A stretch of 64,000 nt of DNA. Source: Hirundichthys speculiger. Lineage: Eukaryota > Chordata > Actinopteri > Beloniformes > Exocoetidae. A program made the position numbers and the translations under genes. The notes under the pieces are model-generated. The model had not been told where the DNA came from and made no database searches. It saw nothing but the letters and a program-made list of their open reading frames with translations. The stretch spans positions 1 through 64,000 of the forward strand of contig JAGFBZ010003012.1 of assembly GCA_018398805.1 (NCBI GenBank), read 5' to 3'. This document shows, one piece after another, positions 1 to 64,000 of the stretch (position 1 is the first letter of the stretch; each line of letters opens with the position of its first letter).

Positions 1-304
1 CAACATTCCAGAATGTTACAACGACGACGTTATGAGCACAAGGTCCATGCGATGTAGGTTTGATCAAGAATGTCGAACCGGTTGTGTGTGATCACTCAAA
101 AAATCTGATATTAGGCAGTGTCAGCAATAATATCCAACAGTATTTCAACAATATTGACAGAGGAGGCAGTGGATGGGAGTTACACCTGTTTTTAGATCTT
201 TGCACGCTGCAGGTGTGATTGTCCATGCCCTGATTCTCCTATCCAAACTTTTTTCCTATCAAAAAAGAATTGTAAAAATGTCCAGCCAACAGAGTGGCGT
301 TTCG
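1..304. other. unassigned left edge
   Basis: No gene or repeat terminus was recognised here. The reading frame of the retroviral RT scrap runs into this region from 305, but the upstream part (173-304) has no residues I can assign. Confidence 0.4.
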
Positions 305-433
305 GACAGGCTTCCTAGTTCAGCTAAATGGTTTTCTGTTGTCGATTTGGCTAATGTTTTTCCGGTGTTCGACCTACAGGGTGAACCTTGGACATTCACC
401 CGTCTGTGTCAAGGTTGCTGTGAACAGAAACAG
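305..433 (+). pseudogene. Retroviral-type reverse transcriptase fragment (ERV relic)
   Basis: About 43 codons read as the motif-A region of a retroviral RT. An AKWFSVVDLAN stretch carries the first catalytic Asp and is followed shortly by a GEPWTFTRLCQG stretch. In intact retroviral RTs these blocks are separated by more residues, so an internal deletion has occurred. Nothing else of pol is seen nearby, and there is no LTR or gag. This is a short dead remnant of an endogenous retrovirus. It may or may not come from the same lineage as the env relic at 57.8-59.3 kb. The family is recognised from the motif only. Confidence 0.6.
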
Positions 434-472
434 GTGATGTCCTTTGTAGGGATGGGTTCTTATTGTCAGGTG

Positions 473-525
473 TTTGAATTGAATTGAATTGAAAATATTT
501 TATTGATCCCTTGCGGATTAATAAA
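473..525 (-). repeat. LINE 3'-tail remnant with (ATTGA)n
   Basis: A pentanucleotide (TTGAA/ATTGA) run is followed by TTTTATTGATCCC. The same arrangement recurs near 46155, 46555 and 57541. In fish it marks the antisense 3' end of non-LTR retrotransposons. No coding part is attached here. Confidence 0.55.
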
Positions 526-608
526 TTTAATTTAATGCGAATTAAATGCTTTAATTCCCTTAAAGAATTTCCCTTGCGGGAAATTCTTTTGTTGCAGTGC
601 TTCATCCT

Positions 609-2801
609 CAGGGGCGGCACAGGGGGGTGGCTTGGAGTTGCTATAGCAACCTCAAAATATGGCTTGGCAACCTCAAAGCAACCCCAAGAATGGAGACTAT
701 TAAAAATGAAAATCTTAATTGTGTTAAATAAAGTAAAAATGGTGACAATTTAATTTAAAATTAATTTCATGTGTTTTTGCTTTAAATTAAAATAGAAGGA
801 AGACAATTAAAAACGATGAGAGCTGGCCTGCAGGGGTCACGCGAAGTCAGCTTGGGAAATAAAAAAAAAACCGGGCCGTTAGGAAAGTGACATCAAAATG
901 GAGGCTATCTGTTGAAGCGTAAGTCTGCCAAATCCTACTGATGTGAACTTATGTGAATATTAACTGGTTAAAATGTGATGAACAGGTTATTGTTAAATGA
1001 TTTGTAGACTAGGCTGTTAATGTGCATTTCTCACTGCTGTGAAAAGCGGCATGACTATATGGTAAAATTATAATAACGAACTTCAAATTGATTTTTTTAT
1101 CTGTTTCATGGCATGCGCGCTAGTTTCAGATAGCGCTGATTAGAATGAGGAGGCCGGTAATGACATACATATCCATATTTATGCTATTTAATTGCATAAC
1201 ACTGCCGTAGTCAATCCTATGACAATGGCAGTAACATGATGGGCCAAAAACAGGGGGTTCGGGCAAGAATTTTGCAACTGAACACCAAAGCATTGTGCAT
1301 CCCATGCAGCAGCCATACGCTGAACCTGGTGGTAAACCTGGTGGTGGCTGCAAAGTCCTCGGTGCAGTCCATCACCTTCTTTGGTGTGTTGCAAAGACTT
1401 TACAACTTGTTCAGCTCTTCTGTGCAACGCTGGAGAGTTTTTAAGGAACATGTAAAGCAGCTCACTGTAGCCTTTGTCAACAACAAGATGGGAGGCTCGG
1501 ATTGACTGTGTGAAGGTGTTGCGCTATCAATTACCAGAGATCCTAGAAGCATTGTCTGCCCTCCAAACACATGCTACAGAGAAGGGGAACTCTGAGACTC
1601 TGTCCTCTGCAAAAAGCTTACATGGTGAGTTGAAGACCTGGTCTTTTCTCCTTCAGATCATCATCTGGTACAATGTTTTGTACCAGAACAATCATGTGAG
1701 CAAGCTGCTACAGATTCCAAATGTTTCCATGGAAACACTCAAAGCGGAAACAGAGGGAGTAAGAAAGTTCCTTGAAGATTTCAGGGAAAATGGGATTGCT
1801 TCCTGCCAAACTGATGCAAGAGATATTGCAGAAAATCTGGAGATGGAAATGATCCTCCCTGAGAAAAGGCAGCGCAAAAACAAAGCTCTGTCTCTATATG
1901 AAAGCACTGAGCAAACTCAGTCGACTCCAGAGGAGACTTTTAGAAGGGACCGTCTTTCTTCCTCTGGTAGACATAGCACTTAAGAGTCTGGTAGACAGGT
2001 TTTCTAGATTGAAAGATGTGTATGACCTGTATGACTTTCTGTTCTCAAAGGACAACATGCAGAAGAACAAAAATGCTGAAAAGCTTTATGAGCGACGCAA
2101 GAAACTGGAACAGACTGTAAATGACATTGATGCAGATGACTTGGTACTTGAGATCAATGCATGTCTCCACACTTTTCCAGACCATGTAGCCACCTGCCCA
2201 TTTGACATCCTTAACTACATATACAGTGAGAAGCTGCTGGATCTGTACAGTAATTTAAGCATTGCCTTCCGGCTTCTCCTGACTCTCCCAGTGTCAGTGG
2301 CCTCAGGTGAGAGAAGCTGATACAAACCTACATGAGGTCCACCATGTCTCAAGAGAGGCTCACAGGACTGGCACTGGTGTCAATTGAGCGTGATGTTCGC
2401 CGGGATATGGAGGACATTGTGGTTTCATTTGCCAAAGCAAAGGCTCGTAGACATAATTTTTAATTATTTTCTATGCTGTTGATGTGCCTCTTTATATGTG
2501 CCTCTTTGTCTGGAGGACGTTCTATAGCACTCTGACCTCTGTTTTTGGTAAGTTGTATTCTTTAGTATTTTATATTTATTTATATTATTTATTTTTACGT
2601 GTTTTTTTGTTTGGTATATAGTAGTTTTATAGTAGTTTTTGTTCCAATGCTATTTGCACTTTTTTATGTTTGTTATGGGATGGTGGTGGTTTTTTTTTAT
2701 AAAATATATTTTTTCTTTTCACATTTAATAAAGTTTGTGTGAACTTGAAAAATGTGTGTGTGTGTATGCCTAGGGCCCCCAAATTTCTTGAAACGGCCCT
2801 G
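609..2801 (+). mobile_element. hAT element with ZMYM1/TTF-type transposase, decayed
   Basis: The left end starts CAGGGGCGG and the right end finishes CGGCCCTG, so the termini are short imperfect inverted repeats of hAT type. Between them lies a broken transposase (1222-2463). I see no convincing 8-bp TSD; the flanks TTCATCCT and CATATACA differ. Boundaries are therefore inferred from the termini only. Confidence 0.6.
1222..2463 (+). pseudogene. hAT transposase, ZMYM1/TTF-type, frameshifted
   Basis: Three overlapping frames carry consecutive pieces of one protein. The RNase H-like core begins near 1222, with a C-S-S-H-T-L-N-L block at about 1302-1325. The middle follows in another frame from 1480 to about 1950. 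A third frame runs to 2320 and holds the start of the C-terminal dimerisation region (SVASGERS). A fourth frame (about 2325-2463) gives the final block and stops with TAA at 2461. The BED/TTF zinc finger and N-terminus are missing. At least three frameshifts make it non-functional. Alternative: a relative of the host ZMYM genes, but the hAT termini argue for a transposon. Confidence 0.75.
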
Positions 2802-3169
2802 CATATACAGGTAACACAAGCAACATGTTGCAGCACGTCACCCGGCACCACAAAGAGCACACTTTGCCACAGCCCGGGCGAAAATTGCCAAAGAGGCGAA
2901 CCACTTGGAAAATTAGTTTTTAAAGATAACTTGATTTTTTTTTACTTTTTGTTATTTCAGATGTTGAATGACATCAGTTAAATAATTTTCTTGTGATAAA
3001 AGGAGATAAATGATGATGTGCAGTATTTCTTTAAAGAAAATAGACCATATTTAAGATGATCATTTCAATTGCACTATTTCCTTTGACTAAAAGATCATTT
3101 TATTTGGTCTTTTTTTTTCTGCAGCTCCTTTAGACTAAAAACAAACATACAAACAAAAAAAAACGGTGA
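2802..3169. other. unassigned AT-rich spacer
   Basis: No gene, TIR or tail motif was recognised between the hAT at 609-2801 and the hAT terminus at about 3170. Confidence 0.4.
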
Positions 3170-3233
3170 GTGAATCGTAGCGTGAGCAAAAAATCGTACC
3201 GAATCGTGAGTTGAGTGAATCGTTACATCCCTA
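3170..3233 (+). repeat. hAT 3'-terminal remnant
   Basis: The sequence ends in GAATCGTTACATCCCTA and is preceded by a GAATCGTGAGTTGAGTG stretch. This is the look of the right end of hAT elements whose TIR begins TAGGGATGTAACGATTC. No left end was found upstream, so it is a truncated copy. Confidence 0.45.
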
Positions 3234-3404
3234 GTTATTACTCCTCTACTCTAACATATTTGCAGAGGCAGTTCTGTTATTCCTCTGGATGCATCATCTT
3301 AAAAAAAGTGAACCATTACATTCAGTTTTTTTTTTTTTTTTTTTACAATATTTTGGGTAGTTCCTTCATCAACATTCAGAGAAAACCTACATCCTGATCA
3401 GACA

Positions 3405-3480
3405 GACAAGGCAAGGCAAGTTCATTTGTATAGGACATTTCGTGTATAAGACAATTGGAGGTGCTTCACATAAAACACAG
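3405..3480 (-). repeat. LINE 3'-tail remnant (CAAGG)n
   Basis: A CAAGG run is followed by TTCATTTGTATAGGACATTTC. This matches the antisense 3' end pattern of a fish LINE and resembles the tail at 32921-33000. No ORF is attached. Confidence 0.45.
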
Positions 3481-3597
3481 ACATTTCTATGCTATGTCAT
3501 GTTTGTTCATATAACTGGCATGCTGATTGGAAATGGGACAGTTTATTTAAAGTGTTTTTATCAACCGCTACTTTTTTTAACGAGCGGTTGCGCAATA

Positions 3598-3650
3598 CAT
3601 CCATCCATCATGTATACCCGTTTCATCCTCCGAAGGGTCACGGGGGTTGC
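3598..3650 (-). repeat. truncated SINE-like repeat tail
   Basis: CATCCATCCATC is followed by TATACCCGTTTCATCCTCC and GGGTCACGGGG. This is the same 3' end seen in the longer copy at 60291-60689, so it is a 5'-truncated copy of that repeat. Confidence 0.6.
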
Positions 3651-4502
3651 GCAATCATAAATGATTAATAATGTTCCACAATAAATGAGCACAAACGTTT
3701 TCAAGTCACAAAAAGTTTAGTCATTGGGGCTGCTACATCGAGTAGCCCCTGCCCCGATCTGCGGTCTGCAGTCAGGGGTACTTGGCTACGTCCGCTGTGG
3801 CTGTTACTCCCGGTTAACAGCTTGTGTGTTGGAGCGCGCAGACTGCTGCTTTGTGGCTGGCGTCTCCTTTGTGACGGTGAAGAGCTTTTTTGCTGCTAGT
3901 TGCATAGACTAGCTTGTTGGAGCACAACACACAAAATCAGGTACCAGGGTCCCTTAGCTTCTAGCACCCAAATGGCTAACCGTCTCCACCCTTATCCTCT
4001 ATCCATCCCCAGCACCACTTGTTGCCTCCATTCAAACAGCCACCAGCTCACATCAGATGCTGCGTTCAAGACCACTCAGATAACGTGTTTGTGTGTGTTA
4101 TTTCCTGAATAGTCAAATGCTGGAAATCCGGCATGGTGCCGGTGTTCTGAAATTTCTTCCTACTGTAACACTTCTGGAGTAGTTACAGTATACTAGGACC
4201 AATGCTAGGTTCGACTACTAGAGCAGTGATAGGTGAAAGGTGTATTAATAACCACAGACCAGAAAATAAGTTTAAATTGCCGGCTTTAGTTTTAGTGAAA
4301 CACAGAAAACACACGACATACCGTTGACATAAAAAATTCAATATCACTTTAGAAAATAAAAATGAAATATTCTTCCCTTTTGTTCAAGTGATTTAGTTAT
4401 CAATCCCTTTTTTAGATTTAAACCTTTTATTTGGCTTTAAAAAGGATATTATTTTCAACCTAGGTTATTGTTTCTATTAATTTCAAGTTTTATTGTTCAA
4501 TC
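3651..4502. other. unassigned
   Basis: Only short random ORFs are present. No domain, terminus or tandem repeat was recognised. Confidence 0.4.
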
Positions 4503-4851
4503 TATGGGCCTGATTTACTAAAGGTTTGCGTGCGTAAAAACGTGTGCAAACTTGACATCACCCGCAAACCAATGTGCAAGCTGATCTACTAACAGCGTGC
4601 AAAGAGGACTGCGTCTCTCAAATGAGCAAAATAGCACACGCTGTTCATTTAGTACTTTTGCCCTGATGAATAATCAACATGGGGCGTACCCGCCAGAAAG
4701 CGCTAAATACTGGGAGGGGAAAATGCAAATAGGTTCATTTACCACACACAATGAGATTTACCAACCCTGAAAGTAATTGCGGGGATTGTGATTGCGTCTG
4801 TATTTAATACGTTCGAAAGGAAGGTGCTAATCTGCCCAGCATTACGCACCG

Positions 4852-5072
4852 ATGGCTGCTGTTATTGTGGCAAGGAGGCGACATCGCCAAAATCAAAGAA
4901 TACACAGAGAGAGAGAGTCTTTCGGACTCGTGTAAATTTGTTTGGAATGAATGAAAACCAGATAGTTGAAACATATCGACTACCTAGCGATTCCATCTTG
5001 GAGCTGTTGAATGAGTTAAGGGCTGATTTGGAGCCGGTCACAAGCACATGCAAAAGGAGATATTTTATTTGA
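4852..5072 (+). pseudogene. HARBI1-like transposase N-terminal remnant (copy 1)
   Basis: The ATG at 4852 opens with MAAVIVARRRHR, the Arg-rich start typical of Harbinger transposases. A 2-nt AG expansion in a GA-rich run near 4905-4915, compared with copy 2, shifts the frame. The following block (RVFRTRVNLFGMNENQ) continues in another frame to a stop at about 5072. The catalytic DDE domain is absent; the sequence passes directly into the 3' region of the opposing gene. This copy cannot make a transposase. Confidence 0.8.
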
Positions 5073-5091
5073 ATGTTAAATCGAGTATTAT

Positions 5092-5607
5092 TCAGCAAAA
5101 GGTTGCCACAGGAGGCACATTCATTTTTTTTATTTGTGATAATAAATAAATCACGTGTTTTCATGGAGAAAAAAGTGTTTCTTATTGTGCGCCTACCTTG
5201 TTCTGCAGTTGGCTCTAGCGTGTCATACCCCAGTATCCCAGTTATCTGCTCCTCGCAGAAGGTGAGCTGCACCTGCTGCTCAATGCTGGTTAGAGGCATC
5301 TCTTCCGCAGGCCCTCCACCTGTCTTGTTTGCTGAAGTTTTATTAAAGGCCACTTTTTCTCTTTAGTTCTTCGCCTTATATCTTGCCACCTTCTTTTAAC
5401 CTCATCTGCCGTTCTTTTTGTCTTACCAACTGCATTTATTCTATCGCAGATTTTCTCCCATATTGCGTTTCTTTTGATAATGTTTACATTTCTTTGCTGT
5501 AGTTCATGAATGTGTTTATTTGCCTCTTCCACTAATATCTCTAACTCCAACTCGTCAAATTTCATTTTGCGCTTGCGTCTATCCTGCTTTCCATCCAGAC
5601 TCTCCAT
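5092..5607 (-). pseudogene. Myb/SANT-like DNA-binding protein of Harbinger (copy 1)
   Basis: It starts MESLDGKQDRRKRK and continues into a trihelix/Myb-SANT-like domain (WEKICDRINAV, RRWQDIRRRTKEK). Compared with the intact copy at 41142-41654 there are two lesions. A 2-nt CT insertion near 5355-5363 shifts the frame after about 84 residues. An extra T in the poly-T near 5125-5131 alters the C-terminus. In PIF/Harbinger the Myb-like protein assists nuclear import and target binding of the transposase. Confidence 0.85.
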
Positions 5608-5787
5608 GGCGCAAACTGTAAGACACGCAACACCTCATTTAAATACTGCGGTTTGCACCCGTTATCAATTGCGCAAGCATTCTTAGTTGATCACCCGCAA
5701 AACACACAACAACAGCACGTGCAAACTTTTTCAGTGCACACGCAATTTAGTACTCTTTATTTAGGATCTTAGTAAATCAGGCCCTAT

Positions 5788-6638
5788 GTGAGTTAACTCT
5801 GCTTTAATCTGAATAAAGTCTAGTTCTTTAGTTTCAAGGTTTTTAGTTCCCTTTCAAGTTTAACCATTTCTCACGTTGTTGTTTGTACCAAACAAAAATA
5901 CAAAAAAAAAAAAACAAAAAAAAAAAATCCAGCAAAAGACTGAATAAACTTGTATATCACAAATAAATGTCTTTATCCTCCTGACTGTCAATCCTTTGAT
6001 TATCCTGACTGGAGAATCCAATGTCACTGAGAATCCACTGCAGTTTTGCAGAGAGATATGGATCAATCCTACCAGTTCTTGAAGAAAACCATGCAACGTC
6101 CAACAGAGGGCGGTTTGCTCCTGAGTAATGCACAGTTCAAGGGGTCCCTGGGTGGCTCGCCATCTTGTATCTCGCACGTGAAATCCAACTCCAGTATTCG
6201 CTCAGAATTTCTGGTCCAAACCTTAATGGCCTACCATAACAACCAAATAATATGCATAAACAAATCAAATAATACATCCGGTAGCTACAAATATCAATTA
6301 AAGTCTGTTTTTCTTTTTTCTTACTTGCTACTTCATAAGATGGCGCACTCGCCGTCATGGCGGGTGGAAAAAAAACATAGGACATTGAACTACAGGCCTG
6401 TGCTCCATCTAAGCACCAATTTCACTGTGTATATCCACCATTTTAACATAAAACAACATAAATCAGCTACCTTAGCTTTCCATTTCCATGAAATGACCAA
6501 TACATTATGACAAAATATTCCTTACATGAAATAAAATACAACGTTTACACTCACCAAGTCCCATTCGGTAATGCATACAATGTCACCAAATCACGGACAG
6601 GTTGAAAAAACAAAAATAACTCCTCAAATTACGGACAG
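5788..6638. other. unassigned
   Basis: AT-rich sequence with an A-rich tract at 5899-5928 and no recognised domain. Near 6594-6646 there is a local direct repeat of about 40 bp (CGGACAGGTTG followed by AAAACAAAAATAACTCCTC). Part of it continues beyond the hAT insertion at 12368. Confidence 0.4.
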
Positions 6639-6840
6639 GTTGGAAATGGGGCTGAAACGATTCATCGAGTTACTCGATTAATTCGATTACAAAATGCATC
6701 GAGGCAAAAAACTCTGCCTCGAAGCCTCGTTATATTCCGCTTTTTTATGGCGCGCTGGGATCTCACGCGGGGATGTTGTTCCACACGGGCCGTTGTTAAG
6801 GAAACACACCACGAGCGCGTATTTACTCGGCGGCAGCGCG

Positions 6841-9035
6841 ATGATGAAGAGTCAGGGTGGCCGTAAACGGCAGAGATTGTTGAAAGTTTGGGATCATTAC
6901 ATCCTAAAAAAGGAAGAGCACAAGGTGCAGTGTATTTACAGCAAAGTTGAACTGGCATACCACAACAGTACGACATCAATGAATCAGCATCTAAGCCGAA
7001 AACATCCGCGCCATGCTGCTTCACCAAGAGTCGCTGAAACAAGGTAAGTTAACGTTACATACCCTGCCCTACTGTATTTGTAGCTATGTCGTGTTGTGGT
7101 TTAACTAGATATGATGTTTAGCTTGATGTTTTTAAGTAGTAAACATATTCACGTTCAACTGCAAGAGAGCATAGCCCCCAAAAACTGCTGCTTTACACAC
7201 ACACGTATGCACACTCATCTCATCTCTCTCTCCCTTACACAACAGGCATACCCCAGAGATTATATATTATTTTTTAGTAGCCTATTCTTAAATGCTGCAG
7301 GTGTAGAAAGCTACTTAAAACATATATTTACTTTGTCAGATTACAGCATGAAACGTGTTGTGCCTATTAAGAAATTAATTTACTTTTCCTCTTTTTCTCC
7401 CTCTCAGCACTTCCCAACGGTGTATGGACAGCTTTGTTCGCCCAACTCAGTCATGCACTGTTCAAGAGGCTGCAATTTGTACAGAGAGCATTTTGACCAT
7501 GCTAATTGCAGATATGAGGCCACTGTTCATGGTGGAGGACAAGGGATTTAGAGACATGGTCTCAACTTTTAATCCTAAATACAACATACCATCAAGAACA
7601 TATTTCACACAGCTGATGGAGAAAAAAACACAGAGACATCACAGAGAAATTGAAAGCTGTCCTGAAGCAAACACAGTGTGTTGCCCTGACAACAGACATT
7701 TGGACCAGTGTGGCAACAGAGGCCTACATGGGGGTGACATACCACTTCTTGGAGGAATATTGGGAGGTGAGGTCCCTCCCCCTAACCACAATGCCTTTGG
7801 AAGAGAGGCACACTGCAGCAAACATTGCAGACTGGCTAGAGGAGACAACTGCAACATTTGAGATTCCCTTTGAAAAGGTAAAGGCAGTTGTCCATGACAA
7901 TGGGGCCAATGTAGTGGCAGCTGCAAAAATTCTGAAAGAGAGGCATGGGTGGGCTTCTGTGAGATGTGCCGGTCATACTTTAAATTTAGCTGTTCAGAGC
8001 ACACTCAAAAACAATAAAACAATTGCTAGTTGCGTGGGTTCTGCTAGGTGCCTAGTGGAACACTTCAAAAAGAGTGAACTGGCCTGCACCAAGCTCAAAG
8101 AAAAACAACAGCAGATGGGACAGCCAAAACACATGTTGATACAGGATGTCAGTACTCGTTGGAACAGTATGCATCACATGTTGTCAAGACTCCTGGAACA
8201 GCGATGGCCTGTTACTGCAGCTCTTTCCGATCCAGCAGTCAATCCCAGAGGCAAGCACCACTATCTGGATCTAAAGCCAGAACAGTGGAACACCTGTGAG
8301 GAGTTGACACAGGTCCTTCAGCCATTTGAAGGAGCTACAGAGTTTCTTAGTGGAGAAGAGTATGTCACCCTCTCTGCTCTTCCACACCTGGTCCAAAACC
8401 TCAAGAAGTCCACACTGACTGCAGAACTTGAAACTGCACCAGTGAAGGCATTTCAAGCTTCTGCTGCTGAATTTTCACCTGATGCTCCCAGCCCTGCCCT
8501 ATTGGCTGCTGCTTTGGACCCCAGGTTCAGGAGATTGAAGTTCCTCCCTGCTGAAGAGGTGTTTAAGGTCCAGACTACTATTCATTCAATGGCACTAGCT
8601 GCCAAAAAGCACTCAAAACAAACACATGTAAGGGTAGAGGAAGCCACTGCTGCCACCACCACCACAGCAGCTCCACAGTCTACATCACATCAGAAGAGTA
8701 TTCTGGGATCATCATCAGAGGATGAAGATGAAGGACAGGATGAGAGAGAGGATGAGCAGATGAGCAGAGCTGTGAAAAGGGAGGTCTTGGATTATTTTGG
8801 TGAACAGCCAATTTCAAAAAGGGAGGACCCACTACCATGGTGGAGAAGAAATGAGGCAAGATATCCCAACTTGGCACAGCTGGCAAAGTCTTCCTTAGGG
8901 ATCCCAGCAACATCGACACCCTCAGAGTGCTTGTTCTCTGCTGCTGGGAACATTGCCTCGAAACGCAGGGCAAGCCTAAGTGCTGAACATGTGGATATGT
9001 TGACATTTCTACATTGCAACCGTAAGCTCTTGTAG
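6841..9035 (+). pseudogene. ZBED-like hAT transposase, one frameshift
   Basis: Exon 1 runs from ATG 6841 to 7043 (donor AAG|GTAAGTT). The intron is 7044-7407 (acceptor CTCTCAG) and exon 2 runs 7408-9035, with the phase kept across the junction. Exon 1 encodes a BED-type finger (WDHYILKKEEHKVQC through HLSRKH). One expected zinc-ligand Cys is Ser (CIYS instead of CxxC). Exon 2 carries the RNase H-like core with LTTDIWTS and VHDNGANV as likely catalytic Asp sites. An acidic low-complexity stretch (SSSEDEDEGQDERED) follows, then the C-terminal dimerisation domain (WWRRNEARYPNLAQLAKSSL, TPSECLFSAAG). A single frameshift in or just after the A-run near 7622-7650 separates the first about 75 residues of exon 2 from the remaining 461-residue frame. 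Otherwise the gene is well preserved. Confidence 0.88.
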
Positions 9036-9042
9036 AAGATGA

Positions 9043-9078
9043 AATCTCACACACACACAGACACACACACACACACTC
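9043..9078. repeat. (CA)n microsatellite
   Basis: A CA-rich run lies directly after the hAT transposase stop codon, in the element's 3' UTR. Confidence 0.85.
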
Positions 9079-10507
9079 TGAGGTGGTAGGTGACAAGCTA
9101 TGGAAAAGTCACAAAAAGCTCAAATATTTTTTATTTTATAACACTGTGGTGTTGCTGTTACCTCCTTTGCCATGTATTTTCTTTCACATTTTCTATTTCA
9201 AATCTTTTATGATCTCCAAACTAAAGTGTGGGAAACTGTAGGCTACTCACTGATTTCCTCATTTCTAAGTCCATCTAAACAAAAGGTGAATAAGTTCAGA
9301 TGACAAAATATAAGAAAAAGTTGTAAACTTGCAGAAAGAAACTTTTTGTTTGACTTTTATTATTTATTTACATTTATTTATTTATTTATTTTTATAAATG
9401 TTATATAGTTAAACTGTTTGGCTTGATACTTATATCCTTTGGTTTTCAGAAGGAGCAAATGTGTTATCTTTATTTGTAATGTTGTGTTAATTTAGAGTAA
9501 GTTAACTGTATTGTTACCTACTTGTTGGGCACTTTTTAGGTCTCAGGTAATTTTAAGAAGGCAAAATGTGCAATCCTCTCTTTTTGTAATATTTTATGTT
9601 CAAACTTGCAGTGAGTTAACTGTGTTGTACTTGTTGGCACTTGCACTAAACAGGCTTTTTGAAGCCAATAAAAAAGTCAAATGTTTGATCATTCAAAGCC
9701 ACATAATTTTTGTTGTTTTGGTTGTTTAAAATACGGGGGAAAAAAATCCGATTCATCGATTAATCGATCGATAAGGTGCTACCATTCCTGTATAATTTGC
9801 ATAAAACGCCTATCCAAGGCATACCCAAAGTAAATTGAAAGCTGTTCTTGAACCGTTTGTAGCACATGGATGATTTTGGTCTCTTTTGAAAGGTAACACT
9901 CTGAAGTTTTTCCCCCAACTGTCAGAATCACTGTAAGTGCTACTAGCATTGAGTAATCTAAGTTTGAACACATTGAAATATAAGTTTTTTATTTCCGCCT
10001 GAATTGTTTTTGTAAACAGATGTCTGCAGATGAGTGCAGCTGTGACTTATTAGCTGGAAAACACAATAGGAACACAGCATGAAGCGTTACCTAGTGCAAG
10101 TTCAAATTTGATAACAATACCACTAAAAATGAGTATTTTACACATGTTTTTGTAAGAGTATGTCTGGGCGTTTCCAAAAATGGCCATTTGGAGACTCCAA
10201 AATGGCACTTGGATAAACATAACTCGGATAAAAGGACATAACTCTTGAATGCTTCATCGTACAGTCATAATACATAATACAGTCATAAGGCCTCTAATGA
10301 AAGGTGACACTTAGAGGTATCCTATCCCACATCCAGATTCACTATCAATATTGCTGAAAAAAAGTTACTGAAACATAAAGCTAAACTTTGCATATAAAAA
10401 GAGTCAAAACAAGTGTTGTTGTGGAAAATGTAATTTATATTAAAAAATGACTATCTTTTACAACACAGCAAACTATTCACATATTTGAACATATTTACAA
10501 TTATAAC

Positions 10508-10801
10508 CATTTACAGGTTGGCAGCATGCCAGTCACTGTAGCAATCTCTAGTCGGTATCAAGCACAAAGGCACATCACATGAGGAGCATTTCAACTGTGT
10601 TTTAGCATGACAGTGCCTGCACTTCAGCCTACCAGTAGTCCTCTGCCCACTGATAAAAACCAGTATGTGATGTGCTCCACGCGGTGCAGGAAGTGGGACA
10701 GGTCTGGCTGTGGAGGAAGACCCTGCCTCTGCCAGCTGCTCGGTGAGGGTCTCCCAGAATGCCTTCTGGTGCAGAGGGCTCGCTCCTCTCCACCCATACA
10801 C
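10508..10801 (-). pseudogene. piggyBac (PGBD) transposase C-terminal exon
   Basis: The minus-strand exon opens after an acceptor-like TTGTTCCAG. It ends with a Cys-rich zinc-binding tail (GRLKCRHCHAKTQLKCSSC, then CDVPLCL and a C...H pair), the cross-brace finger that closes piggyBac transposases. Upstream of the tail is a Pro/Ser-rich linker with an H-x-x-x-F-W-E-T-L-T-E-Q-L helix. The catalytic DDD domain is not present anywhere in the block, so this is an internally deleted, non-autonomous copy. Confidence 0.7.
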
Positions 10802-11092
10802 CTGGAACAACAATGAAAAAAATATATATACAAAAACATAAATATGTGCAACACAAAAATTGTTTCATTTCAAAATGAATACACAGTTGAATTTACAGCA
10901 CATACCGGCTGTACTCCTTCACAGCTGGTGGAACTGAGATGTCCTTCATCTGCCAATGTCCATCTGCACCTTTGGCCCTCTATGTGACCACTTGCTGACT
11001 GGCTCCCAATTCACATCTGAATCCTCAGATGACTGCCCATTATGTGAAAATAAAGAAATAAGTCATTTACAAAACTTTCCATCTTTTCTGTA

Positions 11093-11185
11093 TTGTACTA
11101 CTTTACACAATGACCCCCCCTCCACACACACACACCCCAACAAACAACTCACACATACTCCTCCCCCCACACACACACAAACAAA
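11093..11185. repeat. CA/CCCC-rich low-complexity tract
   Basis: Runs of CACACA mixed with poly-C within the piggyBac-like block. The ORF across it is not credible. Confidence 0.8.
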
Positions 11186-12367
11186 GGCTTTTGTATTTAT
11201 TCAAAGTAAAACTTGTTTATGTCGAAATATACAGTAATACGTAATATGAATAATACTACCAATTATGATACAATATATACGTAATAATATAATATAAGCT
11301 GTAATATAAGTCACAATTTAGTCAAATACTTACGTATGCAGAGCAAAATCTTCTCCGACGGAGGAAATGTCTTCTGCGCAGGCGTGCGCTCTGTTATTTG
11401 AGCTTATCTGATCCCCTCTCCTGACACGTCACTTTCACGACGAGCAAATTCCTCCTCTTTCTTCTTGGACGGTCCTTTTCACCATTTTCTACAATAAATA
11501 CGCTCCCAAACTGAAAAAACGCTGAGAAATAAGCCACAATGTGTGCGTCCTGCTGAGGCGCGCCTGACTGCACGTAACAGGGACTAGGTCATTAGCATTT
11601 TACGCTCAGGTTCCTTTGTCTATTCATTATCTCCACCCCCTCGACCGTCACATCGATGTTTTCAGAATTTCATTGGCTATTCAATGCGTCAGTCATCAGC
11701 ACGATTGATTCTAACTGGCTGGTTTTTTCCTGAAGCAAAGTAGGACATGGCTTCGTTTCAACGTTGGCCCTTATTGGCTTTTGTTGGCTGTGGACAGGAC
11801 AGGGAAGCTGCTGTATGGCTGTATGAGGTGTCAATCGAAAGTTCAGATGACCCCCTCCATTTTGAGACCTCAGACACGTATGTCAACACAGAATAAGGCG
11901 TTTTATGATGAAGAATACGTGGAAGTTATTGAATACCGTCCAGCTTCCTGTGTCGTTTTTGTGGATATTTTCTGGTATAATAATGCATTTTGGACTAAAT
12001 ACTTTACTGAATTGGATCGACTGGACCTTTGTGAGTTCAACCAGACCATTTTTGTGGGAATATTTTTGATCGGACGACTTTTATAACGCTCATAAGGTGA
12101 GTTGCGTCGATTTCGTAACTCCTTGTTTGTTTGTGGTGTGACAAAGGCGTTGATTGTAGCTGCTGTTATGATTATATCCTGAAATGGTTTACATTGATTG
12201 AATCACAAGAATCTTAGCTTTCCAAAGATATGTCGCATGAGTGCCTCACGTAACATATGAGCTGTGTAAATTACAGTTTAGTTTAGGAAACTACAGAAAT
12301 TCGGACTGACGGCCCGTCGTTAACAGGTTAATCAAAAAGAATCGATAGCTGCAGCCCTAGTTGGAAA

Positions 12368-12897
12368 AACAAAAATAACTCCTCCTGAGTACAAAAATTA
12401 CTTTAAACAGACTCTTTACTCGGTGTTTCCTCTATTTTCCTCTGTTTTAACCTGCAGCTCTGCGAAGACCGTCTGCGTATCTCCCTCGTTCAGAAGCAGG
12501 AAAAAACAAAACAACCCGGTTGACTGTGGCTAGTCACATGAGTCACGCTGCGACGTGACTCTTCAAAATAAGAGTTTAACGCATTTTAAGTCATTTTAAA
12601 TAAAAAATAACAACATGGATTTACAAGATTTTAACCCTTTAACATGTTTTTAAACCTACATTAAATATTACGTCATGAAATACAGCATTGCTGACAATTT
12701 TAAAGATTTTTTAAACCATGTTAATCTATTTATTGTCTTTTTATCACTTGTAATGTTTTTTTAAATTTTTTTTATTAACAGGCTTTTATTTAATGAGGCT
12801 TTGTAAACCAGGGTTACACCTACCTAAAATTTTTTCCTACCATAGTGGAAAATGATCTGCAGGGGTTAAATTGGGATTGGTTATGTGGGGGGGCTCT
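12368..12897. other. unassigned AT-rich spacer
   Basis: This continues the sequence that flanked the hAT before insertion. No gene or terminus was recognised. Confidence 0.4.
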
Positions 12898-13352
12898 GCC
12901 TCTGTCATGGCCTTGGTCGGCCATGGCAGCCCTGTGTGTGTCTATATCTGTCAAGTTGGCGTCTCTCCCTGTCTTTAGTGGTTCCTGTTTTACTTTGAAG
13001 GTCTGTCTTATCTCTATTGTTTTCTGCTTTGCTTCCTTCCCCTCATTACCTCTGATTCCCTGCACCTGCCTCTCGTTTGTTCCTCTGTGTATTTAAGTCC
13101 TGTCATTTTCCCCTGTTCTCTGTGGGTCCATTGTCGTGAGTATACGTTTGCAGTCCTGTATGTTTCCCTCTCATCATCATCTTAGTTAAATATAGTCAGT
13201 TATGTTTTTGTATTTTTGTATTCTGAACTTTTTGCAGTTTGATCTTTGCATTTTGGGTTCTGGACTTTTGTGTTTTGTTATTAAACCCTTTGCCTTTTTG
13301 AGATCTCCTGCTCTCTGGTCCTCCTTTATACTCTGCAAACCATGACAGCCTC
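12898..13352 (+). mobile_element. solo LTR with 5-bp TSD
   Basis: A 445-bp unit (12903-13347) begins TGTCATGGCC and ends CCATGACA. It is bounded by a perfect GCCTC duplication (12898-12902 and 13348-13352). Inside are GTATTTAAG (TATA-like, about 13090) and ATTAAA (about 13280, a possible poly-A signal), in the order expected of an LTR. It is the same family as the LTRs of the element at 61030-63963, read here in the opposite orientation. No internal region is present, so it probably arose by LTR-LTR recombination. Confidence 0.88.
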
Positions 13353-13940
13353 GTACCCGCCCCTGCCCCCGCCACCCTGCCCCAATATACTTTTTTGAGA
13401 ATAACCCTCTAATTTGATAACCATATCATATTGCACAGAGATATACACTTTATCTGTTGTTGTAAGCCTATGTGTGTCTTGTAGTGCCCCTCCTACACAT
13501 TATGGCAGTTTGAATGTAGATTGGTTGGCCAATGTAAACAGATTGTACAGGTTGTTGTACATTGGCTTGAAGGGAATGATTAGTGGGGGGTCTGGGGGTC
13601 CTCCCTCAGAAGTTTTTTATTGTCATACAGTGGGGAGAACAAGTATTTGATACACTGCCGATTTTGCAGGTTTTCCCACTTGCAAAGCATGTAGAAGTCT
13701 GTAATTTTTATCATAGGTACTCTTCAACTGTGAGTGACAGAATCTAAAAAGAAAATCCAGAAAATCACATTGTATGATTTTTAAGTAATTCATTTGCATT
13801 TTATTGCATGACATAAGTATTTGATCACCTGTCAACCAGTAAGACTTCCGGCTCTCACAGACCTGTTAGTTCTTCTTTAAGAAGCCCTCCTGTTCTCCAC
13901 TCATTACCTGTATTAACTGCACCTGTTTGAACTCGTTACC

Positions 13941-13950
13941 TGTATAAAAG
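13941..13950 (+). promoter_or_regulatory. TATA-box candidate of Tc1 transposase
   Basis: TGTATAAAAG lies about 50 bp upstream of the transposase ATG, between the left TIR and the ORF. Position and sequence fit a TATA box; this is not proven. Confidence 0.55.
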
Positions 13951-13995
13951 ACACCTGTCCACACACTCAATCAAACAAACTCCAACCTCTCCACA

Positions 13996-15018
13996 ATGGC
14001 CAAGACCAGAGAGCTGTGTAAGGACATCAGGGATAAAATTGTAGACCTGCACAAGGCTGGGATGGGCTACAGGACAATAGGCAAGCAGCTTGGTGAGAAA
14101 GAAACAACTGTTGGCACAATTATTAGAAAATGGAAGAAGTTCAAGATGACGGTCAATCTCCCTCGGTCTGGGGCTCCATGCAAAATCTCACCTCGTGGGG
14201 CATCAATGATCATGAGGAAGGTGAGGGATCAGCCCAGAACTACACGGCAGGACCTGGTCAATGACCTGAAGAGAGCTGGGACCACAGTCTCAAAGAAAAG
14301 CATTAGTAACACACTACGCCGTCATGGATTAAAATCTTGCAGCGCACGCAAGGTCCCCCTGCTCAAGCTAGTGCATGTCAAGGCCCGTCTGAAGTTTGCC
14401 AATGACCATCTGGATGATCCAGAGGAGGAATGGGAGAAGGTCATGTGGTCTGATGAGACTAAAATAAAGCTTTTTGGCCTAAACTCCATTCGCCGTGTTT
14501 GGAGGAAGAAGAAAGATGAGTACAACCCCAAGAACACCATCCCAACCGTGAAGCATGGAGGTGGAAACATCATTCTTTGGGGATGCTTTTCTGCAAAGGG
14601 GACAGGACGACTGCACCGTATTGAGGGGAGGATGGATGGGGCCATGTATTGCGAGATCTTGGCCAACAACCTCCTTCCCTCAGTAAGAGCATTGAAGATG
14701 GGTCGTGGCTGGGTCTTCCAGCATGACAACGACCCGAAACACACAGCCAGGGCAACTAAGGAGTGGCTCCGTAAGAAGCATTTCAAGGTCCTGGAGTGGC
14801 CTAGCCAGTCTCCAGACCTGAACCCAACAGAAAATCTTTGGAGGGAGCTGAAAGTCCGTATTGCCCAGCGACAGCCCCGAAACCTGAAGGATCTGGAGAA
14901 GATCTGTATGGAGGAGTGGGCCAAAATCCCTGCTGCAGTGTGTGCAAACCTGGTCAAGAACTACAGGAAACGTCTGATCTCTGTAATTGCAAACAAAGGT
15001 TTCTGTACCAAATATTAA
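13996..15018 (+). CDS. Tc1/mariner transposase, full length (340 aa)
   Basis: An uninterrupted ORF runs from ATG 13996 to TAA. The N-terminal about 115 residues form a paired-like bipartite helix-turn-helix for TIR binding ([19 protein letters not shown] in the first, [15 protein letters not shown] in the second), with basic patches that could serve as a nuclear signal. The catalytic domain has all three DD34E residues: Asp153 in MWSDETK, Asp244 in [10 protein letters not shown] and Glu279 in [12 protein letters not shown] Gly-rich box ([13 protein letters not shown]) lies between the first two. Length matches the usual 340 aa of active Tc1 transposases. It cuts the element at its TIRs and inserts it at TA. 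No missing key residue is visible. Whether it is active needs experiment. Confidence 0.97.
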
Positions 15019-15237
15019 GTTCTGTTTTTCTGACGTATCAAATACTTATGTCATGCAATAAAATGCAAATTAATTACTTAAAAATCATACAATGTGATTT
15101 TCTGGATTTTTTTTTTTAGATTCTGTCACTCACAGTTGAAGAGTACCTATGATACAAATTACAGACTTCTACATGCTTTGCAAGTGGGAAAACCTGCTAA
15201 ATCGGCAGTGTATCAAATACTTGTTCTCCCCACTGTA

Positions 15238-16664
15238 CATGTTATTTGCTGAAATCTGGTGCATTTTAATAAGTTGTTAGCTGACTTTACAGATGTAGGT
15301 TGAGAAATATCATATTAAATCTTGTCACATGCCTACAGGTGAAAATGTGAAAGAGAAATGTTCAGTGAGAAAGGCAAGCACAATCTTAAACCAAAACAGC
15401 TAACTTTAACTGACATCTCCTCCTTCCCCTGGCTAATTTCTGTCCATAACTGGGGACTATGGAAACTGAAGTCACCAAATGCACAGACAGTTCGTTCAAG
15501 CACCTCTTTTCAATGTCACGTCCCTTGTCTGCCTGCCTCTACTAGCTCTACGCCATGTCAACCGAATTTATAGTAGACAGTCTCAACTACCACTGAGGAG
15601 AACAGAGCCTATTGAGGAGGGAATTGTTGCCAGATAATAAGCCACCTGGACATTGAAAACAAGCCCCAAACAAGTGACTAAGGACCAAAAAAATAAACAA
15701 ATATGAAACGTATTTTATAATGGCCAATGTCAGAGACAGATCATCCGTAAAGGTGAAGTTCAGCAATGTCAACGAAAATAGTTTATGAAAAAGGCTGCTA
15801 CGAGATGCTCCCTCCGACCTTCTCTGCCGCGTTGCCAGATCTGCGCTGTGTGCCTGGAGATCATTGATGGATTATCGTATGCAGGTAAAAGGGGAGACGG
15901 TGTACGGAGAAAATTATAAACAAGTCACAACGCTGAAAAACAAGCCCCAAACCCTGCAAACCACCACTTCTGATTTTTTTTTATAGCTAGCTCACAAAAA
16001 AATGAAACCCCTAAGTCCCTTATAAAAAGCGGAATTGGCAACCCACGCAGTGTTCCGGAAACCAGAATCTCTGATTACAAGTTCTGTTCTAAATAGCTTT
16101 GACAGGTCGTCATGTTATCAGGAAAACTATAATCTATCTCAAAAACGTCATGGATTTATTGATTAATAAAACAATTTTTAATAATTCAGAGCTGAAAATC
16201 GTGAAAAGGGTTTGTTGCTTTTGATGTGCGCGTGATCATATGCCATCCGCTCCGAGTTTATGTGCTCAGCCCCGGAGAGCCCCGGCCCAATTTAGCCCCT
16301 GCTCATCTGTAATTTTTTCCTACATTGTAACATTATCCTACCAGCATATATATCTGCTCTCCTCCTGAACAAGGTTTAATACAGCTGGAAAAGCACATTC
16401 ACTCACACACAGGCATATGCATCATAAAGACGTGCATCTGATTTGTCTGTCAAACCAATGCAATATAAATACTGTGCATACAAAGTATTAAATGTTAGGC
16501 ATTCGGAGCATTTGATCTGTCCCTCAAACGTATATGCATTTAATACTATCCATTCAAAGATTAAAAATACAAGAAATGAACCTTTTCCCTTCCGCGATAA
16601 CGGTCAGGCAGCAGAATATTATGGGCTTTTGAAGTTGCTGTTATATGCAACTCGATCAACTTGG
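15238..16664. other. unassigned
   Basis: Two similar fragments about 300 bp apart contain AAAACAAGCCCCAAAC (near 15656 and 15939), suggesting an old uncharacterised repeat. No coding domain or clear terminus was found. Confidence 0.35.
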
Positions 16665-18066
16665 GTAGAAAGTAGGGTTGCCAACTCCCTGAAGCTGGAA
16701 AGAGGGACATTTTTTGGACGGGGGGTCTGGGGGGTCCTCCCCCAGAAAATTTTGTTTCTTAGATGCAATTTCCTGCATTTTAAGGCATTGAAAAGACTGA
16801 CGTCTTGCCACCCTACCCGTGCCAGAAATGATGACGTTTTCTTATCCAGACCACAATCCTACTATTTTCAGGATAATTTTGTGAAATTAATTATGCATGT
16901 TGTACACAACTTGTGTGCAACATGGGCCGGGCAGTTAGCTTTTAGAATGCCATCGTTTACGCTGGTGAGCAATTTGTAGACAGAATGGTGCTTTCTGAAC
17001 ATTTGCATTGTCGGCGGCATATGCGGTGATGTTTTCAACATTAAGACCATATGTGTCAAGACAGGAAAGGAGAGCCTTATGTGTGCCATTCCCAAATGTT
17101 TTCGTAGAAATCCAACAACTTGGACATTACGCCATCCGACACGGAAAAGTAGCTCACACACACTGGAAACATTTTTCTGTTGCCCTTGTTAGAGGCATCG
17201 CTAGCGAGTGAAAAATAAAGGGGCTCACCATCACCTGAAGAAAGATCGGAGACTATTTTCCCCACAGTGCTTGGACCCAACACATTCATGGTGATCGTCT
17301 CCGCTTTGGTTCTTCCCAACTGCATCTTCTTAGCGACACTCGAGTCTTGAAATAAAGCCCCGTTTAATTTCACGGTGCAGTCAGCGCTGTTATAGCTGTG
17401 GCCGTGTTTCATGGTGTGGTATATTTAGGACACCTCGCTTGCAGAACTTTTGTCAATTTCAGCAGTAGATGCGGAAGAATGAAGTGATGTTGCTTGCTCC
17501 TTTAGCTAGCACAGCCTTTTTATGACACTGGGTGTCTTCATGACGGGATAAGTCATGCTCGCCACCATGGCCAATCGATATCTCGCGGCGGCATAAAGTA
17601 CAAAATGCTAGGGTCTGTAGTGGCTTTAACCCACGACCTTTTTGTTTCCCATTCCTTGTTTTAGCTGCAAAGCCTTTTTTTTTAGCTGGTTCATCCATTT
17701 CCCTCAGTAAACTTCACTGATTACAACCGTCTCCCATAGCAACGCATACATGCAGGTCGGCGTCGCCTATCACAGTTCCCTGATCAGAATGTGTCATCAT
17801 ACACCAGTCTGTTATCATTGGACAATACACTTTGTAAACATTGAGTTTTGGGGCATAGTAGCCTATCAAAAATCCCTGTTTATAATGTGTCAGCAATCAG
17901 CAGTCTATCACTGGACGAAATGCTTCATAAACATTCCATTAAAAAATGCTGTCAAGACTATGATTGAAATGCGGGACGAGAGCAGTTCTTCACGGGGCAA
18001 ATAAAATTCACCTAAAAAACGGGACGTCCCGGGCAAATTGGGACGGTTGGTAACCCTAGTAGGAAG
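16665..18066 (-). mobile_element. hAT element, internally deleted, near-perfect 8-bp TSD
   Basis: The element is 16673-18058 (1386 bp), with ends TAGGGTTGCCAACTCCC and GGTTGGTAACCCTA. The TSD is GTAGAAAG on the left and GTAGGAAG on the right (7 of 8 identical). The transposase is on the minus strand and lacks its C-terminal half. Confidence 0.85.
16868..17698 (-). pseudogene. BED-finger hAT transposase fragment
   Basis: Three frames read in order on the minus strand. 17698-17459 holds a basic N-terminus and a BED-like finger (FCTLCRREISIGHGG through LSRHEDTQCHKK). 17412-about 17100 holds the start of the catalytic core with SLASDASNKGNRK, whose Asp is the likely first catalytic residue. 17161-16868 holds HHSVYKLL and ILKANCPAHVAHKL, a block that follows the second Asp in hAT proteins. 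The C-terminal dimerisation domain is missing. Frameshifts between blocks make it non-functional. Confidence 0.75.
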
Positions 18067-18130
18067 ATAGGGGTAGGAAGTAATTTCACAACACCTGTAT
18101 ACTTTAAGCCCTGCAACTTGCATTGAAAGA

Positions 18131-18165
18131 GACGCTATACAAATAAAATTGAATTGAATTGAACC
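18131..18165 (+). repeat. LINE 3'-tail remnant
   Basis: CGCTATACAAATAAAATTGAATTGAATTGAA is a sense-strand LINE tail ending in (ATTGA)n. No coding part is attached. Confidence 0.5.
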
Positions 18166-18248
18166 TGTGGTCCTGTGATTTATATTTGGCAGTGATTTCT
18201 CACTACATTAAGTATTGGGATTGTATTTTAACAAACAAATCACAAAAT

Positions 18249-18273
18249 ATATATATATATATATATATATATG
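18249..18273. repeat. (AT)n microsatellite
   Basis: An uninterrupted AT dinucleotide run. Confidence 0.9.
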
Positions 18274-19490
18274 AATTTGATAATTACCTTCTGTTGCCAC
18301 TAGATGACCATTCTTTAAAAGTACACTGAATGTCTGACAACTGTTTTTTTTCTTTAAAAAAAGAAAATTAAGTCTTTGAGGTAAATATTCAATATATTCA
18401 ATAGTGCTGACATATTCAGCTATATTACTGCTCAGTTTAGTGACTCTGATTGAAAAATTAGGTGTAATAAAAAATATGTTTAGCTGCCAGAAATAGGAGC
18501 ATTTGTTATGATTTCACATTTTGAAAAATATACAATGGTGGATTAATATACTATAAGTTTCTATTTATGTATTTACTTGTTCAGGGTGGAAGAATCATCA
18601 TATGTATGGATTTTGGGGCAGATAGGACAATGCTTGTTCAAGTTAGACTTTTTCATTCATGTCTAGATATTGAACTTTGCCATCCTCTCACGGCCACATC
18701 CTTTGATAAAAAGTTACAGTTTTCACTGACAGTCATCTTAAATGTCTTTACTACTAATTTTATTCAATTTCAGCTGTGTCGGATCCTCCCACTTGGAGCA
18801 GAGATGCCAAATGATGTTTCCTGTTGCCAATAGGTGGCACTAGAACTGTTTCTCAGTATTGCAGGTTCTGTGTATTCAGGATGGGACTACAATCATACTC
18901 GTCCATTTTGGACCAGATTAAACAATGTATGGCTGAGTTACAGCCTATTTCTCTTTCATGGCGAGTCTTCGAAATGACATCAAACTTCGCCGCGTCACTG
19001 CGACCATGCCCTCTGGTAAAACCTTTGCAAACTTTCATCAGCCATGTTTCTAGATTAGAACAAAGAAAGTTTGGAGTCAATCCAACCAAATCTCTGGGAG
19101 GAGTTCGTTAAAGTACAAGGCCCAGAAATGCTCAAAATATTGGAAAAACTGCTTATTCCATTCAAAATAGCAGACTTCCTGTGGGAGTTAGAGCAGGAGT
19201 CCATGAGACTTTTTTGTAGGTCTCATCATGATAGTCATCATGATGATCAGTCATACCAAGTTCATGTCTGTAGGTGGAAGCATATGGAGGGGCTGGTCGA
19301 TACAAAAAAGAAGGTGGGGCTATTGAGCCATTTTTGTGTGCCCATGTGCAACATCCATAAAATATGTAAAACTGTTCCACAACTAATGTGTGTGCAAAAT
19401 TTTGTAACTTTTTGAGTATGTTAAGGCCCCCAAAACGGCAACTCATTTTGGAGAAGATCACTTCCTGTTTTATAATGAATTGGACGCGCA
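18274..19490. other. unassigned interspersed sequence
   Basis: No domain was recognised. Part of it (about 18570-19430) has the feel of a decayed interspersed repeat, but I could not find both termini. Confidence 0.3.
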
Positions 19491-19494
19491 TACA

Positions 19495-20675
19495 TGAAAT
19501 TGTATGCTCACAGTAGCGCAAACGGTGTGCGTTTCTTTGCTTTTCTTTGCCGCGGTAACCTACATGCATTCAGTTGGTGATGCAGAAAATCTGAGCCAGA
19601 ATACTGTATGCTGCTATTCGCAAGGTTGTACTTGCTCTTACTAAACTGCTGAATATGTTTGTAGTATTCCCTGGCCATCTGCCCACGCTTCAAATAAAAG
19701 AAGCGTTTTACAAAATCGCAGGTAACATAAATTAATAGTCCATTATATTGATAATCAGTGTGACGTGAAATTTCATGTGAAATGTTTTAATATAATTCAT
19801 TCATAAGATTCCCCAGGGTGATAGGGTACCTATTAAAGTGGCCGGTGAGTGTATATTGGTATCACAGAAAATATTAAATCTTAAATTAATTTCACATAGA
19901 TTTAGTAAAAAACTTAAGTGATTTTCATTTATCATTCATAATGGGACAGTCAGACCTACATAATGTTTAAATCTGCTGCATTAAGTTTAAAGCTTAAGCG
20001 CTCTAAAAGAGGGAAAGAGATTTATTAAGGTGCATTAAGTGGTGAAATAAATATAACTTACGAATTTACGCGATCTGCAATTTTTTGCCAGCACTCCTCT
20101 CTGGCTTTATTCGCACCTACAGTGTTGCTTTTGGCCGTAAAGATTTCTTTGAAATCCCCTGCATTATTAAAACCTGCTCCTCCTGACTGAAATATACGGA
20201 CTGGGATCTATCCATTTGATCCGGAATAGGCGTCAAATGCCCCTTTTTATGTGAACGCGCACAGAACAGAAAGCAGAAAGCCGCGATTAACAAAGATAGT
20301 TGATAACCACCATCGTGGTACCAGTTATCTCTGATGGCGAGTTTCAGGTTTGTTAAGCCAGCTCACCCAAAGAAAGCCTGGCTGTGTCGAACTTGCTTCG
20401 TAGTACACCCCTCTGCTCTGATAACAACCACAACAGTTTACTACTACCTCACATATTGTTTTCAGTATCAGTGATTGTAAGTAATTGTACCTGTAAATCT
20501 GGCTCCCTGACCGTGGGGCCAGTTCTGGTGGGCTTGACTCGCTGCCAACAATGTCAGGTTCATCTCCAGGAGGATATGTATCCAGCTTTTTTAGTTTAGT
20601 CTTTTCTTGCGCTCTTTTTTCCTTTTCTTTGCGTTTCGTTGCTCCACTTTTATGCTTGTATGAACTGTCACTCAC
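19495..20675 (-). pseudogene. minus-strand DNA-transposon gene fragments (SANT-like and hAT-like exons)
   Basis: Three disconnected minus-strand pieces are present. Near 20675-20480 a basic start MSDSSYKHKSGATKRKEKEK resembles the N-terminus of ZMYM1-type hAT proteins. Near 20170-20055 a block TAKSNTVGANKAREECWQKI ends at a donor-like GTAAGTTA and resembles a Myb/SANT-like domain. Near 19690-19500 a block LKRGQMAREYYKHIQQFSK could not be assigned. They may belong to one decayed element or to several. I cannot join them confidently. Confidence 0.35.
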
Positions 20676-21149
20676 GATTTAATTAATCCGTGATCCACCT
20701 ACCCTGCACCATATAGACTCTGTTGACTAGTGACTGATGATGACGCTGATGGACGGCTGTTGATGACGATTTTACCAAAATACATTTGGAGATCTTACCG
20801 GCAATCCACTTGTAAATTTGCACATTGTAAAGTTAACTGTGAGAGTGAACATGAAAGCCAGCCATGCAGCACAACATTTAATTCACTGTGTAGAAACCTA
20901 CATGACCAAAGTCAGTCTTAAATTTTTTTGACCAACCATGACTCATTCTGGCTGGGCAACCTATATATATAACCTCATATGTAGCGTGTGTATTTGTTGC
21001 AGAAGTTGTTGTATCCAGTATTGCATAAGGCACGACTGATGCCTGAGGAGAGGCCTGTATCTTTGTCTTTCGCCGTACCCTCCAGGGCCGGGGGAGTACT
21101 GCCCCCCCAGCCCCTCCTGACGCTCCACGCCTGCTATACACACAGTAAT
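20676..21149. other. unassigned
   Basis: No feature was recognised with confidence. The right part (from about 20985) may be a degraded stretch of the LINE whose 3' end follows. Confidence 0.3.
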
Positions 21150-21402
21150 TTCTCACCCACAATACAAAATCCTACCATCTGGAAGACACTACGGGAATAA
21201 AAGAGGCAGAACAAGACTACAATACAGTTTTTAATCCACAGGCCAGCAGACTACTGAATGACACTGCCCAGCACATACTGTGAACCATCCAACTGCACTG
21301 TGAATTGTTATCTTAACATTTGAAGTCTTGGCCCATTTAATATCTCAATCTTACTGCTACCTACTAAAAATAAGTATATTTGCCCATTTTAAATCAATCA
21401 TA

Positions 21403-23096
21403 TGTAGCCCAGGCTTCATAAGCTGTAGAAAAGTTAGAAGGGAAAAAGAGTAAAAGTCCGTTTATTTAGTCTGAATGAGTGTATGAGAGGGATAGCTGGC
21501 ATTTATGGGGTTAACTGCACCACGCAGAGCAGAGAGAGCGGTGCGTCATGACGCCACGGGCCAATCGCGCTGCAGTTGCGCACAGCACTCTAAGAAATAG
21601 TTAGAAGGGAGAAGAAGTTCGTGCTGTCCGGCTGCATGAGTAACGCTTGCCTGAAAAAAGTATCCAAAAGTGGTTAAAGCAGAGTGAAATGGTCAAAATC
21701 CACCGCGAGCCGGACCCACGGAGTTCACTGTTGATGATACAAGCTCGGCAGTGAGTTTATTGTGCATTCTGCGTTGAGTAAAAGTGTGTTAGCCACCAGT
21801 GCTAATTTAGCTGCTAAATGCTGATTTGATACCATGTGTGTTAACAAAGTGAAATGGTCAGAATCCACCGCGAGCTGAACCCACGGAGTTAACTGTTGAT
21901 GATACAAGCTCGGCGGTGAGTTTATTGTGCATTTTGACGGAGTTAGTGTCGAGTAAAAGTGTGTTAGCCACCAGTGCTGGGTTGGCTACTAAATCCTAGT
22001 TTGATGCCATGTGCGTTGGCCACTGGGGTGGCGGGCTGTGTGGATTTGCATTGAGCTCAGCTAACAACAGAGCTAATGGACGAGCTAATGGCTAATATGG
22101 GGGGTTAATACAGATACAATGCTAAGCTACTGTGTGAATGTGTGGATGAGTGAATCTGTGTGTGTAGCCTTGTGTGTGTGCACATCGGGTGTGTAGTGTA
22201 TGTGTACGTGTGCCAGGTGTGTGTGTATTGTGTGCGTGTGAGGAAAAAGGAGGGGGAAATTTATTTTATTTCTTTATTTCATCATTTTATCCAAAGAATT
22301 GATGCTAAAAAGATTTAATTTGAGTTATTTGAGAAATTTGATTCACACTGAATTTGCACTGAAAAAAATGATAATAATATATTTTATTATTATAAATAAA
22401 TATTTTTGTTTATTTAAATTAATACATATGTCATATTTATGTTATTATTTATTTTAACTAAGAATTTATGACCTATAGTAATTTAATTTGACTGACATAA
22501 ATGAATGTGACCTGTTCTATAGGTCAGGTTTTTTGAGAGGATGTGATTCGGTGACACTTGATGTTGAAAGAGAGGACTTCAGCGCCACCAGTAGTCGACG
22601 ATAGAGAGAAGATACTGGCACTGGATAGCCACCAGGCGGCTTCCAGACACCTGTTGGACCAACGGATCCAGAGAATTAGATGGCGAGCCGGAACAGAGGA
22701 ATGCAGGACAACTGAACTTACCTCCCAAACCTGCAGTGTGGTAGGACAGTGAGATACCCAAAGATTAAAGGGCCCCAACGAAATAAAAAAGCACTGAGCT
22801 CATAATAAGAGAAAGAAAAGACAATACAGACTAAACACAACACTATTTTTTTATTTTATTTTGCACGCAATTTGTTATTTTTCATATGTTAGAAAAGATT
22901 GTTGTCATTGTTCTCTTGTTGTTGACAATACATTTTGAAAGTAAACCTTGTGTGAGTGTGTTCAATGTTGGTGTTCCATACTGGGCTCCATGAGCGTTAT
23001 CTTAGACTTCTGATAAGTAGCCCAAACTCTGAACTGAAACTGAAACTGAAACCAAATATTAGCACATGTAACTTTCTTAGGCAGACAGGGGTTACA
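21403..23096 (+). repeat. Gypsy 5' LTR (1694 bp)
   Basis: Unusually long LTR with TG...CA ends. It contains an internal tandem duplication with a period of 165 bp (units starting at 21684 and 21849, both beginning GTGAAATGGTCA). It also has GT-rich stretches around 22150-22240 and an AATAAA near 22781 that could be the poly-A signal. The same structure recurs in the 3' LTR, so the duplication predates insertion. Confidence 0.95.
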
Positions 23097-23159
23097 GTGT
23101 AAAGTGGCAAGCCAGCCAGGAGCCCAAGGAAGGTGACATCAATATTGGTTCATTGAAAC

Positions 23160-24808
23160 ATGGATTTTATCCAGGGATCCAGTGTCAAAATACCCAACCA
23201 TTGTTGATGGTATAACCGAAGTAGCTCAGGATGAAGAAGTGATCGACTTCCTTAAGAAGTATGGTGCCATTCAACGCACTCTTTTGTATGATGATGAGTC
23301 TTCAGAGTTTCACAAAAACCTGATCGTCGAGTACTGCAGTGGCTCAGCTGTAGAAGCTTTGCAGCCACTTTTGCCATACAGACACACACTAAAGGGAAGA
23401 CCCCCTTGTCGTGTATAAGGTTGAAGCTTTCAGTAGTGTTTACACTTCCAAGCTAGGTAGCAGTGCTACTAAAACTTACCCGACAGAGCTAAAAGAGCTA
23501 GCAAAGCTAAGTGGCAAAGACTACGAAACAGTCTTAAGAGAAATGATGATGCAGATCAGTAGCGACGTTGAAAGCATGCAACCTGCAGATGAGCCGTCAC
23601 CTTTAGCACTCAGTGAGACCCCTGAGGGGTCCCCACAGCTCACCAGTCCTTTTCCAGGCCCACCTCAGAATGTCAGTGGCAAAAACGGTGCTATGTCAGC
23701 ACCAGTTCCTGATGAAAGACGTGTTCCATCCCTTTCTGCGAGTGATGTTAATCCGCCAGAGGTCCAGAAAGTAGTGGTTGAACACATTGTGAGGAGGGAG
23801 GACACAAGTTCTTTCTCGTCCCTTTCTGTCCGACTTCGCTCGTTTTCCGGAAAAACTCCCAGGCCGAACAGTGAAGTAGACTATGACACTTGGCGTTCAC
23901 ACATTGAACTCCTCTTGAACGATCCCAGCATGGCTCCTCTTCAAGTGTCTCGAAGGATCCTGGAGAGTTTGCTTTCACCTGCAGCAGACGTGGTAAAAGG
24001 TCTGTGCTCCAATTCACTGCCTTCAGCTTATTTGCAGCTTCTCGATTCTGCTTTTGGCGCAGTCGAGGATGCCGAAGAGCTGTTTGCTCAATTCATGAGT
24101 ACTCTTCAGGATCCTGGCGAAAAGCCATCAGCTTACCTGCAACGGTTGCAGCTCATGCTTAACCAGGCCATTAAGAGAGGGGGGGTTGCATCAGAGGAAG
24201 TAAGGAAACACCTCCTTAAACAATTTTGTAGAGGTTGCTGGGATGCCGCTCTGCTCTCTAGTTTACAACTTGAGCACAAGAAAAACTCTCCACCTTCGTT
24301 TTCAGAACTTCTGCTAACCCTTCGCACTGAGGAAGACAGACAGGCAGCCAAGGCTAGTCGCATGAGAAAACATGTAAGTTCCACAAGGCAGAGAGTCCAG
24401 CTCCAATCACAAACTAGCTGTAGTTTTGAACCAACAGAGAACTCAGAGACCTAACCTAGTACCATTGATGATCTTAGGAAGCAGGTAGCTAGTCTCCAGA
24501 GTCAGCTAACCACCTTAGCGTCTCAGAAAAAGTTCAGGAAGTTCAGTGATAGGGGTGCTACAGGAAAAACACAAGACAGAGTGTTAGCATCACACAGTAC
24601 ACAACCAGACATTTCAAAGCATCCAAGAAAGAACTACACAGTCAAACCCAGACCTTGGTATTGCATTAATTGCGGGGAGGATGGGCACATATCAACCTTT
24701 TGCACCAATAACTCAAACCCAACTTTAGTGACTGAAAAGAGAAGACAGTTAGAGGACAGACAGCGTGCGTGGGAACGACAGAACCATCCTGACCTACCTT
24801 TAAACTAG
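23160..24808 (+). pseudogene. Gypsy gag, PNMA-like, with CCHC knuckle
   Basis: The ATG at 23160 opens a short frame; most of the protein then lies in the frame starting about 23182. That frame (YPTIVDGITEV) ends at 23418 and hands over to the 23411 frame, so there are one or two frameshifts. The body resembles the PNMA/Gypsy capsid (LRSFSGKTPRPNSEVDYDTW, then KPSAYLQRLQLMLNQAI near 24121-24171). A TAA at 24452-24454 interrupts the frame, which is open again afterwards in the same phase. A CX2CX4HX4C zinc knuckle (CINCGEDGHISTFC) lies at about 24664-24705. The frame ends with TAG at 24806. It would form capsid and bind RNA if intact. Confidence 0.85.
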
Positions 24809-24822
24809 ACTCAGTCTCTGTC

Positions 24823-25341
24823 GTGGAGCAGACAGGGGCTGCAGAGAAGCAACCACGCTCCTCAAAGAAACGCAAGGTTCAAAAGTGTGCCATTTCAGAA
24901 CACTCTAAAAGAAGCCACTCTTTCAAGCTTCCTTCTGGGTTGGTAGGTACCAGAAGTACAGCTGAAGTGACCATCAACGGTAAGAAAGTTAACTGTCTTC
25001 TTGATACGGGGTCACAGGTCACCACCGTTCCTCACTCGTTTTATGAACAGCACTTACCTGAACAAGACATCAAACCCTTGCACGATCTCCTTGAGGTAGA
25101 GGGAGCAAACGAACAAGCCGTACCCTACCTAGGCTACATTGAAATGACTGTCGTCTTTCCACAGACTTTACTTGGTGTTTCGATCGAGGTACCTACCCTT
25201 GCTTTGGTTGTGCCTGATGTCAAGGCCACCACACAGTCTCTTGTGCTTATTGGTACCAACACCATGATGTCTTGTACGACACATTTTCTGAAGGTGAGCC
25301 AACCAACTATCAGCCAGGCCACTACGGCTATCAAGCTGTGA
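24823..25341 (+). pseudogene. Gypsy pol: aspartic protease region
   Basis: The reading frame holds the catalytic LLDTGSQ motif at about 25001-25021, in the context expected of retroviral-type aspartic proteases (EVTINGKKVNCLLDTGS). Further on is an IGTNT block, the second conserved segment. The frame is lost near 25262-25272, where it passes to the RT frame. That is probably a small indel, since the two frames overlap in meaning there. Confidence 0.85.
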
Positions 25342-27602
25342 TGAAGGTCCTTGAACTCAGACACAGACAGGCTAGCAATAGCCATGGCATGGTGAAGCTA
25401 CAAGGGAGAAACCCTGAGGTCATTCCGGCTGGAAAGACCGTTGTCATCGAGGGTACTGCTGTAGCTAACAACTTCCAGAATGAAAAGACTGTTGTTGAGC
25501 ATTCATCTTCATTTCCTTTGCCTGGCGGCTTAATAGTGAAGACTTGCTTGGTTGACCTTCCCAACCAGGGACCCTTTAAGCTACCAGTCATTGTTAATAA
25601 TATATCTGAACATGATGTTGTCATCCCCGCAGGGTGTAAACCTGCAGACATCAGTGCTTACCAGAGCGTCTTGTCCCAAGCAAGTCAAACAGCCAATGCT
25701 GAGTCATCTCAGAAGTCAAACTTGCACTTCAACTTTGGCGATTCACCAATCTCACCCGATTGGAAAGAGCGCATTGTCCAGAAGCTCCATAGCATGCCAG
25801 AAGTATTTGCCCAACATGACTTGGATTTTGGGCGAACAGATAAAGTGTCGCATCATATCAAGCTTTCAGATGAGACTCCCTTCAAGCTGCGGCCTCGGCC
25901 AATTCATCCGGCTGATGTTGAGGCCGTTCGCAAGCACATTCAAGAACTCTTGCACACTGGGGTAATAAGGGAGTCTGAGTCACCCTTTTTGTCCCCAATT
26001 GTAGTGGTCAGAAAAAAGGACGGTACAGTCCGACTCTGCATTGACTACCACAAGCTGAATCTGCAGACGATAAAGGACGCGTATGCTCTTCCAAAGTTGG
26101 AAGACACTTTCTCTGCACTTTCAGGTTTTCAGTGGTTTTCGGTCCTTGAGCTGAAGTCTGGTTATTACCAGATTGAAGTCGAAGAGAAAGACAAATCCAA
26201 GACAGCATTCGTATGCCCTCTTGGGTTTTGGGAGTTCAACAGGATGCCACAGGGCGTGACAAATGCACCAAGTACCTTTCAAAGGTTAATGGAAAAATGC
26301 ATGGGCGATATACATTTAAAGGAGGTCTTGGTTTTCTTGGACAACCTGATTGTCTTCTCAAAGACCTTGGAGGAGCATGAAGCCCGTCTTATGAAAGTTC
26401 TTGGTCGTTTGAAGGAGTTTGGTCTAAAACTCTCACCTGAGAAGTGTTCTTTTTTCCAGACATCAGTCAAGTACCTCGGACATGTCGTCTCAAGGAACGG
26501 GGTTGAGACTGACCCGGAGAAAGTCGCTTCTCTCAAAACTTGGCCAGTCCCTTCGAACCTGCGAGAATTGAGGTCATTCTTGGGGTTTGCTGGGTACTAC
26601 AGGAGGTTTGTGAAGGGATATTCTACCATCGTGAAGCCCCTGCACGGCCTTACCTCTGGTTACCCACCCCCACGTAAGAGATCCAACTTGAGAAAACCAG
26701 TTGATCGGACTTACCACGACCCAAAGGAGCCCTTTGGAGGTCGTTGGACATCTGCTTGTCAGCAGGCATTCGAGCAGGTCATCAAAGCACTTACCACCGC
26801 TCCAGTCTTGGGCTTTGCCGATCCTCAAAAGCCGTGTGTACTACACACCGATGCTAGCACCAGTGGCCTTGGTGTCGTTCTTAATCAAGAACAGGAAGGT
26901 CAGCTCCGGGTCATAGCTTATGCGAGTAGGGGGCTATCGTGGAGTGAGAGCCGGTACCCAGCCCATAAGCTGGAATTCTTGGCACTTAAGTGGTCAGTGA
27001 CCGAAAAATTCAGTGACTATCTTTATGGAAATCACTTCACCGTGGTTATTGACAGTAACCCATTGACATATATTTTGACCACTGCGAAACTCGATGCAAC
27101 GAGTTATAGATGGCTTGCAACATTGTCTACCTTTTCATTCAAACTTGTGTACAGACCGCGGAAACAAAACTCAGACGCCTTTGGATTGTCGCGCAGACCC
27201 CATGGTGAACTGTCGGACGATTCCAAGTCACAGAAGGAGAGGGAGCGTATCTGTCAGTTCACTCACGACCATCTCTCTGACCCAGACAATATCGACGCTG
27301 TCGACCAAGCTGTTGTTCAAGCTATTTGTGAGAGGCAGTTTGTTTACAGTGACGATCTTGATGTTCATGGTGGTGCTACTTTGGTTGAAACTCTTACCAC
27401 CTCCACAAGAGCTGTACCTGACAGCTATGGGAAAGAGGATCAGCTTGGAGGATTGCCGTTCATCCCTCACTTAACTGAGGTCGAGTTAGCGAGCAAACAA
27501 AGGGCAGATCAATGCTTGAGACATGTCATTCATCAGCTTGAGTGCGGGGAGAAGCCACCCCCACACTACGTAGCGAATTCCCAGAACTTCCACTCTTGTT
27601 GA
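25272..27602 (+). pseudogene. Gypsy pol: reverse transcriptase and RNase H
   Basis: The frame is open for about 776 codons. RT fingers and palm are present (IRESESPFLSPIVVVRKKDG, CIDYHKLNLQT, LELKSGYYQIEV, PQGVTNAPSTFQRLM). The catalytic box at 26334-26345 reads F-L-D-N instead of F-L-D-D. The codon AAC at 26343-26345 replaces the second essential Asp, consistent with a G-to-A change, and should abolish polymerisation. The connection and RNase H domains follow (LHTDASTSGLGVVLNQ, then KLEFLALKWSVTEKFSDYL and NPLTYI). A frameshift near 27550-27570 moves the reading to the integrase frame. Confidence 0.93.
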
Positions 27603-29533
27603 GAGAGCTACAGGGCCTTGAGCTCCTCAATAATGTCCTTTACCGAAGACGTCAAGTTGGCGCCCAGACTTCATATCAGCTGGTCTTACCGGCTGAGCTC
27701 CGTGGCATGGTCTTGACGAGTTTACATGATCACATGGGACACATGGGCGCCGATCGTACTTTAGATCTTGCTAGGACGAGGTTCTTTTGGCCTAAGATGG
27801 CTTTAGATGTTGAAAACAAGGTGAAAACCTGCGGCAGATGTGTACGCCGAAAGGCATTGCCAGAGAAAGCAGCACCGTTAGTCAATATCAACACTTCGAG
27901 ACCTCTTGAGTTACTTTGCATGGATTTCCTTTCTTTGGAACCCGACAGCAGTGGGACAAAGGACATCCTTGTCATCACAGATCACTTTACGAAGTTTGCG
28001 GTTGCCATTCCAACGGCCAACCAGAAAGCCCGAACCGTGGCGAAGTGTCTGTGGGACAATTTCATTGTACATTACGGGTTCCCTGAAAGACTTCATAGTG
28101 ATCAGGGACCCAATTTCGAGTCTCATATGATAAAGGAACTTTGTCAAGTAGCCGGCATACATAAGGTGAGGACAACGCCGTACCACCCTCGTGGTAACCC
28201 TGTCGAGCGATTTAAACGCACCTTATTGAACATGCTGGGTACTTTGGAGAACCAAGAGAAGTCACGGTGGCGTGAGTTTGTCAAACCCTTAGTTCACGCC
28301 TACAACTGTACAAGGAACGAGGTAATTGGGTTCACGCCATACGAACTCATGTTCGGCCGCCAGCCTCGCTTACCAGTCGATCTCGCTTTTGGTTTGCCTA
28401 TGCAGGGTGGTCAGCACATGCCGCACTCTCAGTATGTCCAGACTCTTAAGTCTCGTCTTCAGGAAAGCTACAAGATGGCAACAACAAATGCTGTGAAAAC
28501 AGCAAGCCGAAACAAAACAAGATATGACAGGCGTGTGACAGCGTCAGACTTGGATGTTGGAGACTGAGTTCTCATCAGAAATGTCCGCTTACGCGGAAAG
28601 CACAAAATTTCCGATAAATGGGAAGCAACGGTCCATGTTGTGGTAAGTAGAGCTGGAACACTCCCAGTGTACACGGTCAAACCCGAGAACCAGGAGGGTC
28701 TTTCGAGAACATTACATCGGGACTTACTACTTCCATGCGGATACTTACCGACAGAGGACAGCGATCCTGTTCCACAGTCTGGGAAGCATAGGCCATCCAC
28801 TCGTGCAAATCCTTCCACAGATGAAACAATCCCCTCGGACGAGGAGGAAGATGAGATCATCCCAATCTATTGGTTCAGGGATCCTTTAAGTGTTCAGGTC
28901 CCAACTTTTCATAGCACAGCTCAGTTGGATCCAGGGGTTTCCCCTGAGCAAGAAACACAGAGTCAGATACTTCCACTTGATCATCTTGTCGAGAGTTCTC
29001 CAAATGTTCAACGTGTTGATTACTTACCGGAAAGTGACAAAGAACCATTAAGGCATGACTGTATGACAGACGTCCCCCTGGTACTTGACCAGCCCGCCAG
29101 TCAGCCAAGTGACATTGAACATTCAACTACTGACACAGCCGCAGTGGCTGAACCAATGCACTTGACTGAAAATGACATTCATGACACACATACCTGTCAC
29201 AAACTTCCAGATGTTCCAGGTGACACTGGTGGCAATGAGGCAGTAGGTACGTGTACATCTGAAGCACATGAACAAGAACAGGTTAGTTCTGTCAGATGTT
29301 CAACGCGGACCAAAGACCAACCTAACAGACTCACATACACAGAACTAGGTAGTCCATTGTTAACTATGATGCAGTCATTCCTTCGTGGCTTATCCACAGT
29401 AGTTAATACTGCTTTGAACAAGAATCCTGTAATTTCCTCTTCTTTAACTTCCCAGGTAGTAACTACTCAGCCTTTGCCATGTCCAGGGACGTACATGAGC
29501 TCAGGGGCGGAAAGTGTAGCCCAGGCTTCATAA
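27542..29533 (+). pseudogene. Gypsy pol: integrase with long C-terminal extension
   Basis: An H2C2 zinc-binding N-terminus (HDHMGHMGADRT, then CGRCVRRK) is followed by the DDE core: Asp in LLCMDFLSLE, Asp in LHSDQGPNF and Glu in GNPVERFKRTL. An in-frame TGA at 28565-28567 interrupts the C-terminal domain. The same frame is open again from 28568 to 29533. The extension is acidic and Ser/Thr/Pro-rich, and I recognise no chromodomain. The stop could be a CGA-to-TGA transition. Apart from it the integrase looks complete. Confidence 0.92.
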
Positions 29534-31210
29534 GCTGTAGAAAAGTTAGAAGGGAAAAAGAGTAAAGTCCGTTTATTTAGTCTGAATGAGTGTATGAGAG
29601 GGATAGCTGGCATTTATGGGGTTAACTGCACCACGCAGAGTAGAGAGAGCAGTGCGTCATGACGCCACGGGCTAATCGCGCTGCGGTTGCCCACAGCACT
29701 CTGAGAAATAGTTAGAATGGGAGAAGAAGTTTGTACTGTCCGGCTGCATGAGTAACGCTTGCCTGAAAAAAGTATCCAAAAGTGGTTAAAGCAGAGTGAA
29801 ATGGTCAGAATCCACCGCGAGCCGGACCCACGGAGATCACTGTTGATGATACAAGCTCGGCGGTGAGTTTATTGTGCATTCTGCGTCGAGTAAAAGTGTG
29901 TTAGCCACCAGTGCTTATTTAGCTGCTAAATGCTGATTTGATACCATGTGCGTTAACAGAGTGAAATGGTCAGAATCCACCGCGAGCCGAACCCACGGAG
30001 TTCACGGTTGATGATACAAGCTCGGCGGTGAGTTTATTGTGCATTTTGACGGAGTTAGTGTCGAGTGAAAGTGTGTTAGCCACCAGTGCTGGGTTGGCTA
30101 CTAAATCCTAGTTTGATGCCCTGTGCGTTGGCCACTGGGGTGGCGGGCTGTGTGGTTTTGCATTGAGCTCAGCTAACAACAGAGCTAATGGACGAGCTAA
30201 TGGCTAATATGGAGGGTTAATACAGATACAATGCTAAGCTACTGTGTGAATGTGTGGATGAGTGAATCTGTGTGTGTAGCTGTGTGTGTGCACATCGGGT
30301 GTGTAGTGTGTGTGTACGTGCGCCAGGTGTGTGTGTATTGTGTGCGTGTGAGGAAAAAGGAGGGGTAAATTTATTTTATTCCTTTATTTCATCATTTTAT
30401 CCAAAGAATTGATGCTAAAAAGATTTAATTTGAGTTATTAGAGAAATTTCATTTGATTCACACTGAATTTGCACTGAAAAAATGATAATAATATATTTTA
30501 TTATTATAAATAAATATTTTTGTTTATTTAAATTAACACATAGGTCATATTTATGTTTATGTTTATGTTTATTTTAACCAAGAATTTATGACCTATAGTA
30601 ATTTAATTTGACTGACATAAATGAATGTGACCTGTTCTATAGGTCAGGTTTTTTGAGAGGATGTGATTCGGTGACACTTGATGTTGAAAGAGAGGACATC
30701 AGCGCCACCAGTAGTCGACGATAGAGAGAAGATACCGGCACTGGATAGCCACCAGGCGGCTTCCAGACACCTGTTGGACCAACGGATCCAGAGAATTAGA
30801 TGGCGAGCCGGAACAGAGGAATGCAGGACAACTGAACTTACCTCCCAAACCTGCAGTGTGGTAGGACAGTGAGATACCCAAAGATTAAAGGGCCCCAACG
30901 AAATAAAAAAGCACTGAGCTCATAATAAGAGAAAGAAAAGACAATACAGACTAAACACAACACTATTTTTTTATTTTATTTTGCGCGCAATTTGTTATTT
31001 TTCATATGTTAGAAAAGATTGTTGTCATTGTTCTCTTGTTGTTGACAATACATTTTGAAAGTAAACCTTGTGTGAGTGTGTTCAATGTTGGTGTTCCATA
31101 CTGGGCTCCATGAGCGTTATCTTAGACTTCTGATAACTAGCCCAAACTCTGAACTGAAACTGAAACCAAATATTAGCACATGTAACTTTCTTAGGCAGAC
31201 AGGGGTTACA
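29515..31210 (+). repeat. Gypsy 3' LTR (1696 bp)
   Basis: It matches the 5' LTR along its length with scattered substitutions and a few small indels, for example a short ATTTC-type duplication near 30440 and TTATGTTTATG repeats near 30553. It starts TGTAGCCCAGG and ends GGGTTACA. The last codons of the pol frame overlap its first about 19 bp. Confidence 0.95.
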
Positions 31211-31608
31211 CATACTTATTTATTTATTCACTCTTTTTCTAAACTCACCTGATTTATCATAATTTGTTTTTCCTTTTTTACATTTTATTTCTTTCCTTAT
31301 TTTTTTGTATATATTTCCTATGCTTAGAGTTAAGTTTAATTTATTTAACTGTTGGTGTTGCTGATAATTAGTACCAATTCTTATGTTTATATGAAGGGAG
31401 ATAAAGTGAGAATTTCATTGCTTGGTGTGACAATGTGTTGTTTTTTTTTTGTTTTTTTTTTGTGCTGGTGACAATAAATCTTGAATGAATGAATTACTAA
31501 AATACAATTTTGAATGATGATTGAAAAAAACTGAATTTTTACATTAAAAACATTCTTTAAACATTGAACTAAAAGATCTTCTCAAAACAAAAGTGATAGA
31601 TACTTTAC

Positions 31609-31958
31609 CTGCTGTGTGCTCATTCCCTCCTCGTGTTCATAGATGCTTTCCTCTTTTTGACCATCATTCCTCTCTTTCTTCCTCTCCATCTCCATATGTT
31701 CCTGCTCTTCATCATTTGGACCAGCCTCATCAGTCTCCAACTGAATCAATTTCCCAGCAATTTCTAGAGAGTCTCTCTCTAGTGCTGGAGCTGATGGGGC
31801 TGAGGCCACTTCATGTCCAGCTGGTTCCACTGGTGGGCATAACAGTGCTGGAATTGGCTCTTTGATTGATTCTACAACACCATCAATCTTCTGGACTGAG
31901 ATTCCCTGATATTCTTGCTCTGGGTCCAGGTCTGATACTTCTGGAACATCCTCCAAAA
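31609..31958 (-). CDS. MuRF-type TRIM gene, acidic C-terminal exon
   Basis: The exon is 350 nt. The acceptor is ...CTCATTAG|TTTT and the donor ...CAGCAG|GTAAAG. It starts in phase 1, joining the G left by the exon at 43728-43852, and ends in phase 0. The encoded about 116 residues begin VLEDVPEVSDLDPEQEY and are rich in Glu, Asp, Pro and Lys, ending near EEGMSTQQ. MuRF proteins carry an acidic tail after the COS box, and this exon is in that position. The terminal exon with the stop codon was not identified. The residue sequence alone would not identify the family; the link rests on phase, strand and position. Confidence 0.7.
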
Positions 31959-32631
31959 CTAATGAGTGACAACAAAATAAAGTAATAATGAATGTATTTC
32001 TGCATGACATTTAAAAGTCTGGTTAAAAGTGTTGAGGCTCTGATGATGAACAGCCAAAAAATATTACAGATAAATATATTAATTACAGTGAATGAAACTT
32101 TACGCTCCAAAATATTCTGTGCATTTCAAAGGGAAAAATAATATTCTTGCTCTTTATGTAATACATCAACTAAGGAACCTTGGATTTTTATCAGGTACAC
32201 CTGTTAATAATTAAACAGTTAACAGTATTTAGTATTAACAGGTTAATAGGTCTCCCTTCTGTCCTCTCGCCCATAAAGGCTCACACAATATGTGTTACAT
32301 TGTGTAACATTGTGTTACTCGAGGCCTTATCTCAGCTCCTCACTTAATTTGCTACACACAGTAAGGGTAGTCATCAGATGTTTTTTTTTTTTTTTTTTTT
32401 TTTTAAGATTCTGGCAAAATATGAATTGGCTCAAACTGCCATAAGATAGAGAAAAAAACAGCATTAAAGCAATAGAATTGTCTGAAGATCTGCCTGAAGC
32501 TCCCCCATGTCACAATCATAATACCAAGATACTTATATGATGTTACAACGTCTATAGGTAATCCATGTAACACATCATGTCACAAAAGTGGCTATATTTT
32601 TTGAACATGACAATGATTCCAATGGTCTCCA

Positions 32632-32870
32632 CAGTAGAGGTCCTCATGGGTCCACTTTCATTGACCCGAACCCGAATCGACCCATGAAAATTCAACCCAA
32701 AACCAACCCGACCCAAGCTATTGTCATAAGTACGGGTTCCGAACCCGAATGGACCTGCAATATTTGAACCCGGAACCGACCTGAGCCGAGTCTTTAGTTT
32801 CCGATCATAACCCGAACCAAGATACCCGAATAGAACCAAGACAATACAGCCCATAGTTGCTCATGTTCAA
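32632..32870. repeat. CCGAACCC-rich repeat, possible hAT remnant
   Basis: Repeated ACCCGAA/GACCCGA words occur over about 200 bp, starting TAGAGGTCCTCATGGGTCC. The pattern resembles termini of some fish hAT elements, but I found no matching second end. It lies in the intron between the exons at 31.6-32.0 and 43.7-43.9 kb. Confidence 0.4.
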
Positions 32871-33836
32871 AGTTGTCTAGCGTTGAATAAAACTTTGATT
32901 TTCTTACCTAAACGTCTTCTTCAAATCAAATCAAATCAAATCAAATCAAACTTTATTTATATAGCACTTTTCATACATTAAAAATGCAACCCAAAGTGCT
33001 GCACAAAATAAAACAAAACAGGATCATAACAGATAATAAAAACCCGTCCATCTCTCCCCCACACATACACAGCACACACACGCACACACATTCACACTCA
33101 AAGCACAAAGTAAAAGTAGTTCAGTAACATGGCAGGACACTGAGGATCCAGGTGAGGAAATACCACCTCTGGGAAGCCATCCACACTGAAAGGCACCACA
33201 GCCCATGGCCACAGGGGGCGCCGTCTAGACTCTACACATTATGCAGACAACCCCCCCAGTCCTCAAGGCCTGAGGGATCTCCAAGACGACGCCCCTGCGG
33301 GCAGACCAGACACAACTCCCAGTGTGGCAGGCCCCCATGAGGAAACACAGGAGGCGAACTTAAAGATTAAAAGACAGTTAAAAAAAATGATAAAAACAGA
33401 CAATAGGTAAAATAATAATAAAATGTAATGTATAAAATGTGAAAATGTAAAAGTTTAGAATTTAAAAATAAAATTTACAAATATAATGATAATAAAATTC
33501 AAAGACTTCAAATAAATTTAAGACTTAAATTAAATCATTAAAATCAATTAGATTAAGAACAGTAGAATAAAAGATCTAAGAGTAAAAGAAATCATGTAAA
33601 AGCCCGGTTAAAAGGGTGAGTCTTGAGCCTCCTTTTAAAAATCTCAACAGTCTCTTTGGTCCTGATGTTCTCTGACAGGCCGTTACACAGATGAGGACCA
33701 GAACCAGGACCAGAACCTCCAGGCTGTTACACAGATGAGGGCCATAATGGCTGAATGTAGCCTCACCGTGGGTTTTTGTTCTAACTCTTGGTTTGATTAA
33801 AAGTCCAGTGCCAGAGATCCTTCTTCAGAAGGGGCT

Positions 33837-34163
33837 TCACCACTGCTGTTTTGAAGGCAGTGGGAAGAGACCCGTCTGAAGAGAGCAATTTACTATATTT
33901 AAAATCTGTTCCTCAAAGAATCCATAAAATGTTTTGAAAAGTGATGTGGGGATTTGATCTAAAAGGCAGGGTGTTGGGTTTACTTGGGAAAAAAACTCAA
34001 CCAAGTGTCCTTGCACCAACCAGGGCAAAACTCTCCAGTGTTTCCTCAGGTAAAAGCAACAGTTCAGGTGTGTTAAAAGTAATATTCTGTTGAGGTAAAA
34101 GACTGTATCTGATATTATCAATTTTACTTCTGAAGTGGTCTGCAAAGTCCTCACAGAGGGCAT
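33837..34163 (-). pseudogene. LINE ORF2: start of RT domain
   Basis: Minus-strand residues FSQVNPTPCLLDQIPTSLFK and a following INIVNCSLQTGLFP-like block match the region just before RT motif 1 in L2/CR1-type LINEs. The frame then breaks and no catalytic RT motif follows; 33000-33830 is non-coding in every frame. Confidence 0.65.
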
Positions 34164-34396
34164 CTGTTGGCATCATGGAGGATTTATTAAAATTGGTGTT
34201 GGTTAAAAGATTGATGGTGGAGAAAAGAAATTTAAGGTTTTTTTATTGTCTGTGAGGAGTTTTGAGAAATGGGATATCCTTGCGTTCTGTACTGCATTAT
34301 TGTAGGTTTTGAGTTGGTTGGTAATATTTCATAATTAACTGTCAATTCATTTTTCCCCACCTCCTTTCAGCACTCCTGCATTTTCTTTTCAATTCT

Positions 34397-35345
34397 TTAG
34401 TGTGGTGATTTATCCACAGGGTTGTAAGTTTTGTTCTTATTGTTTTTCAATAGAAGGGGAGCCACTGAGTCCAGCGTTGTCCTTAGTTTAGTATTAAAAT
34501 TGTCGACAATAAAATCACAAGGTGCAGGTAAAATTTCTGCAGGAGTGCTCTGTAAAATCTCAATAAAATTTGCAGCCACTTCATAAGTTAGGTAGCGATT
34601 CCTCACTATTCTCACCGGGGCCTCCTGGTGGCTAAAACTGGTAATGTTAAAATACACATGGTAGTGGTCAGACACAGCCAGGTCAACAACAGAGAAACAC
34701 CTGTAGACAGACCATAAGTTATGTCCAGGTCCAGGTCCAGGTCCAGGTCCAGGTCCAGGTCCAGGTCCAGATCCAGGGTGTGTCCTCTGTTGTGAGTCGG
34801 CTGTGTGACGTGCTGCTTAAAATCCATGCAGGTTAAAAGGTTTGAAAATTCTCTGGATAGAGGATTGGAATTAATATCAACATGTAAATTAAAATCACCA
34901 GTTATTAAAATTCTGTTGTAAGTGGAGTGTATAATTGACAATAATTCAGAGAATTCACTCATAAAAGAGTTGGAATGATGGGGTGGTCTATAAACTGTAA
35001 TACACAGAATTGGGGGACTGCTAAAAACAAAGGAATGATATTCAAATGATGAATAACTTTCAAAAGAATGATCCTTTGGGTTCAGTGATCTCAGGATGAA
35101 TGATGCAGTTACCCTCCTCTTTTGCCTCCCCTAGTCGAAAATAAAAAAGTAAAATTAGGTGGGCAGGCCTCGGTGAGAACAACTGGTGCATCAGTGCCAA
35201 GCCATGTCTCAGTTAATAATAAAATGTCAAGCTTACTGTCTAAAATCAGGTCGTTTATGATGAAAGTTTTGTTAAAGAGAGAGTGCACGTTCAGATTAAT
35301 GTCCGTGCTGAACGTGCGCTCATTGCAGCCTCCACGGGTCCACGG
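34397..35345 (-). pseudogene. LINE ORF2: APE-type endonuclease
   Basis: Read on the minus strand from about 35345 (NVHSLFNKTFIINDLILDSK, then LLLTETWLG with the catalytic Glu). Next comes ILITGDFNLHVD with the catalytic Asp and Asn (about 34910-34875), then THNRGHTLDLD and an SDHYHVYF block with the final Asp/His. The frame is shifted between 35100 and 34962 and again near 34690. A hexanucleotide expansion (34723-34777) inserts a run of alternating Leu-Asp in the domain. Confidence 0.8.
34723..34777. repeat. (CCAGGT)n hexanucleotide array inside LINE endonuclease
   Basis: About nine tandem GTCCAG units. On the minus strand they encode alternating Leu and Asp, extending a pre-existing LDL in the endonuclease. 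The expansion keeps the frame. Confidence 0.95.
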
Positions 35346-35939
35346 GACCCGCAGACGCAGGCTTACATGAATGGTTAAAACAAGAGGAAATGATTAAAGG
35401 GATGAGATTGGAAACTACTGATTTTTTTGTTATTTTGTGAAACAGCTGGTCCTAGTCCGGTACTGATAGTGTTGTTGATGGAAGTGGAACTAAGTCAACA
35501 GAAACTAGGACCAGGGGGACATCAAGCACTTACGGACAGAGCAGATGAGTCACGTGGTAGAGTTGACTGTGGTTGATTGTGGAATAATCCGTAAGAGATG
35601 TTGTCTGAAAGCTGACGGCTACCAGGTTTATTAAGGTGGAGTCCGTCTGCATTGAAGAGATGCCCCCTGTTTCAGAAAGTGTTAAAATGATCAATGAACA
35701 CAACTCCGTGGGAGGTACAGGCTGAAGCCAGCCTGGTGTTAAGGCTCACTAGCCAGCTGAATCATCTGATTCCCCGGGTGGGGCCCCACAGGGGGGGGTG
35801 GGGCCGGAGGTGAAGATGCTGCGGTGGAGCTGTCACAGAGTTAAAAAGAAGGAGAAAATCTTGTTTCAGAAGTTCAGACTCTTGTTTTGGGATATCGTTG
35901 GTTCCAATATGTAAAATTACTTTTGTAGCCTCAGGACGA

Positions 35940-36330
35940 GCTTGAATGATATCCGGAAGTTTCTCCTAGATGTCCAAAACAGCTGCACCAGGAAAGGACA
36001 GGGTCAGACGTCCACTAACTCTCATATTTCTCACAGCTGAGTCTCCGATTAGTAAAATGGTTGGAGCGGACTGGATCAGTGCCTGAGAATTTACCAGAGG
36101 TGGTGAAGATGATGAGGAGGGACCGCCAGGACGGTGGGTAGAAGACCTCCTTGGAGCTGGTGTGAACTGTGGCACAGAGCAACGAGTCTTGCTCCAAACG
36201 GGGCGCTCGGGCGCAGAGGGAGGAGGAACTCGATACGCCAGTGAGCTGCAGGACCAGTGGGATTGCCGATGGGGCGACCGACAGGGCCTGGATCCGTCAC
36301 CCAAGGTGGGGAATTCCTTGACGCTGAGAA
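35940..36330 (-). pseudogene. LINE ORF1: SGNH/GDSL-like esterase domain
   Basis: On the minus strand, TILLIGDSAVRNMRVSGR contains the GDS nucleophile block. After an in-frame stop the chain continues into ILHIGTNDIPKQE (35925-35880), the G-x-N-D block of SGNH hydrolases. ORF1 esterase domains are known in CR1/L2 LINEs. The upstream Pro/Ser-rich linker runs to 36330, where the TIR transposon interrupts it. Confidence 0.65.
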
Positions 36331-36335
36331 GGTCG

Positions 36336-36585
36336 GTTACACCCGCAAACGTAATATTAGCCCACAAATGTAATAAACCACAAACGTAACAAAAATCTGC
36401 AGCTTTGACTGTAAAAATCCTGCAAATGTAATAAATTTCCCACAAACGTAATAACATTGGCCTACTGCAAACGTAACACTGAATTTTCTGCAAATGTAAT
36501 AACTATTACATTTGCAGGAAATTATTACATTTGTGGGACGGTGAAAATCATGACTAATAACTTCCCACAAATGTAATATGAGACT
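36336..36585 (+). repeat. left TIR of the OTU transposon
   Basis: About 250 bp, mirrored at 39529-39766. It contains roughly ten copies of (C)ACAAA(T/C)GTAATA in direct and inverted order, such as CCCACAAATGTAATAAA and TTATTACATTTGTGGG. The array could act as a transposase-binding platform; that function is inference. Confidence 0.9.
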
Positions 36586-36599
36586 GAATAATGATCTTT

Positions 36600-37990
36600 G
36601 TTGTTGTTGTTGTTTGTTTACTTATACACCTGCCAATAGTGACTGAAATGTTGACAAGCAATCTGCAGGTCGACAGAGCAGCATTCTGAGTAAGTTAGAA
36701 ATAACTAACAGAAACACACACACACACACACTGGCCATTCTTGTCAGTTCACAGAATTACTCCGTAGCAGCAAATATGTTGTTTAATTGGATTTATTTTA
36801 TTTTATTCTACCTCTTGTTAATAGGGATTTCTCTGCAGCATCTGACCCACACCACCTGGTCAGCACCTAGTCAGCACCTTGGACAGTGCTGTGCTTTCTT
36901 CTTGTTCTTACAGATGAATGTTTGAGCCCCACTGTACAGAATGATGTATGAGCTTGACACTTGAAGGCTGTTTTCACATTTATCTGCTGAAAATGCTCAT
37001 ATGATTTTAAGAGCTAAGAGCCTATGCTGATGGCTTATGAAGCCTGTTTGAACCATTTAATTAAAATATGTCTGCTTATCAAAAGCCAAAAACGTCAATA
37101 GGTTGTTCATTCTTTGAAGTAGGAAAACATTTGTCAAGGTTTAAGACTGGCCCATATACTTCTTGATAGTAACATGGACCAAGACTGTCTGAAAACTGAC
37201 AAATAAAGGCTTGCAAATAATTAATGACTGGTGAACTTAAGTTAATGTACCCTATGTGAATGCAAGGAAGTGAGAATTGCCACATATTCTTGTTCTTTAG
37301 ATTCTTGCCTATTTTGACTTATCAAGTGTTGTGGATGAAAATGAGCAATAAATCTAATTCCTGAATTTTTGGAAAAAAATTATTGCAAAGAAAAAGTTGC
37401 AACTTCAAAGTACAACAACTGCTATTAATCTTAACTAAACATTGTTTGTATAACAGATTTGTCAGTGGCTATTTCTGCACAGGCCATCTTTTCTGTCTTC
37501 ATATTCATGTTTCTGATAAATAAGATAAATCAAATTAAATAAAGTCCAAACTTTAAATTGGAAAGTAAAGTGGTGCAGAAACATAAAGCCCACTGTGTCC
37601 CTTTGAAAGGCAGGCAGACATAAACAAGAAGCGATAAAAGGAGGATTTGAGGCGGCAGGTGTAAGACACCTCATTATAGCAGAGACCTCATTAAATGTAA
37701 ATAAAAGATGTATGCGTATTGTAGGGCAACATAAAAACTTTTCTCAAAACAGAAATAAGACCAAATAACATATAATAATAAATAACATAATAACAATAAC
37801 ATTTTACTTCCAAAAAAAGTCTTTAACTTTGTAGTGCCCAAAAGCGAGACATGTCAGACATCCAAGCTCTCATCCACCTATTATTGCTGTAGAAAAGTCC
37901 TTCGATATGTTGTGCTAACCCGCTGCTGCGACCAGCTGCTCTGTATAGTTTCACAATGCTGATATCTGTGTCATGATTTTGGCTGATGTG
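36600..37990. other. internal non-coding part of the OTU transposon
   Basis: No convincing ORF is present. A short (GTT)n run lies at 36599-36620 and a (CA)n run at 36716-36731. If the element once had a transposase gene here, it is deleted or unrecognisable. Confidence 0.45.
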
Positions 37991-37997
37991 AAGTTGT

Positions 37998-39450
37998 TCA
38001 GACAATGAAGGTCTGATATAGATGCAGGAAAGGTGCCTTTGGAGATAGTGGAGATACTCTATTGAATGTGGCAACCATGGACATGTCCAAATCCAGGGTG
38101 CATCTAATAATGATCGAGATCATTTTGTTTGGAAATGTTGGGGGAGCATCTTCTGAAATGTCAAAATCATGATTAGAAAGGCCTGCATCCACTTCATCAA
38201 TGTGATCTTCATGCCCTTGATCAGAAAGTTGAGCCTCTGTGGTATCAGTCCTTTCAGCCTCTTTAGGTTTGGAGACTTCTGCATCATCAGGATTAGAGGG
38301 GACCACCTCCACCTCATGGGGACTGGAGACTTCAGGCTGGTGGGGACTGGAGACTTTGGCATCACTGAGATCAGCACATGGAGCTCCAGTGTGACAGTGC
38401 AATCTCTCACAGGGGCAGCTCTGGCTCAGGTGGTAGAATGGGTTGTCCTGTAACCGGAAAGTTGCCGGTTTGATTCCTATGCTGGCTACATGTCAAAGTA
38501 TCCCTGAGCAAGATACTGAACCCCAAATTGCTCCTGGTGAGCTTGTGGCACCTTGCATGGTAGCCTCGGCCATCAGTGCATGAATGGGTGAATGTGACAC
38601 ACACTGTAAAGTGCTTTGAGAGGTCAGTAGACTAGAAAAGCGCTATAGAAATGTGAGTCCATCCATTTACCATTTCACTTTCTCCCTGCTGGATTGATTC
38701 AATGTAGTCGCTAACTGGTCCATGTAGACTAACATAATGATCTCCCTGGCCTTCTGCAATATGACCTAGAACTACAAGGGGCAAATTCTCATGTTTGAAG
38801 GTGTGATAAGAGTTGTTGCATCTGGACCAAGTGTTGAAATAATTAGCACCTGAACATTGAACATTTCAGATGCTCTTTGAAGTGTGATATGGTCTCCGTA
38901 TGTGCCTTGCTGACCCATGCTATGTAGGTAAGTATCCTAGTCACCCTCTACATAATTAGCAAGATGGATTCCTTGTGTTGTCTGAGGATTTGAATGCAAA
39001 TCCTTGACAATTTCTTGCCTAAGGAACGTAGCTGACCGAAATATCCCAAAGTGTATTAACTGGTCAGCAAGTGCTGCAAACTGGCAATTACCATCAGGCT
39101 GTGGATCCAGTTGTATGATGAAACTGGATGACCTAAATGACTCTAACTGGTCCTCACGTCTATAAGGGATCAAGTACTTTCTTTGGTTTGACCTTTGTCA
39201 CGTCCGTTCTTCATCTCTGGTGACACTGCAGATATCTTTCACCGAGAACCACTTGAGTGTAAAATCTGTTTTCCCAGGAGGTGAGAACTTAACCTTGTAC
39301 CTTAAAAGTCTCAGGTTCCTCTTCACAATGACTCCATTCAGAATAGCATGTTTCTTTGTCAGTCTGTGGGTCTTGCACCTAATTCTTACCAAAACCTCAT
39401 AATTAATATGATAGATGGATGTAGGATTTCCAGCACATGCTTTGTGAACC
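37998..39450 (-). pseudogene. transposon-borne OTU-like cysteine protease, broken
   Basis: The frame opens upstream of 39392 with a basic region (VRIRCKTHRLTKKHAI, VKFSPPGKTDFTLKWFSVKD) that stops near 39200. It resumes at 39173-38937 with LDPQPDGNCQFAALADQL, the D-G-N-C catalytic box of OTU deubiquitinases. After a stop it continues with YGDHITLQRASEMFNVQV and, in a shifted frame, GQGDHYVSL, which holds the catalytic His. A SINE (38412-38674) is inserted next. A Ser/Pro/Glu-rich tail follows at 38402-37998. Cys and His are both visible, so the fold was functional before the two stops and one frameshift. OTU proteins cleave ubiquitin chains; the role in transposition is unknown. Confidence 0.75.
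38412..38674 (+). mobile_element. tRNA-derived SINE
   Basis: The head (GGCTCAGGTGGTAGAATGGG and GGTTTGATTCC) matches Pol III A and B boxes. The body (CCCTGAGCAAGATACTGAACC) and the end (AAAGCGCTATAGAAATG, then CCATCCATTTACC) are those of a common teleost SINE. It interrupts the OTU gene of the TIR transposon, so it is the younger insertion. It is not a functional tRNA gene. Confidence 0.85.
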
Positions 39451-39528
39451 CTTTGCTCGTTACAATGCTTAGTTGCATTTTTTGCTCTTCTTCTCTTTTC
39501 TTCAAAAAAATCCCATTGCTTCTTTGAG

Positions 39529-39766
39529 TCTCGGTCTCATATTACATTTGTGGGAAGTTATTACAGTCAAGACTTTTCACCTTCCCACAAATGTAATCAT
39601 TTTCCACAAATGTATTAGTTATTACATTTGCAGAAAATTCAGTGTTACGTTTGCAGTAGGCAAATGTTATTACGTTTGTGGGAAATTTATTACATTTGCA
39701 GGATTTTTACATTCACGTTTGTGGTTTATTACATTTGTGGGCTGTTATTTTGTTTGCGGGTGTAAC
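39529..39766 (-). repeat. right TIR of the OTU transposon
   Basis: Inverted counterpart of 36336-36585. It begins TCTCGGTCTCATATTACATT and ends TTTGCGGGTGTAAC. It has a 17-30 bp internal deletion near its outer third relative to the left TIR (the CTGCAGCTTTGA segment is absent) but otherwise matches closely. Confidence 0.9.
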
Positions 39767-39774
39767 AGGGTCGA

Positions 39775-40200
39775 ACTTGTTCTGTAGCTGGGTCTCGATC
39801 GGTGGGGGAGTGTTGGAATGACGCCCCCCTTTCCCCCCACGAGGACCAACAAGGAACCAGGGCTCTGCCTTAGATGGTGTGGAGCTTAATGGGGTCTTAC
39901 GTCTTGCTCCGAGCTGTGCCCAGGGACCATGGCCGGCGGCAGCCCGTGGTGGGGTCCCGTGGTGGGGTCCTGGGAGGGGGACGGCGGTTGATGTCGTTGG
40001 GCTTAGGAGGAGACGCTGCTCCGACTACTCTGGCTGCAAGACACGGAGCGGTGACATCAGGCACCTGCAGGTGCAGTTGTGCTGCACCAAAGATAATGGT
40101 ACCATCAGGTTCTCGGCCTCCTGGATCATGTGCAGCTTGGATATTCTCATCTCTAGCTCTGATATTTTCTCAGCCAGGTGAGCGCAGTTGAGCCAGATGA
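39775..40200 (-). pseudogene. LINE ORF1, N-terminal part
   Basis: On the minus strand, LAEKISELEMRISKLHMI forms a short coiled coil, followed by a Cys-containing stretch. This fits ORF1 of CR1/L2-type LINEs and lies on the 5' side of the esterase domain at 35940-36330. The two halves are separated by the TIR transposon. Confidence 0.55.
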
Positions 40201-40230
40201 GGAGAAAGAAGTAAGTGGAGCCATTCCTCG

Positions 40231-40556
40231 CTCAGCAGCGGTCCGGACCTTGTTTACCCGATACCAGCTGATTGGATTTTCCACGCTGTTAGAGCAGGGT
40301 TCATCAAAGTAAGTGATTAAATCACAGTCCCGGCGAAACAGAAGTCCCTCTTCCAGTTAATATGAACTTAAATTAGTCACCGATTGTTGTATCATAAAAC
40401 TAAGTAAAACCAGATAAAAAAAAAATCAGAGCTTGAGAGGACGCGAGCCGATGGATGCATAGAAACGCTACGCATGCGTGGAAACAGGCCATTATGTTTA
40501 ATGTTGCTGCATAGACTACGTGATGTAAACAACAATAAATCCTTGTTGTTATTCTC
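40231..40556. other. unassigned
   Basis: Spacer between the LINE 5' end and Harbinger copy 2; nothing was recognised. Confidence 0.4.
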
Positions 40557-40905
40557 TTAGGGCCTGATTTACTAAAGGTTTGCGTGCGTAAAAACGTGTG
40601 CAAACTTGACATCACCCGCAAACCAATGTGCAAGCTGATCTACTAACAGCGTGCAAAGAGGACTGCGCCTCTCAAATGAGCAAAATAGCACACGCTGTTC
40701 ATTTAGTACTTTTGCCCTGATGAATAATCAATATGGGGCGTACCCGCCAGAAAGCGCTAAATACTGGGAGGGGAAAATGCAAATAGGTTCATTTACCACA
40801 CGCAATGAGATTTACCAACCCTGAAAGTAATTGCGGGGATTGTGATTGCGTCTGTATTTAATACGTTCGAAAGGAAGGTGCTAATCTGCCCAGCATTACG
40901 CACCG

Positions 40906-41067
40906 ATGGCTGCTGTTATTGTGGCAAGGAGGCGACATCGCCGAAATCAAAGAATACGCAGAGAGAGAGTCTTTCGGACTCGTGTAAATTTGTTTGGAAT
41001 GAATGAAAACCAGATAGTTGAAACATATCGACTATCTAGCGATTCCATCTTGGAGCTGTTGAGTTAA
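40906..41067 (+). pseudogene. HARBI1-like transposase N-terminus (copy 2)
   Basis: The frame from ATG 40906 encodes 53 residues (starting MAAVIVARRRHRR and including RVFRTRVNLFGMNENQIVET) and stops with TAA after ELLS. Copy 1 has a longer match at this point, so a small deletion removed a few codons and created the stop. The DDE domain is absent, as in copy 1. Confidence 0.85.
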
Positions 41068-41141
41068 GGGCTGATTTGGAGCCGGTCACAAGCACATGCA
41101 AAATGAGAAATATTTTATTTGAATGTTAAATCGAGTATTAT

Positions 41142-41654
41142 TCAGCAAAAGGTTGCCACAGGAGGCACATTCATTTTTTTATTTGTGATAATAAATAAAT
41201 CACGTGTTTTCATGGAGAAAAAAGTGTTTCTTATTGTGCGCCTACCTTGTTCTGCAGTTGGCTCTAGCGTGTCATACCCCAGTATCCCAGTTATCTGCTC
41301 CTCGCAGAAGGTGAGCTGCACCTGCTGCTCAATGCTGGTTAGAGGCATCTCTTCCGCAGGCCCTCCACCTGTCTTGTTTGCCAAAGTTTTATTAAAGGCC
41401 ACTTTTTCTTTAGTTCTTCGCCTTATATCTTGCCACCTTCTTTTAACCTCATCTGCCATTCTTTTTGTCTTACCAACTGCATTTATTCTATCGCAGATTT
41501 TCTCCCATATTGCGTTTCTTTTGGTAATGTTTAAATTTCTTTGCTGTAGTTCATGAATGTGTTTATTTGCCTCTTCCACTAATATCTCTAACTCCAACTC
41601 GTCAAATTTCATTTTGCGCTTGCGTCTATCCTGCTTTCCATCCAGACTCTCCAT
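41142..41654 (-). CDS. Harbinger Myb/SANT-like DNA-binding protein, intact (170 aa)
   Basis: An uninterrupted minus-strand ORF from MESLDGKQDRRKRKMK to TTT TGC TGA. Residues 1-16 are basic and could be a nuclear signal. Residues about 17-90 form a trihelix Myb/SANT-like domain (FDELELEILVEEANKHIHEL, NAIWEKICDRINAV, EVKRRWQDIRRRTKEK). The C-terminal half (LTFCEEQITGILGYDTLE) is unassigned. In complete Harbinger elements this protein partners the transposase. Here it persists without one. It is single-exon and oriented opposite to the transposase remnant, as usual for the superfamily. Confidence 0.92.
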   Translation of the reverse strand: MESLDGKQDRRKRKMKFDELELEILVEEANKHIHELQQRNLNITKRNAIWEKICDRINAVGKTKRMADEVKRRWQDIRRRTKEKVAFNKTLANKTGGGPAEEMPLTSIEQQVQLTFCEEQITGILGYDTLEPTAEQGRRTIRNTFFSMKTRDLFIITNKKMNVPPVATFC

Positions 41655-41834
41655 GGCGCAAACCGTAAGACACGCAACACCTCATTTAAATACTGCGGTT
41701 TGCACCCGTTATCAATTGCGCAAGCATTCTTAGTTGATCACCTGCAAAACACACAACAACAGCGCGTGCAAACTTTTTCAGTGCACACACAATTTAGTAC
41801 TCTTTATTTAGGATCTTAGTAAATCAGGCCCTTA

Positions 41835-42175
41835 GTGGCTACATATGCTATTTGTAGCAACTGTTAACGCTAATAGCCTACAACGGTCAGAATGTGTAGT
41901 GAACATATCCACTCATCCAACGTTATCATGTTGGCAATCCATTGTGCTTTACAGCTGCCAGGCAAACCGGTAATAACAGGCTACGGCAACACGATTGTTT
42001 TATGACAAACACGCCACGTTAATGAATAATCATTTAACTGCCCTGTCCTGACAGGCTAAACCAAACTACTGTTTGTTTACTTTTGCTTGACCTGTCACCT
42101 GACATTTCGCAGCCTATTGGATGAAAGGGGACGGGGATGGGGCTGAGTAACAGCTGCCGTCACCAATATCTTTAC
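41835..42175. other. unassigned
   Basis: No domain or terminus was recognised. Confidence 0.4.
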
Positions 42176-42507
42176 CTCTCTCAGGTAAATGTGGACCCAG
42201 CCTGTCAGAGAGCACTGACTGGAGTAACCAGTTGTTTCAAAGACCTCTACTCCACAGTCATCAGATCTCAATCCTATAGAGCACCTTTGGGATATGGTGG
42301 AAAAGGAGGTTTGAATCATAGATGTGCAGCTGACAAATCTGCAGGAGCTGCATAATATTATCATTAGCAATAATCTCCGGAATGTTTCCAACACCTTGTT
42401 GAATCTATGCCACTAAGAATTAAGAGGCAATTCTTAATAGCATAGATTCAACAAAGTCAAAATAGGGTCCAATTCAGTACTAACAAGGTGTACCTCATAA
42501 AGTGTTG
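42176..42507 (+). mobile_element. Tc1-like 3' fragment
   Basis: Scrambled frames retain the end of a Tc1 transposase (a Ser-Gln...Pro-Ile-Glu-His-Leu-Trp-like block around 42265-42300). The right terminus GGTGTACCTCATAAAGTG follows. The left part is missing and the reading frame is broken repeatedly. Confidence 0.55.
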
Positions 42508-42676
42508 ATTTGCAAATCTCGTAAAGCAATATCTAATATCCAAGAGAACCTAAAGACCATATTAGATGTTAAAACTAAGACATGTTACCATTTAATGCAA
42601 AATATTGACTTTGATGGCGACAACACATCTCCGAAAAGTTCAGCATCCCATCTTCTTTTAACAACTGTCTAACCTG

Positions 42677-43608
42677 TGCCTTGCGAAAGTATTTGCCCCC
42701 CTTGAACTTTTCAACCTTTTGCTACATTTTAGGCTTCAAAAATTAAGATATAAAATTTAAATTTTTTTGTCAAGAATCAACAACAAGTCGGACACAATCG
42801 TGAAGTGGAACGAATTGGATATTTTAAACTTTTTAAACAAATAAAAACCTGAAAAATGTGGCGTGTAATATTTTTCGGTCCCCTCCCTGCCCGGACTGCT
42901 TTGGGGGTTCGCCTCCACTTGCGTCCGGGTCAGGCTGGGAGGCCGTGGGGTAGAGGGACCAGGTCACTGCCCTGTCCCACCCTCTCCAGTATGTGTTCAT
43001 ACCTCTTTTAATGCACATCACTAGATCAGGGCACAAGACACATGGGTCACACACTATGGTATATGGTCGGGTTGGAGGTGCTCCTTGTGGTGGGGATCCA
43101 AGTGGCAGGTGGGTTGCAGCCCAGCAGTGGGTCACTGTCCTTCTTGCCACCCTTTAACCACTCCTGCACTCCAATTTTAATGCAGTCACCTACCCTTATT
43201 TACTTAGTTGGGGGTCACACAGCACTGTTGGCAGCACTACTGTTCTCTAATCGGGGAGTTAGAGAACAGCCTCTACTGCACTAGGGTTTTGGTCAGGGTC
43301 TCGAGGCTCCACGGTGTGGATCTGCTGAGGGAGGATCTGGTGACGGGGCGTTGCCCCTGGTTTTGTTCCATCTCACCGTTCTCCCCCACGGCCTCCCCCA
43401 TGGTCTGGCTCCCTGTGCATGGGTGGCTGGCTCTTGGGTGGGCTGTGGTGGTATGAGGGTTGCCCCCTCTGGTTCCGGTGGCAGGTTGTGTAGGGGGTGG
43501 CTGGCTGTGGCTAGGGCAGGGCCTCGGGCACACACTGGGGCACTCCACCGCTACGAAAGGGGAACTTTCCAACCTTTTGCCACATTTCAGGGGGCCAAAT
43601 ACTTTGGC

Positions 43609-43611
<3 letters not shown>
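42677..43611. mobile_element. Tc1/mariner-type TIR element with GC-rich interior
   Basis: The left end is CCTTGCGAAAGTATTTGCCCC with CAACCTTTTGCTACATTT inside it. The right end is CAACCTTTTGCCACATTTC followed by GGCCAAATACTTTGGCAAGG. These are matching inverted outer ends. The interior 42880-43555 is GC-rich, unlike its surroundings and unlike Tc1, so it is probably a separate insertion. No transposase is present. Confidence 0.5.

Positions 43612-43689
<78 letters not shown>
43612..43689. repeat. (TA)n(TG)n compound microsatellite
   Basis: About 50 bp of TA followed by about 26 bp of TG, starting directly at the right end of the Tc1/mariner-type element whose target is TA. Confidence 0.95.
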
Positions 43690-43727
43690 ACATATGTTTA
43701 CATACATATACAGTGCCTCATACTCAC

Positions 43728-43852
43728 CTTTCATGAAATCTATGGTCTTCAGAGCGCTTTCATGTTTGCTGACATTAAATTTATTATGACTTAGATTGCC
43801 AAGGCCTGGTTTCAACATCTCTGATGGATAGGAGCTCGCTGCTGCTATTAAT
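43728..43852 (-). CDS. MuRF-type TRIM gene, COS-box exon
   Basis: The exon is 125 nt. The acceptor is TTCCCCAG|ATTAATAGC and the donor ATGAAAG|GTGAGT. The first base completes a codon begun in the 23-nt exon (AA|A, Lys). The exon then encodes LIAAASSYPSEMLKPGLGNL and a C-terminal KHESALKTIDFMK, and leaves one base for the next exon. The order, length and final I-D-F motif match the COS box that follows the coiled coil in MuRF and MID-class TRIM proteins and promotes microtubule or sarcomere association. The Tc1-type element and microsatellite end about 40 bp downstream of the donor. Confidence 0.82.
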
Positions 43853-44167
43853 CTGGGGAAAGGAGTAAATGGTAAGAAAAATTTAAAAGAGAAGGGAAAG
43901 GGAATAAGACGAAAAACAACTTAATGAGGCAGAGTGGTAATCTGAACTGATTTAATTTCAGAGAATAGAATAGTGCATTTAATCATATATTGTAAGAACA
44001 AACTTCATGCATTTAATGCCAGGAACACTCAAGAAAAAAAGGGGGAGATATGTATGTTTATTAATATGTTATGATTTCCTCTTTTCTAAATACCCTTTTT
44101 AATTACTTGGATTGTAGTGAAGTGTGGTGGAATGTAAACATTATCTATCATGTCCTTGTTACTATCC
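43853..44167. other. host intron sequence
   Basis: Part of the intron between the COS-box exon and the 23-nt exon. No TE terminus was recognised. Confidence 0.6.
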
Positions 44168-44850
44168 AGCTAAGTCAGTGCTTCTCAGTTTTTTTTCTGC
44201 TGCGCCCCCCCAGGAAGAAGAAAACATTTCACGCCCCCCCTCCTCACCACCGCGACTATAAATAGTATAATTTGTCTATAAAATTATTGTAAGTACACCT
44301 CTGCATAACAGCGTATCCTTATTAACATTTAGGGAAACAAAAAAAAAAGAAATATAGATTAATTTATAACAAAGATTAACTTAATGAAAATAGGTTTATA
44401 GTCTGTAAAGATTTAAAGTGCATCAATCCCACCGTAGTCACAGTGAAGCCAAGCGCTACATCAGCATAGTCATATTTCCTCATCTTAACTTTCTGGTGAC
44501 TTTCGTTTGTCTCATTATCTCCGTCTTTCTCCGTCTTTGTTTTCATCCCTGTTAAATATTTTTCCCTGGTGTCTTTTGAATGGTGTCACTTCATATCTCC
44601 TGCTCTGTGCTGCGTGCACACATGTCCGTGCAAAAAAACCCGACACAATATAGCTAATACTCCCTGAACCCACTGGGCCAATGAGAGCGCCACTGCCACC
44701 TACTGGAGTATGTGTGCAATTACACTTTATTACAGTTCGGCAACAAAAAAAACAAAACATGTTCCCTGGGGTCACACGCGCCCCCCCTGGCATCGCACAG
44801 CACCCCCCCAAGGGGTCCCGCCCCACTATTTGAGAAGGACTGAGCTAAGT
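44168..44850. mobile_element. non-autonomous hAT (667 bp) with perfect TSD
   Basis: The element is 44176-44842, with ends CAGTGCTTCTCAG and TTTGAGAAGGACTG. An 8-bp perfect duplication AGCTAAGT flanks it (44168-44175 and 44843-44850). Poly-C/GCCCCCC stretches lie just inside both ends. No transposase is present. It is intronic in the TRIM gene. Confidence 0.92.
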
Positions 44851-45739
44851 GAAGTGACTTGCAAAATGTGTCACCAGTTGTCTCATATGTTTTGTCTGGT
44901 GTATTCTGTTGCACGACAGAGTGTTTAACACTGATAGCTCGGGGTCATTCTGCATCGACTGCTGAAGTGTAAGGTATAACCCCTTTTGCATGAAAATCGA
45001 TAATTAATTCATTGAATTCCAGTCATAGCCAAGTCTTGTTATTTAAGTTAATTCTCAATATTACTCAGATCTTTTGTCACCAAGTGGATAAAGACACTCA
45101 AGATGCTATATGCTGTTTTTGCCACAACAAATACATTAGTACTGGCTGGCCAGTCAATCTAAAACACACATGTTTCTATGAATCAATGCTCTTCTAAGGC
45201 ATGCATAACAAGGCCTGACAAGAACTGAAAAAACAAAGTGGTGTCTCCTATTAAAAGCTGCCACGTTGATGTCAGAATATGTCTCTCCGAAATTCCTGTG
45301 CACACATTTTTATCAGTAACATCTTTACACATATTCATATTACCAATGACATGGATAATGATTAACCCACATACTATTAAAGAGTCTGGGTTTGACACCT
45401 TTCACTGATAAAAGCATGGATCTTCCTCATCTCTGGCATTTAGAACCCAATCTCAAGTTTTCCCAAATTCTAAGCTAAAAGATGACTGATAAGACCACAG
45501 AACATGTCCATTGTCTTTTTATCCTTCTGAGAGTCTGTCTCAGTCTCTTCCAACAGACACTGTCTAAGAGAACACGTCAGCATTGGTAATCAGCATTGAT
45601 ATATGTATCATGTTTCTTGTGCAGTACAGATTTAGCTTACATTCAGAAAAATCGCCAAATTACAGATTTGTCAATGCAGTTGCATTTTAGAAAACTTGGA
45701 AAAACTGCAGAAAGTTGGCTCTGTTTTTATGATACTCAC
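44851..45739. other. host intron sequence
   Basis: No TE or exon was recognised. It continues the intron upstream (gene sense) of the COS-box exon. Confidence 0.5.
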
Positions 45740-45762
45740 TTTGTAATCAGTTCTCTAGAATT
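45740..45762 (-). CDS. MuRF-type TRIM gene, 23-nt micro-exon
   Basis: On the minus strand, a 23-nt segment AATTCTAGAGAACTGATTAC + AAA lies between acceptor TTTTTAG and donor GTGAGTAT. It follows a phase-0 junction and reads N-S-R-E-L-I-T plus two bases. Those bases join the A of the next exon to give Lys. A 23-nt exon encoding an xxKELIxK segment between the coiled-coil exon and the COS exon is a hallmark of TRIM gene structure. It is far too short for ORF detection and was found by phase and splice-site matching. Confidence 0.85.
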
Positions 45763-45957
45763 CTAAAAACAGGACAGGGAAAAATGAGAAAACAAGATTA
45801 CAGAGTCAGAGCTCACATCAAACATCAACAAGGAAAGAAAAACATACAGGAAAACATTAAAAAGGAAATATATTTGGTTCATCACATTTTGTGCACATGC
45901 ACTAATGTGCAGTGAATTTAATTTTGAAATGTTTACATCTATGCATGTGCAACTCAC

Positions 45958-46113
45958 CAGAACAAAAGCAGCCATGTCAAGCTCTTCCATGCTGCTCACT
46001 GCACTCTGCACCAGTTTTCTATTGGCCTCAATGTTCTCTCCATAGCAACACACTAGCAACTGGGCATAGCCTGCCTTCTCTTCTTGCTCAGAGCTGATTT
46101 GCTGTGCCATCAC
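45958..46113 (-). CDS. MuRF-type TRIM gene, coiled-coil exon
   Basis: The exon is 156 nt, phase 0 at both ends. The acceptor is GTTTTAAAAG|GTGATG and the donor GTTCTG|GTGAGT. The 52 residues include QISSEQEEKAGYAQLLVCCY and NRKLVQSAVSSMEELDMAAF. The S-x-Q-E-x-K, K-L-V-x-x-A and S-M-E-E spacing matches the second half of the coiled coil in MuRF proteins (TRIM54/55/63). The coiled coil mediates dimerisation. The neighbouring 23-nt exon is only 195 bp downstream. Confidence 0.85.
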
Positions 46114-46154
46114 CTTTTAAAACAACAACAATAACAATAATTATACCCTCCTCC

Positions 46155-46210
46155 TCGCAATCAATTCAATTCAAAAGCACTTTATTAATCAACAAAGTGA
46201 AATTATACTG
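46155..46210 (-). repeat. LINE 3'-tail remnant
   Basis: (CAATT)n followed by CACTTTATTAATCAACAAAG; same class as the tails at 473 and 46553, about 40 bp from the coiled-coil exon. Confidence 0.55.
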
Positions 46211-46552
46211 TGGAAATTGTATATGGTGCCTTAACTTTGATAAGGATGATATTCAAACCAGTCAACTCAAGAGTGATGTTTTACTACAAAAGCAAAGCAG
46301 ATGGCAAGTTCTTCTTCCATGTGGATAGTGGATGTTGATGTTTCAATCCCATCTCTTCCCCTTCACTTATTATAAAATAACAAAACTATGCACTCTTTCA
46401 TTAAAAAAAATACATCCCAGTTGTAACAGTTGAGCATACCTGCAGTGAAAAATGAAGCAAAATTAAAATAATCGTTCATTATTTGTAATCAATGTAGAAT
46501 GTTTATTTAATTGAGATACTGACTTGAGGTCATATTGCCCAGTCCTACAACA

Positions 46553-47310
46553 AATCAATTCAAAAATACTTTATTCATCACTGAAGGGAAATTAGTTGTG
46601 CCATAGTTGACATGATTTAAGTCTCTTCAAAGAGTCATTGTAGAAGGTTTTTGCTGTGGGCAGGAAGCATCTCCTGCAGCAGTCTGTGTTGCAGCAGATC
46701 TGGAGAAGCCTCTGACTGAAGACAGAGTTCTTCATTTAATGAAATACTGTACTATTTTGCACCATCAGCTCCAGAACAGTCCCCAGAACAGAGCCAACCT
46801 TCTTTATAAATTTGTTCAGTCATTTTAAATTACTGGCTCTGATGACCAACAGATGACTTGCATATAGGATTACACTCTCCACAACAAATTTATCAAATAT
46901 ACACAACATCTTGTTGCAAACACTTCCTCAAGAAGTAAAGTCTGCTTTGTCACTTCTTATAAACAGCATCAGTGTTGTTTCTCCAGTCCAGTCTTTTGTC
47001 CAGGTGAACACTGAGGTATTAATACTCCATCACCACTTCTTCTCCCATGATGAAAATGCTTAATCCTAGTCCCCCTAAAATCCACAATCATCTCCTTTGT
47101 TTTGTTCACATTTAAAATAAGATGCAACACCTTGCTACAAAGGGGTCCACCAGTTCTTTGTACTTGTCTATCACTGATACACCCCACATTTGCAAAGTCA
47201 TCCAATGATTTCCACAAATGACAGGACTCTGAGTGGTAATGGAAGTCTGAGGTGTACAGAGTGAAGAGAAATGGTGAGAGTAAAGTCCCCTGTGCTGCTG
47301 ATCACCTGGT
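46553..47310 (-). mobile_element. Rex1/CR1-like LINE 3' part, antisense
   Basis: The tail at 46553-46590 is CAAATCAATTCAAAAATACTTTATTCATC, followed on the minus strand by a C-terminal RT region. Recognisable blocks are LNVNKTKEMIVDFRGTR near 47125-47075 and a QSRLYFLRK-like block near 46950-46920. The frame is broken many times and the RT active site is not included. Rex1 identity is a guess from the tail and the motif. Confidence 0.6.
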
Positions 47311-47354
47311 CAGACACAAATAGCTTTATATATGCAGACAAATGACACCCCGGA

Positions 47355-48436
47355 TGTTTCAAAAAGTATATTATGGGAAGCCCTGAAAGCATATGTTCGG
47401 GGTCAGATTATTTCCTACTCTGTTCAGATAGACAAATAATACAAAACAAATAATAATAAGAGAAAAGATATAGCAAAACAACTTATTGAAGTGGACAGAC
47501 AGTATGCAGAGTCTCCTACTCCTGACTTGCTTACTAAGAGGACAAGTCTGCAAACTGAATTCAATCTCCTCTCCACAGCTGAGACTACTAAATTATTACA
47601 ACGTTCCAAACATAACTACTATGAACATGGGGATAAGATAGGATGACAACTAGCAATCAAGATAAAAGTATCTGAGGCATAACTGAAATTCGTACCCGCT
47701 CTGGGAATGTAACAAAGGACCAATCAGAAATAAATCAAGAATTTGAGCAATTTTATTCTATTCTATATACAACAGAAACAACAGTTAATGGTGTGACTAT
47801 ACACAAGTTTTTTCGATAATTTAGGGATTCCCTCTATTTGTGAGAAGGTGAGATGTCTACCGGAGAAGTCTATAACTTTAGAGGAGGGTAGCTCAGCTAT
47901 ACGAAGCTTACAAAGCTTGAAAGCAGCAGGCCTGGATGGCTACACACACAAATTCTACAAGATGTTTGTTAATGAGGTTGCACCTCTCCTTTTGAAAGTT
48001 TTCAATGTATCACTTGAGAGGGCCTTTCTTCCAACAACACTTTATCAGGCAACAATATCACATATACACAAAAAGGGGAAAGACCCACTGGAAGCGACAT
48101 CTTACAGACCTGTCAGTCTATTGAATATCAACACCAAAATTCTGGCTAAAATACTGGGTATTAGATTGGAAAAAATACTCCCAACAATAATTCACAAAGA
48201 CCAAACAGGTTTTATTAAAAACAGACAACTGACCCACAGCATACGTAGACTTTTTATCATTATATACATATCCCACTCCAGCTCATCCTCCGAAATTTTG
48301 ATATCACTGGATACAGAGAAGGCCTTTGACAGGGTCGAGTGGAACTATCTCTTCGCAACCCTGTCAAAGTTCGGTTTTGGCTCAAAATATATTTCATGCA
48401 TCAAACTCCTTTATGAATCTCCAATGGCCTCAGTCC
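47355..48436 (+). pseudogene. L1/Tx1-clade LINE ORF2 fragment
   Basis: Degraded frames from 47355 lead into a clear ORF (47848-48436) covering the first part of the RT. Visible blocks are SLKAAGLDGYTHKFYK, IHKKGKDPLEATSYRPVSLL, KDQTGFIKNRQ and ILISLDTEKAFDRVEW, the last being motif A with its catalytic Asp. The YxDD box is not reached because the fragment is cut at 48437 by another LINE tail. Stops occur upstream near 47645 and 47820. Confidence 0.85.
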
Positions 48437-48584
48437 ATCCATCCATCCATTAACTTCCGCTTGATCCGAAGTCGGGTCACAGGGGCAGCAGCTTCAGCAG
48501 AGAGGCCCAGACCTCCCTCCCTTCAGGTGCCTCCACCAGCTCCTCTGGGAGAATCCCAAGGCGCTCCCAGGCCAGCTGAGAGAC

Positions 48585-50414
48585 ATAGGGCCCTATCTTG
48601 CACCTCCCAATACCCAATACCCAATACCCATTACCTGCAAATCTCAGATTTAGGAGCCTCTGCCAACCGAAATGCAATCTTCCACCTCCCATCATTGGGT
48701 AATGGGTGGTCTGACCGCCCATTACCCAATACCCAAAATCTGCGAGATACCAGTACCGCAAGATACCGAGTTTGTGGAAAGCGCAACTGGCATGTCGGCG
48801 CGTAAAAGAGCGTGTCCAAATCCTGTCATTGCGCGTCCACCCAGTCACATGTGGACTGCACAACCGACTCTACCTCTCGATTATGCATCACTGTATTACT
48901 TTCATACGTTATTAATCTCTTAAGGGCAGATGATTTCTGTACAGCTGTGACATGATCTCATTCAGATGCTTGCTGTGGAGGAAACGAGGAGATCACAGAA
49001 CTCTGTTGTGGAGTTTCTTGTACTGTGCTCGTATCCCTCTGATCCTCTCCTTGAGCTCGAAACACCTGAGATGCGCTCAGTGGTAGAAGGTAGATGTCAT
49101 CATACGTGTTCCTCTGGCTCAATGCTCATCCAATGATCCGTTCTGCAGTGCGTCTTTGCGCAGGGGATATGTTCAAGATAACTCAAAAAGTTATGGGTGG
49201 ATTTTGATGACATTTTCAGGAGTTGTCAGAAATGTGAAAAAGAAGAACTGATTTTATTTTGGGTGTGATCCAGAAGAAATCCTGGATTCTGGATCACTTT
49301 CAAATTTTCGATAACATTGCGCTGTTTAGTTGTTTCTTGAACCCTAAAGCAACCACAATGGAGACAGGAAGGGAGTTCTGGAATTTTAAGAGTTTAATTC
49401 TCTCAGATGTAAAAAACGAGGATTCGAGGGTTGGCAGCCAAACCAACAATCCAGGGGACGACGAAGGCAAGGAGGTGGCACTGTGAATGGCTGGATCAGG
49501 CGTTTCTATGGGAAGATCTGTAGACGAGTCTGGTTGAATGATGACTGAATAGGTACAGGTGTGCAGTGCCACACCTGGGCTGATCGTCGGATGGGAAGGT
49601 GAAACATAGATGGATCTGAGTGTCTATGTAGAGGATTGAAGGTGGCACAGTGGGTTGTGCGCAGGAGCCCCAGAGGTGGAAGGTTGCGGTTCACAACCCA
49701 GCTTGAGACCATAACACGCGCTCAATGGGGCCGGAAATTTTGTTTCTCAACATCTCCGTTAATTATTGCCCACAGCTCATGAAATTTCACTCAGGTATTG
49801 ACACTGAAAACCTCTATAAAATTTCAGAGGGTGATCCGGATCTGATCCAGAAGGCGGATTTTATCACAATCTGTAAATCGCTGTATGGGAGAACTGTTGT
49901 GCTTGGCGGAGGTCTGCGCTCTCTGAGTGCTTTTCTAGTTAAGAAATGTTTCCTGGAAGTTCACTGGCTCTATTTTTTTCTGAACAGTTTGTTGGAACTT
50001 CTTGGAGTACAAAAGAAATGATTAAATCATTTGCTCCACATTAGTTAGAGCTTGTTATGTATATATCAGTGCAGAGGAGGAGGAGGAAAAAAGAGGAGGA
50101 AGCTCTACAACAGAGTCCCAGACCAGCTGCCCATGAGAGCTGCTCCGATCTGGGTGAAAAGACGCTCCATAGCAGTTTGCAGGTACCGCAACCTGTTCTT
50201 AAAGGCAATGGCTACTGACGCACTGATTGGTTAAACAGGTGGAACGCCCTAACCACTCCCATGCATAATGTGTGCATAATATAGTGGTTTTTGCAGGTAA
50301 GATCGTGGGTTTTGGGAGGTGGAAGATTGCGTTCTTTGTGGGGGAACGCCCCTCCCAATACCTGATATCCCTTAATAGCAGGTTTTGGAGGTTTGGCGCA
50401 AGATAGGGCCCATA
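48585..50414. mobile_element. 1.8-kb TIR element, Harbinger-like, TSD ATA
   Basis: The element is 48588-50411 (1824 bp), with ends GGGCCCTATCTTGC and GCAAGATAGGGCCC. A 3-bp duplication ATA flanks it (48585-48587 and 50412-50414). GGGCC termini and a 3-bp A/T TSD suggest PIF/Harbinger. Just inside the left end is a (CCCAATA)n run and a GGTAATGG/CCATTACC inverted pair. No transposase frame was found. Confidence 0.8.
49150..49950. repeat. interspersed repeat inside the TIR element
   Basis: A stretch with GATATGTTCAAGATAACTC, TGATCCGGATCTGATCCAGA and CTTGGCGGAGGTCTGCGCTC looks like a widespread non-coding animal repeat. It probably represents a separate insertion in two pieces. The family was not identified. 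Confidence 0.4.
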
Positions 50415-50640
50415 ATCTCTCCAGCGGGTCCTGGGTCTTCCCCGTGGTCTTCTCCCAGTTGGACATGCCCGAAACACCTCTCCAGGGAGGTGCCCGGGGG
50501 GCATCCTAACCAGATGCCTGAACCACCTCAACTGGCTCCTCTCGATGTGAAGGAGCAGCGGCTCTACTCTGAGTCTCTCACGAATGACTGAACTTCTCAC
50601 CCTATCTCTAAGGGAGAGTGCTGCATGACTTACAGTCATG

Positions 50641-51090
50641 CAGCATGAGAGATAACCTCATCTTTTCCAGCTTACCAGAGGAAACAAAAGACAAAAATCC
50701 TGAACAGCTGATTGTTAGGATTTAGGATTAGCTATGTACATTTTTTTAACTTGTTATAACTGAAACTTGGCATGAAGGAATGCTGTGAGTTTCTCAGCTC
50801 AGGTTTACGGCTAAATTACTGTAACATCCTCCCGACCCCCATCAACAGTTTGCAACCCCTGGAAAAACAGTTCGTTTATTAACCAGGACTGTGAGACTGA
50901 GACAAAGAGCCATAAAACCCAGGAGAACAGGATCCGCCTTCCTCTGGATCTTTTAAAGACAGGCACAATCTGACTTGCAGCGTGCGTTTGTCCATGGCAG
51001 CATCTTGGTGATGTTGTGGAAAAGTGTACCATTAGCCGATTAAAATATTCTGCATGGCATAATAATACTTTGTATTCATGATTGTATTAA
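50641..51090. other. unassigned
   Basis: No domain or terminus was recognised between the RTE-like LINE fragment and the L1 ORF1 fragment. Confidence 0.4.
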
Positions 51091-51521
51091 ACTCTTTGAT
51101 TGACCTTTGTTTCTAGTCTTGTCAACAGATAAAAAGAACACGGAGAGATTCTTTCATGATCAAGAACTTTATGGTTACGCAGCTTAAAATCCCTGTGGAA
51201 ACTGTTCTGGAAATTGGCTTTCACCGAGTTCATTGGATCGGTTATATTAATCCAGCAAACAAATGTCCGCGTCCCATTGTGGCAAAGTTTGAACATTTTA
51301 AGAAAAAGCTACATGTGCAATGCCATGGGAAAAACTTGAAAGGAACGGACTTTGGACTAAACGACCAGTTTCCTAGCGAAATCCTCAACAGATGGAAAGT
51401 TCTTTTCCAGATCAGAAAACAAGCCATGAAGGAAGGGAAAAGGGTCGTTGTTGCGGTTGACAGACTGTATGGACTGATGGACATCTGTACCGCGATAAGA
51501 CCACCTTCTAATTTCCCATAA
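51091..51521 (+). pseudogene. L1/Tx1-type ORF1 protein, C-terminal part
   Basis: The frame from about 51156 (before it the phase is unclear) encodes NFMVTQLKIPVETVLEIGFH, IVAKFEHFKKKLHVQ and FPSEILNRWKVLFQIRKQ. It is the RNA-binding and C-terminal domain of L1-type ORF1p (Transposase_22 family) and ends at TAA 51519-51521. The coiled-coil N-terminus is missing. ORF1p is a nucleic-acid chaperone of L1 ribonucleoprotein. The ORF2 endonuclease scrap at 53497-53880 is on the same strand and may be from the same copy. Confidence 0.8.
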
Positions 51522-51899
51522 ATCATTCAGAAAAGCAGTTGTTAACAGTTAAATACATCTATATATTTCAATGATTTACTAATTTGCACACAGGTCACTA
51601 AAAACACTTATCCCCCTCTTTTTTTATTTTTAGTATTATTCATGTCTTTTTTTCTTTTGTCTGTGCATGTGTTTCAGTGTTTTCTATTTTGTTTTTCTTT
51701 CCTCCTTATGTTTCTTCCCACCTTGTCTCTCACTTCTCTTTCCTTTCTAAAACACTCTTTCAGACAAACAACACACCACAGACTAATTTATATACATCTT
51801 TTACACCTTTACTGAGCACCTTTCTATATTTTCTGACAAATGGATTCTCGGGCTTTTATAAATATCCCCATATCTCATACAGCAACAGGAATTAGCCTA

Positions 51900-53325
51900 C
51901 AAAATCCTAACATTATGAATTCATTAAAGTTAGTCTTAGGCTGCACACCATGTGCTACAGAAAACCACATGGTTTTTCTGAGACAAAGGAGACAATGGAA
52001 ATCATAAAACTCAAACCCCCAGCATGCCTAGCAGTTTCAGTTTCACACCTAGGTGTGAAACGTGATGTCACACCCTCTCACTGCCTCTCACTGGCCGGGG
52101 ACCGGGGACTGCAAGCTCCGTCAGCACTCACTTTCCTGCGCATCGGCTGTCCTGCTTGGACCTGTCCTACAACACTCAAGGCATCCTTTTTTTGGCCTAC
52201 TTTGGCCCGCCACAGCTTCCAGCCAGCAACCACGAGGCCCATCCAGTGACACGCTAGTCAGCCACCGGTAAGCAAGACCGGTTCACACGCCCCGTCTGGC
52301 CAGCACCACGAGTGACCCGCGCACAAATGAGGCACGGTGGCTCAGGGGAAGATGCTATGGCCCCACGCGCACCTTATAGGACCCGGTTCTGCTGAGACAC
52401 TGCAACATGTACCCCCACAGAAGCCAAGAGAGCCAGGACAAACAGAGCTGCTCCCGCGACCACATCCGCAGAGCAAGCGTAACCTAACAGCAGTTCCGCT
52501 GTTTCCAATATCGATTACCCCCTCGGAGCAACAAAAGTAAGAGGCTTTTGTGTCTGGGCAGAGCTGTTTAGCTTAGTTAATATTTGTTGTGATTATGTCG
52601 CTTTGTTGTATATCTCTGTTTACGATTGAGCCTACTAGTAATCCGCCGGTGCGTATTTACCCATGTGATCACCGTGTTTCCTCACCACTGGCTGATCGCA
52701 CCCCGATTTCCAAACAAACGATCAGGACGAGAGTGCGAACGTCTACTTCACAATCTCCCTCCTGTGTGGAAATCCTGAGCGATCACAGCATTGGTGGTTA
52801 GGAATCACCTTCGCTTTGTTGATTTTACTCTCTTTTCTTTCCTCTTTCTCCTTACTAACAATCCTCGTGACTAGGTTACACGGACCTCATCTGCCATCTT
52901 GTTCGTGCCCTATCGTGATTCAGCAGCCATCTTGGTAAGGGACGAGTGACCACGTGATCTCAGCTGCCATCTTGGAATTCTCCTCACAGTATTAAGTTAT
53001 CTTAGTTTATCACACACACCCACACACAGTCCTCAGCATACATGAATATAAGCTGACACTCTTTTTCATCTAATGTTTTATTTGCTTATATTAGTTTAGT
53101 TGTCTTTTAGTTAGTAGATATCAGGAACTTGATTTAAGTATTTGTTCATTTTAATACTTGTGTTAATAAACTCTGATATATTCTAATGAGAAAAGTTGTT
53201 TGTGTTTTTTTTTACACAGCTCTGTAATATTTGCTGGTTGAAGAAGTCTGTGCTCAGACTCACACCTTCTCTGTTGCTCTATAGCGCCACACCTGGTCAC
53301 AGGCTGGCACGCATAGACCAACAGC
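51900..53325. other. unassigned insert between L1 ORF1 and ORF2 scraps
   Basis: About 1.4 kb with no ORF over 100 codons. It contains a 22-bp perfect palindrome (52040-52061), two GCCATCTTGG words (52892 and 52970 regions) and an AATAAACTC near 53164 that could be a poly-A signal. The composition would fit a solo LTR, but I could not establish TG...CA ends or a TSD. Confidence 0.35.
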
Positions 53326-53496
53326 CACTTTGAGACACGTTAAGTCCTTTTTTCCTGATTTATCAGGTGGTGCCCCATTTCAATTTATTAACTTTGTTAA
53401 TACCCTTCTGGTTATTAGCAGCTGTCTCTCAAGACAGTTGGTAATAACCCCTTTTTTGACTAAACGAGCACATTATACACCTTATTGCACAACAGT

Positions 53497-53880
53497 AAGT
53501 TGGAACATCTGAAGAACAAATTCACAAGTAAAAAAAACTAAAATATTTGACCATATAAATAAATTACAAGCTGATATTTGTCTATTACAAGAAATGCATA
53601 TTTCTAAATCAGATCATCAAACATTAAAAACTTCCCAATTTAGTCAAGTCTTTATGGCTAATTTCAACTCAATAGTAATTTTAATTCACAAGAAAGTCTT
53701 GTTCACTCATAATGACACAATCACGGACCCTGGGGAATGATTTATAATAATAAACAGGTAATTTCTGAGGTAACAGCAGAAACTTTTAACGGGGAGTTCA
53801 ACTTGGCAGTGGTTACAAATAACCTTGTTTCTGTCAAATCTGCCATCTGGGAGAACTTTAAAATGAAAATGTCCATGTGA
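53497..53880 (+). pseudogene. L1/Tx1-type ORF2 endonuclease fragment
   Basis: Residues HINKLQADICLLQEMHISKS (with the catalytic Glu after LLQ), SQFSQVFMANFNS and a following IHKKVLFTHNDTITDP match the N-terminus of an APE domain in L1/Tx1-clade LINEs. Several stops interrupt it. It is followed by unassigned sequence, then by the SINE-like repeat at 54001. Confidence 0.7.
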
Positions 53881-54000
53881 AAGTTATATAAGTTTACCAA
53901 TCTGTGAATAATTCAGTCTTTCCATTTTAAATTGGATCAAAAATACAAAATAAAAAAATCAAGCCACGGGACTAAATTTGTTTTTAATATTTAATTGTCT

Positions 54001-54358
54001 GGGCCAGCATGGTAGCTTCGTGGTTAGCACTGTTGCCTCACAGCTAGAAGTTTCCTAGTTTGAACCTCAGCAGGGGCCGTTATGTTTAGAGTTTGCATGT
54101 TCTCCCCATGCTTGCGTGGGTTTCCTCTGTGTACTCTGGCTTCCTCCCACAGTCCAAAGGTTAATTGGTGGTTCTAAATTGCCCGTAGGAGTGATTGTGA
54201 GTGTGCGTGGTTGTTTGTCTGCATGTGGCCCTGCGATGGACTGGCGACCTGTCCAGGGTGTACCCCTTCTTTTTGCCTGGAGTGAGCTGGGAAAGGCTCC
54301 AGCAGATCCCCGTGAACCTGCAGAGGATTTAGTGGGTATAGATAATGGATGGATGGAT
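54001..54358 (+). repeat. SINE-like teleost repeat, sense copy
   Basis: It starts GGGCCAGCATGGTAGC and contains GCATGTTCTCCCCATGC, GGCTTCCTCCCACAGTCC and GCGATGGACTGGCGACC. It ends in (GGAT)n. It is the same family, in opposite orientation, as 60291-60689. No clean TSD: ATTTAATTGTCT on the left and ATTTATTTGTTC on the right are only similar. Confidence 0.8.
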
Positions 54359-54989
54359 TTATTTGTTCAGAAATGGCTTTGTGCAAGGCAGTTCAGGTAG
54401 CATGGCGGCACTGGAATCACATACTATAATATTTGCAATATTGTGGAAATCTGAATGAAAACTGAGCTCATATACAGATTGAACCAAAGTGCTCTCCAGC
54501 TCTGCATCTGACAAGTCCTTTTCTCCTCAGATCACGGTAAGGACGGAATCTTCTGACACTCATGTCCTAACATTGCAGGATACCCATCTGCTGCAACGTG
54601 CAGGAAATTTCGGCATGTGTCAAACCGCTGTTGAATAAGTCCTTGATCAAACTACCATATCGGCCTGAATATAAGACAATATTTTAATCTAGAAGTAATA
54701 TTCTCAAAAATGGGGGTCGTTTTATAATCATTAAACATCTGTGTCTCTAGATGGAGCTGCACTGAGGTAACCAGTAAGCGAAAAGCATGGAGCAGGATCT
54801 GGTGTAAGATGACTGAATTGTGAATTGACTGAATTGTTAATATTGCTACCCGAGTTGCTACCTGAACTGTAAAGTACACAGATTTTCCCATTCTCAATAT
54901 CCGTTTTAGCCTTTCAGCATGTTTACCTGACAATTCTCTTCCGGTTCCACAGCAGCCAGTAACAGACTTTTCAAAACAAAAGCATGTGA
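54359..54989. other. unassigned
   Basis: No coding domain. Near 54655 the words CGGCCTGAATATAAGAC resemble a TIR start of some hAT elements, but no matching end was located. Confidence 0.35.
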
Positions 54990-55080
54990 GCAACATGTGT
55001 TAATGCACGATAAAACAAATGTCGGCTTTATTAAATTAATGAGTTAATGCAATAATAACATGTTAACTTGCCCAGCCCTA
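54990..55080 (+). repeat. hAT right-end remnant
   Basis: The sequence ends AACATGTTAACTTGCCCAGCCCTA after TTAATGAGTTAATGC. This is the usual right end of hAT elements whose TIR begins TAGGGCTGGGCAA. The left end was not found. Confidence 0.45.
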
Positions 55081-55359
55081 ATATAAACTCATAACTGAAG
55101 ATGATCATTTTAGTACACTCTGTCAGATTGACTTCAAACTCACCACAGACACTGTCCTTTCTAATTTCTTTACCCTTGGCTCTGGCTAAATGATACATGC
55201 ACAGTGACAGTTTTGAAATTTGACACTAGAGACATATTTTTATGACACCTTTTTTTTAACCATACTCACAAGACCAAGCAGAAATATAGCTCCATACACT
55301 GATTTGTGACATTTTTTTAGGATATAACCATAAATTCCTGCAATGACAGCAAATATATC

Positions 55360-57425
55360 AAGAGCTCAATGTCCCTTGGACAGGGTCACCGGGACCCCAC
55401 CCTGGAGCCAGCCCTGGGGGAGGAGATCGTCTGGTGGCCGGGCCTTTACCCATGGGGCCCGGCCGGGCTCAGCCCGAACGGATTACATGGGTTCGCCTCC
55501 CCGTGGGCCCACCACCTGAAGGGAGGTGGTGGGCCCACGGGGAGGCGTGGGCCCACCGTGGGCCCACCACCTGAAGGGAGGGTCATAGGAGACAGTTGTG
55601 ATGTGTTTTGGGTGGCAGTCAAAAGCATGTGCCAACCCCCGGCTGACTAAAATGGCTACTGGGACATGGAACGTCACCTCTGGTGGGAAAGGAGCCTGAG
55701 CTTATGTGTGAGGTTGAGAGGTATCGGCTAGATATAGTCGGGCTCACCTCAACACACAGCCAAATCAAGAGTGGCTGGACCTTATTCTACTCTGGCATGG
55801 CCCAGGGTGAGAGCCAAGACTGGTGTTGGCTTGCTTATAGCCCCCCAGCTTGGAGCCTGTACATTGGGGTTCTCCCAAGTAGATGAGAGGGTAGCTTCCC
55901 TGTACCTTCAGGTCGGGGAACGGGCTCTGACTGTCATTTGTCCTTATGTGCCGAATGACAGTTCAGAGTACCCAGTCTTCTTGGAGTCCTTGGCGGGGTG
56001 CTGGAAAGTGCCCCTAACCGGGCTTGGTTAGCTTGTCAGACTCTGGAATCAGCAGCCAGGTATTAATGAGCCAAACAGCTGCAGCCTTTTGGCGGTCTCT
56101 GAGGTGAAAACTCATGTGTAGGAGGAGTCCAGTAAGGCCATGGAAAAAGACTTTCAATTGGCTCCACGGAGATTCTGGCAAACCATCAGATGGCTCAGGT
56201 GGGGAAAGCAGTGCTCCACCAACACTATATATATGGTGCTGCTGACCTCAACTGGAGATGTCATTCAGTGATGGAAGGAACACATTGAGGACCTTCTCAA
56301 TCCCACCAACATGTCTTCCATAGAGGAGCGGAGCCTGTGGACTTAGAAGTGGACTCGTCCATTACTGGACCCGAGGTTGCCGAGGTAGTTAAGAAGCTGC
56401 ATGGTGGCCAGGCTCCAGGGATGGACGAGATCCGCCCCGAGTTCCTGAAGGCTCGGGATGTTGTTGGACTGTCTTGGTTGACACATCTTTGCAACATTGC
56501 ATGGAAATCAGGGGCAGTACCTCTGGATTGGCAGACTGGGGTGGTGGTTCCCCTTTTTAAGAAGGGGGACCAGAGGGTGTGTTCCAATTACAGGGGAATC
56601 ACACTCCTCAGCCTCCCTGGTAAGGTCTATGCAGGGGTGCTGGAGAAGAGAGTCTGATCGATTGTTGAATCACAGATCCAGGAGGAACAATGCGGGTTCC
56701 ATCCTGGTCATGGAACAAGTGGACCAGCTCTATACCCTCACTATGGTCCTTGAGGGAGCATGGGAATTTGCCCAACCAGTCCACATGTGTTTTGTGGACT
56801 TGGAGAAGGCATTTGACCGTGTTCTTCGGGGTGTCCTGTGGGTTGTACTCCAGGAGTATGGGGTGCTGGGCCATTGTTATGGGCTGTCCAGTCTCTGTAC
56901 AAACAGAGTGGGAGTTTGATCCACATTGCCGGTTGTAAGTTGGACTCATTTCCAGTGAGAGTTGGACTCCACCAGGGCTGCCCTTTGTTACCGATTCTGT
57001 TCCAAATGTTTATGGACATAATTTCTTAGTGCAGCAGAGGGGTTCCAGTTTTGTGGTGTCAGGATTTCGTCTCTGCTGTTTGCAGATGACGTGGTCCTGT
57101 TGGCGCCATCTAGTGGAGAACTGCAGCTCTCGCTGCACAGTTCGCAGCCAAGTGTAAGGCGGCAGGGATGAGAATCAGCACCTCCAAATCTGAGACCATG
57201 GTTCTCAGTCAGAAAAGGGTAGAATGCCTTTTCCGGGTTGGGATTGAGGTTCTGCCTCAAGTGGAGGAGTTTAAGTATCTCGAGGTCTTGTTCACAAGTG
57301 ATGGGAGAAAGTAGTGGGAGATTGACAGATGGATTGGCGCAACATCTGCTGTGGTGCGGACTCTGTACCGGTCTGTTGTGGTGAAGAGAGAGCTGAGCCA
57401 AAAGGCAAGGCTCTCTGTTTACTGA
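55360..57425 (+). pseudogene. RTE-like LINE ORF2 (APE and RT), degraded
   Basis: It begins in a GC-rich 5' region (55370-55640). The endonuclease start at about 55662 reads MATGTWNVTS, then EVERYRLDIVGLTSTHS. Further blocks in shifted frames are VGLLIAPQL, VDERVASLYLQVGERALT and PNDSSEYP. The central part is deleted. The RT follows (APGMDEIRPEFLKARDVVGL, DWQTGVVVPLFKKGD, YRGITLLSLPGKVYAGVLEK, CFVDLEKAFDRV, GLHQGCPL). The active-site box SSLLFADDVVLLA lies at about 57072-57110, with both Asp present. It is cut off near 57425 before the C-terminus. Many stops and shifts are present. Confidence 0.88.
55494..55547. repeat. 24-bp perfect inverted repeat with 6-nt loop
   Basis: Arms at 55494-55517 and 55524-55547 are exact reverse complements. 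The loop is GAAGGG (55518-55523). It lies in the 5' region of the RTE-like LINE, and part of the arm (GTGGGCCCACCACCTGAAGG) occurs once more at about 55558. Confidence 0.97.
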
Positions 57426-57540
57426 AAGGACATATGCCAATCATGGTCAACAATTTTTCCCTCAAAGCCCCTTACACACATGCATACACTTACCTGAGCT
57501 TGAAAGAGAATACAGACAGAGACTGTTGCTTTTCACAATA

Positions 57541-57605
57541 AATCAAATCAAATCAAATCAAAAATACTGTATTGATCCCCCAAGGGGGAAATTCAAGTTT
57601 TAAGT
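57541..57605 (-). repeat. LINE 3'-tail remnant (CAAAT)n
   Basis: (AATCA)n followed by AATACTGTATTGATCCCCC; same class as 473 and 46553. Confidence 0.65.
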
Positions 57606-57816
57606 ACACTAGACGCTGTACTTGAGGAGCTGCCGGCGTCCAGCGCTCCTTCTTCTTGTCCCGGTCCTGTGGTCCGATAAAGACTGTTACGTCGCATACA
57701 CATCATTTATGACAGCAGTTCGAGAGGAATGTGATGGCCAGCAAGTTCTGGTATCACCACCGTTGGGATCCACATTGGAACCTTCAAGCCCTTCCACATC
57801 GGGTCCTGGGTTGAAT

Positions 57817-59240
57817 GTGATATGGATGTTGATTTCACTCATGTTATCATTGTTCTGTGTTTTTGGTTTTCTTTATATGTGCCAGGAGCCTCCTCAGCCA
57901 CGATCTGCACAGGATGTAAGTGGTTCTTTTGCGAGCAGGGGTCAGGCCTCTAAAGGTCCAGATTAATGTAACAAATGGTGGTATCATGCGATGGCGGCAT
58001 CTGTTCGTGGATTTGGGGTGACGAATAGCTGTTATGTTTGCTTAGCCTTGCCTCGGTTTGCTGGTAGCTCAGTTCCTCTTACTCCTTTACCGCTTACTGG
58101 AGCAGAGACATTGGGGGTGTTAATGCCGTTCACTGTGGGTATTATCTCAGTGACTCGAGATGCAGAGGGTAATCTGAGCATTACAAACACTTCAGGCGTG
58201 TTCAATAAATGCAACGTGTCCATCCCTGATTATTCTGGTGCTATACTACAGTATTCGAACATGGCCTGTCAGTTCATAGATCAGGGGGTCTTTGCACCTT
58301 TGTTTACTGTAAATCCCACACATTATGAGGCCCCTGTTTGTTTCTATCGAATGTGTTCTTCCCATGGGGCGTAGTCTTCGTGGTCTCACTAGAAATGCCA
58401 CGTGCAGAGTTTGACACCGAGACGATAGTGAGGGTTGTTTCCATCAAGAAGGGATTCCTAACCTGTTGTATTTGAATATATCTGAGCTTCTCACTCCGGC
58501 TGATAATTTAGCTGTTGCTTATAATCCTCAGGTTCTGTTCCCTAGCTTGGATGGGTTTGGATACTTGCGGCGTCATGTATGGGTTTGTGGTAAACACGTT
58601 TATCAATTTTTGCCTCCTTGTTGGTGTGGGACATATTATCTTGCTAAGCTTCTCCCACATGTGGATGTTTATGATTTGCTGGTTCATCATCATGTCAATT
58701 ATTCACATTATTACTCCACCCTCCCTGCTTCCAAGAGTGAGGTCCTGACTCATGGTGATCACGTCTTGGCGGGTGCAAAGTTTTTTGGTGGTCTGTTTCC
58801 CTGGTAGGGTCCTATTAAATTTGGCCCATCAAGTTGACGCGTTTGATTTAGAGAACCTCACAACCATAGCCTCGGACGGTTTTCAGGACGCCACAATGGA
58901 GGTTCAGACCCTACAAAATCGCTTGGTCTTAGACCTGCTCCTGGCCGCGTCACATTATTGGGAAAATCTGCTGTACCTATGTTCCAGATATTACTGATAA
59001 CATGACCCACATTGTCTTACATCTAAGTTCACTGCTGCAGACCCAGCATCACAGGGACTCAGCTGAGTCCTGGGGGTTTCATTTGTGGACATGGCTGACC
59101 TCAGGCTCCTGATCTTCTGTGTTACTGAAAGTGTTCACTCCAATCATGGTTGTTTTGATTTTGTTTTTCCTTTTATTTTCATGTGTGATTCCATGTTTTA
59201 CGCGACATGATGCTAAAGGCATCTTTTTTTGGATAATCAG
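57817..59240 (+). pseudogene. Degraded retroviral env (gamma-type), ERV relic
   Basis: Consecutive frames carry the landmarks of a retroviral envelope. A hydrophobic segment lies at about 57817-57879. A surface subunit starts near 57991 with NSCYVCLALPRF. A second stretch from 58466 contains PPCWCGTYYLAKL, resembling the CWxC-type SU motif. A transmembrane subunit has an ENLTTIA...LQNRLVLDLLLA heptad region (58850-58950), an ICCTY block near 58967 and a hydrophobic anchor VVLILFFLLFSC at about 59149-59184. Breaks are a TAG at 58372-58374, a TAG at 58805-58807, a TAA near 58995, a TGA near 59110 and frame changes between blocks. No gag, pol or LTR flanks it. It cannot encode a functional glycoprotein. 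Confidence 0.78.
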
Positions 59241-60281
59241 AGATCTGATTGCTTCCCCGACATCAACTGAGGTGATACACCTGCAGGTGCATGACCTATC
59301 TATGAGAGTCTATCTATGCAAGGAACTAACCCAAAGCCCCTCACTTTGCAGATTATAGGAACTGGATATAAGTTTTTTTTTTCATCAAAGTGGATTCCAT
59401 TGATAATTTGTATTTTCATGATTATTGCTTTTCCCCTGATAAATTGCTTAATAAATATAATCCTGCAATTCCTTCATGATCTTAATTTAAATTGGTGTAC
59501 TGTGATTAAAAAGGAATTAAAATAAGATTAATAAAGTTAAAGTATATTTGAAACAGTAGCTTTTACATTGACCATTAATTTAATTAAATACCATTAATTT
59601 GGTGTCCAACAAGAGCTCCTATCAATGAGGAAAGCTGTCATTGACAATTATGGCTGGTAATTTCACCAAACCACACAGGGCCACTTAGCTGGGTGGGTTA
59701 CTAGAGGAAGCAGGATAGAATCTCAGATGTAGGCATGTCTCCTAACACAAGTCCCAGTATAACTCACTTAAGGTAACAATCTTCTGAGGCTGGGGCTCGG
59801 ACCCCTGAAATGGACAGCTGGACCAGACTGGTGATCTAACAGGCTGAATGGTTGATTTTCTGTAAGGAGGAAAAGGTTTGAGGCAAAACCTATTAAAAGG
59901 TGAACCAGAGGATCCACAGGATAGACATGAACCTATGGTGCTTTTTCCACGGAAATTGAACAGGTCATTTTCTGCAAATGACACATCCTGTAATTTTAAA
60001 TGTTGATTTTTACAGGAAGCCTTTTTTTGGGATTGCAGAAGAGAAAAACAGCAATCAAAACATCTGTTACTTGTCTGAATTCAAGAGTTTGTCCTTTAGT
60101 GTTGTTCAGGACAGTGCTGTTTTTAATATGTTAATCCATCCTGAGGTGAACACATCCTCTAGATGAATTCAATCCATCCTGAGTGTGTTCACCTAGAGCT
60201 GTCCACTTCGGATCGGATTATGTAGGATCCATGTTTCTACCACATTTTAAAAGACCACTGCAGTTCTCAAACTTCGAAAAG
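59241..60281. other. unassigned intron sequence
   Basis: AT-rich with a short hydrophobic ORF (59316-59525) that I do not consider a gene. No TE termini were recognised. Confidence 0.4.
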
Positions 60282-60698
60282 ACACATATCATCCATCCAT
60301 TCATCCATTATCTATACCCGTTTCATCCTCCAAAGGGTCACGGGGATCTGCTGGAGCCTATCCCAGCTGTCTACGGGCGAAAGGCCAGGGTACACCCTGG
60401 ACAGGTCGCCAGTCCATCGTAGGGCCACATGCAGACAAACAACCACTCACACTCACACTCACTCCTACGGGCAATTTTAGAACCACCAATTAACCTAACA
60501 TGCATGTCTTTGGACTGTGGGAGGAAGCCGGATAACCCGGAGGAAACCCACGCTAGCACGGGGAGAACATGCAAACTCCACACAGAAAGGCCCCTGCCGA
60601 AGTTCACACCAGGAACCTTTTAGCTGTGAAGCAACAGTGCTGACCACTATGAGGCAACAGTGCTGACCAGTAAGCCACCATGCTGCCCCACACATATC
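60282..60698 (-). mobile_element. SINE-like repeat with perfect 9-bp TSD
   Basis: The body is 60291-60689, antisense to the copy at 54001. It carries the same conserved words (GGACAGGTCGCCAGTCCATC, GACTGTGGGAGGAAGCC, GAGAACATGCAAACTCC). ACACATATC duplicates exactly at 60282-60290 and 60690-60698, showing insertion by target-primed reverse transcription. It ends 40 bp short of the donor end of the TRIM exon at 60738. Confidence 0.92.
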
Positions 60699-60737
60699 AA
60701 TGAATGAAAAAATAATCAGAAAAAAACAAACTATTAC

Positions 60738-60815
60738 CTTGTGTCTGTTCTCCAGAATAGAAAGCATATGGTTGAACTTGTCACACATGCACTGCTTCTG
60801 AGTCTTAGAGTTCTC
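60738..60815 (-). CDS. MuRF-type TRIM gene, first coiled-coil exon in window
   Basis: The exon is 78 nt, phase 0 at both ends. The acceptor is ATCCCCCACAG|GAGAAC and the donor CACAAG|GTAATAG. It encodes 26 residues starting ENSKTQKQCMCDKFNHMLSI. An exon opening with E-N-S and ending before the Q-E-Q-E-x-K segment is the arrangement I recall for MuRF genes. Joined to 45958-46113 it keeps the coiled-coil register. The preceding exons (RING, B-box) should be beyond the right edge. Confidence 0.8.
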
Positions 60816-61029
60816 CTGTGGGGGATAAAAGAAAAATTGTGCTGCATTATCCAGAAAGTAAACACAGTTTGAAGACACTTAATGTAAGCTAACAATGCAT
60901 ATGAAGCCAAAAATACATAAAAGCAAAAAGTTACATGGTCAGCCTTCTATTAATTAATTCTGATAACAGTTTCTCAGTTCTCACTAAACCTCATTAACAT
61001 GATCATATTAACTGACTTAATAGTTAATG

Positions 61030-61469
61030 TGTCATGTTCTGCAGCTGGTAGAGGGAAGGAGGACCCACGAGCAGGAGTTTCAAAAAACACAAAAGGGTTT
61101 ATACACAAAAAAGGCAAAAATCCCAAAAGTCCAAAAACACAAAAACATCCAAGAACACTAAGAATCCAAAAAACACAAAAATGCAAACTTAACTGAAAAG
61201 TCCAGGAAGACAACAGGAGGGGAACAGCAGAACACGCAACATGTCATGAAGACTAAATGGAGCCACAGAGAACAGGGGAAAATGACAAGACTTAAATACA
61301 CAGAGGAACAAACAAGAGGCAGGTGCAGGGAAATAAGGTAACAAGATGGCAAAGGCAAAGCATAACACAATGAAGACAAAACGGACCTTTCAAAGTAAAA
61401 CAGGAACCACTAAAGACAGGTAGAGACCCCAACTTGACACAGACAAAAACACACAGGGCTGCCATGGCC
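61030..61469 (-). repeat. left LTR (3' LTR in element sense), lacking about 15 nt
   Basis: It matches the right LTR until GCCATGGCC at 61461-61469. The right LTR continues GACCAGGCCATGACA, but here the sequence turns into TGGTCGGGCGAGGC. The missing terminal 15 nt are part of a palindromic LTR end. Confidence 0.8.
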
Positions 61470-62310
61470 TGGTCGGGCGAGGCGGGCGATGAGGCAAGCA
61501 GCCGGGGACCAGGAGGCAACGAGGCGAAGAGTCACGGCAGCCTGCAGCTCCTTCTGCAGGGGCCCAGGAGGAGTCACGGCAGCCTGCAGCTCCTTCTGCA
61601 GGGACCCAGGAGGAGTCACTGCCGGGCCCAGGAACTGACTCGGGAGGCTGCAGCTCCTGCTTCAGCGGCTCAGGAAGAGTCATGGCCGCCTGCAGCTCCT
61701 GCTGCAGTGGCCCAGGAAGAGTTACTGCCGGCTGCAGCTCCTGCTGCAAGGGCCCAGGAACCGACTCAGGAGGCTGCAGCTCCTGCTTCAGCGGCTCAGG
61801 AAGAGTCATGGCAGCCTGCAGCGCCTGCTGCAGGGGCCCAGGCAGAGTCCCGACCGACTGCAGCTTCTGCTGCAGCGGCGACGGGAGAGTCTCGACCGGC
61901 TGCTGCAGCTCCTGCTGCAGCTCCTGCTGCAGCGGCGACGGCAGAGTCTCGGCCGGCTGCATCTCCTGCTTCAGGGGGTGCGTCGACGAGAGCGAGGTGA
62001 GGTGGGTCGACCACCTCGGAGACAGGGGAAGGCGATCGTGCGTGGACCACGTCGAGGAAGAGGAGGGTGAAGGTGCGTGGACCACCTCGAGGAAGAGGAG
62101 AGGTGAGTCGACCACCTCAGAGAAATGGGAAGGTGCATTGACCACCTCGAGAGCGAGGGTAGGTGTGTTGACCACCTCGGAGACACGGGAAGGCGAGCGT
62201 GCATTGACCATCTCGAGAGCGAGGGGAGGTGCGTCGACCACCTCAGAGACACGGGAACGTGAAGGCGCGTCGGCTGCCTCGAGAGCAAGGGAAGGTGTGT
62301 TGACCACCTC
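61470..62310 (-). other. repetitive GC-rich interior of the LTR element
   Basis: The minus strand is open over about 300 codons (no ATG start). It is composed of degenerate repeats: LPGPLQQELQ-type units at 61560-61960, then SEVVDAPxLALEMVNA-type units to 62300. The plus strand is also open over much of it, so coding is doubtful and the pattern follows from triplet-periodic repeats (GCAGCTCCTGCTGCAG). No known domain is present. Confidence 0.7.
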
Positions 62311-62314
62311 GGGG

Positions 62315-62475
62315 ACACGGGAACGTGAAGGCGCGTCGGCCGCCTCAGAGACACGGGAACGTGAAGGCGCGTCGGCCGCCTCAGAGACACGGGAACGTCA
62401 AGGCGTGTCGGCCGCCTCAGAGACACGGGAACATCAAGGCGTGTCGGCCGCCTCAGAAACACGGGAACGTGAAGA
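62315..62475. repeat. 36-bp tandem repeat array
   Basis: ACACGGGAAC recurs at 62315, 62351, 62387, 62423 and 62459, an exact 36-bp period. Units also share AAGGCG(C/T)GTCGGCCGCCTCAG. Thirty-six is a multiple of three, so both strands stay open. Confidence 0.95.
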
Positions 62476-63059
62476 CACTGGGGACCCCCTTGCACACTGA
62501 TGTCAGTGCCTCCAGCTCCTCCCTGCACCTGATCAGGTTGGCGCGAATCGACTCAAGGGTCGGCAGGGCATGGAGCTGGGGCAAGGTGGGCTAGTCTGCC
62601 ACGGAAACGGGGCTGGGCAACGATGGCTGGGTCAGCGGTGCAGGGACTGGAAGCGCCAGTTGTCACGGCGGCTGAGTCTGCGGTGCGGGGACAGAGGACG
62701 CGATGGTGGCCAGGTCCGTGGCGCAGGGACGGAGGTGCCGGTGGTCATAGCAACAGTGGCAGCTGGGTCCTGGCTGATCCTGGAGCTGGTCTTTCCGCTG
62801 TGGCTGTCCAGGCCACGCCGACACGTACCCCTTGAGGACTGGTACCCTGTGAGTTTGCCTCAGACCACGAGCGCCTGCCACGCCCCCTCCAAAGCATCCT
62901 GTCCGTTGCCTCGGAGGCGATCTCTGCCAGATAGTGGGCTGAACCAAACCCCGAGCTCTGACTAGCCTGCTGGAGGCTTTTGGGGCCCCCCAGAGCCAGT
63001 CGGGTGCCCCAAAAGGGATTGAGGCCTCCTGCTGGGTCCACGTACTGGTTGCCCCATTC
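62476..63059 (-). other. interior of the LTR element next to the right LTR
   Basis: GC-rich. A minus-strand frame near 63040-62745 (MTEWGNQYVDPAGGLNPFWG) resembles no family I recognise. It lies where gag would begin in an autonomous relative. Confidence 0.5.
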
Positions 63060-63963
63060 TGTCATGTTCTGCAGCTGGTAGAAGGAGGACGCTTGGAAGG
63101 AGGACCCACGAGCAGGAGTTTCAAAAAACACAAAAGGGTTTATTTACAAAAAGGGCAAAAATCCCAAAAGTCCAAAAACACAAAAATATCCAAGAACACT
63201 AAGAATCCAAAAAATACAAAAATGCAAACTTAACTGAAAAGTCCAGGAAGACGACAGGAGGGGAACAGCAGAACACGCAACGTGTCATGAAGACTAAATG
63301 GAGCCACCGAGAACAGGGGAAAATGACAAGACTTAAATACACAGAGGAACAAACGAGAGGCAGGTGCAGGGAATCTGTCATGCGGCCTCCTGTCCTCTGG
63401 CGCCCTCCACTGTCTCCATTCCCGACTTTCAGCCTGGGCTTGCTCGACCCATCCTCTCCTGCACAGCTGGGACTCATCACCAATTAACCCTCACTCTACA
63501 TAACCTGGATTCCTTCAGCCACTCGGCGCCAGTCCGACTAAGCTCCTTCAGTGGTATTAAGTCCACGTCTCGTCATACTGTGCCAACATATCCACCTTGA
63601 TATTAACTTTGCTCTCTTCTCCAGTTCCGCCTTCTCCCGTCTGCCAGTCTTGCCTGTGTGAGCCTGCCTGCGTTCCATGCCCCTGCATCCCGGAACCGAT
63701 CTTGGAGAACCAGCACCAGATCCAATCACAACTGTTCCTGGACCCCTTCTTCTAATAAACCATTTGAGTGAAGTCTAACCTGGAGTCTTTCTCTTCTGAG
63801 CCATGACAGAATCAGGGTAACAAGAGGGAGGAGGCAAAGCATAACACAATGAAGACAAAACAGACCTTTCAAAGTAAAACAGGAACCACTAAAGACAGGG
63901 AGAGACCCCAACTTGACACTGACAAAAACACACAGGGCTGCCATGGCCGACCAGGCCATGACA
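63060..63963 (-). repeat. right LTR (5' LTR in element sense), with nested solo LTR
   Basis: It starts TGTCATGTTCTGCAGC and ends GGCCATGACA. It is longer than the left LTR because of the insertion at 63376-63808 plus its duplication, and an 11-nt extra segment near 63085. Outside these, the two LTRs are closely similar. Confidence 0.88.
63371..63813 (+). mobile_element. solo LTR nested in the right LTR, perfect TSD
   Basis: The 433-bp unit 63376-63808 begins TGTCATGCGGCC and ends GAGCCATGACA. GAATC is duplicated at 63371-63375 and 63809-63813. AATAAA at about 63755 is the likely poly-A signal. Apart from the TGTCATG and CATGACA ends, the sequence differs from the host LTR, so it is another family. 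Confidence 0.92.
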
Positions 63964-64000
63964 TAATGATTCATAATAATGAACAAGAGATCAGATTAGA

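Follow-up and report, generated by a model that had tools for sequence, protein, structure and literature searches.

Structure and boundaries of the element

The window, by which we mean the whole 64-kb stretch of DNA analysed, contains a terminal inverted repeat (TIR) element at 36336-39766, coordinates that leave out the outermost T/A base. The sequence-only reading had placed a TIR transposon of ~3.4 kb at 36329..39773, and matching TIRs together with an empty site and target duplication support it. The element itself is real, and the outer limits given for it take in the duplication read as 7 bp, where we prefer 5 bp. The empty site, GAGGGTCGAAC, lies in L058, a related copy of the host LINE in the same genome that shares 90% identity with the window on either flank, and it confirms both the insertion and the duplication of the target. 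At the window site we favor a duplication of 5 bp with a terminal T/A, and 7 bp also fits the data. The features are as follows.

36330..36334, no strand: left copy of the target-site duplication, AGGTC (L058 empty site and permutation test; a 7-bp parse would be 36329-36335)
36335..36587, plus strand: left TIR, on the gene's 3' side, with ten CAAAYGTAA words and G as its outermost base
36588..37806, no strand: non-coding stretch from the C-terminal domain to the left TIR, common to the A-subfamily copies L016, L015, L014, and L021 (blastn)
37807..38130, minus strand: remains of the C-terminal domain, frameshifted, with an F-box-like first half (tblastn with P0030; NRVSPLS at 38043-38063)
38131..38410, minus strand: acidic repetitive linker between OTU and C-terminal domain (ORF 37998-38492, tblastn)
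38411..38674, no strand: SINE-like insertion of 264 bp in the OTU-CTD gene (read against P0030; TCAC flanks at 38407-38410 and 38675-38678)
38700..39110, minus strand: OTU protease domain, disrupted by a stop and a frameshift (PF02338, tblastn)
39174..39530, minus strand: SH3-like C-terminal part of the integrase, matching residues 364-486 of the L009 open frame at 73% with one stop (L009 protein model)
39531..39767, minus strand: right TIR, on the gene's 5' side, directly abutting what is left of the integrase C-terminus, with neither the integrase N-terminus nor the DDE core present
39768..39772, no strand: right copy of the target-site duplication, GGGTC (L058 empty site, letters checked)

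The TIRs, predicted at about 250 bp, measure ~240-250 bp each, with GTTACACCCGC starting at 36336 and GCGGGTGTAAC ending at 39766, and they pair along complementary arms of 142 nt (94%), 52 nt (92%), and 33 nt (97%). Termini in the family are TG..CA. The outermost base, beyond GTTAC, is T in 18 of the 19 ends in the genome once the duplicate copy L018 is dropped, the window's left end having G. At ≤2 mismatches, the word CACAAATGTAATA matches 16 times in the 64-kb window, every time within the two TIRs, compared to a mean of 3.05 and a maximum of 8 in 100 shuffles. Its core, CAAAYGTAA (≤1 mismatch), occurs 10 times per TIR in both orientations, in line with the roughly ten words per TIR reported earlier, and the statistical support for word conservation is modest (p=0.011). 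An Rfam match to mir-548 in the TIR palindrome was sub-threshold (29.3 bits vs. a gathering score of 90) and was set aside as an artefact of the inverted words.

Taken alone, the window's reading frames show only an OTU-containing reading. The minus-strand fragment (with X at its two stops) matches the Pfam OTU profile PF02338 at E=6.5e-9 (36.8 bits, cut-off 23.3), which upholds the broken OTU protein with a DGNC Cys box and a GQGDHYVSL His box that had been read from the letters. The two boxes, DGNCQF at 39078-39095 and GQGDHYVSL at 38725-38751, lie in separate frames, and the OTU fold with its catalytic Cys and His places the protein among OTU proteases. Downstream, an F-box test of the C-terminal domain with Pfam gave F-box-like matches in 3 of 17 members (best E=0.017) and F-box matches in 3 of 17 (best 0.099). 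A PDB profile search with this domain returned no F-box, and no F-box chain was among the 50 Foldseek or 50 VIA matches listed, both lists being filled by OTU chains and uninformative on the C-terminal domain. The 264-bp SINE-like interruption of the gene (38411-38674), which was absent from the sequence-only reading, had no Rfam match.

Fuller copies and the parent transposase

TIR matches were found on at least 13 contigs and OTU-segment matches at at least 5 places. The D-D-E integrase core is absent from the window copy and present in sister copies flanked by both TIRs (L009, L010, and L012). The earlier statement that no transposase is recognised therefore holds for the window copy, in which the integrase core is gone while the rest was retained, but not for the family, whose fuller copies encode a retroviral-type (rve) integrase. 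C2862, C2530, and C202, the largest three with a TIR at each end, all carry integrase and OTU, and a check for full-length copies lacking the OTU found none among them. Together, the copies give a parent transposase with an N-terminal domain without a zinc finger, an rve D-D34-E core, an SH3-like part, the OTU, an acidic linker, and a conserved C-terminal domain of ~110 aa. In C2862, the best copy, a stop separates two frames of 486 and 294 aa; an unbroken integrase-OTU-CTD frame was not found in any copy of this genome.

The integrase-bearing copies with a full OTU form a sister subfamily that shares 77-84% identity with the window element in the matched interior parts. C1932 belongs to the same subfamily as the window element and retains integrase pieces and most of the OTU segment, itself broken by stops. 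The short copies C606 (970 bp) and C2338/C312 (449 bp) lack integrase and OTU, as deletion derivatives do. C1909, C1306, C879, C1580, C369, and one end of C202 offer one matching TIR or TIR pieces only, with no OTU match there, and are not decisive. We put the probability at about 0.9 that the window element is a dead, non-autonomous, internally deleted, and later decayed copy of a cut-and-paste DNA transposon with this parent transposase.

Convincing target duplications occurred only in C2862, C1932, and the window, and the length can be parsed as 5, 6, 7, or 8 bp. With T/A ends, C2862 agrees at 6 of 6 positions for 6 bp, C1932 at 5 of 5 for 5 bp, and the window at 4 of 5 for 5 bp. Permutation over seven copies (28 uncorrected tests; L018 [C312] excluded because it duplicates L017 [C2338]) gave p values of 0.0018 at 5 bp and 0.0081 at 6 bp, and other parses gave 0.0016 at 7 bp or as an asymmetric 6 bp. 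C202, C606, and C2338 had no convincing duplication, and that of C2530 was imperfect. A 4-bp signal was absent (p 0.23 to 0.84 over four parses), and the window site has no CCGG/CCGT.

Weighing alternative origins

One alternative makes the OTU a captured host gene, carried by a transposon of Mutator-like, KDZ/Zisupton, or another type whose transposase is unrelated. In its favor, the window by itself shows only an OTU-containing reading, and OTU or Ulp1 domains are described in other transposon groups (PMC2836005). The fuller copies make this very improbable. In sister copies, the OTU sits in or directly behind the integrase frame, so the protease is a downstream part of an integrase-type transposase rather than Mutator/KDZ-type cargo; in the window copy, the OTU remains linked to the integrase C-terminus; and both domains share one protein in 43 of 115 database homologues (our count), the named ones coming from animals. 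Mutator-like or KDZ membership was rejected on the transposase of the TIR-sharing copies, which is an integrase. The OTU belongs to the transposase itself and is no odd passenger. The pairing of TIRs with an OTU is also less unusual than had been thought, as Ginger1 has already been described as joining an OTU to an integrase transposase (PMC2836005).

An integrase core could also come from a Gypsy retrotransposon or a virus rather than a DNA transposon. The IS481 profile scores family and Gypsy integrases alike and gives no separation, and PF00665 is listed together with PF00078 for one database protein, P0128. Still, this origin is highly unlikely. The copies have TIRs rather than LTRs, no reverse-transcriptase frame was noticed by eye in the ORF lists of three both-ended copies, and there is no H2C2 domain. 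A tree separated the family from seven Gypsy integrases of the same genome on a 100/100 branch that carries long-branch warnings (63 of 107 selected rows used, 7 Gypsy; P0141 and P0139 sit on long branches, and the warning is of long branches joining, as P0131 does with the Gypsy rows). An IS481/IS3 affinity drawn from NCBIfam scores was dropped, since four Gypsy integrases from this genome reach much the same scores.

Relationship to Ginger1 and GingerRoot

Ginger1 elements combine an integrase with an H2C2 zinc finger, GPY/F and YPYY motifs, a C-terminal OTU or Ulp1 domain, and 4-bp CCGG/CCGT duplications (Bao, Kapitonov, and Jurka 2010, PMC2836005). The present family shares the integrase-type transposase with its C-terminal OTU, and its TGTNR ends, TIRs, and length fall in the published range (TIRs 40-270 bp, 2.6-7 kb). 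However, two defining features were not found here. An Integrase_H2C2 match was obtained in none of the seven family members scanned, compared to all four Gypsy integrases scanned from the same genome; no HHCC column set appears in an alignment of 36 proteins, and PF17921 is listed for 1 of 115 homologues, the distant P0142. The CCGG/CCGT duplication is missing at the window site, as is any 4-bp signal across copies. No GPY/F was read by eye in the consensus, and the C-terminal part is modelled as strand-rich. On the two missing features, a true Ginger1 element is improbable. Ginger2/TDD elements resemble the family in TGTNR ends, integrase-type core, and similar TIR length, but they have the H2C2 zinc finger, for which the same scans were negative here, and 4-bp duplications (5-bp in TDD-4/5), and the available text of PMC2836005 mentions no OTU for them.

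GingerRoot occurs in fish. We think it somewhat probable that the element is GingerRoot-like, an OTU-bearing TG..CA branch of the IS3EU/GingerRoot superfamily. This superfamily is described with an integrase-type core lacking HHCC, ~6-bp duplications, and, in GingerRoot, occasional TG..CA ends (Kojima and Bao 2023, PMC10045372); likewise, no HHCC lies upstream of the core here. The absence of a zinc finger, the TG..CA ends, and the 5-6 bp duplications fit GingerRoot-like elements better than Ginger1, the two being set apart by published descriptions rather than reference sequences. GingerRoot ends are mostly TA..TA, and TG..CA, the rarer stated form, is not diagnostic (PMC10045372). Against the assignment, the duplications of the window and C1932 suit a length of 5 bp better than one of 6. 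IS3EU proper is described as always ending in TA..TA, unlike this family, and the word OTU has no occurrence in PMC10045372. Helitrons and Helentrons also encode an OTU, but in rolling-circle Rep/helicase proteins without an integrase (PMC6431247, PMC9741609). No report of an integrase-OTU transposon outside Ginger1 was among the results listed by searches of open-licence PMC papers. The apparent OTU “cargo” is best read as the relic of a transposase-protease fusion that is present in several animal groups and departs from Ginger1 as defined.

Proposed mechanism and a signal-peptide-like leader

Our explanation of the element builds on what was demonstrated: the deletion, the relatives, the domains, the TIRs, and the insertion with its duplication. 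The transposase would bind the reiterated words in both TIRs and pair the ends, then free the TG..CA termini and join them 5-6 bp apart in target DNA. The deletion brought the 5' TIR up against the sequence that immediately follows the catalytic core, losing the integrase and leaving the OTU as a relic, and copies like the window element would have been mobilised in trans. Most likely, the OTU removes ubiquitin from the transposase or its complex and thereby gives it a longer life. Both enzymes have retained their catalytic residues side by side, an argument that deubiquitination is of service to transposition, as was already proposed in 2010 (PMC2836005). PMC9741609 describes transposon OTU domains as unassayed for catalytic activity, and a defined protein with its TIRs would make the proposal testable.

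The most surprising point is a signal-peptide-like leader at the start of 36 of the 50 relatives that reach the N-terminus, which are not independent (P0039, P0041, P0043, and P0097 are near-identical rows, as are P0059-P0061). The follow-up leader set comprised 35 of these 36 proteins, without P0042, in which a longer start precedes the hydrophobic stretch. No report of a transposase signal peptide was among the results listed by searches of open-licence PMC papers. If functional, the leader would raise a new question, that of the site of synthesis of a DNA transposase and its route to the nucleus. It is conceivable, though we consider it rather unlikely, that the family's transposase is a secretory-pathway protein that enters the ER and is then retrotranslocated to the cytosol and nucleus, its own OTU removing proteasome-directing ubiquitin, or that it exits the cell. 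Either route, if true, would represent a novel mode of operation for a DNA transposon.

Several homologues bear the automatic NCBI name “KRAB-A domain-containing protein 2-like,” and on these database names, the integrase part of the host gene KRBA2 may derive from this integrase-OTU group.

Remnants of the window copy

The feature in the window is an ordinary deletion derivative, and the transposon family it descends from is less ordinary. The right terminal inverted repeat (TIR) adjoins a stretch matching residues 364-486 of our reference integrase frame at 73%; this frame comes from L009, a sister copy in the same genome with both TIRs and an integrase core. Residues 1-363 of the frame, which comprise the N-terminus and the DDE core, are missing. 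Next come the OTU domain, a linker, and the C-terminal domain, found by tblastn with the database homologue P0030 (82%, 90%, and 69% over 250, 41, and 64 aa, respectively). An OTU protein on the minus strand had been proposed in the sequence-only reading, and Pfam agrees (PF02338, E=6.5e-9 for the fragment). The OTU-to-C-terminal gene is broken by stops, frameshifts, and one insertion:

38411-38674, SINE-like insertion of 264 bp inside this gene, with TCAC on both flanks

The window copy is dead as a gene, and its movement would have needed the enzyme of another copy. The OTU segment has matches in at least 5 places in the genome, the nearest being on contig C1932 (93% over 821 nt), where integrase pieces interrupted by stops are retained. 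Elsewhere in the window, 61529-62474 is occupied by extended G+C-rich arrays of tandem repeats, whose periods measure 30-42, 66, 106, and 126 bp.

Terminal repeats and their words

The TIRs, and their roughly ten reiterated words each in both orientations, had been claimed from the sequence alone, and both claims held. Between 36336-36587 and 39531-39766, three arms of 142, 52, and 33 nt are complementary at 94%, 92%, and 97%, and the core word CAAAYGTAA (≤1 mismatch) occurs ten times per TIR, with both orientations present. All 16 window matches to CACAAATGTAATA (≤2 mismatches) lie inside the two TIRs; 100 shuffles gave 3.05 matches on average and never more than 8. Word positions coincide between the subfamily of the window copy (A) and its sister subfamily (B), and the majority bases of the two agree in 83 of 90 word columns vs. 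131 of 164 columns outside words (Fisher p=0.011). This fits the words being candidate repeated binding sites for the transposase. The left TIR has a sub-threshold mir-548 match in its inner palindrome (36504-36578), probably an artefact of the inverted words.

Insertion site

The element is nested within a minus-strand non-LTR retrotransposon (34612-36335 and 39768 onwards), of which one frame was identified by domain:

34612-35130, minus strand, endonuclease frame of the host LINE (PF14529, E=1.8e-6)

A second LINE frame, closer to the element, contains ILLIGDS and ILHIGTNDI and gave no Pfam match; we read it as an esterase-like ORF1. The left LINE flank has 27 match rows in the genome. Two related LINE copies of this genome lack the element, reading GAGGGTCGAAC (L058, 90% identical to the window on either side) and GAGGGTCAAAC (L059) across the site.

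In the window, AGGTC precedes the element and GGGTC follows it. We prefer a 5-bp duplication, with TGTTAC..GTAACA as the ends, because across the genome 18 of 19 ends carry a T on the outer side of GTTAC (one duplicate copy dropped), the exception being the G at the left end of the window copy. A 7-bp parse, AAGGTCG/AGGGTCG with ends GTTAC..GTAAC, is possible. Among seven both-ended copies, and with p values nominal across 28 permutation tests, matches peak at 5 and 6 bp when the T/A is assigned to the ends (p=0.0018 and p=0.0081); otherwise the peaks shift to 7 and 8 bp (p=0.0016 and p=0.0046), lengths that include the same bases; no 4-bp signal appeared under any parse (p 0.23 to 0.84).

Spread and classification of the family

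The L009 integrase frame matched 115 proteins at E≤0.001, and by our count of precomputed Pfam domains, 43 of these carry rve and OTU together, many of the others being short. The named sources noted are animals, including Epinephelus moara (grouper), Patiria (starfish), Ptychodera (acorn worm), corals, a rotifer, and Littorina (periwinkle). Several homologues bear the name “KRAB-A domain-containing protein 2-like.” The integrase core residues are retained in 36/36, 34/36, and 36/36 aligned proteins, and the OTU catalytic Cys and His in 34/35 (one gap) and 35/35, counts tilted toward conservation because the proteins were selected by similarity. One homologue, P0128, combines rve with reverse-transcriptase domains and is perhaps a chimera of adjacent elements. 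This genome also has two remoter relics (40-42%) of the N-terminal part of the integrase, at C666:99554-99895 and C706:60426-60746, which perhaps represent a third subfamily.

In a 63-row tree that carries long-branch warnings, the family core and seven Gypsy integrases from this genome fall on opposite sides of a 100/100 branch. We discarded the NCBIfam IS481 scores as a sign of affinity because four Gypsy integrases, run as a control, scored about equally. Transposons with integrase and OTU have already been described as Ginger1 (PMC2836005), and our family shares with that definition the OTU, TGTNR ends, and sizes. By contrast, neither the zinc finger of Ginger1 nor its CCGG/CCGT duplication was found here; Integrase_H2C2 was found in 0/7 family members scanned vs. 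4/4 Gypsy controls, and is listed for 1 of the 115 homologues (P0142, a distant match). The family represents a variation on the integrase-OTU kind known from Ginger1, minus these two traits. PMC10045372 describes elements that lack HHCC, duplicate 6 bp, and sometimes end in TG..CA; this description would favour GingerRoot over IS3EU proper, which has TA..TA ends. OTU goes unmentioned in that paper. Fungal IS3EU has 6-bp duplications and ends TAYGG..CCRTA (PMC12730594).

Leader, OTU, and C-terminal domain

The interest lies in the spread of this integrase-OTU family and in its leader, rather than in the window copy, which has lost the leader region. On the transposase, this leader resembles a signal peptide:

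3220-3290 of L009, hydrophobic, signal-peptide-like leader

It occurs in 36 of 50 proteins reaching the N-terminus (49 from the database plus L009), the criterion being a mean Kyte-Doolittle value ≥2.0 over 11 residues located within the first 45; internal windows satisfied the same hydrophobicity threshold in 79 of 10,000 cases. By our own simple rules, a -3/-1 cleavage site is plausible in 30 of 35 leader proteins examined further, and a basic residue precedes the hydrophobic stretch in 28, although these proteins are not independent because some rows are near-identical. Some of the 14 leaderless proteins have late starts or upstream extensions, and some, such as P0074, may truly lack a leader.

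Transposon Ulp1 and OTU domains have been proposed to act in transposition (PMC2836005), and the activity of such OTU domains has not been assayed, according to PMC9741609. We infer that the OTU might shield the transposase or its complex.

The conserved C-terminal domain was present in 34 of 142 proteins examined, and its model has block pLDDT mostly of 87-96:

1618-1970 of L012 (a further sister copy), minus strand, C-terminal domain of ~110 aa

A PDB profile search with this domain returned no F-box; its start weakly resembles one, in that 3/17 members gave an F-box-like match, with E=0.017 at best. Within L010, a 6.8-kb B copy, a Myb/SANT-like DNA-binding frame at 2563-2883 (PF13873, E=9.5e-15) may belong to the element itself or to an insertion nested in it.
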